The notes below the pieces were generated by a model. That model was given only the letters and a program-made list of their open reading frames with translations. It was not told the origin of the DNA and did not search any database. From the IMG/VR virus record IMGVR_UViG_3300050035_000714, positions 1-27,208 of that record: a DNA stretch of 27,208 nt. The stretch is one strand, 5' to 3'. Origin of the DNA: a virus. Every line of letters begins with the position of its first letter. Position 1 is the stretch's first letter. This document shows, in pieces, positions 1 through 27,208 of the stretch. The translations under genes were made by a program, and so were the position numbers.

Positions 1-597
1 TTATTTTACGATATATAAAGTGGGGATTAAAGCGCCTAAGCCAAAATAGACCCATTTTTGGTTTCGTTTCCACCAGGTGTTTTGTTTTTCGAGGTTGGCA
101 GTTAATGTATTGATGTTGGTATAGGCATAATTGAGCGATTGGGTGGTGTTGATTAATTGTAAATTTTTAAGTGTAATGCGTGTGTCTTGTCCGCTAATGA
201 TGGTGTCTTTGATGGCTAATTCTTTTTGTTGGACGTTGATAATGGTGTCGGAAACGTTAATGAGACTGTCGGATATGGGGGTTTTTAGGGTGTCTTTTTT
301 ATAGGAATTTTTTAGCTCCTGGTATTGGGACAATAGGGTTTGGTTTTTTGACTTCAACAGGTTGACTGCTTGTTTGTTTTTAAGTATTACGGCATTCAAG
401 ATGCTGTCTTTGGTGTTGAGCTGGGCGTTTAATAGGCTGTCTTGGTTTTGACGGCTTAAAACGTCTGTTTTTACTTTTGTAATGACGTTCTCGACTTGTT
501 TGGTTTGATTGCTGTTGCATTTGGCAAGAAAGAAGACTACAACAAACACGACGACAACCGCCAGTAGCCATTGTAGGTACTTTTCGATGTTTTTCAT
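1..597 (-). CDS. Spanin-like membrane protein, possibly unimolecular (u-spanin)
   Basis: This is the last gene of the lysis cassette (198 aa). It probably acts after holin and endolysin to disrupt the outer membrane. It has an N-terminal hydrophobic segment (about residues 8-25) ending in LAKC at residues 24-27. That is an imperfect lipobox, because Lys occupies the -1 position. A long hydrophilic region follows (about 28-178), rich in Q, N, K, S and T and likely coiled-coil. A second hydrophobic segment (about 181-197) closes the protein just before its C-terminus. Membrane or lipid anchors at both ends of a periplasmic coil is the architecture of unimolecular spanins. An ordinary Rz-type i-spanin would have only the N-terminal anchor. 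The start codon overlaps the endolysin stop (ATGA), so translation is probably coupled. Role is inferred from context and topology. Confidence 0.55.
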   Translation of the reverse strand: MKNIEKYLQWLLAVVVVFVVVFFLAKCNSNQTKQVENVITKVKTDVLSRQNQDSLLNAQLNTKDSILNAVILKNKQAVNLLKSKNQTLLSQYQELKNSYKKDTLKTPISDSLINVSDTIINVQQKELAIKDTIISGQDTRITLKNLQLINTTQSLNYAYTNINTLTANLEKQNTWWKRNQKWVYFGLGALIPTLYIVK

Positions 598-1043
598 AAT
601 AGGTTGAAGTATTTTAATTCGCCTGTTTTGTACAATAATGCTTCTGTTTGTCGACGTGCGGCGAGACCGTTTAGGTGTCGTCCGCCTGCGAGTTCCCAGT
701 TGGTGAAATCGGCATCAGCAACGGCAAGTTGTCCGCCTTTAGTAGCGGTGTAGATTTTTGAATGCTCGAAATTGCCGATTCCTTCATTAAAAGTAAAGGA
801 AATGATGGCGTCGAATTCGTTTTGATTAATAGATAAATGCAACGAATTGATGTTGTTGACGGTATTGGCTAAGTCTTGATTGAGGAATAGGTCGGCGGTG
901 GCTTGGGTGATGGTTTGACCTTGTTGTACATTGTGTGTATGCCCCACGCCGATGGTCCATACGCCGACTGAGTCTTGATAGGCTGCTAATCGGCAACCTT
1001 CGTAGTGTTTGATGATGGAGAGACAATTATTTGAGGGTGTCAT
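594..1043 (-). CDS. Phage endolysin, GH24 lysozyme (muramidase)
   Basis: A 149-aa T4/lambdoid-type lysozyme that hydrolyses the MurNAc-GlcNAc bond of peptidoglycan at host lysis. The catalytic triad is visible as Glu15 (HYEG), Asp24 (YQDS) and Thr30 (WTIGVGHT). The spacing of 9 and 6 residues matches T4 lysozyme E11, D20 and T26. The downstream FNEG and the NGLAARRQTEALLY segment are also typical of GH24. There is no signal peptide or SAR segment, so export presumably depends on the holin encoded just upstream. The gene overlaps both neighbours by ATGA (1040-1043 and 594-597), giving a tight lysis operon. Length is normal for the family. Confidence 0.93.
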   Translation of the reverse strand: MTPSNNCLSIIKHYEGCRLAAYQDSVGVWTIGVGHTHNVQQGQTITQATADLFLNQDLANTVNNINSLHLSINQNEFDAIISFTFNEGIGNFEHSKIYTATKGGQLAVADADFTNWELAGGRHLNGLAARRQTEALLYKTGELKYFNLL

Positions 1044-1291
1044 TTTGTTGTTTTTTGTGATGGGATTCTACTTTCGCAGTCTTTTTTTTCGCATTTCAGG
1101 GGAACTAAATCTGATACATCTTTTTTTAAATCGGCAATTTCTTTTTTCATGGTTTCGATAATATCGCCGTAAACTTCTTCTAAGGTTTTGAGTGCTTTTG
1201 TGTTGGCGTTTTTTGTTTGGATGGGTAGGGCTATTAATGCTGCTAAAAATCCTACGACTGCTGATATTAAATAGGGTTCTATCGGTGTCAT
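1040..1291 (-). CDS. Small one-TM coiled-coil protein of the lysis cassette
   Basis: An 83-aa protein with one hydrophobic segment near the N-terminus (about residues 6-24) and a charged helical tail (about 30-65) that looks coiled-coil. It then has a Cys- and Lys-rich end (CEKKDCES). It sits between the holin and the endolysin and overlaps the endolysin start by ATGA. Such a protein could be an antiholin, a second holin or an Rz-like i-spanin. The sequence does not decide among these. It starts 2 bp after the holin gene in the direction of transcription. I do not recognise a specific family. Confidence 0.5.
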   Translation of the reverse strand: MTPIEPYLISAVVGFLAALIALPIQTKNANTKALKTLEEVYGDIIETMKKEIADLKKDVSDLVPLKCEKKDCESRIPSQKTTK

Positions 1292-1292
1292 G

Positions 1293-1541
1293 CTACTGAT
1301 TGTTTTGTGGGGTGTTTTTTACTTGTAATTTGCTGATGGTGCCGCCGACTAAGCCGATGCCTGTAATGGTAAGAGATAACCACATTGGCATTACTTGTTG
1401 TAATTGTGGAGGTAAATAGGTGTAACTTGTTAATATGGCACCAAATAGGGCGGTAATGGTAGCTGATACGCTGCCTAAGATGACGTAAATTTTAGGGGTT
1501 TCGGCTGCCCAGCGGGCTTGTAATGTTTGTATGGGTTTCAT
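1293..1541 (-). CDS. Putative holin with two membrane segments
   Basis: An 82-aa protein with a short hydrophilic N-terminus containing RWAAETPK. Two hydrophobic segments follow (about residues 18-40 and 50-68), and a polar C-terminal tail ends in Q and N residues. Small proteins with this N-terminal W-AETPK pattern and two membrane spans are common holins of Bacteroidota phages. The function would be to form the inner-membrane lesion that releases the endolysin. It is followed directly by a coiled-coil membrane protein and the GH24 endolysin. Its C-terminal end resembles a short remnant at 4291-4383, suggesting a past duplication. Assignment rests on size, topology and position. Confidence 0.7.
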   Translation of the reverse strand: MKPIQTLQARWAAETPKIYVILGSVSATITALFGAILTSYTYLPPQLQQVMPMWLSLTITGIGLVGGTISKLQVKNTPQNNQ

Positions 1542-1546
1542 GGGGT

Positions 1547-1774
1547 TTAGTTTATTTGATAATTAATAATGGCTGCCTCTAATTCGTTTTGAGAAGAAAA
1601 GCCCCAGAACTCTAAATTGGATAATTTGGGCATTGAATTGATGGAAAATCCAAAAAACACCAATTTGGAAGATTGATATATTATGGTTGAAAAACCAAAA
1701 AATACTAATTTGGAAGATGGTGATATTACAGTTGAAAATCCTGTAAAGGATAATAATACACTATTTGTTCTCAT
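1547..1774 (-). CDS. Unrecognised 75-aa aromatic tandem-repeat protein
   Basis: I do not recognise this protein. It consists of about three and a half tandem repeats of 15-16 residues built around GFS and KLVFFGFS. The DNA shows the same periodicity, with repeat starts near 1596, 1644, 1689 and 1734 (48, 45 and 45 bp). The C-terminus (about residues 59-75) is not repetitive. There is no signal peptide. The start codon lies one base after the stop of the fibre gene at 1776, and the stop is 5 bp before the holin start, so it behaves as an operon member. The repeats read open on this strand but meet stops on the other. It could be a small fibre-associated or self-associating structural peptide. 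That is a guess from composition. Confidence 0.5.
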   Translation of the reverse strand: MRTNSVLLSFTGFSTVISPSSKLVFFGFSTIIYQSSKLVFFGFSINSMPKLSNLEFWGFSSQNELEAAIINYQIN

Positions 1775-1775
1775 A

Positions 1776-3584
1776 CTACACGTAATTTATATTGATTTCG
1801 GCTTGTAAATAAATAATATTTATTTGTTCTAATGTTACATAAGTCGTTAATTGACTTAATGCTAAGCTTTCGTAATCGACATTGGTAACCGCCCACGTGC
1901 CGTATTCGGTTAGGGATTTATTCAAGTTAGTAATGCCTAAACTTGCTAAATCGTTGAATAATACGGGTAGTCCTGCTTTAGTAGTACCTGGTAACCAATA
2001 CCACATCTGTGCTTGTCCATTTAATGCTACTGAAAAACGAGGTAAAGATACAGAGGGCGTAGTAAGGGTGTCATAAGGGATGACTTCAACGGATTCTTGA
2101 GGCAATTGAGTGGCACTATAAGATTGCATTTTGCCAAAGAAAAATCCGCTACCAATGCCTGATGCTAAACTACTTTGAACACCGAATAAAGATTTGCCAC
2201 GAACAAAAGCCAATACATTTGTTCTGACTCTGTTGCGGAATTGGGTAGAGGCTTGATTGGCACTTAAACGACCAAGAGAATCGAATTCAAGAATATCTGG
2301 TGGTGTAACATCATCATCAGAACCATCTGTATTTACATGTAAAATTGTACCCCAAGTCATGGGGATGGAATCGGCAACGCCACCAATGTTGGGTTTGTAA
2401 CAGCCCACATATTGATATTGAAGAGATGGATCGCCCATGGTCAAGGCACGGTTATTGGAATTTGATGAAAGGGTGTAATCTAATATCGAACCATCGGTAT
2501 TGTATCTGTTAAAAAGGGGCAATACAGTATCATCCATTACATAGTTGCTTTGACCTAAAATAGGATCGGTGTAAAAAGAATTGGCAATGATTAAGTTTAA
2601 ATAAGTTTGGGCAGTACCTGTTAATGTTGCAGCATAGGCAGTTAATCCATTTATTACATCTGTTAAGTAATTATTTGGACCACTAACATAAGTGATTGGA
2701 ATAGTTACACCATTCCATTGCCAAAGGGTGGCTTTGCGGAAAAGGCAATATCTAAAAATAGGGTAAATGGTATTTGCTAACCCTTTATATGGATATAAAT
2801 CAACAGAATTTACAAAAATAGAACTTGTTATATTGCAATATAGTGAGTTATTTGAACTATAGTAATTATTGAAATTTAATATGGTATTATTTCCTTGATA
2901 AGTACTACCTCCTATTTGACTATTCAAATTTGTGATAAATGAATCTCTAAGAGTATATAACCCTTCAAATGTGGTTAAATTGGTCACATTACTACTATAC
3001 AAAGACGGTGGGTAGCTACTAGTAAGACTATTACATTTCAAATTATAAAAAACTGGAGCACCATCATCAGTTGATATATTTCCATTTAACACTGCATCTT
3101 CTCCCTCGAAAATATGGGTTCTAGTTCCTATTAATGGAGGATTTTCAATCATCATACCCCTATATACACAATAAGGAAGTGTTGCAATCGTATTCCCTTT
3201 TGTCATCGTTGCAAAAGGTTCATTCCTTGTACCTACATTATTATCGTTACCTACAATAGGACAAACAAAAATAGTATTGGCTGTTTGCAAGGTGGTTACA
3301 TTGACGGTCAAACCAACTCCCGTACCTGTTACGGGGGTAGTGGCTAATGCGTTGGCAGGAGCATAGCCAGTTCCTGTTCTGAGAATAGAGAAGGTAAGGA
3401 CTGCCCCCGAAGATACTGTTAATACTTTTCCAACAGCATTTTCAACACCTCCTGTGATAGAAAATAAATCATTGATAGCATAGCCTGAACCTCCAACGCC
3501 TAAAGTGGTGGTTTTAATTTCAGTACCATCATAGAACGGCGTGATACCGTCGATAGGATTGATGCGTGTTTTAAATAGTCCCAT
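1776..3584 (-). CDS. Tail fibre/spike-like protein with a beta-helix signature
   Basis: A 602-aa protein in the fibre cluster. Residues 24-100 are Gly/Thr-rich with GGSGYA and GTGYAPA motifs. Around residues 105-130 it shows GNDNNVGTRNEPFATM, the usual entry motif of right-handed parallel beta-helix proteins. A stretch rich in Asn, Ser and Tyr follows, compatible with beta-helix coils. The C-terminal third (about 390-602) is not low-complexity and carries a distinct domain. Its start overlaps the preceding small gene by 14 bp and its stop abuts the 75-aa repeat gene. A receptor-binding or depolymerase role is possible. No catalytic residues can be assigned from sequence alone. Confidence 0.6.
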   Translation of the reverse strand: MGLFKTRINPIDGITPFYDGTEIKTTTLGVGGSGYAINDLFSITGGVENAVGKVLTVSSGAVLTFSILRTGTGYAPANALATTPVTGTGVGLTVNVTTLQTANTIFVCPIVGNDNNVGTRNEPFATMTKGNTIATLPYCVYRGMMIENPPLIGTRTHIFEGEDAVLNGNISTDDGAPVFYNLKCNSLTSSYPPSLYSSNVTNLTTFEGLYTLRDSFITNLNSQIGGSTYQGNNTILNFNNYYSSNNSLYCNITSSIFVNSVDLYPYKGLANTIYPIFRYCLFRKATLWQWNGVTIPITYVSGPNNYLTDVINGLTAYAATLTGTAQTYLNLIIANSFYTDPILGQSNYVMDDTVLPLFNRYNTDGSILDYTLSSNSNNRALTMGDPSLQYQYVGCYKPNIGGVADSIPMTWGTILHVNTDGSDDDVTPPDILEFDSLGRLSANQASTQFRNRVRTNVLAFVRGKSLFGVQSSLASGIGSGFFFGKMQSYSATQLPQESVEVIPYDTLTTPSVSLPRFSVALNGQAQMWYWLPGTTKAGLPVLFNDLASLGITNLNKSLTEYGTWAVTNVDYESLALSQLTTYVTLEQINIIYLQAEININYV

Positions 3585-3819
3585 TGATGATGAAGGTATT
3601 AAAGTTATAATTCTGGTTTTGGATAAAATATGTGGCTGTTACTGACAGTTGTGGAAAAGACCAAGTTAATGGTCTGCCATAAGCATCTCGCTCGGAACAG
3701 GTATTAACAAAATCAATGTTGGGTAATATATTTTCATTGAACCAAGTTTGAAAAGTTTCGTTTTGAGAGGAAAGGGCTATGCCTGCTTCAAAATTTATTG
3801 TATCGTTTATTTTTATCAT
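3571..3819 (-). CDS. Small hypothetical protein of the fibre cluster
   Basis: An 82-aa soluble protein with no visible signal peptide or membrane segment. It has aromatic- and Asn-rich stretches (WFNEN, NQNYNFNTF). It is translated just before the beta-helix fibre, overlapping it by 14 bp, and begins 13 bp after the short fibre paralogue. The tight packing supports a real gene. It may be a fibre chaperone or cap, but I do not recognise the family. Confidence 0.55.
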   Translation of the reverse strand: MIKINDTINFEAGIALSSQNETFQTWFNENILPNIDFVNTCSERDAYGRPLTWSFPQLSVTATYFIQNQNYNFNTFIINGTI

Positions 3820-3832
3820 GGTTTTGCGAAGA

Positions 3833-4294
3833 TTATGATTGTGTAAATATTATGATTGCATTCGCATTTGTTTGTCCTGCAACGACGGTTATATCGTTGA
3901 TAGTTAATTGCGTACCTGAAGAGAGAGCGACACCCACTAAAGTGGTATGATTGTAGGTGGTTGTGCCAATGGTAACGGAAATATCGGCACAATTGGACAT
4001 TAATTGTACACTCGAAACAGTGAGATTACTTATCCACTTAAATAATTGCGGTGAAACAATACCGTTTGAAGTTGATTTGAAAAGAGATAGGTTTAAGGGT
4101 GCGGAAATGCCATCTGCACCCGTTTCGCTGCTCTGAAATTTCGATAACCAAACGCCATCTGCCACTTGCACGTATTCTAAACTGGTGGTAGTGTCTAACC
4201 ATCCTTTGCCAATGGGAATGCCTGAAGCTGTTAGTCCATCGGTTGTGGTGGGTGGTCTATTTTGTAATATGGAACTTTGAATTATTTCTGTCAT
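3833..4294 (-). CDS. Short tail fibre paralogue with shared virion-attachment domain
   Basis: A 153-aa protein whose first about 48 residues are nearly identical to the N-terminus of the 1127-aa fibre at 5547-8930. Both contain ILQNRPPTTTDGLTASG and GKGWLDTTT. At DNA level the match is about 110 bp (roughly 4185-4294 against 8820-8930). In tail fibres the N-terminus is normally the part that docks to the virion. This gene therefore looks like a second docking module with a short C-terminal domain (about 50-153), rich in Ser, Thr and Val, in place of the long repeat shaft. Its start codon overlaps the stop of the holin-like remnant (ATGA). It could be an alternative fibre, an accessory, or the product of a partial duplication. 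Confidence 0.6.
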   Translation of the reverse strand: MTEIIQSSILQNRPPTTTDGLTASGIPIGKGWLDTTTSLEYVQVADGVWLSKFQSSETGADGISAPLNLSLFKSTSNGIVSPQLFKWISNLTVSSVQLMSNCADISVTIGTTTYNHTTLVGVALSSGTQLTINDITVVAGQTNANAIIIFTQS

Positions 4295-4383
4295 GGTCTA
4301 TTTGGCGTTTTTATTTGTGATTTACTCATTATTCCGCCCAGTAAGTCGATGCTATCTGGTGCTTGTTTCAAGAAAGGAAGTAT
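4291..4383 (-). pseudogene. Possible remnant of a holin C-terminus
   Basis: A stretch open from 4383 to the TGA at 4293-4291 encodes about 30 residues, including DLLGGIMSKSQIKTPNRP. This parallels LVGGTISKLQVKNTPQNNQ at the end of the holin at 1293-1541. The DNA is also visibly similar (4296-4360 against about 1309-1370). An in-frame TAA lies just upstream (4386-4384) and there is no ATG upstream of the conserved part, so it is unlikely to make a protein. Its stop overlaps the start of the short fibre by ATGA, the coupling expected of a once-functional gene. The match is short and could be fortuitous. Confidence 0.35.
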
Positions 4384-4411
4384 TTACAATTAGTTGTAAA
4401 ATACTTCCTTT
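4373..4411. terminator. Long hairpin between fibre genes
   Basis: The arm AAAGGAAGTATTTACAA (4373-4389) and the arm TTGTAAAATACTTCCTTT (4394-4411) pair with one bulge around a TTAG loop. This is a stem of about 17 bp. In the minus direction it follows the LamG-domain gene by 32 bp, but the sequence after it is only TTTCTTG, so the U-tract is weak. It may attenuate transcription into the downstream fibre and lysis genes, or it may protect the mRNA. Confidence 0.5.
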
Positions 4412-4443
4412 GTACCTATTCAATATTTGCGTATTTGTTTTAT

Positions 4444-5547
4444 TTAAAGTAATTTATTTGTTTGTAGCTCTGAATATATATTTTTAATTTGCATTGCTAC
4501 TTTAGCGATACTATAAAGACTATAATAATCTATTTTTCCAATAAATGAACCACCGACACTATATGTTGTTGTAGTTCCCATAGCAGTTGTGCAAGATACC
4601 TGACTATTGAACACGCCGTTTACATATAATTTAACGTTGGTAGAATCGTATGTAAATGATAGCAAACAATAAGTGCTAATTGGTAGAACATAACTAAAGG
4701 TATTAACAGTAGTTCCAATCGTCAATTGGATATTGGTCGAGTTCAACACAATATTAAACTTTCCAGTATCTATTATCTTTTCGCCATCAACTAATCTATC
4801 TCGATTAATCATAAAATTAACCGTAAATTGATTTGTTATCTGAGATGCTATAATAGTAGCAGTGCCTGCTACATATCCATAATTAGGGTCTGGAGCAGTA
4901 GTCCCAATGGTTAGTACAATGGTATGTTTATTATTTGCAGCACCATTTCCACCGACTTCGTTTGGCAAATCGTTTTGGTCATTGCAAAAGGCAACGATTG
5001 TATAAACTCCGTTAGCAGTTGGTGTCCATGTGGCAGCGGTTGTTCCTCCATTTGCAGTAAGATTTATCTTCCCTCCAGCAGGTAATGAGTTATAGTCTGT
5101 GTCACTCCAGACATTAGTAAGAAATGCCGTGATAGGGTTTCCTTGAGAGATACTCCAAACCACTCCATGTTTTATTCCAGAAGGGGTGGCGGTATCTCCT
5201 ATATTTTTCAATGTCACCGAAAATGTTACTGGTTGTCCTATTTGCGGATAGACGGGTGACCATTTTATGCTATACACGGTTAAGTCATAACCGCCTGTGG
5301 TTGTATTGCCAGGTTCTGAGTCATCTGGTATTGTCGGGATAGTTCCATTTAAGTGTATAGCTCGATATGGTTTAGTAAATCTATCTGCCACAAATGTATA
5401 TTGCCCATTGTTCGTCACCGTCTCTCTATTATTACCATTATCTACCAATGTGTTGGTATTTGCTTGATAAGATTGGTTTTTAAATCTTAATTCTGTAATT
5501 AAAGATTTACTATCAGCTACTTTATTTGATAAATAGTTTGCTATCAT
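4444..5547 (-). CDS. Fibre-associated protein with CARDB-like and LamG-like domains
   Basis: A 367-aa protein. Residues 1-85 are an Asn/Thr-rich head. About residues 87-215 look like a CARDB/APHP-type Ig-like adhesion domain: DLTVYSIKWSP, then PVTFSVTLKNIGDT, then GVYTIVAFCN. About residues 225-355 look like a concanavalin A/LamG lectin fold, with YVNG and the terminal GKIDYYSLYS followed by a short helix, as in LamG_3. Its start overlaps the stop of the large fibre (TAATG), so expression is coupled. A glycan-binding or adhesin tip on the large fibre is the likely role. Domain names are from motif recognition and unverified. Confidence 0.65.
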   Translation of the reverse strand: MIANYLSNKVADSKSLITELRFKNQSYQANTNTLVDNGNNRETVTNNGQYTFVADRFTKPYRAIHLNGTIPTIPDDSEPGNTTTGGYDLTVYSIKWSPVYPQIGQPVTFSVTLKNIGDTATPSGIKHGVVWSISQGNPITAFLTNVWSDTDYNSLPAGGKINLTANGGTTAATWTPTANGVYTIVAFCNDQNDLPNEVGGNGAANNKHTIVLTIGTTAPDPNYGYVAGTATIIASQITNQFTVNFMINRDRLVDGEKIIDTGKFNIVLNSTNIQLTIGTTVNTFSYVLPISTYCLLSFTYDSTNVKLYVNGVFNSQVSCTTAMGTTTTYSVGGSFIGKIDYYSLYSIAKVAMQIKNIYSELQTNKLL

Positions 5548-8500
5548 TATGATACGGTTACTATTAATTTATTATTTGTCGGTAGTATGTGAACAAATTT
5601 GTTATAGGCAGATGCAGCAGGAACAATAAAAGTATCTCCAGTTCTATCTATTATTGTCTTTCCTGAAAATGTTGTAGGTAAATTTACCGTACAATCATAC
5701 GCATTTGCATTTGTTAGAATAACAAGTATCTCTCTACCAGCAGTAAATGAACTTGCTGAATAGGTTAAATTTAAACTAAATGCAGCCGATGCATTATCAG
5801 TTGGATTAATTGTAACATCATACACATCCACATTTCCTGCAACGGCTATTGGCGAAGCTATTGATGCTATTGTTGCTGGGTCTGATTCAACTTTAATGGG
5901 TTGTGCTCCTATGCTGGTGGTGGTTACGGCAGCTATTGCAGCGGCTTGTGCTGTTGAAACGGGTTTGTTAGCATCGGAAGTATTGTTTACATTGCCAAGA
6001 CTTAAATCTGTTGCGGTTACGGTTACATTTGCCGATAGGGCGTGTCCGTTTACGGTAGTGGTATTGGGTACAAAGTTATTTGTAATCCATGCCCACGCTG
6101 TGCCTGTCCAACTAAGAATGCCTGTTGATTTTGTGATGGTTGGTTCAGCTCCTACTTGTGATGCTGTTGTAGGAATAGTAGGCTTATTAAGTATTTGTGC
6201 AAGTCCTGTAGAGGCGTTCCAATCTGAATTAACTTGTGCTGCTGGAATGGTAGGCTGTCCCGTTAAATCTGAATAGGCTACGGTTACATTAGCTGATAGG
6301 GCGTGACCGTTGATTGTTCTCGAAGTTGGAACTGCTCCTAAAGTAGTGGTGGTTACGGCGGCTATCGCAGCGGCTTGTGCTGTTGAAACGGGTTTGTTAG
6401 CATCGGAAGTGTTGTTTACATTGCCAAGACTTAAATCTGTTGCGGTTACGGTTACATTTGCCGATAGGGCGTGTCCGTTTACGGTAGTGGTATTGGGTAC
6501 AAAGTTATTTGTAATCCATGCCCATGCTGTGCCAGTCCAACTCAACAATCCTGTTGATTTTGTAATGGTTGGTTCTGCTCCTAAAGTAGTTGTGGTTACG
6601 GCAGCTATTGCAGCGGCTTGTGCTGTTGAAACGGGTTTAGCTGTATCAGCTGTATTGTTTACGTTACCTAGTCCTAAATCTGTTGCGGTTACGGTTACAT
6701 TTGCCGATAGGGCGTGACCGTTTACGGTAGTGGTATTGGGTACAAAGTTATTTGTAATCCATGCCCATGCTGTGCCAGTCCAACTCAACAATCCTGTTGA
6801 TTTTGTAATGGTTGGTTCTGCTCCTATGCTGGTGGTAGTTACGGCAGCTATTGCAGCAGCTTGTGCTGTTGAAACGGGTTTAGCTGTATCAGCTGTATTG
6901 TTTACATTGCCAAGTCCTAAATCGGTGGCAGAGACTGTTACGTTTCCATTAAGTTGATGCCCATTTACGGTGAAGTAGGTCGGTACTGCTCCTGTATCGG
7001 CTGCAGATATATATATATTTGCGTTAAGTGCATGACCATTAACGGTAGTGGTAGTGGGAACTGCTCCTACATCACTTGCAGACAATGTTATAGCTCCTTG
7101 TTTTCCGCAAACACTTGTAACGTCGTCAGAATTCAAGGATAATTGGACTACGCCAATATTGTTGTAGATAGCCCAGTCGCCAAGATTGAAAGATAGTCCG
7201 AATTGTGTGCCTGCAACGCCTACGGTATAGACGTTTCCTACTTTTGTTAGATCGGGGCTTACTAAGCCTAAATCGTTGGTGGAGGCATTCCAAACGCCTA
7301 TGTATTTTAATAAAGTGCCTGGCAAAAGTGATAATGGTATTTTTCCGCTGGTGTCTAAGCTTATTTTAGTAGATTCTAATTCGTTGATAGCACCTCTCAA
7401 ATCTTGTGAAGTGGTAGTTAATCCATTTACATAAAATAGGTGGTTAGCTCCAAAATATGTGTTAGGGACACCACCATTCAGCTCTGTTCTAAAGGCATAG
7501 TTATTTTTATCCGTATTAGCTGAAACATCTGGATTTAAAATTCTCAAATCAGGCTGCCAATAATTATCTGAATTAAATAGATACCTGTATAATTCTGGGA
7601 TTTGGAAAAAATCTGGATTATTAAACTGCAAAAAACTAGAGTTAGCTCCTGTAGATTCAGTATATTGAGTAGTAAAATTCATGGTAGGAGTTTGAAAAAT
7701 CTGTCCTGTTCCACTTAAATAAAGTTGAGATACCTTTGAAAATTCCTCGGTTGTTTGTGCTCGTAAATAAACATTTCCAGGTGTGTAATAAAAAGTATTC
7801 TGCCCTTGAGAGTTTACCAATATGAAATCTCCAAGAATTCGCTTTCCATCGCCAGGACGGTCAGAAATCATTTCTGTTCCGTTACCGTCGTTAAGGATAA
7901 AATAGTTAGGTCCTGTTTGCATAATAGGGGTATTTCCCATATTTATTTGCAGAAATGGAACGTGTGAGGGTGTACTATCTACTCCAGCGGCTAAGAATGT
8001 TGTTCCGTTGGCGTGTATGGTGGTTGTGGTAGGGAGGGCGTCTAATATAAGTTCGCCGCCTACATTTAATTGTAATTCGCCACTATTGGCAAAAATATTT
8101 TGTGTTCCTCCTGCTCCAGCTGAGAAGTAAAAAGGAGTGTCTGTACCGTCGCCTCCTGCGTCTAAAACATTGTGTCCATTTGCTTTAACGGTGGTATAGT
8201 TATTGCCTGCTTGTACAATAACTACGCCTCCAGCTGAAAGGTTCGTCCAAGTTGCACCGCCATTTAGCAGTACTTGACCGCCTCCTAAATAGGCTGAATA
8301 AGCAGGGTCGATGTGTAATCCTGCTATGTTATTTCGGGCAATATCAAAAGCCCCGTTTCCGTTGATAGCTGCATTATCGGGTGTTAATACGACTGTTTGG
8401 GTTGTGGGGTCGTAGGTAAAGAAATCTAATAATGATGCGGTATTGAAGGTAGCGATGGTGAAATTGTCGGTAGCTGTATTGTAATTGAATACAAATATTT

Positions 8501-8930
8501 GATTGGGTAGTATATTTGCAATGGTTTGTGTGCCTACTGAATTGGTTAATATGACTTGACAAGGAATGGTGACCCAAACTTTTTGAATGGCTGTTGAGGT
8601 ATCTGTAACAACATCTGCATTAAAATAAGCCATTCCGCTTGTGGTTACTCGATTGTCTGTTACTAACCACGATTGAACGGTATTGGGACAAACAAAAGAG
8701 ACGGTAGCTGTTGTGTCATCTACAATAAGGGGCAAAACGCCAGCATCGGGGGTGGGTAGTGGAAGAGTTGTAGAGTTTTGTTGCCAAATGCCATCACGAA
8801 TTTGAATATATTCTATATTGGTGGTCGTGTCTAACCATCCTTTGCCAATGGGAATGCCAGAAGCTGTGAGACCATCGGTGGTGGTGGGTGGTCTGTTTTG
8901 TAATATGGAACTTTGAACTATTTCTGTCAT
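5547..8930 (-). CDS. Large tail fibre with 81-residue shaft repeats
   Basis: A 1127-aa tail fibre. The N-terminus (1-50) is the docking domain shared with the 153-aa paralogue at 3833. A beta-rich region follows to about residue 500. GAINEL (about 515) marks a fibre hinge seen in many phages. From about 600 the shaft carries TVNGHAL, NVTVTATDL, GLGNVNNTADTAKPVSTAQ and WTGTAWAWITNN units, repeating with an 81-aa (243-bp) period, plus a variant insert around residues 880-935. The last about 90 residues (VESDPATIAS onward) form a distinct C-terminal domain. It would be displayed at the baseplate for host recognition. Repeats make length variation by recombination likely. No chaperone domain is visible; the coupled downstream gene may serve as tip or adaptor. 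Confidence 0.85.
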   Translation of the reverse strand: MTEIVQSSILQNRPPTTTDGLTASGIPIGKGWLDTTTNIEYIQIRDGIWQQNSTTLPLPTPDAGVLPLIVDDTTATVSFVCPNTVQSWLVTDNRVTTSGMAYFNADVVTDTSTAIQKVWVTIPCQVILTNSVGTQTIANILPNQIFVFNYNTATDNFTIATFNTASLLDFFTYDPTTQTVVLTPDNAAINGNGAFDIARNNIAGLHIDPAYSAYLGGGQVLLNGGATWTNLSAGGVVIVQAGNNYTTVKANGHNVLDAGGDGTDTPFYFSAGAGGTQNIFANSGELQLNVGGELILDALPTTTTIHANGTTFLAAGVDSTPSHVPFLQINMGNTPIMQTGPNYFILNDGNGTEMISDRPGDGKRILGDFILVNSQGQNTFYYTPGNVYLRAQTTEEFSKVSQLYLSGTGQIFQTPTMNFTTQYTESTGANSSFLQFNNPDFFQIPELYRYLFNSDNYWQPDLRILNPDVSANTDKNNYAFRTELNGGVPNTYFGANHLFYVNGLTTTSQDLRGAINELESTKISLDTSGKIPLSLLPGTLLKYIGVWNASTNDLGLVSPDLTKVGNVYTVGVAGTQFGLSFNLGDWAIYNNIGVVQLSLNSDDVTSVCGKQGAITLSASDVGAVPTTTTVNGHALNANIYISAADTGAVPTYFTVNGHQLNGNVTVSATDLGLGNVNNTADTAKPVSTAQAAAIAAVTTTSIGAEPTITKSTGLLSWTGTAWAWITNNFVPNTTTVNGHALSANVTVTATDLGLGNVNNTADTAKPVSTAQAAAIAAVTTTTLGAEPTITKSTGLLSWTGTAWAWITNNFVPNTTTVNGHALSANVTVTATDLSLGNVNNTSDANKPVSTAQAAAIAAVTTTTLGAVPTSRTINGHALSANVTVAYSDLTGQPTIPAAQVNSDWNASTGLAQILNKPTIPTTASQVGAEPTITKSTGILSWTGTAWAWITNNFVPNTTTVNGHALSANVTVTATDLSLGNVNNTSDANKPVSTAQAAAIAAVTTTSIGAQPIKVESDPATIASIASPIAVAGNVDVYDVTINPTDNASAAFSLNLTYSASSFTAGREILVILTNANAYDCTVNLPTTFSGKTIIDRTGDTFIVPAASAYNKFVHILPTNNKLIVTVS
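5900..6960. repeat. 243-bp tandem repeats inside the fibre gene
   Basis: The landmark GTTACGGC recurs at about 6352, 6595 and 6838, an exact 243-bp spacing. A further copy lies near 5934, separated by an insert of about 175 bp. Long stretches between copies are identical, for example around GAAACGGGTTT and GGGTACAAAGTTATTTGTAA. The repeats keep the reading frame (81 codons) and encode the fibre shaft. Open frames on the plus strand here are shadows of this coding repeat. Confidence 0.9.
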
Positions 8931-8931
8931 G

Positions 8932-9183
8932 TTATTTAGTTGTTACGGGTACTTTTGTAAAAGTTATAGTTGTTTTTCCGTCAAATACAGCGGTTGATTT
9001 TTTTTGCAAAAAGGCGTCTAAATCTGTTCTGTTGATGGTTAAAACGAGAAAGGCGTTGTTTGCTTGATAGAATCCTACAGAGCCTTTTGAATCGGCAAAA
9101 TTTGTAATATTGTTGTTTGCATCGACTGAAAATGTTACGCTAACGGTTGCGGACGGTGTTAGAAGTGTTGGAGTTGTTGCCAT
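8932..9183 (-). CDS. Small hypothetical protein between the two large fibres
   Basis: An 83-aa soluble beta-rich protein (TVSVTFSVDANNNITNF, then TTITFTKVPVTTK). It lies 7 bp after the 1295-aa fibre and ends 1 bp before the 1127-aa fibre. There is no signal peptide, membrane segment or Cys. Position suggests a fibre connector or small capping protein. I do not recognise the family. Confidence 0.55.
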   Translation of the reverse strand: MATTPTLLTPSATVSVTFSVDANNNITNFADSKGSVGFYQANNAFLVLTINRTDLDAFLQKKSTAVFDGKTTITFTKVPVTTK

Positions 9184-9190
9184 TGTATTT

Positions 9191-12100
9191 TTAATTTAAG
9201 GGTGTGAAAATTGTATTGTTATCTAAGTCTAAATATTTAAGAAATGCTTTGTTATTGCTATTTAAGAATATTTCTTTTGGGGTATTATATGGTAATACTA
9301 ATTCTGTATCAGAAGGTATTGTAATTCCATTCCAAGATCCGAATGGGGAAATAACTTTTAAAGATCCATTTCCATTTAAAGTCAAAGAATAAGTTTCATA
9401 TTCCAAATCCCCACCATTTTGATTTTGTATGTTTAGTTCATATCCACCACATTTAACTCTATAATTTTGACACAGGATATAAGTAGATTCACCTGCATTT
9501 TTTTCAAGAGTTAAATTATAACATTGGTAGATATAATTTGAATAAACTTCATTTTCGCAATCAATTGAATTTGAGTTATAAATAATATTTTCATTACACA
9601 CTCCTTGATTAATAAACATACTATTGACAACTAAACAACAATAGGCATATCCTAATAATTTACAATCTCTTGCGTTATTGAAAATAAATTCATTTGAATT
9701 TGAACCTACTTCTATTTGCTGGCAATTAATGATTATGAAATTCTCGTTATTTTGAGAAAGAGTTATGTTGATACTTTGAGATATTGTACATTGAGCAATA
9801 AAACAATCTGAAATATTACAAGAATTGTAAATCCAAACTCCCCAAGCAACACTTGCTTTAATATTGTTTGAATTTTGTACAGCTAATTGCGGTAACTGAT
9901 TAGGTTGGTAGGATGTGAATGTATTATTATAGTTAGCTGTGTTATTAAACACACCATTATTATCACAAAAAGTGGGTAAATCTACTGGAGCACCTGCCAA
10001 AGCAGGAATAGTTATATTATAATTTGCTGCGTATAAAGACAACCCACTTGTGGATGAACAATAAAGGGTAGTAGAGATATTTGAAAGAGCTAAGACCCAA
10101 TATTGACTACCTGCCGTTGGATTAACGCCGACGATGTTTGAATCGGCATAAGCACATAGATAAACAGCATCATAAATTGGTGAGTATAACCAAGTACCTA
10201 CTGCATAATAGGTACTGCCTGTTGCATCATATTGAGCCAAAGTGGATGGGTCGCAATAATATCTACGTGTAGTTATGTTTCTGAAATCGAAATCGGCTTG
10301 ATTGTTTTGTGCGTCTTTTCTAAAATAGATTTGACCCATTGAAGTAGGGGTGTTCCATTGATAAGAACGTCCATCAATGTTGTAAAGAATTTCGTCGGAT
10401 GGATTATTAAGAGAAATAACTCTTGCATCAAATTGATTTGCAGAAATGGCCGTTATTAATAATGGTTCAGTTGCTCCAGCTAATGGACGGGTAGAATCGT
10501 TATCTTGGTAATAAATGGTTTCGAAATCGGTAATGAGATAGTTAGTTCCAATTGATAATTGAGCGCTTTGATAAAGGTTAAACAAATTGGCATACGTAGT
10601 AGAAACAATGGATGTGCCGCCACCGCCTTCGGCAGCTTTTAATTCGTTGATGGCTCCTTTTACGTCGGAAGCAACGGTGTTTAGTCCGAATAGATTGATG
10701 TTTCGGGTAGTCCAAATGCCACCACTTGAGAATGATATACCACCTATGTTGTCATCTACATAAGCATCTGATGAGTTTGCATTGAATGTGAGAGATGAAC
10801 ATGATTTGCCAACAACGATGTCCCAAAGTTGAACGTTAAAAGCAATATTATTTGAACCTGTATCTATTTTTATGTTGTTACTTCCACCAGGAAAGGTAAT
10901 GGTGTTCACGTCTGTTTTTGTTTCTATATCATAAGCGTTGTCATATATGGTAATGGTATGGTTGTTGTCACCAATATTGGCACGAGAAACGTTAATGCCT
11001 AATGTTATGTTTGTAGATGAAAATCCTATTGTGTTTTCGTAGGAGTTGTCGCCAATTGTAATGCCAGTATTATAACTTTCAATAGTGGAACGAGAAACGT
11101 TAACTCCTAATGTTATGCCTGTAGATTCAAATTTTACTTCGTTTTCGAAAGAGCCTACGCCTATATCGATGGTGCTGCAATTGGGATGTATGGTGTTATT
11201 GTATGAATTGGCTCTTAATACTATTTGTTGACAATCGTGTGCGATTGTGTTGTTGTTACTATTGTCGCAAATGATGTTTCCAATGCTGTTTTCGCCTGTT
11301 GTTAGATTATTTACGGTAGTTCCCAAATATAAATTAGCATTTCCTCCTTCTGAGCTAGAACCTGCTAAATTTAAAACGCTACAATTATTTCCAATGATAA
11401 GATTTGTGATTTGAATGCCTCTATTTATTTTTACGCCATTGACGTTATCTCCAATCACTGCATTTGTAAACGAGGTAGCCTCAAAATGATAGGCTGTGCC
11501 CATAAAATTTAGACTGTCGGAAAAGCCTTTGATATTAATATCTGATGCTGAAGAATTAAAAATGTATCCACGTCCTCCTTGGTCTCCTGGCTTAACTTGT
11601 TCAATATAAATGTTGAATGTATTCTCGGAATAATATTGAAACATTAACTTATCGGAATTAGGGATTACGGGTCCAGTGGGAATGGTAAACTGTCCCATAT
11701 TCCAACCACCTGCTGTTGCACCTACCAACGCACCATTTTGAAAAGGTAATAGTAGAAAATCGTTTGCTAATACGGCATTAGATGTATTGTTGATACACAA
11801 ATAAAGATTGTTATAATAAGCCACAACTGCATATTTAGCATAAGTACCTCCAGCGGTGTATGTGTTTGTTACATTTACGGGATAGCGACGAAATTGTACT
11901 GCCCTGAAATCGCACGCAATGTCGTTGTTTCTGGCTTTATCTACTCGTCTGAAAATTCCGCTACCGACAGAATAGTGCAACTCGTCATCGGGGTAAATAA
12001 GTGATGTTGCTAATTCGTCTATTGTGTTTGAAGAAGTGGCGGTTACGATAATAGGTTCTGTTGGTCCACTTATCGATGCACGTGTTACGCCATCACTTTC

Positions 12101-13078
12101 AAAATAATCGCTATCGCCAAGTTGTTGGCATTGGTATTTTGTTTGATAATCGGTAATGAGGTATTGTGTACCTGCTACTAGTGATCCAGCATAATATGAA
12201 TTTGTAAAAGTTGTATGATCAATAGAAACAGATGGATTTTCGTTGCCGCCGCTTCCTAAGTTGGAGATGTCTATGAATGAGCTGGTGGTGTTGCCATCAT
12301 ATAGGGATAACCAAACGCCTGCTTGTGTGCCATTTTTGACTCTAACGGTGTTGAGTTGTGTTGCATCGCAAACAGGAGCGGCATAACAAAGGTATTTTCC
12401 TTCAGTTAAAATAGGCATAAGAACCCTGTAAACGCCATTATATTGTGGATTATTTTGATTTTTAATAAGTATCAATTGACCCGACGAAATGGGTATTCCA
12501 TCCATCGAATTGTTAGGGGTAGAAAATTTAATTTGAATGACTGTTCCATGAGGCTTATAATAATTAAGGTCTTCTGTCAAAGTACCAGTTGTGGCAACAT
12601 CAACTTGAATGTCTTTGTAATTTATCGGAATAGTGGGTACTAAATTAAAGTACCATGCTCCATCAGCAAATACACAGTCTATTGTATCGCCTACATTGTA
12701 GGTGGTAGTGGTAGGAGGGGTGGTAGCATTGTTTGTAAATGGGATGGATGAACTTCCTTTTATGGTAATGGTGGTGAGAATATTTGTCGATGACGATAAA
12801 GTAGGGAATAGTAATGCTCCATTTGTAGCACCGTTTGTGGCATAAATATAGGGGGTTGAATCGGTACCGATGGTATATGTTGGCACTGCTGGTGTGAGAT
12901 TGACCAAGGATAAATTGTTTGGATTGATAGGGGAACTAATGCCCCAATCTTCTGCAATCCAATCTGATAGATTTTCATACGAAACTTGATTCCATGCTGA
13001 ACCACCGTCTGGCTGAGCGGCTAATATTAGGTTCTTGTCTTTATTTGCTAGGGGGGTTGTGCTTAATATTACGCTCAT
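9191..13078 (-). CDS. Giant tail fibre/spike with duplicated module and beta-helix
   Basis: A 1295-aa structural protein following the baseplate genes; its start overlaps the LysM-like gene stop (ATGA). After an N-terminal region (1-280) a module starts near residue 285. It carries YLITDYQT, EPIIVTA, DDELHYSV and DFRAVQFRRYP. It recurs near residue 825 as YLITDFET, EPLLITA, DEILYNI and DFRNITTRRYY. Each copy leads into an Asn-, Ile- and Ser-rich beta-helix-like region (about 480-790 and 1010-1260). The second of these is Cys-rich. A GAINEL hinge sits between (about 810). It is probably a fibre or spike at the tail tip. Unlike the 1127-aa fibre it lacks the shared docking domain, so it may attach differently. 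Confidence 0.75.
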   Translation of the reverse strand: MSVILSTTPLANKDKNLILAAQPDGGSAWNQVSYENLSDWIAEDWGISSPINPNNLSLVNLTPAVPTYTIGTDSTPYIYATNGATNGALLFPTLSSSTNILTTITIKGSSSIPFTNNATTPPTTTTYNVGDTIDCVFADGAWYFNLVPTIPINYKDIQVDVATTGTLTEDLNYYKPHGTVIQIKFSTPNNSMDGIPISSGQLILIKNQNNPQYNGVYRVLMPILTEGKYLCYAAPVCDATQLNTVRVKNGTQAGVWLSLYDGNTTSSFIDISNLGSGGNENPSVSIDHTTFTNSYYAGSLVAGTQYLITDYQTKYQCQQLGDSDYFESDGVTRASISGPTEPIIVTATSSNTIDELATSLIYPDDELHYSVGSGIFRRVDKARNNDIACDFRAVQFRRYPVNVTNTYTAGGTYAKYAVVAYYNNLYLCINNTSNAVLANDFLLLPFQNGALVGATAGGWNMGQFTIPTGPVIPNSDKLMFQYYSENTFNIYIEQVKPGDQGGRGYIFNSSASDINIKGFSDSLNFMGTAYHFEATSFTNAVIGDNVNGVKINRGIQITNLIIGNNCSVLNLAGSSSEGGNANLYLGTTVNNLTTGENSIGNIICDNSNNNTIAHDCQQIVLRANSYNNTIHPNCSTIDIGVGSFENEVKFESTGITLGVNVSRSTIESYNTGITIGDNSYENTIGFSSTNITLGINVSRANIGDNNHTITIYDNAYDIETKTDVNTITFPGGSNNIKIDTGSNNIAFNVQLWDIVVGKSCSSLTFNANSSDAYVDDNIGGISFSSGGIWTTRNINLFGLNTVASDVKGAINELKAAEGGGGTSIVSTTYANLFNLYQSAQLSIGTNYLITDFETIYYQDNDSTRPLAGATEPLLITAISANQFDARVISLNNPSDEILYNIDGRSYQWNTPTSMGQIYFRKDAQNNQADFDFRNITTRRYYCDPSTLAQYDATGSTYYAVGTWLYSPIYDAVYLCAYADSNIVGVNPTAGSQYWVLALSNISTTLYCSSTSGLSLYAANYNITIPALAGAPVDLPTFCDNNGVFNNTANYNNTFTSYQPNQLPQLAVQNSNNIKASVAWGVWIYNSCNISDCFIAQCTISQSINITLSQNNENFIIINCQQIEVGSNSNEFIFNNARDCKLLGYAYCCLVVNSMFINQGVCNENIIYNSNSIDCENEVYSNYIYQCYNLTLEKNAGESTYILCQNYRVKCGGYELNIQNQNGGDLEYETYSLTLNGNGSLKVISPFGSWNGITIPSDTELVLPYNTPKEIFLNSNNKAFLKYLDLDNNTIFTPLN

Positions 13079-13377
13079 GATATTGTGTTTAAATTGTTAT
13101 CGGTTACGGGTCTTAAAGAGTTATCGACTAAGGCGTTAGTTTCGTCGGGTAATTGGCTGGATTTTGTCGCCATAATCAAACTTGGGTTTGATGAAAGAAT
13201 GTTGGCATCGTTGACCAATGCTTCGTCCCAAATAAAGGTTTGTCCGCTAAATGGGATTATGTCAATGCTATCGATGTTGTTGTCGTCGAGTAGTTTCCGC
13301 ATGTTGTCGATGGTGCCATAGGTATTGAGGCATACGTCGAAAATGCTTTGTCCGTTGAGGGCGTTATAGGTTAACAT
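13075..13377 (-). CDS. LysM-like tail protein (gpX-like)
   Basis: A 100-aa protein starting with a LysM-like region (about residues 4-50): YNALNGQSIFDVCLNTYG, then NMRKLLDDNNID. This resembles P2 gpX-type and Bacteroidota phage LysM tail proteins that bind at the hub or spike, or contact peptidoglycan. The second half is polar and extended. It overlaps the gp25-like gene by 14 bp at its start and the giant fibre by ATGA at its end. Placement among the baseplate genes supports a hub role. Confidence 0.65.
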   Translation of the reverse strand: MLTYNALNGQSIFDVCLNTYGTIDNMRKLLDDNNIDSIDIIPFSGQTFIWDEALVNDANILSSNPSLIMATKSSQLPDETNALVDNSLRPVTDNNLNTIS

Positions 13378-13711
13378 TTGGATTGATTGTTAATTGTCCG
13401 TTACTGTTTAAAGCGACAATAGGACTGGCATTGTAGCCGTCGGCTTGTAAACAGAGGGTTATTTTTCGTGTTAATTCTTGTGTATTGTTTGATTTCAAAT
13501 ACCGTTGAAGTCCTACGCCGTCGGTGAAGTTTTCTTTCCACCAGCCTGCGAAGGCGTTGATAGTGTCGATAATATGCTGCCCATCGCTATTGTCATAGAC
13601 TAGATCCATATTATAGGAAATGTTCTGTGCGTGGGTATTGCCATAGACTCCATCCAGGTTTTGGATAATCAAGTCATTGTTCAATAATTGTATGTCTTGT
13701 CTATTCGCCAT
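13364..13711 (-). CDS. Baseplate wedge protein, gp25/gpW-like
   Basis: A 115-aa protein with the profile of the small T4 gp25/P2 gpW wedge proteins. It begins RQDIQLLNNDLII, has a middle QHIIDTINAFAGWWKENF-type segment with GVGLQRYL, and ends with ELTRKITLCLQADGY. It would form part of the wedge and contact the sheath initiator. It follows the spike gene with an 11-bp overlap and precedes the LysM-like gene. The call is from motif memory and gene order. Confidence 0.65.
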   Translation of the reverse strand: MANRQDIQLLNNDLIIQNLDGVYGNTHAQNISYNMDLVYDNSDGQHIIDTINAFAGWWKENFTDGVGLQRYLKSNNTQELTRKITLCLQADGYNASPIVALNSNGQLTINPNVNL

Positions 13712-14273
13712 GTGTTATTTTTGTGTTTTCAATTTTTGAAAAGTCTTCTTGTTGTGTAAAAGAAGTAAGAAAAGTCATCATACTTGCCTTCAATCCCGCT
13801 CCGTTGTCGGGAGGTGTTGTTACGACTACTGAATTATTAATTGCATCAAAAAGTGCTTGTACTCTACCGCTAAGAGTTGCTAACTGTTTTTGTAATTCTT
13901 GTGTTTTGCACAAACCGCCATAAGAACCGTCGTTGAACGTTATTTGTGCATCTGCTGTGATGTTGATGTTTGCATCTGCTATGATGGTGATGTTGTCTAT
14001 TTCGGAATATTGAACAACAACAGGTTCTACATATTGCGAAAAAATGATTTTTACATTGCTGCCAATGGTTGGTTCAATTAAAATGCCATCGTCCACGGTT
14101 GCCATTAGATTGGCATCAAAAGTATAATCTACTGTACCATCTACGGCGGTACAGTTGCAAGTGCGAGAATCAACATCAACAGAATTGACAAAGGCATTTA
14201 CATAAAAAATGGGTTGTATTTTATGTATTCCTGTTATTTTTGTAATGGCGTCTATGATTGTTCTACTGCCCAT
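13701..14273 (-). CDS. Baseplate spike protein, gpV/Mu gp45-like
   Basis: A 190-aa protein. Residues about 20-85 look like an OB-fold domain (VNSVDVDSRTCNCTAVDG, ending near VKIIFSQY). A short beta-helical stretch follows at about 90-118 (ITIIADANINITADAQ). A SYGGLCKTQELQKQL helix then leads to a coiled C-terminal region. This is the layout of the short membrane-piercing spikes of contractile tails. No His-x-His iron-binding tip is visible. It lies just after the hub gene and overlaps the wedge gene by 11 bp. Confidence 0.75.
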   Translation of the reverse strand: MGSRTIIDAITKITGIHKIQPIFYVNAFVNSVDVDSRTCNCTAVDGTVDYTFDANLMATVDDGILIEPTIGSNVKIIFSQYVEPVVVQYSEIDNITIIADANINITADAQITFNDGSYGGLCKTQELQKQLATLSGRVQALFDAINNSVVVTTPPDNGAGLKASMMTFLTSFTQQEDFSKIENTKITHGE

Positions 14274-14279
14274 TTGTTA

Positions 14280-15632
14280 TTAAGTTATTAAGTTATAGAT
14301 TAATGGCGTAATGGAGTAATTGAATAATTGAGTTGTTGGAGTTTCTGTTGTTTCTGTTGCTGTTGTTGTTTCTGTTGTTGCTGCTGGAGTTGTTGTAACT
14401 GTTATTGGATGAAGAAAATAATCGAGTTCTATTTCTTGCCTTAATCCTTCTACTCCGCCTTTGTATTCGACACTTCGCACTTTGTAACATCCGTTTCGTT
14501 CGGGTAGGACGGGGTCAATTATATTTATATTATCGCCCATTTTAACGTAAGGGATGCCGAAGGTTGTAAATTTGCCTTTGAATCCTGTGTAATAATATTT
14601 ATGAATGTCTTTTGTTGCAGCCTTTACTAAATCATTAATCGTTTTTGCACTAAAATAAGGGAATGAAATACGCTCGCCTCCTATGTTTGGCGGATAGTCT
14701 TTATTTGGTTGTTTAACATAAACCGTTGGCGTTTCGCTTCCATAAGCGAAAGTTACTAAGCAGGCAAGGCGGTTTTTCTTTGTTTTATTCTTTCCGTCTT
14801 TTGTTGTCTTGCCTGTGTCTTCCTCGATGGTGTTGTGAGCTTCAATACTCATAACTTGGTCGTCTTTTCTTTTATAGTCTAACGAATCGGAAATTATGTT
14901 TTGCTGAAAGGTAAAAGTGAAAGTCTTGGCTTCGCTATCTATGTACATATTTAAGCCGATTCTTAATTCGTTACCCCTAAAATAGCTCTCCATGTGATAG
15001 AGCTTTCTAAGTCGTTCCAACATTTCGGCAACGGTCTCATTGCCTGTCATAAATGTGCCTATGGTTGTAGCTGCCATTTTATTGACCGTATAAGGAGCAT
15101 TTATGTCTTTAAAAATAGTTATCATTAAGTCTGCGAGCGTTCGTGGACTATGGAGCGTATGAGTAGGACAAGCTATTTGTTTTAATTGATACATATTGTC
15201 CTCAATTTTAAACTCAATAGGTTTTTTGCTGGTTACTTCCGAAATCCATCCCTCGAACAAATGTGTTGTTGCTTGACTTTGGTCTACATTTGCGGGGCTT
15301 TTTGTCGTTTCTAAAAAAGGGGCAACCTTTTTATTATTTTGATAATAATAACCCCAATCAATCAGCACTTTGTCGCCTTTCATCAAAAGAGGATTTGCAG
15401 AAGAAAAACCGCCTACATTTCCACCCACGCCTGATATGGATGTTAAATCATTATTCTCATCTCGATAATAGAGATTTTTAGGTAAAATGATTGTTCCTGT
15501 GTTTGTTAAATCTCTCCAACTATCTTTACAAGTAATTTCATGCACAAAATCAAAAAACAACGTTTTATCTCTTGTTGCTCCTGGTAGTTGTGTTGTCTGA
15601 ATAATGGTTACATTGATAACTACTTGATACAT
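14280..15632 (-). CDS. Baseplate hub protein, gpD-like
   Basis: A 450-aa protein placed as a P2 gpD/T4 gp27-like hub, directly before the spike gene. Two features support this: a middle segment of the type ETVAEMLERLRKLYHMESYF, common in the second domain of gpD-like hubs, and the late GKFTTFGIPYVKMGDNINI, where phage hubs have their metal-site-like loop. The C-terminus (about 415-440) is a low-complexity Thr, Glu and Ala tail that looks like a linker and is unusual for hubs. It overlaps the preceding gene by TAATG and ends 6 bp before the spike gene. Confidence 0.75.
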   Translation of the reverse strand: MYQVVINVTIIQTTQLPGATRDKTLFFDFVHEITCKDSWRDLTNTGTIILPKNLYYRDENNDLTSISGVGGNVGGFSSANPLLMKGDKVLIDWGYYYQNNKKVAPFLETTKSPANVDQSQATTHLFEGWISEVTSKKPIEFKIEDNMYQLKQIACPTHTLHSPRTLADLMITIFKDINAPYTVNKMAATTIGTFMTGNETVAEMLERLRKLYHMESYFRGNELRIGLNMYIDSEAKTFTFTFQQNIISDSLDYKRKDDQVMSIEAHNTIEEDTGKTTKDGKNKTKKNRLACLVTFAYGSETPTVYVKQPNKDYPPNIGGERISFPYFSAKTINDLVKAATKDIHKYYYTGFKGKFTTFGIPYVKMGDNINIIDPVLPERNGCYKVRSVEYKGGVEGLRQEIELDYFLHPITVTTTPAATTETTTATETTETPTTQLFNYSITPLIYNLIT

Positions 15633-16267
15633 TAGCTTATTATTAGTTCTTGTGGAGTGTCTGAAATGGCATTTAATGTAAATGTTTGATAGGAGTAACC
15701 GCCCTCTTGTTGTTCGAGAGTTCGGTCTTCAAAAACTACTGAGTAAATGCGTAGATTATGCAAAAAATTAGAGGAAACAGGTATAGCAATTGGAGCGGTC
15801 ATTATTGTTCTTAACATTTGAACTTCGTCTAATGGATAATGACCATTTTTGCCACATATTACGCCTGTAAATGTTATATGAGCGTCTCCCTCGCCTATGT
15901 ATTCCTTTACCGTTCCGTCTCTGCCCTCTATAACTGTTTTAACGATATTACGTGGAAAAGATACATTGATTAAAATAGACTGAAAGGTCATAACGGGTAA
16001 AATGTATGTAGTTCCGTTGCTATCTTTCCAACTTGTTTCTTCGGCTGTTTTTCCGAAAGTAACTTGATCCCAAACCTCTGTCCCCAAAGAACTAATAGCC
16101 ATTGTTGGATCTATATCCCAATCTGTGGGGATAACATTACCATACGGATTATTTTTAATCAATTTATTTTGTGCCTTCCAAACTAATTCTGTTGCAACTT
16201 CTCCTGCTGCTGTTGCTAATGTTAGGGCAGCTCCGAGTGGCGTTTGTGTGATGATAAAATTTTCCAT
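15632..16267 (-). CDS. Tail tube-baseplate connector (DUF6046-like)
   Basis: A 211-aa protein between tape measure and hub. Visible landmarks are VIPTDWDIDP, a charged ITFTGVICGKNGHYPLDEV segment and a C-terminal half with FEDRTLEQQEGGYSYQTF. I associate the family from memory with DUF6046 of Bacteroidota phages, where its place is like Mu/P2 distal-tail or tube-to-baseplate proteins. There is no signal peptide. It starts 1 bp after the tape-measure stop and overlaps the hub start by TAATG. Confidence 0.55.
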   Translation of the reverse strand: MENFIITQTPLGAALTLATAAGEVATELVWKAQNKLIKNNPYGNVIPTDWDIDPTMAISSLGTEVWDQVTFGKTAEETSWKDSNGTTYILPVMTFQSILINVSFPRNIVKTVIEGRDGTVKEYIGEGDAHITFTGVICGKNGHYPLDEVQMLRTIMTAPIAIPVSSNFLHNLRIYSVVFEDRTLEQQEGGYSYQTFTLNAISDTPQELIIS

Positions 16268-16268
16268 C

Positions 16269-17843
16269 TTATACGACTGCTGTTAAGGTAGATTCATGTA
16301 TTGCCTCTTCTAATATTTTTTCTAACATATCTTTTACAGAGCCTAAGCCTTGTTTTAGATTTACGGTAGAAATGGTAAAATTTTCAATCAAAGGTTTTTT
16401 ATAATTTATGTGAATGTTGATTGTTTTGGCTCCTTCGGCTTTTGTTTTGGGGGCTGGTGCGTCTTGTCCTGCTGCTCCTTTTGCTCCTGGTTTACCAGTA
16501 GGGACAACGGATACTGATTTTCCTTCTGCTGCTTTATCGGCTGCTGCTTTTTGTGCGTCTGAATTATTCCAAGCTTCACTTACCGCTTTTGCTCCATTTG
16601 CTCGTGCATCTGATACATCTTGGGCTCCTTTGGCTATTAATGCAGGGTTAAATGTTATTATCCCCCATATTTGTTCTCCCAGTCCCTTAAATATTCCTCC
16701 TACTTCTATTCCGAATGCTTTTATAACTCCCCACACTCCTTTGACCATGTTGCCTAATCCGCCAAAATGGTCGGAAAGTTTTATTATACCCAACACTAAA
16801 GCTGCTACTGCTAGTACTATTTCGGGTATTCCTGTACTCCAAAGAGCAGCTGAAAAAGCCCAAGTAACAACTGTAGCAGCAGTACCAGCAAACGAATAAG
16901 CATCTTGTGCAATTGTTAGTAAACCTTGTGCTGTTGCTGCTGCATCTTGTGCATCTTTGACCAGATTAAATGCAGGTGCTAATTTGTCACTTAACTGGGA
17001 TGTAAGACCTCCTAATTTCGATTTAGCCTCATCTACTTTCGATTTAACATCTTCTACTTTTTTCATAAAACCAGCTAGTGGTGTTTGATCGAAAGCTAAT
17101 TGTGCTTCGTCTCCAACGTCGCCCTCGGCTGTTTTTACTGAAAGAAGTTTCTCTTTTACATCGCTTGCGATTGTAGCAAAATGACCCGTATTTTTGGAAA
17201 TTTTAGCCATCATTCCATCTGCCTTTTTGCCCACCATTTCTAATGGAGAATGAAGCCCCATTATATTCTTTTTTGTAGGCAGCAGCGCTTTGGATATGTC
17301 TTTTGCTCCGTTGGCTATTTTTTGTAATGGTACATCTCCTTTTATAGACTTAAGAGCTTCAGAGGCTTCTTGTGCTCCTGTGGCTATTTTTTTAAATGTT
17401 TGGTCTGCATTTTTAAACTGTAGATTTTTAGCTACTTGTTTTGCTCCGTTGGATAGGTTTTGTAATGCTGCATCTCCTTTTATAGACTGAACAGCTTTGG
17501 AGGCTCCTTTTGCTCCTGTGGCTATTTTTTTTAATGCTTGGTCTGCACTTTTAAACTGCAGATTTTTAGCTGCTTGTTTTGCTCCGTTGGCTATTTTTTG
17601 GATGCCATCATCTAACTGTCCGGTAGCCGACTGTAGCTTGTGAACATTTTGTTCGCCCGCTTTTAGGTGTTCTAATCCTTTGAATTTTGACAATGAAGTG
17701 CCTAATGCTGCTCCTATTTCAAGAGCAGCAGTTTTTATTCCACCCAACGCTTTTTCGAGTTCTTTAGTGTGTGTGGTGGCATCGTTTAAAGCGGGCGATA
17801 GGTTATCTTTTAGATTAAGGACGTATTCAACTATATTGCTCAT
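16269..17843 (-). CDS. Tape measure protein
   Basis: A 524-aa tail length-determining protein. It is helical and Ala/Lys-rich for most of its length. About residues 78-190 carry tandem 46-residue repeats (IATGAKGASKAV, NLSNGAKQVAKNL, KIANGAKDISKAL). About residues 313-365 are hydrophobic, as expected of the tape-measure part that can enter the host membrane. The C-terminus (about 485-524) is more ordered. Placement right after the frameshifted chaperone is diagnostic. At about 1.5 angstrom per residue it would set a tail of roughly 80 nm, short for a myovirus. Its start codon overlaps the stop of the chaperone frameshift product. Confidence 0.88.
   Translation of the reverse strand: MSNIVEYVLNLKDNLSPALNDATTHTKELEKALGGIKTAALEIGAALGTSLSKFKGLEHLKAGEQNVHKLQSATGQLDDGIQKIANGAKQAAKNLQFKSADQALKKIATGAKGASKAVQSIKGDAALQNLSNGAKQVAKNLQFKNADQTFKKIATGAQEASEALKSIKGDVPLQKIANGAKDISKALLPTKKNIMGLHSPLEMVGKKADGMMAKISKNTGHFATIASDVKEKLLSVKTAEGDVGDEAQLAFDQTPLAGFMKKVEDVKSKVDEAKSKLGGLTSQLSDKLAPAFNLVKDAQDAAATAQGLLTIAQDAYSFAGTAATVVTWAFSAALWSTGIPEIVLAVAALVLGIIKLSDHFGGLGNMVKGVWGVIKAFGIEVGGIFKGLGEQIWGIITFNPALIAKGAQDVSDARANGAKAVSEAWNNSDAQKAAADKAAEGKSVSVVPTGKPGAKGAAGQDAPAPKTKAEGAKTINIHINYKKPLIENFTISTVNLKQGLGSVKDMLEKILEEAIHESTLTAVV
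17283..17610. repeat. 138-bp repeats in the tape-measure gene
   Basis: TGGTCTGCA recurs at 17401 and 17539, a 138-bp (46-codon) spacing. Each full repeat contains two related half-units of about 23 codons built on a GA(K/Q) core. About two and a half full repeats are visible. Unequal crossing-over here would change the encoded tail length in steps of 46 residues. Confidence 0.8.
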
Positions 17844-18405
17844 GTGAAATTAACTTGATGTATTGTTTCTAAATAATATTTCGTCATTCCCCATAATCGG
17901 GCAAACTCAGTTTCTTTTTCGTCGTCCGTTCCTTCTAATTTGTATATGTCTATATGCAAACAGCCCTGAATAAGGGCTGCCATACGAGGAATGTCATCCC
18001 CACCATTTGTGATTTGATGGTCTTCTATTTTTTTTTATACTGATTCTTTGCTACTTCGATAATTAATAAGCAACGCTCGTTCATACCAAATTTGTAAGAA
18101 TCGCAATCGGGTGTTTCGCCATAGGTTTTTGGGTCGCTTTCTTCTTTCAAGGTCAAGGTTTCACGCAATCCGTCGGCAGCTAAAAACATTCCTGTGGTTG
18201 CTACTTTGTCCATTACCATCAGTTTTTGAAGATATGATGGTGCTTTAAGGTAGCCAATGACACGGGCGTTATCGTTATCGGCATCGATTGCCACATAAGG
18301 ATAGACCTCTGGAACGATGTATTTTTTTGCCAATTCAACGGCAATTGCTTCGTAAGATGCTTGTTCTTCAGCCGAAATGACATCTGATAAAATTTCTTTT
18401 TTCAT
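17840..18405 (-). CDS. Tail assembly chaperone, frameshift product (GT-like)
   Basis: A -1 shift at the A9 run (18036-18028) in the 126-aa chaperone bypasses its TAG. It adds 62 codons beginning IEDHQITN and ending HQVNFT, for a total of 188 aa. The extension stop (TGA, 17842-17840) overlaps the tape-measure ATG as ATGA, and the extension has no in-frame stop. This is the G/GT arrangement of lambda and P2-like phages. The minor long product binds both tape measure and tube subunits. The first ATG in the extension (RMAAL, about codon 16) could be an independent start, but it would lose the upstream part. The slip site A AAA AAA lies at 18034-18028. Confidence 0.8.
18025..18405 (-). CDS. Tail assembly chaperone, short product (G-like)
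   Basis: A 126-aa soluble protein between the tube and tape-measure genes, ending YKKK just before TAG. Length, position and the slippery A9 at its 3' end identify it as the abundant short chaperone that coats the tape measure during tail assembly. No membrane segments or Cys clusters are seen. Its start overlaps the tube stop by TAATG. Sequence similarity to a named family is not recognised; the assignment rests on gene order and the frameshift. Confidence 0.8.
   Translation of the reverse strand: MKKEILSDVISAEEQASYEAIAVELAKKYIVPEVYPYVAIDADNDNARVIGYLKAPSYLQKLMVMDKVATTGMFLAADGLRETLTLKEESDPKTYGETPDCDSYKFGMNERCLLIIEVAKNQYKKK
18028..18036 (-). other. Programmed -1 ribosomal frameshift site
   Basis: Nine A residues in the mRNA form three Lys codons before TAG. 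The heptamer A AAA AAA (18034-18028) lets two tRNA-Lys re-pair in the -1 frame. A weak potential hairpin (ACCAT 18021-18017 with ATGGT 18006-18002) begins 6 nt downstream, in the usual place for a stimulator. The downstream frame stays open for 62 codons to the tape-measure start. Confidence 0.75.
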
Positions 18406-18842
18406 TATACTGTTGCTGTTGTTAAGCCTCCGATAATTAGAGGTAATTTTACGACTAGTTTAGTATCGCCTTCTTTTGCTGAAAATGTATCTTCTGTAAA
18501 TTCACAATTCTTCAATGTAGTTGTTCTTACGTCTGATAAATTGTTTCCGTATTTAACAATAATATCAAACCAACCAATATTTAAGACATCTCCACCAATT
18601 GCTAAAGCGGCTAATTTAATGTTTTGCCATTCTTCTTGATATATTTCAATGGATGCTTCGTAATCTACTCGTCCATAACCACGTGAAACGGGTTCGCTTC
18701 CTACTCCGTAGTTGTTTGTTTTTATTTGTTTTCGCTTCCATTCGATGGCTAAAATACCCACCACTGGAACACCGAATAAAGTAAGTGATATGTCGCTCCA
18801 GCTATAGGCTACGCCATTTATTAAAGTTGCTTGATTAATCAT
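18405..18842 (-). CDS. Tail tube protein
   Basis: A 145-aa beta-rich protein directly after the sheath gene, the normal position of the tube. It would stack as hexamers around the tape measure inside the sheath. Sequence features include EWKRKQIKTNNYGVGSEPVSRGYG and a central YEASIEIYQEEW. Length matches small Mu/P2-type tubes. It starts 6 bp after the sheath stop and overlaps the chaperone start by TAATG. Confidence 0.75.
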   Translation of the reverse strand: MINQATLINGVAYSWSDISLTLFGVPVVGILAIEWKRKQIKTNNYGVGSEPVSRGYGRVDYEASIEIYQEEWQNIKLAALAIGGDVLNIGWFDIIVKYGNNLSDVRTTTLKNCEFTEDTFSAKEGDTKLVVKLPLIIGGLTTATV

Positions 18843-18848
18843 GATTTT

Positions 18849-20429
18849 TTACTTGAATGAGATTGGTACTTGAATATTTCTTGCAATTCCGTTTTCGTTT
18901 AACACGACTTGTATGATGAGTGTGCTTGTTGTAGAAACGTTTTGACTTGGGTCGATGTACACATCACTATCAGAAACTGAACCTAAATCGCCATCTCTAT
19001 TCATTTGATAGAGGGGTTGTAATGCTTGTGATTGAAAGAAGGCGATAGTTGTTGTGGCAAGTGTTCCGTCGGCGTTTTTCAATGTTTTGGCTTTCAAATA
19101 AGGAATAAGGGCGATGTAAATGCCTCGTATTGCTTTGTCAATCACACGATTGTCATTGATATAGGCGTAATCGGATGCGGTGGTGATGGCAGTATGATTG
19201 TCGTTAAAATAAGTGCCTGAATAGCCGATGTAATTCATGCCGAAAATGTGTCTGTTGGTATCGATTAAATCAATTTTAGAATCGTCTAATGCCTTTAATA
19301 ACTGTCCGTTGGCAAAAGCTGGTACGTCGTTTTCGACGCCATTGGAAATATCATACAAGGCTGGTTCTCCAAAGTCGTCGCTCACGGCACTTGCTGAAAG
19401 GATGCCTAAGGCGATGCCTAATTGTGTGATGGAGAATCCAGAGATTTGGAATAATTGACTGCCTGCTGCTGCACCGTCTTGTCCGATAATAGAGCTTACT
19501 TTGTTGGCTGATAAGAGTGATAAATCGGCTATTGTTGAAATATCTGTAATTCCACTAATATCAGCGGCATATAAGGCACTTAATGGTTTGTGACGGGCAT
19601 CGTTGTAGGTTTTAATAACTGTATCAATAACAGTTAAATCGCTTTCGGCGTATGCTCCTGTTTTGTAAATTCCGATTTGACGACAAGCTCCACCTGATGC
19701 AGATTGCAAAGTGGTGATTTCGTCAAATGTTAGATTTACAGTTTCATTTTCAGGTGCAGTTGGAATTTGTGAAAACATTACCCATAAGTAAGCGTTTGGA
19801 TTGCCTCTAAAGAATTCGCTAATGTGGTAATGCCATACTGCTAAATAAGAGACTGTTCCGCCTGTGAATTGCGTTAATGTACCTGCTAATGTAGCAGAAG
19901 CACTATAAACAACTGATAACGCACTTGTCTGTGTTTGAAAGAAAACAACTAAGCCTTGTGCTGCGATAATGGTTACTGTGTCAGTAGGATCTCCATTTAC
20001 ATCAGTATTTGAGGCTGAATAGCCTGTGCTTCTTGTTAAAGAATTGATGGCGGCAACGATTGCTGATGCTACTACTACAGTTGGATTTGTAGTTGAACTA
20101 CTGATTCCTGCTTGTGTATAAGAACCAATTGTTGTAATGTTTCCCGAAGGACCATTAACAATGAATTTTATCGTGTTTCCGTTTGCTCCTGCAGCTGTTA
20201 CTTGAAAAGTAGCTGTTGGTCGTATTTCATCCGAATAATTGTTTAAAATACCTTTGTTTTCGGCATCAACAGTAGAAAATACTTGTTGAGCAGTATTGGC
20301 AATGAAGCCAGCGGGAATGGTAGAGTTAGAAGAGGCAGGGGTGTAAATCAATAACCCCGAAACCCAATCTTGACCCGCAGCCGTTCTTCCGCTTGCTCCT
20401 TGTCCTTTGATGAATGTTATATTGTCCAT
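18849..20429 (-). CDS. Contractile tail sheath protein
   Basis: A 526-aa sheath, which indicates a myovirus-like tail. The start (FIKGQGASGRTAAGQDWVSGL) and the C-terminal block (SDSDVYIDPSQNV, LIIQVVLNENGIARNIQVPI) match sheath proteins of Bacteroidota phages (DUF2586-like, from memory). Residues about 70-190 form a Gly/Thr/Ser-rich beta domain (GANGNTIKF, TQFTGGT) that looks inserted and surface-exposed. The C-terminal third contains the core contacting the tube. It lies between the small acidic-basic gene and the tube gene. Confidence 0.85.
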   Translation of the reverse strand: MDNITFIKGQGASGRTAAGQDWVSGLLIYTPASSNSTIPAGFIANTAQQVFSTVDAENKGILNNYSDEIRPTATFQVTAAGANGNTIKFIVNGPSGNITTIGSYTQAGISSSTTNPTVVVASAIVAAINSLTRSTGYSASNTDVNGDPTDTVTIIAAQGLVVFFQTQTSALSVVYSASATLAGTLTQFTGGTVSYLAVWHYHISEFFRGNPNAYLWVMFSQIPTAPENETVNLTFDEITTLQSASGGACRQIGIYKTGAYAESDLTVIDTVIKTYNDARHKPLSALYAADISGITDISTIADLSLLSANKVSSIIGQDGAAAGSQLFQISGFSITQLGIALGILSASAVSDDFGEPALYDISNGVENDVPAFANGQLLKALDDSKIDLIDTNRHIFGMNYIGYSGTYFNDNHTAITTASDYAYINDNRVIDKAIRGIYIALIPYLKAKTLKNADGTLATTTIAFFQSQALQPLYQMNRDGDLGSVSDSDVYIDPSQNVSTTSTLIIQVVLNENGIARNIQVPISFK

Positions 20430-20432
20430 TTT

Positions 20433-20621
20433 TTAGTCTTTTTTTAGGTCTTTTGGTTCTTTGACTTTTTTAGTGTCTTCTTTTTTATTGTCTTCTTTTT
20501 CTACGTCTTCTCTTTTCACTTCGTCGCCTCCGTTGTGGGGGTGCAAATGAAAATGACCGTCTTTTGTTACCCATATTTTATTGATATGTGGCAATGATTT
20601 AAAAATTGCTTTTTTGTCCAT
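20433..20621 (-). CDS. Small charged protein between capsid and sheath
   Basis: A 62-aa protein. The N-terminal half has the pattern HINKIWVTKDGHFHLHPHNGG, with four His residues that could bind metal. The C-terminal half is an alternating Lys/Glu/Asp tail. A small protein of this layout is, to my recollection, typical at this position in Bacteroidota Mu-like phages, but its role is unknown to me. It starts about 45 bp after the capsid stop, behind a hairpin, and ends 3 bp before the sheath gene. Confidence 0.6.
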   Translation of the reverse strand: MDKKAIFKSLPHINKIWVTKDGHFHLHPHNGGDEVKREDVEKEDNKKEDTKKVKEPKDLKKD

Positions 20622-20634
20622 CTTATTAAAGTAT

Positions 20635-20662
20635 AAATAGGGAGGGTTGAAGCTCCCTATTT
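20635..20662 (-). terminator. Hairpin between capsid and downstream genes
   Basis: AAATAGGGAG (20635-20644) pairs with CTCCCTATTT (20653-20662) around an 8-nt loop, directly after the capsid stop codon. In the minus direction it is followed by an imperfect U-rich stretch. It is likely a leaky terminator or 3'-end stabiliser that raises capsid mRNA over downstream tail genes. Confidence 0.6.
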
Positions 20663-20666
20663 TATT

Positions 20667-21692
20667 TTAAGCGATAAGTGTTGAACCGGTGAAAGTTTCA
20701 GCAGTAAGGGTTGTGTACATGAATACTTGTTCTGACCATCCGTATTGAGTGCTGAATTTCATTAATCCTTTTAGGAAGAATAGTTCAGAGTTGTTTTGCA
20801 ATCTCATTAATTGTAGCATAGCATCTTCTGTTGAGTTGATACCTACCCACAAGTTTGAGCTTGTGTCGTCTGTTGCTTCAACCAATAGAACGGTGTCTTT
20901 AGGAATACCCGCTGTGGCAACTACTTGGAAGCCTTTGTAAGGTTGTGTTTCGCCCGATTGGGTTAATTGACCTTTGAATTGCAAGCTGATACTTGCTGCT
21001 TGGTAGATTTGTTCGTCCTCGATAGATACCAAGAATTTTAATCTTTTGAATCTGTTAGGGTTTGAGAACAATGCTTTTTTGTTCAAAACTCCTAAGTTAA
21101 TCAACGAGTCAAATACATCTAAGATGTTGTTTGAAGTTCCAGCAATTGTTGGTGTTGAAACAATAGTTGCAGGAGAGGCTACCTTTTGAACTGCTGTATC
21201 GGCTACCATTTGTTTTAAGAATCCGTCGAAGAACATTAATTGTCCTACTCCTGCTGAACCTGGTGTTGCGTTATAGCGTGTTGAACCCATCCAAATACCT
21301 AATTCCAATTGCTCGAACATTCTGTTCAAGGCAACTTGTATCATGTAATTTTCGACTGTAACAGGAATTTCACGGGCCAACAATGTTGGAGAAAGTTCTT
21401 CGGCAAACCAGTTTTGCTCCAAATTTCTTGGATTAAATTCTGTATAGAACATCAAATCTTGAGGAATTAATGTTCTACCATCAATGGTAAATTCACCTTT
21501 TGATGTAGGAGTTGGAACTCTTGATTGCAAAGGAGTTGTGATGTCGATACGATCAATCGTATGTTCTTTTTTGATTCCATCTTGAACATAAACCAGTCCT
21601 TTAGAGATAGTGTCTAGTCCGTAAGTTGCTGGTAAAATAAGATAACTTGCTGCTGTTCCAGCATAGCTTGTATCGTTAATTGTTAATGCCAT
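20667..21692 (-). CDS. Major capsid protein
   Basis: A 341-aa protein right after the protease-scaffold, the standard place of the HK97-fold capsid protein. It has no signal peptide or membrane segment. It contains DGRTLIPQDLMFYTEFNPRNLE and later RFKRLKFLVSIEDEQIYQ, with an extended C-terminus ending FTGSTLIA. Length matches Mu-like capsid proteins. Its mRNA ends at a hairpin, consistent with high expression. It lies 17 bp downstream of the protease gene. Specific fold assignment is inferred from gene order. Confidence 0.82.
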   Translation of the reverse strand: MALTINDTSYAGTAASYLILPATYGLDTISKGLVYVQDGIKKEHTIDRIDITTPLQSRVPTPTSKGEFTIDGRTLIPQDLMFYTEFNPRNLEQNWFAEELSPTLLAREIPVTVENYMIQVALNRMFEQLELGIWMGSTRYNATPGSAGVGQLMFFDGFLKQMVADTAVQKVASPATIVSTPTIAGTSNNILDVFDSLINLGVLNKKALFSNPNRFKRLKFLVSIEDEQIYQAASISLQFKGQLTQSGETQPYKGFQVVATAGIPKDTVLLVEATDDTSSNLWVGINSTEDAMLQLMRLQNNSELFFLKGLMKFSTQYGWSEQVFMYTTLTAETFTGSTLIA

Positions 21693-21709
21693 TGTATTTT
21701 ATTTGTTTT

Positions 21710-22252
21710 TTAAAGTTTGCCTTCGCGTTTAAGTCTATTTTTAACGGTTAATCCTACAGCTGTTGTAGGTAAAGCGTTTAAGTCTGTAATGCCTCTAATG
21801 CCTTGAGGTTCAAGGTTTGTGATGACCGAAGCTTTGATGTTTAGGGGTAATTTTTCTAATATTTCTTTTGCTTTGTCGTATCCTACGAGTTTGGCAGTGT
21901 TTAGCCAGTCGAGTTTGACTAGTTCTTCGTTTTTGATGCGACCGATTTTCGCCATGTTTTCGACTAATTCTTTTGCTTTGTCTTCTTCTGCTTTTTCTTC
22001 GAAAGATTTTTTGTCTTTTTTGATGGCATCAAGTTTGGCTTTGCAGTCTTCGTACTCTTTTTTGGCTTTTTCTAATGCTTTTGTCAATTCGTCGATTGTA
22101 TCGTCGTCTTCTTTGAGCTTCTTTTTAGCATCTTCGGCTTGTTTTTCGGCTTTCTTTGCTCTATTTTCGATTGATTCGATGGCGGCAAGAACTTGGTCTT
22201 CTTTTGCTGCATCGTTCAATCCTAATTTCATGCAAACTTTTGCAAATTCCAT
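21710..22252 (-). CDS. Nested scaffold protein, possible internal start
   Basis: Met207 of the protease-scaffold (codon at 22252) lies at the boundary between the protease and the coiled coil. It is preceded by GAAAAAACTAACACT, the A-rich context common at Bacteroidota starts. Initiation here would give a 180-aa scaffold alone, as lambda C/Nu3 and Mu I/Z do. The amount made cannot be judged from sequence, and the codon could just be internal methionine. Confidence 0.45.
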   Translation of the reverse strand: MEFAKVCMKLGLNDAAKEDQVLAAIESIENRAKKAEKQAEDAKKKLKEDDDTIDELTKALEKAKKEYEDCKAKLDAIKKDKKSFEEKAEEDKAKELVENMAKIGRIKNEELVKLDWLNTAKLVGYDKAKEILEKLPLNIKASVITNLEPQGIRGITDLNALPTTAVGLTVKNRLKREGKL

Positions 22253-22870
22253 AGTGTTAGTTTTTTCAGTTGTAATAATTGAGTTAAGTACTTTGTTGCA
22301 TTCAGCGTGAAAGAGTGCCTGATTGCTTATTTTTTTGAGGTATTTGGTATTTTCGTTGATGCTGGGTGTGACTTCGTCGCAGAGTTTCATTTTAAGGGCT
22401 TCGTCGGCTAAAATGTAGGTGTCGCGGTTCATCATGTCGATGACTTCTTCGTCGGTCATTTCGCAGCGTTGTTCTATCATTTTGACAATGGATTCTTTCA
22501 TTACTTCGAGGGATTTGTCGTCGCCACCGAATGGGTTGTGATACATGAGCCAGGAGAAATCTGCCATGATTCGCTTGCGTCCTGCTTGGAAAATAACGCC
22601 TGCAATGGAGGCGGCACATCCGACACAGTAGGTATCGACAGGGGTTTTTGTTTTTAGAATGGCTGAATAGATGGAGTAGCCTTCGGTGACGAATCCGCCA
22701 GGGGAATTGATCCAGACTTGAATTTTTTTCTTGCCAAGGGTGTCGAGGTGTAAGAGTTCGCGAGAGAAAATGGAACCGTCGATGCCTGCTCCTGTTTCGG
22801 GGTCTATTCCGATAACAGAATCGATTAGCATAATTGGCTCGTCGGCTGTGGGGTCTATACAGTAGTTCAT
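21710..22870 (-). CDS. Prohead protease (ClpP-like, S14) fused to scaffold
   Basis: A 386-aa protein. Residues 1-190 are a ClpP-type serine protease: VWINSPGG (52-59) as oxyanion region, Ser88 in CAAS as nucleophile, His111 in MYHNPFGG and Asp165 in LCDEV as the likely triad. Residues about 210-320 are a Lys/Glu-rich coiled coil typical of scaffolds. It would cleave scaffold and itself during capsid maturation, as in Mu gpI/gpZ. A TATATTTG element ends 6 bp upstream of the ATG, so the transcript would be nearly leaderless unless translation begins at a later codon. The next gene is the capsid protein. Confidence 0.9.
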   Translation of the reverse strand: MNYCIDPTADEPIMLIDSVIGIDPETGAGIDGSIFSRELLHLDTLGKKKIQVWINSPGGFVTEGYSIYSAILKTKTPVDTYCVGCAASIAGVIFQAGRKRIMADFSWLMYHNPFGGDDKSLEVMKESIVKMIEQRCEMTDEEVIDMMNRDTYILADEALKMKLCDEVTPSINENTKYLKKISNQALFHAECNKVLNSIITTEKTNTMEFAKVCMKLGLNDAAKEDQVLAAIESIENRAKKAEKQAEDAKKKLKEDDDTIDELTKALEKAKKEYEDCKAKLDAIKKDKKSFEEKAEEDKAKELVENMAKIGRIKNEELVKLDWLNTAKLVGYDKAKEILEKLPLNIKASVITNLEPQGIRGITDLNALPTTAVGLTVKNRLKREGKL

Positions 22871-22876
22871 GTGAAC

Positions 22877-22884
22877 AAATATAG
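22877..22884 (-). promoter_or_regulatory. Promoter -7 element of the capsid operon
   Basis: In the minus direction the sequence reads TATATTTG, a perfect match to the Bacteroidota -7 consensus TAnnTTTG, preceded by CCC. No clear -33 TTTG is seen (a TTTC lies at spacing 16). The predicted start would fall within a few bases of the protease ATG. A related CCCTATTTTCG occurs upstream of the 26527 gene. Confidence 0.45.
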
Positions 22885-22942
22885 GGTTGACAAGGGGGCG
22901 AAATGGGGAAGTGGTGCAGTTGTGGTACGGTTTTAATTACAA

Positions 22943-22966
22943 ATTACTAATTAGTAATTACTAATG
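22943..22966. promoter_or_regulatory. Overlapping palindromes, possible operator
   Basis: AATTACTAATTAGTAATT (22943-22960) is an 18-bp perfect palindrome. It overlaps a 16-bp one (22951-22966), so ATTACTAAT occurs twice 14 bp apart. It lies about 75 bp upstream of the capsid-operon start. A shared word TAATTAGTAATT is at 26780-26791. Repeated half-sites of this kind suit ribbon-helix-helix repressors, one of which is encoded at 24822. AT-rich chance is also possible. Confidence 0.3.
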
Positions 22967-22981
22967 GGGCGTTTTATGTTA

Positions 22982-23000
22982 TACGTTTTACGTAAGAAGT
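22982..23000. repeat. 19-bp dispersed repeat, copy 1
   Basis: TACGTTTTACGTAAGAAGT is identical to 24742-24760. Both copies lie next to a terminator with the same GCATTCAATC-type stem. Near copy 1 the other side of the hairpin (23052-23083) carries an imperfect inverted copy. The second copy has no inverted partner because the RHH gene begins there. It looks like a genome-wide intergenic repeat. Confidence 0.7.
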
Positions 23001-23010
23001 GAGTAGCAAC

Positions 23011-23051
23011 AAAAAAAAACATTCAACCTGAAAAGATTGAATGCTTTTTTT
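23011..23051. terminator. Bidirectional intrinsic terminator after the BspA-like gene
   Basis: CATTCAACC (23020-23028) and GATTGAATG (23035-23043) form a 9-bp stem with a TGAAAA loop (one G-U pair). It is flanked by A9 on the left and a T-run on the right, so it can act in both directions. It lies 45 bp past the LRR stop and separates that gene from the capsid operon promoter region. Confidence 0.8.
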
Positions 23052-23087
23052 CTTACGTATGACGTAAAACTTATAACGTATAACTTT

Positions 23088-24308
23088 CTACTGTTTTATT
23101 AGTTTGGTTTCAAAACTTCCGATTTTGAGGATGTAAATGCCTGTTTGTAGGAAACTGGCGGGTAATGTTCCGTTATCAACTTGTTGGGAAAAAATCAACT
23201 TGCCATTTAAATCAAATAGTTGTAATGTTTGGGGTGTGGTTAGACCGCTGATGTTGAAATTATCTACTATAGGATTTGGAAAAATAGAAACGTTATCTTG
23301 TATTTGTTGTACGGCTGTTCCGATTATTCCAACAATATGTGTAAAATCTTGCCATTGATTGGCTGCTTTGTATAGATTTGCTGAATTTAGAGGGACATAT
23401 AGGGTACAGGTGGTTGTGTTTACAGCGTAGAAAACTTGAGCAGAGGAAGTTAAATCTACAGGAGTAGTTGCATATGAATATATGGAGGATAAAGAAGTAC
23501 AACCATCAAAAGCATCACCTCCAATGGAAGTAACCGATGAGGGAATGGTGATTGAGGTTAAATGAGTACAATACGTAAAAGCAATAGCTCCAATAGAAGT
23601 GAGAGATGAAGAAAGGGTAATGGAGGATAAACCAGTACAACCCTGAAAAGCAGCATCTCCAATAGAAGTAACTGATGACGGAATGTTTATTGAGGTTAAA
23701 GCAGTACACCACTCAAAAGCATACGTTCCAATAGAAGTAACGGATGAGGGAATGGTAATGGATGTTAAACCAGTACAATTCTCAAAAGCATTCTGTCCAA
23801 TAGAAGTAACCGATGAAGGGATGGTAATGGAGGTTAAACCACATTCTATAAAAGCACCCTCTCCAATTGAAGTAACAGATGACGGAATAGTAATGGAGGT
23901 TAAACCAGAACACAATCCAAAAGCACCGTCTCCAATAGAAGTAAGGGATGAGGGAAGGGTAACTGAAGTTAAGTTAGTACGACCATCAAAAGCTGCGGAA
24001 GGAAGATCATTGGCTGCATAGACATAATTATTATCTGAACCTTGTGTTCCTTGTGTACCTGTGTAGGCTGCAATTGTAACGGCACTTAAATTTATTGCTG
24101 CTAATTTGGGCATACTGTCACGCATGATTTTAAAGTCTCGTGCATCGATAGTGCCTGTAATGGTGAGGTTGGTAATTGTACTGAGATTTCCGCCTACGGT
24201 AGTGATGGCGGTAGATAGACCGCCTGCGGTACTGGCAACTGTTAGGGCTTGTGCTGTGGTTATTGCCATCAGGCACAAACTAAAGATGAGTAAAATTGTT
24301 TTTTTCAT
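23088..24308 (-). CDS. Secreted BspA-like leucine-rich-repeat protein with T9SS sorting domain
   Basis: A 406-aa exported protein. Residues 1-21 are a signal peptide (MKKTILLIFSLCL... to TAQA). Residues 60-90 contain RDSMPKLAAINLSAV, as in BspA relatives. Eight tandem 22-23-residue LRR_5 repeats follow (about 104-285; core LTSITIPSSVTSIG), one unit lacking a residue. Then comes the usual CTLYVP and YKAANQWQDF cap. About 339-406 is a Por-type C-terminal sorting domain (SIFPNP, LFDLNGK, GIYILKI), which targets the protein to the cell surface through type IX secretion. BspA-like proteins bind host tissue or other bacteria. It lies between phage gene blocks and has its own terminator. It may be a host gene or a phage-carried lysogenic conversion gene. 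Confidence 0.9.
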   Translation of the reverse strand: MKKTILLIFSLCLMAITTAQALTVASTAGGLSTAITTVGGNLSTITNLTITGTIDARDFKIMRDSMPKLAAINLSAVTIAAYTGTQGTQGSDNNYVYAANDLPSAAFDGRTNLTSVTLPSSLTSIGDGAFGLCSGLTSITIPSSVTSIGEGAFIECGLTSITIPSSVTSIGQNAFENCTGLTSITIPSSVTSIGTYAFEWCTALTSINIPSSVTSIGDAAFQGCTGLSSITLSSSLTSIGAIAFTYCTHLTSITIPSSVTSIGGDAFDGCTSLSSIYSYATTPVDLTSSAQVFYAVNTTTCTLYVPLNSANLYKAANQWQDFTHIVGIIGTAVQQIQDNVSIFPNPIVDNFNISGLTTPQTLQLFDLNGKLIFSQQVDNGTLPASFLQTGIYILKIGSFETKLIKQ

Positions 24309-24487
24309 TGTTTTTTTTGATTTTTAGAGGAATGTTGTTTTAAATGTGCCAATAAACAGTGTGCCAATTTTAATTAAGAAAATTAAAACAATTAAGATAA
24401 TTAAAATAATGACGAACGAAGGATGAGACGTGCGTTCTTCATTGGCATATTGTTTATTTGTTTATTTGTCTTCAAGCCAGACAGGCT

Positions 24488-24521
24488 TTTACTTTTTTCC
24501 CTTTAGCTGGAAAAAAGTAAA
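24488..24521. repeat. Perfect 13-bp inverted repeat
   Basis: TTTACTTTTTTCC (24488-24500) and GGAAAAAAGTAAA (24509-24521) flank the loop CTTTAGCT. It resembles intergenic palindromic repeats I recall in Bacteroidota genomes. It could also be a weak terminator; no gene ends nearby. Confidence 0.55.
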
Positions 24522-24552
24522 CAAAAAAGAGCCACCGCTGCAAATAAATGAT

Positions 24553-24578
24553 GAATGAAGAATGAAGAATGAAGAATG
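24553..24578. repeat. Heptamer tandem repeat GAATGAA
   Basis: Three full GAATGAA copies plus GAATG run without interruption. It is in noncoding sequence between the BspA-like gene and the RHH terminator. Such short-period repeats may vary in copy number. Confidence 0.8.
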
Positions 24579-24741
24579 GGGGATGATGGTTGCGGTCTTT
24601 CATTTTTCATTTTTAATTGTTTTACGCCCACCAGCTGAGGCGGTAAGACGGGCGGGGCATGATTCGTTCGTCATCAAGTTACGAGCTACCAGCTACGAGT
24701 AAGAGAAGGCACGGGGGACTTATGTTTTACGTTATAAGTTT

Positions 24742-24760
24742 TACGTTTTACGTAAGAAGT
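24742..24760. repeat. 19-bp dispersed repeat, copy 2
   Basis: Identical to 22982-23000. It lies immediately downstream (minus direction) of the terminator after the RHH gene, as copy 1 lies downstream of the terminator after the BspA-like gene. Confidence 0.7.
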
Positions 24761-24761
24761 A

Positions 24762-24805
24762 AAAAAGAAAGCACCCAATCTTTTCAGATTGAATGCTTTC
24801 TTTTT
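24762..24805 (-). terminator. Intrinsic terminator after the RHH gene
   Basis: The arms AAAAAGAAAGCA and TGCTTTCTTTTT, plus CAATC/GATTG, form a long stem around TTTTCA with a small internal mismatch. It gives a U-rich 3' end on the minus strand and A/T flanks on both sides. The inner stem is almost the same as that at 23011-23051. Confidence 0.85.
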
Positions 24806-24821
24806 GTTTTTAATGGAATGG

Positions 24822-25001
24822 TTATACGCCCGATATTTTGATGATTTTTTCTCGCTCATCCATTTTAATGGCATCGACGTAAATTTTGACTGCCTCGGCA
24901 ATAACGGCACTTTTGGATTGCCCTGTGTAAACCGCCTTGGCTCGTACGATGCGTTCGTACATGGGCGGTAGCGTAACTTGTATTCTGTCGTCTTTACTCA
25001 T
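24822..25001 (-). CDS. Small ribbon-helix-helix (CopG/Arc-like) DNA-binding protein
   Basis: A 59-aa protein too short for default gene calls. The N-terminal strand DRIQVTLPP is followed by a helix (MYERIVRAKAVYTGQS), a Ser-containing turn and a second helix (KSAVIAEAVKIYVDAIK). That is the Arc/CopG ribbon-helix-helix plan. It would bind DNA as a dimer and repress. Its ATG is 2 bp after the stop of the fibre-like gene, so it is co-transcribed with two tail-like genes, then stopped by a strong terminator. Targets could be the palindromes near 22943. The fold is confident; the target is inference. Confidence 0.7.
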   Translation of the reverse strand: MSKDDRIQVTLPPMYERIVRAKAVYTGQSKSAVIAEAVKIYVDAIKMDEREKIIKISGV

Positions 25002-25003
25002 TG

Positions 25004-25831
25004 TTATTGGGCAAAAATGATGTATTCGAAATTGATGTTTTGATTAGTGGATGCATATTCTCTAAAATGAACGAAAAAACCAGAGGCGTCTCTATCTCTT
25101 ATTGTCCACACCACAGTCGCATCAGAATTTGTATCAGAGGCATCTGCACCTGTATATAAACTTACAATAGTTCCAACAACATAATAGGCAGCTGTTGTTA
25201 ATGCAGGTGAAAAATTAACTTGAAAATCTGATCCACAATCACTCCCACCATTTCCTGCTACATTTCCAACAGATAAAACACCCTTATATAATATTCCGTT
25301 GCCTGGTATTTGATAATCTGGACCTCCTGTTACGCCTGGACCTGATACGGTTACTGGTGTTGGAAGTGGAACAATTGGGAAAGGCAAAGGAACGACATCT
25401 GAAAGATTAGCTATAAAGCCTGGAGTTGATGAACTACCTGCTATAATTGTTGCCGTTAGAATGTTATGGATATTAACCACCGTTTTACCATCACTCAACG
25501 TAACTGGGTCGGCATCTTCCTGATATGAATTTGATACCAAAGAAATAATTGGAACGTTTGGACTAGTGATAGTAAAAGGTACATCGAAATCATAAATTTC
25601 TCCTTTATAAAAAAGAGAACCAGCTGAAATATTATAAGTTGGCGAAGTGCCTTTAGTTAATCCACCGCTGAGAATATAAACAGTTCCATTGTTATTATAA
25701 GATGTTCCGATTAAACTCTTTATCAAAGAGGCTAATGCTTCTTTGTACGCATCTTGAATAAATTGCAGCGTTCCTTTTTTTAAATAGAATTGTGTACTGT
25801 CGGTAATATCGCTAACGTCTAGTATTTTCAT
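25004..25831 (-). CDS. Tail fibre-like protein of the upstream cassette
   Basis: A 275-aa protein. Residues 1-40 (MKILDVSDITDSTQFYLKKG...) look like a docking helix, then about 45-175 is beta-rich with a Pro/Val segment (PLPFPIVPLPTPVTVSGPG). About 195-275 looks like a fibre-tip domain ending FEYIIFAQ. It follows the tail protein I-like gene, as fibre H follows I in P2-like phages. It ends 2 bp before the RHH gene. Receptor binding is inferred from position and composition. Confidence 0.6.
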   Translation of the reverse strand: MKILDVSDITDSTQFYLKKGTLQFIQDAYKEALASLIKSLIGTSYNNNGTVYILSGGLTKGTSPTYNISAGSLFYKGEIYDFDVPFTITSPNVPIISLVSNSYQEDADPVTLSDGKTVVNIHNILTATIIAGSSSTPGFIANLSDVVPLPFPIVPLPTPVTVSGPGVTGGPDYQIPGNGILYKGVLSVGNVAGNGGSDCGSDFQVNFSPALTTAAYYVVGTIVSLYTGADASDTNSDATVVWTIRDRDASGFFVHFREYASTNQNINFEYIIFAQ

Positions 25832-25837
25832 GGTGTT

Positions 25838-26527
25838 TTAATAATTTTGTATTTGATAAGTTAATGAAGCAGGGATGTATTTATTAATAAATGATTGTAT
25901 CATGTTGAGGTTGTTAACATGGTCGGGCAAAGAAACATCTAACAGTGTACGAGGCACATACACGATAAAAGCAGGTAGATAAACAAAAGGGTAAGAATTG
26001 CCTATGTAGTCGGAAATACCAATGTCGTATTTTGTTCCAATTAATGAAGAACCTGCATTGGAAACACCGACATGAAAACCATTTAAAACGGCTGCTTGAT
26101 TTGAAATGTAAATGGAGCTTAATTCTGCTAAGGGCGAAAACGTGCCGCCAAATTGTTCGTTCAACGCATACTCCAACACAATGGTGCTACCATTGAAATT
26201 GACTCGTTCTCTGATGCCTATTGTGTCGTTCTGAAGAAGCGTCCAGCCTGATGTGAAAGGGTCGGCTGGATTCTTATCTACTAAGTTCATATACACTTTA
26301 CCGTCGTAGTTGACAATGTCGTAAATATTATATGTGCCATTTAACCCATAAGTTGCATTATATGTTGGATATTGAGCACCAAGATAATAGGTAGTGAAAA
26401 GGAAATTTTTTGCCCAGTCGATGCCACTTAGTAGCGACTGCACGAATGTGCGGGTGTTGGGCATTCGCTTATCGGGTGGCAACAGTTCCTCTATGGCTTG
26501 GTTGGTATTTACTGCGTATTTGCTCAT
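25838..26527 (-). CDS. Baseplate protein, tail protein I-like
   Basis: A 229-aa protein. It starts with AIEELLPPDKRMP, then a middle RERVNFNGSTIVLEYALNEQF region and a C-terminal FIVYVPRT and INKYIPASLTYQI. These recall, from memory, Bacteroidota phage baseplate proteins at the P2 gpI/Mu gp48 position, whose C-terminus ends in a similar I...KPA-type motif. About residues 60-95 include a CBM-like NYDGKVYMNL. It starts 23 bp after a weak TATTTTCG promoter element and is the first gene of its transcript. No J-like baseplate gene is next to it. Confidence 0.45.
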   Translation of the reverse strand: MSKYAVNTNQAIEELLPPDKRMPNTRTFVQSLLSGIDWAKNFLFTTYYLGAQYPTYNATYGLNGTYNIYDIVNYDGKVYMNLVDKNPADPFTSGWTLLQNDTIGIRERVNFNGSTIVLEYALNEQFGGTFSPLAELSSIYISNQAAVLNGFHVGVSNAGSSLIGTKYDIGISDYIGNSYPFVYLPAFIVYVPRTLLDVSLPDHVNNLNMIQSFINKYIPASLTYQIQNY

Positions 26528-26549
26528 TGAGATTTGTACTTTTGTTTCA

Positions 26550-26557
26550 CGAAAATA
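26550..26557 (-). promoter_or_regulatory. Weak -7-like element for the upstream cassette
   Basis: On the minus strand CCCTATTTTCG resembles the CCCTATATTTG before the capsid operon and the TAnnTTTG consensus with one mismatch. It lies 22 bp upstream of the 26527 start. No -33 motif was recognised. Confidence 0.3.
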
Positions 26558-26719
26558 GGGATTAATGCTCAGAATGTAAGGGGTTTTTGGGGATTGATGA
26601 AGGGAATGATAAAAAAGAACAAGAAATGAAGATAATTGGCAAATTAGCAGATTAGCAAATTTGACAATTAAAATTAAGATAATTAAAGAAATGAATAATT
26701 ACGAGCTACAAGCCCATTT

Positions 26720-26747
26720 CTCCCCCTCGTTTGCAAACGAGGGGGAG
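26720..26747. repeat. 28-bp perfect palindrome
   Basis: CTCCCCCTCGTTTG (26720-26733) and its exact reverse complement (26734-26747) meet without loop. It lies in the intergenic region at the junction between phage genes and a host-like gene. It may be an extragenic palindromic repeat, a protein site or a stem-loop that stops transcription from either side. Confidence 0.7.
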
Positions 26748-26835
26748 GCGTGACGGTTTTTAATTGAATTATACATTAATAATTAGTAATTTAAAAAAAA
26801 ATAGATTGAAATTAAATCTACATTGAAAAATTAAT

Positions 26836-26843
26836 TACATTTG
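26836..26843 (+). promoter_or_regulatory. Promoter -7 element of the right-edge BspA-like gene
   Basis: TACATTTG matches TAnnTTTG exactly, 26 bp before the ATG at 26870. A -33 TTTG at normal spacing is not obvious. It gives a leader of about 20 nt. Confidence 0.5.
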
Positions 26844-26869
26844 TAGTAAAATTTAAAACTATTAAAAAT

Positions 26870-27208
26870 ATGAAAAAAATAATTTTACTTATCTTTAGTT
26901 TGTGCGTAATAACTATGTCGCAAGCAACATCTGTTTGGTGTAATGGAGGAGGTCAGTTATCAAATGTATTACAACAAGCTGGTATAAAGTGTAAAAACAT
27001 TACCTCTTTAATTTTTACGACATCTACGAGTCCATTCAATGGAATGTTGGAGTATTCCGTACTAAGTGCTACTGACTTTTACTTAATCCGTGATAGTATG
27101 CCAAAGCTCACTTACTTAGATTTGACTAATGTGCAAGCAGGAGCGTTACCTTATGCAATACCTGCGGATGCTTTTCAAGGTTGTACAAGTTTAGTTCAAA
27201 TAATTTTA
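26870..27208 (+). CDS. BspA-like secreted protein, N-terminal part only
   Basis: 113 codons run off the window. Residues 1-19 are a signal peptide (MKKIILLIFSLCVITMSQA), almost the same as that of the 23088-24308 gene. About residues 75-90 contain LIRDSMPKLTYLDLTNV, matching that protein's MRDSMPKLAAINLSAV. The end shows AFQGCTSL, the start of an LRR_5 unit. It is thus a paralogue, likely with LRR repeats and perhaps a sorting domain beyond the window. It is on the opposite strand to the phage genes and is preceded by a TACATTTG promoter element. Confidence 0.85.
   Translation, partial: MKKIILLIFSLCVITMSQATSVWCNGGGQLSNVLQQAGIKCKNITSLIFTTSTSPFNGMLEYSVLSATDFYLIRDSMPKLTYLDLTNVQAGALPYAIPADAFQGCTSLVQIIL

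Follow-up and report, generated by a model that had tools for sequence, protein, structure and literature searches.

A holin-gene remnant and a shared N-terminal domain suggest the addition of a second fibre cassette in a metagenomic phage

The way in which phages acquire an additional tail fibre, as opposed to exchanging an existing one, usually has to be inferred with no trace of the event at hand. In the Ackermannviridae, several receptor-binding genes (tsp1 to tsp4) encode conserved N-terminal structural domains, and the account in PMC11414711 proposes that they arose by duplication from a single gene; in an experiment within that account, either tsp4 recombined with an added tsp5 sharing the N-terminal domain, or tsp3 was deleted and tsp4 truncated. 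The Klebsiella phages KP32 and K11, as presented in PMC8262889, have two receptor-binding proteins per phage and combine an N-terminal anchor module with exchangeable C-terminal parts. In Enterococcus phage EfV12-phi1, an in-frame tandem duplication with a unit of 1.8 kb is described inside the tail fibre gene (PMC6365445).

The locus reported here is in a 27,208-nt stretch of DNA (the window), positions 1–27,208 of the IMG/VR metagenomic virus record IMGVR_UViG_3300050035_000714. The genes are ordered fibre (1127 aa), 367, holin end, second fibre (153 aa), 82, 602, 75 and holin (Table 1). In PHROG the 1127-aa protein matches tail fibre and minor tail families, largely by way of its repetitive part, and the longest exact direct repeats of the region (runs of 113 and 109 nt) are those of its shaft, not the N-terminal repeat discussed below. 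As a query it found no viral contig; among named phages it matched 92 records, and the 20 listed cover 9–22% of the query, all from residue 495 on. The 367-aa protein matches PF13385 (Laminin_G_3; E 3.5e-7, 30.9 bits against a cut-off of 27.6), and it is probably an accessory or tip protein of the first fibre.

Table 1. Features of the fibre and holin region, in window coordinates
Feature	Position	Strand	Basis or remark
1127-aa long tail-fibre gene	5547..8930	-	PHROG matches; shaft with about 243-bp tandem repeats at 5904-7069
N-terminal domain, residues 1-50 of 1127-aa fibre; putative anchor, copy 1	8781..8930	-	
367-aa protein gene, Laminin_G_3 (lectin-like) domain	4444..5547	-	PF13385 match
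Strong hairpin, possible terminator	4373..4411	-	Inverted repeat; predicted fold
Relic of holin gene 3' end	4291..4383	-	Ungapped match 4308-4352; gapped match 4289-4352
N-terminal domain, residues 1-50 of 153-aa protein; putative anchor, copy 2	4145..4294	-	
C-terminal module, residues 57-150 of 153-aa protein	3845..4126	-	Modelled all-beta; in 8 IMG/VR loci
82-aa cassette gene, adjoins C-terminal module	3571..3819	-	Homologues in 8/8 loci
602-aa cassette gene, probable receptor-binding tip	1776..3584	-	Homologues in 8/8 loci
75-aa cassette gene	1547..1774	-	Homologues in L125-L129
Intact holin-like gene (82 aa)	1293..1541	-	PHROG 1356; near lysozyme gene
CATGACA at start of gene 3' of holin	1286..1292	-	7-bp identity with 4289-4295 and 8925-8931 (both fibre starts)

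A preliminary description of this DNA had reported near-identical N-termini on the 153-aa and 1127-aa proteins and a direct DNA repeat of about 110 bp, and both are borne out. The first 50 residues are identical at 42 positions (BLASTP, 85.7% over 49 aa), and the repeat corresponds to codons 1–37, with 7 of 111 bases different; a DNA repeat search extends it to 4148–4295 and 8784–8931 (88% over 148 nt). The longest exact common run is 32 nt (4191/8827) and the next 22 nt. In codons 1–37 the seven nucleotide differences are mostly synonymous, with a single amino acid change (dS 0.26, dN 0.012), and codons 38–50 have 13 nucleotide differences and seven amino acid changes. Recent gene conversion was considered for the near-identity of codons 1–37 and dropped, as third-position differences are not significantly uneven (6/37 versus 4/13, p 0.42). 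Changes at positions 1 and 2 do differ between the segments (one versus seven, p 0.0001), and since third-position differences do not, the near-identity of codons 1–37 points to constraint. The similarity ends near residue 50: all eight amino acids of codons 51–58 differ, and some aligners extend the match to residue 75, 88 or 150 with falling identity. Beyond residue 54 the 153-aa protein scores no better than chance, the score being reached by 993 of 1000 shuffles against residues 55–160 of the 1127-aa protein and by 194 of 1000 against its whole part after residue 54. Neighbouring fibre genes thus have a common N-terminal domain and are divergent after it, as in modules of multiple receptor-binding proteins, and we take the shared 50 residues as a putative virion anchor. 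Recombination between the copies had been expected to delete, swap or invert fibre genes; direct repeats can delete, duplicate or swap, and inversion between 4185–4294 and 8820–8930 is not to be expected.

No relative carrying the N-terminal domain was found in the searches made of viral contigs, species genomes and named phages, and no homologue of known function was found. In viral contigs, a two-row alignment gave at least 80 pattern stretches, none confirmed, and the pattern GGNAARGGNTGGYTNGAYAC gave 30, none taken as a homologue; the best of these 30 (L071) has a profile E of 0.005 over 14 residues, and another viral-contig stretch (L085) has a short GKGWLDTT motif. None of 22 stretches in species genomes was confirmed, phage records gave one match (E 7), and the ORFs of loci collected at that stage gave none. 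Three and two partial matches in 393 and 396 genomes of two orders (E 0.0046–0.0097 per genome) were taken as chance. Among 39 records that include the window, fibre and holin were found in the window only, and the fibre was found in none of nine host genomes.

The second feature of the locus is the remnant of a holin gene between the two fibres. The intact holin-like gene matches PHROG 1356 (holin, E 9e-4) and is placed beside lysis genes, with a lysozyme gene next but one, and we assign it to that family; a Pfam DUF7940 match (E 4.9e-4) is below the cut-off. The minus-strand frame of 4291–4383 reads ILPFLKQAPDSIDLLGGIMSKSQIKTPNRP followed by a stop, and its resemblance to the end of the holin, noted previously, holds: 35 of 45 nt match the holin 3′ end in frame without gaps, the comparison resting on these 45 nt, and with small gaps the alignment extends as far as the CATGACA where the 153-aa gene begins. 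Loss of this similarity in a proper alignment had been named as an outcome that would refute the idea, and the similarity persisted; for the other comparison then proposed, the distance between the two N-terminal domains across relatives, the searches yielded no relative with the domain. The relic peptide scores 41 (BLOSUM62) against the holin, a score reached by one of 5000 peptide shuffles (fraction 0.0002), and is the best of 762 stop-ended window peptides after the holin itself (next 36). The DNA score of 25 is reached by none of 2000 mononucleotide shuffles (maximum 19), none of 5000 dinucleotide shuffles (maximum 17) and none of 6000 random 93-nt pieces of other loci (maximum 18), and the next best among 426 window tiles is 14. 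BLAST with 7-base words did not find the match because it contains no exact run of seven. The relic has about 30 codons with a stop directly before the frame, its only ATG is internal to the conserved part, and it does not form a complete membrane-spanning holin frame with a start codon; we class it as a remnant rather than as a gene for a holin. The TGA that ends it overlaps the start codon (ATG) of the 153-aa gene.

The remainder of the 153-aa protein has a different distribution. Residues 57–150 are also found as the C-terminal portion of fibre-type proteins that have other N-termini, in eight IMG/VR loci (L122–L129, four of them distinct), so that here a C-terminal part recurs on other fibres. 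In all eight, relatives of the next two window genes directly follow the module-bearing gene, the 602-type homologue lying 3′ of the 82-type gene (best E per locus 8e-29 to 2e-107). Homologues of the 75-aa gene are present in L125–L129 (E 9e-9 to 6e-4), and L123 has a similar-looking 68-aa ORF after its 561-aa gene, then a homologue of the 83-aa gene, with a holin-like ORF after, not before, this 83-type gene; the protein encoded by that holin-like ORF resembles the window holin only weakly, its score being attained by 2 of 2000 shuffles. In L129 no holin-like ORF was seen 3′ of the 75-type gene, and the cassette therefore does not always end at a holin. Among 81 other loci (24 holding the last baseplate gene, 15 of which reach 2 kb or more past it) there were no profile matches to the C-terminal module or to the 602- and 75-type proteins, and a single 82-type match, to a 161-aa ORF of L066 (E 1.4e-4). 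At E 1e-4 the module was found in none of 393 and one of 396 genomes, the one being partial (model positions 18–77). The 153-aa protein gave no C-terminal-module match in phage records, and the module no sequence match among solved structures. Pfam has no match for the 153-, 82- and 602-aa proteins, for which the only two PHROG matches are marginal (82 aa, E 0.03; 602 aa, E 0.051). Searches with the holin, 367-aa and 602-aa proteins as queries returned no relatives, and these empty results are weak because 602-type genes later turned up beside the C-terminal module.

Modelling of the 153-aa protein gave a mean pLDDT of 48 alone and 59.7 with five relatives, with means per ten residues of 70–87 over residues 91–153 and 52–63 over 61–90, and values under 50 over most of residues 1–65. 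Foldseek returned no PDB match at E 0.001 or better (top rows mostly cupin-type) and one match among viral models (7.9e-4, TM 0.33). VIA-align scores rose to Z 6.8, with ties among unrelated proteins; the tail fibre of an Agrobacterium phage, 7-7-1 (Z 6.5, rmsd 3.1, 83 aligned), is one of them, and no function was drawn from the structure matches. In its sequence the 153-aa protein resembles a fibre without a shaft, in which the anchor is fused to the C-terminal module, and it seems to head a mobile cassette that also comprises the 82-, 602- and 75-aa genes. The earlier idea of two fibres with a common domain thus stands as regards a repeated domain on fibre-type proteins, and does not extend to the 153-aa protein being a second full fibre.

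Three observations bear on how this arrangement was formed. First, the holin end runs directly into the fibre start, that is, the end of a fibre-to-holin segment is followed by its beginning. Second, one large ORF, taken as a fibre from its place and size, is located between the last baseplate gene and the lysozyme in all three sheath relatives with a lysozyme match; given this order, the end of a holin between two groups of fibre genes is anomalous and identifies a joint. Third, CATGACA occurs only three times in the window, counting both strands, at the two fibre starts and just 3′ of the intact holin. Since ATGACA starts four of 27 window genes, however, this common sequence could be chance, to which we would assign a few per cent.

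We favour, by a modest margin over even chances, a host-recognition module with two fibres that arose when a second fibre-to-holin cassette was added through an ectopic joint, probably between two related phages, after which the first holin decayed. The ancestral order would have been a fibre F (anchor and long repetitive shaft), the 367-aa lectin-like gene, a holin H and other lysis genes; the related phage would have carried F′ (the same anchor joined directly to the mobile C-terminal module), 82, 602, 75, a holin H′ and lysis genes. The end of H would have become joined ectopically to the beginning of F′, probably through the CATGACA found both where the fibre gene starts and where the gene 3′ of the holin starts; the product would be F-367-H|F′-82-602-75-H′. 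With one holin sufficient, H could then have decayed to its last 20–30 codons while F′ was retained along with its tip genes. Two types of fibre would share one kind of docking site on the virion: a long one made of the 1127- and 367-aa proteins, and a short 153-aa adaptor holding the 602-aa tip. Anchoring, a donor and two parental phages, the microhomology joint, the decay of H and joint display on one virion are all what we infer; no donor or intermediate phage was found in viral contigs, species genomes and named phages. A single event is allowed, because the anchor dS of 0.26 and the relic–holin difference of 10/45 nt are of the same order; synonymous divergence is higher between relic and holin (pS 4/10) than between anchors (pS 6/27), on tiny numbers.

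The same order and joint would follow from tandem duplication of the fibre-to-holin segment within one genome, for which one parent is enough, with a foreign cassette later taking the place of the interior in one copy. Similar interiors are expected of such a duplication. At about 0.26 synonymous divergence they should still align, but there is no similarity after residue 54, and the interiors of the two units are at chance level in both protein and DNA; the best masked-unit DNA score of 33 beat 60 shuffles but was reached by 23 of 700 in a larger test. A second large replacement is also required, and we consider this course distinctly the less probable, if a serious competitor. Recombination between two related phages fits better because of these dissimilar interiors, which are expected if F and F′ already differed. 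As to the proposal that earlier events duplicated the end of this region, there are signs of an event that placed a second fibre-to-holin segment downstream of the first, and simple duplication fits less well.

For the Ackermannviridae, the account cited above (PMC11414711) documents that receptor-binding genes sharing N-terminal domains are exchanged. Fibre-domain shuffling alone, by homologous recombination between phages at the conserved fibre 5′ end, would make the holin end flanking DNA from a phage with a holin before its fibre. Such an order is contrary to the position of the fibre-like ORF before the lysis genes in the three relatives, and gene listings of the C-terminal-module loci have no holin-like gene directly before the module-bearing fibre; we regard this as unlikely.

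The relic might instead have been kept for a function, as a short leader frame that acts with the hairpin to regulate the second cassette's expression. The overlap of its stop with the fibre start and the hairpin just upstream suggest this, as does a pN (7/35) below pS (4/10), numbers too small to tell. The hairpin occupies the one wide gap in the fibre cluster and forms a stem in the predicted fold of 4285–4450 (3 of 200 shuffles fold as well), but a terminator scan did not list it, and the stop directly before the frame and the internal ATG also count against such a function; an Rfam scan found nothing. We think such a role very improbable, and it would be compatible with a recombination origin of the relic. 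That two phage populations were joined at the repeat during metagenome assembly is conceivable for a record of this origin but hardly credible, as the longest exact common run is only 32 nt and a chimaeric join alone would not leave just the last holin codons.

If the second cassette was added in this way by recombination, the joint can be read from the gene order and from what is left of a lysis gene, and the identity at the start codons hints at its formation. The C-terminal module and its two partner genes appear to form a mobile fibre-tip cassette, and are a handle for finding fibre tips in metagenomic phages. It is a doubtful further step, though worth stating, that phages of this group repeatedly gain extra fibres when the final codons of a lysis or holin gene are joined to the start codon of a fibre gene, whole fibre-to-holin cassettes stacking head to tail on a common anchor as the upstream holin decays; holin remnants between fibre genes would then be readable, countable scars of fibre gain across phages.

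Modular fibre exchange is already known, and the holin scar and the cassette are new examples. The duplication described for EfV12-phi1 resembles the 243-bp repeats in the shaft of the long fibre, and concerns the shaft, with its 1.8-kb unit, not an anchor or a holin scar (PMC6365445). Like the Ackermannviridae modules as set out in PMC11414711, the locus has multiple receptor-binding genes with conserved N-terminal domains; unlike them, the common domain is about 50 aa, one protein is without a shaft and a lysis-gene remnant lies at the joint, no sequence relation being shown. As in the account of KP32 and K11, an anchor is joined to exchangeable C-terminal parts and there are two receptor-binding proteins, but in KP32 the second attaches to the first (PMC8262889), whereas here both carry the same N-terminal domain.

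The N-terminal domain that we call the anchor (residues 1–50) is almost the same in the 1127-aa long tail fibre and in the 153-aa fibre-type protein, and its putative role is virion attachment. The 5′ ends of the two genes are 88% identical across 148 nt, which bears out the preliminary description of near-identity over the first 48 or so residues and of a direct repeat of about 110 bp. Past residue 54 similarity between the proteins does not exceed that of shuffles, some aligners extending the match further with dropping identity. Codons 1–37 contain six synonymous differences and one amino-acid change (dS 0.26, dN 0.012), and codons 38–50 contain seven amino-acid changes. Third-position differences are not significantly different between the two stretches (6/37 versus 4/13, p 0.42) whereas those at positions 1 and 2 are (one versus seven, p 0.0001), a pattern that argues for constraint on the first 37 residues together with a moderately old split, and not for a recent copy.

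Locations of features of the fibre region, the related loci and the right end of the window
Feature	Position	Strand
Fibre cluster	1293–13078	
Intact holin-like gene (82 aa)	1293–1541	
153-aa gene	3833–4294	minus
Holin relic	4291–4383	
Hairpin	4373–4411	
1127-aa fibre gene	5547–8930	minus
Shaft tandem repeats (~243 bp)	5904–7069	
BspA-type gene	23088–24308	minus
Related N-terminus, cut by window end	26870–27208	plus
82-/602-type gene copies, locus L125	6381–12138	
82-/602-type gene copies, locus L129	6276–10287	

The fibre cluster has a single wide gap, 149 bp between the 367-aa and 153-aa genes; all other neighbors overlap or lie at most 13 bp apart. The downstream part of this gap corresponds in frame to the 3′ end of the holin gene, with 35 of 45 nt identical (score 25). 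This score is reached by none of 2000 shuffles (maximum 19), 5000 dinucleotide shuffles (maximum 17) or 6000 random pieces from other loci (maximum 18), and the next best among 426 window tiles scores 14; for the translated relic, one of 5000 peptide shuffles attains its score. The resemblance to the holin end noted earlier thus persists in a proper alignment, above all DNA controls. Allowing gaps of 3, 6, 1 and 1 nt extends the alignment to 5′-CATGACA at the 153-aa start, a sequence also found directly after the intact holin. The holin label is based on PHROG 1356 (E 9e-4) and on the presence of the lysozyme gene two positions away. A strong hairpin also lies between the 367-aa and 153-aa genes, its 3′ arm overlapping the first codons of the relic frame; it is absent from the terminator scan listing.

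The IMG/VR record (27,208 bases, classed linear) carries a contractile-tail backbone, including a sheath gene (PF10758, DUF2586), a head protease (PF00574, PF10123), a phage lysozyme (PF00959) and a major capsid gene assigned by 27–28% similarity to Bacteroides phage records; the late genes for baseplate, fibres and lysis are on the minus strand. In several Flavobacterium phage records, relatives of the sheath gene carry the annotation tail sheath; loci related to it number 38 in viral contigs and 24 in species genomes, the records of the latter naming Bacteroidota (Acetofilamentum checked). All three sheath relatives with a lysozyme match (G002, G037 and G015) have one large ORF between the last baseplate gene and lysozyme, taken as a fibre from its place and size. 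Of the two scanned for a holin gene by profile, G002 and G037, only G002 has one recognized (PHROG 1129, E 0.012).

Because these relatives have a single fibre-like ORF at this location, the holin end preceding the second fibre is best interpreted as a junction where one fibre-to-holin unit ends and another begins. Two related phages would have recombined, with fibre bodies already unlike but anchors and holins alike, and this is the best reading, accounting in one step for the repeat, the relic, the gene order and the unlike interiors. The earlier proposal that the end of this region was duplicated is partly supported, in that the relic probably marks a joint, but after simple duplication of a fibre-to-holin unit the interiors of the copies should be similar. 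Protein comparison of the interiors reveals no similarity, and their best masked DNA score (33), above all of a smaller set of 60 shuffles, is attained by 23 of 700; simple duplication is therefore not favored. For recombination between two phages, CATGACA is a candidate breakpoint, present on either strand at just three sites in the window (one at each fibre start and one following the holin), though only suggestive, because four of the 27 window genes begin with ATGACA.

Since the anchor copies lie in direct orientation, crossing-over between them would remove or duplicate some 4.6 kb, as had been anticipated for loss or exchange of fibre genes, and the inversion also envisaged is not expected. 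However, their longest exact run is just 32 nt versus 113 and 109 nt for the 1127-aa shaft repeats, so variation in shaft length would be likelier than fibre loss. The shaft tandem repeats are the likeliest regional site of length variation. Experiments with Enterococcus phage EfV12-phi1 have yielded in-frame tandem duplications within a fibre gene (PMC6365445).

Scanning with the whole 153-aa protein identifies eight viral loci matching its C-terminal part (40–66% identity), representing four distinct ones (L122; L123 and L124; L125 to L128; L129). In each, this module closes a protein that differs in its N-terminus and body; the L122 protein has repeats, that of L123 is collagen-like, that of L125 (1335 aa) has a Fib_succ_major domain, and L129 has Fib_succ_major domains. 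Homologues of the 82-aa and 602-aa genes directly follow in all eight. Downstream of the 602-type gene L123 has a 68-aa ORF, then a gene homologous to the window 83-aa gene (E 3e-13) and a weakly similar holin-like ORF; in L129 a 75-type gene comes next and a 426-aa ORF after it, and no holin-like ORF separates the two. Because the module recurs on other fibre bodies with the same genes following, the 153-aa protein looks like a shaftless fusion of the anchor with this shared C-terminal module, and its gene like the head of a mobile fibre-tip cassette. In a profile scan of 81 other loci, the module and the 602- and 75-types have no member and the 82-type has one weak match (L066), a partial test because only 24 of these loci contain the last baseplate gene, 15 extending at least 2 kb and nine at least 4 kb beyond. 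Two adjacent genes share a short N-terminal motif in L125 (score 64, shuffle maximum 40, 0/2000) and, less clearly, in L129 (44, maximum 39, 0/2000), so the use of one anchor type by several fibres may extend beyond this phage. L125 and L129 contain two or three adjacent copies of the 82-type and 602-type genes, which suggests repeated multiplication of the tip cassette.

From gene order and module conservation, we infer that the two fibre-type proteins would share one docking domain. The 1127-aa protein has a repetitive shaft and a lectin-like neighbor (367 aa, PF13385), and the 153-aa protein would present a separate tip of the 82-aa and 602-aa proteins. The module is modeled as all-beta with moderate confidence across residues 91–153, and the model has no distinctive structural match.

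Elsewhere, a leucine-rich-repeat protein of BspA type, carrying a sorting tail for type IX secretion (LRR_5 E 8e-69, Por_Secre_tail E 1.7e-9), is encoded between two late genes that are spaced by 243–376 bp in the relatives L014, L017, L025 and L039 and by about 1.6 kb in L045. The related N-terminus at the window end matches it at 48% over 52 aligned columns. The protein appears to be cargo that the phage carries for the host surface.

Among the top-ranked papers of a limited keyword search, none describes a holin remnant lying between fibre genes. Anchors at the N-terminus, joined to C-terminal parts that can be exchanged, are described in Klebsiella phages (PMC8262889), as is recombination between tailspike genes with common N-terminal domains in Ackermannviridae (PMC11414711). 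Modular fibre exchange is thus already known, and what this region offers is an unusually readable record of its origin.

Follow-up and report, generated by a model that had tools for sequence, protein, structure and literature searches.

A predicted programmed −1 frameshift extends a candidate tail assembly chaperone in an uncultured contractile-tailed phage and its relatives

Results

The window analysed here is the whole 27,208-nucleotide stretch of IMG/VR record IMGVR_UViG_3300050035_000714, and it contains the tail module of an uncultured phage, all features of which are on the minus strand. The module runs from a tail sheath gene of the contractile type (20429..18849; PHROG tail sheath, E 1.4e-26; Pfam DUF2586, E 1.6e-33) through the gene for a 145-aa tail tube-type protein (18842..18405; PHROG 4579, tail protein, E 1.6e-20), a candidate tail assembly chaperone gene of 126 codons that we call G (18405..18028), its extension T (18028..17843) and the gene for a 524-aa tape measure protein (17843..16269; PHROG tail length tape measure, E 4.4e-7) to the baseplate hub genes. 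The tube protein is homologous to the tail protein of phages Peternella_1 and lotta8-1 and to the XkdM-named protein of phage MMP7, and the TAA of its gene overlaps the ATG of G. At 524 aa the tape measure protein is short, and it has internal repeats (NLQFKSADQALKKIATGAKGASKAVQ..., window 17290..17640).

The initial annotation of this DNA had proposed that the chaperone gene ends in AAA AAA AAA TAG and that the −1 frame then stays open for 62 codons, up to a stop within the ATGA that starts the tape measure gene. Both statements were borne out on the minus strand. The 3′ end of G reads TAT AAA AAA AAA and is followed by the zero-frame stop TAG (18027-18025), so the candidate slip site (18028..18036; heptamer A AAA AAA) directly abuts the stop codon. 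Entered in the −1 frame at position 18028, T encodes IEDHQITN...HQVNFT, 62 sense codons that end at a TGA (17842-17840) overlapping the tape measure ATG. A G-T fusion would thus comprise 126 + 62 = 188 aa, the size that had been predicted, and the position of G and T between the tube and tape measure genes is indeed that of a G/GT pair. The remaining two frames across the T stretch have several stops each, and a 62-codon frame stays open in 0.7% of composition-preserving shuffles.

Relatives were first found through the extension T of the window, and iterated searches of IMG/VR relatives gathered 33 distinct sequences including the window itself. G alone from the window gave no close relatives among viral contigs, and the full alignment of G was too varied for use as a query. 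Neither T nor an alignment of G from one of the two clades (clade 2) matched anything in genome contigs, and tblastn of the window fusion against cultured phages returned nothing; a clade-2 relative used as the query recovered the FPSV phages. A scan for the exact motif LETIHQV gave almost only chance matches. The collection is diverse, with G falling into 11 clusters at 60% identity (single linkage) and having a median pairwise identity of 44%.

In 32 of the 33 distinct sequences, A AAA AAN is followed directly by TAG and T lies in the −1 frame. T is 55-62 codons long wherever the contig covers its end (that of L064 stops inside T), and this end is usually a few bases from the tape measure start. 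The two codons ahead of the last codon of G are both AAA in 32/32, even though AAG makes up 90/307 (29%) of the other lysine codons of G. The last codon is AAA in 27 sequences, AAC in two, AAG in two and AAT in one, so that, in terms of X XXY YYZ, only Z varies in the slip heptamer. All 32 have TAG as the stop codon behind the heptamer, compared with 26/197 long ORFs at the same loci, although the kinship of the sequences weakens these statistics. This constant TAG may derive from the second residue of T, whose codon starts with G, or may reflect slow termination that aids the slip. L070 is the sole relative with its extension in the +1/−2 frame (junction TTC GG A9 TAA, positions 5340-5400). 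When this junction was searched for elsewhere, only the same contig was recovered; the junction may be an assembly indel or a true change of shift mode.

Within T, the −1 frame accumulates substitutions chiefly at third codon positions, and dN/dS is ~0.05-0.25 in most pairs at 70-90% identity. Together with the presence of the same arrangement in 32 sequences, this low dN relative to dS indicates, at the sequence level, that T is a translated protein segment under selection, and excludes sequencing error as its origin. T had been flagged as open to refutation if it lacked conservation or carried stop codons in relatives; it is instead kept in the −1 frame throughout these 32 sequences. A −1-frame stop stands two codons ahead of the slip site in most sequences, and there is no ATG, GTG or TTG in T before codon 12, and usually none before codon 16. 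Codons 1-15 are nevertheless conserved as protein, which argues that they could be read only by ribosomes coming from G. AlphaFold models T with a pLDDT of 91.7, as a confidently predicted helical domain with helices at residues 12-24 and 35-56; the model had no match at E 0.001 among predicted viral structures.

The AlphaFold model of G also has a pLDDT of 91.7. Compared with solved structures, it was most similar to 3fgx (Z 6.7, rank 1) and to YqbN, 3klu (Z 4.2, rank 2), with HK97 gp13, 2ob9, at rank 15 (Z 3.2). Foldseek placed the same three at ranks 1, 9 and 4, respectively; its E value for the fold match is 0.12. All three structures have been called tail assembly chaperones (PMC9603447). 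No unrelated fold stands above 3fgx and 3klu in the Z-score list, in which all values are below 8; matches to prion and ribosomal proteins have low Z and were set aside as unrelated. These modest scores support, without proving, a predicted fold for G like that of known tail assembly chaperones. Pfam and PHROG searches with 28 G and 26 T sequences gave no significant, consistent match, and G and T constitute a previously unannotated chaperone family that is absent from both collections. No earlier account of this frameshift family appeared in the literature searched, most subscription papers lying outside that search.

A small hairpin had been noted downstream of the slip site. We find instead three tandem hairpins in the window (17959..18021; ~18021-18002, 18001-17986 and 17981-17959) with a folding energy of −25.4 kcal/mol, and relatives also have structure at this position. 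In the window a weaker hairpin begins 7 nt 3′ of the heptamer and the strongest lies ~47 nt 3′ of the slip site. The structure in the window is more stable than expected from synonymous shuffles (z −2.81, 1/200). For the 75 nt that follow the slip site, the mean z against protein-preserving synonymous shuffles is −2.32 ± 0.32 across 28 sequences, whereas the corresponding values are +0.33 for the rest of T and −0.16 for the end of G. Judged by these comparisons, the downstream RNA structure is selected beyond the demands of the protein sequence.

The main (third) hairpin, with the stem GGCAGC../..GCUGCC, has 100% of cells paired in nine clade-1 sequences, with both-side changes in 2/9 pairs. 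When the partners are slid, with the main hairpin and its neighbour taken together, the share of paired cells falls from 88% to less than 50%. L051, L055 and L063 form the stem of the main hairpin in a shifted register. The stem-loop of clade 2 is longer and bulged, and covariation supports it less well; one type of stem-loop for both clades did not fit, and the two types were counted separately. In most members the strongest structure starts ~25-47 nt 3′ of the slip site, and in L054, L056 and L057 the downstream structure is weak or absent.

Discussion

The conservation of the slip site and extension, the chaperone-like predicted fold of G, the gene position and a homologous extension in cultured relatives all support the programmed −1 frameshift proposed in the initial annotation. 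We consider it very probable that this is programmed −1 ribosomal frameshifting of the lambda G/GT type at A AAA AAN. Most ribosomes would stop at the TAG and release the 126-aa G, while a minority would shift one base backwards on A AAA AAA, so that they cross the TAG as A-TA G.. and translate the 62 further codons into the 188-aa G-T fusion. In the lambda model, G coats the tape measure protein in many copies and rare G-T brings tube subunits (PMC5009743). By analogy, many copies of G may coat the tape measure protein here, a few copies of G-T may use T to bring in tail tube subunits and initiate tube polymerisation, and both proteins would leave afterwards. That the slip takes place at the ribosome, its frequency, its stimulation by RNA structure and the proteins with which G and T interact are points that we infer; for comparison, HK97-like chaperone frameshifts have a measured efficiency of 6-7% (PMC3711429).

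The −1 frameshift of lambda gpG/gpGT is described by Levin 1993 and by Xu, Hendrix and Duda 2004/2013/2014, as cited in PMC5009743. The present pair resembles it in lying between the major tail protein and tape measure genes and in joining a short chaperone to a rare −1-frame extension by a slip near the end of G. It differs from lambda in belonging to a contractile tail, in having a slip site, A AAA AAN, that directly abuts TAG, in an RNA structure placed mostly 25-47 nt downstream, and in a G and T that have no Pfam or PHROG family. Phage Mu also combines a contractile tail with a frameshifted tail gene, but its shift is −2 (cited in PMC5009743) and the one here is −1; among the present relatives only L070 could be −2.

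The placement of the RNA structure sets this signal somewhat apart. Stimulatory RNA structures are usually spaced 5-9 nt from the heptamer. It is conceivable, though we would lean against it, that the family uses a variant signal, consisting of a heptamer always placed directly against TAG and a conserved stem-loop that, at 25-47 nt downstream, is out of the usual reach of a heptamer-paused ribosome. Such a distal stem-loop could act through a higher-order fold or through ribosomes that queue or terminate, or could instead determine the ratio of G to G-T to tape measure protein.

Transcription offers another route to the same product, if the polymerase were to add or drop A's on the A9 run so that G and T are fused in a single frame on some mRNAs. 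The A9 run is present in 28/32 sequences, and polymerase slippage at A/T runs, which in some genes replaces frameshifting, is documented in work cited in PMC5009743 and PMC3711429. We nonetheless regard this as an improbable explanation of the family, since the frame relation is unchanged in the 4/32 relatives that have A8 only (AAA AAA AAC or AAG), and the cultured relatives have just A6 within A AAA AAG. Moreover, the elements that are kept are a codon-phased heptamer and an RNA structure selected at synonymous sites, and polymerase slippage needs neither. Genes that depend on such slippage would be expected to keep a long homopolymer (about nine or more) whatever its codon phase. Polymerase slippage could still add to the product in members with A9.

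Much less probable again is that T is a separate small protein, made from an internal start, such as the Met often present at codon 16, or by reinitiation after the TAG. Most relatives do have an ATG at codon 16 or 17 of T, and in lotta8-1 the extension is annotated in just this way, but L054, L056, L057, L073 and L100 have no ATG at either codon, the protein-level conservation of codons 1-15 would be unaccounted for, and A AAA AAN would be left with no reason for being kept. The explanation to which we give the least credence is a homopolymer error of sequencing or assembly, or a decayed fusion gene. Homopolymers are prone to indel errors, and L070 is possibly one such case, yet the arrangement is common to 32 distinct sequences from many metagenomes, −1 arrangements with other heptamers occur in cultured phages, and T is under purifying selection. 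Programmed −1 frameshifting at the ribosome is thus the reading that we favour.

Among cultured phages, Flavobacterium phage FPSV-S1 (Winoviridae) shares the gene order of the window and carries, between its G and tape measure genes, a homologue of T in the −1 frame behind TTA AAA AAG, and the extensions of FPSV-S1, Peternella_1, lotta8-1 and MT835775 all lie in the −1 frame behind A AAA AAG; a gut phage contig shares this heptamer with lotta8-1 and Peternella_1. In the flavobacterial phages (FPSV-S1, lotta8-1 and Peternella_1; Winoviridae), all of which have this gene order, the stop codon comes one codon past the heptamer, whereas here it abuts it. The T profiles of the window group and of the cultured flavobacterial phages match strongly (HHalign 97.8%, E 7.5e-13), while the G profile of the window family has no detectable similarity to G of FPSV-S1. 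T therefore appears to be the more conserved of the two partners, which would fit a contact between T and the conserved tube protein.

Contractile modules of the XkdM/XkdN type, as in Meiothermus phage MMP7, Faecalibacterium phage Mushu and Bacteroides phage BS-TP1, are similar in having sheath, tube, a gene in the chaperone position, an overlapping second ORF and tape measure. The overlap is −1 in Mushu and BS-TP1, with in-phase A AAT TTG and A AAT TTA, respectively; in MMP7 (L086, 3711-3908), the second ORF, which follows an XkdN-named chaperone, appears to be in the +1 rather than the −1 frame.

This unclassified chaperone family, of ~11 clusters at 60% identity, joins the known type of tail frameshift. 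In the annotated relatives examined, T has been overlooked (it is unannotated in FPSV-S1, Peternella_1 and BS-TP1) or split off (a separate small ORF in lotta8-1); the extension loci in these four phages are L078 (MK764442.1) 6019-6201, L079 3790-4044, L080 3982-4167 and L084 3910-4170. That T is kept while the gene upstream is not recognisably related makes the proposal that T contacts the tube and G the tape measure a testable one. The 32 natural variants of one signal, with A, C, G or T at Z, always TAG and a displaced stem-loop, also form a set for studying frameshifting in Bacteroidota.

A hint about the host comes from elsewhere in the window, where an ORF adjoining the phage head genes encodes a BspA-type leucine-rich-repeat protein (23088..24308, minus strand; Pfam LRR_5, E 8.3e-69) that carries a secretion-system C-terminal sorting domain (Por_Secre_tail, E 1.7e-9). 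Its domain content suggests a Bacteroidota host, and the phage may carry it as a gene of host origin or for surface display. On the plus strand, another ORF (26870..27208, start 26870) encodes an N-terminus that resembles the one of this protein. The window also encodes a long fibre-like protein (5547..8930, minus strand) that has near-identical repeated segments (NGHALSANVTVTATDL..GNVNNT) and no Pfam match.
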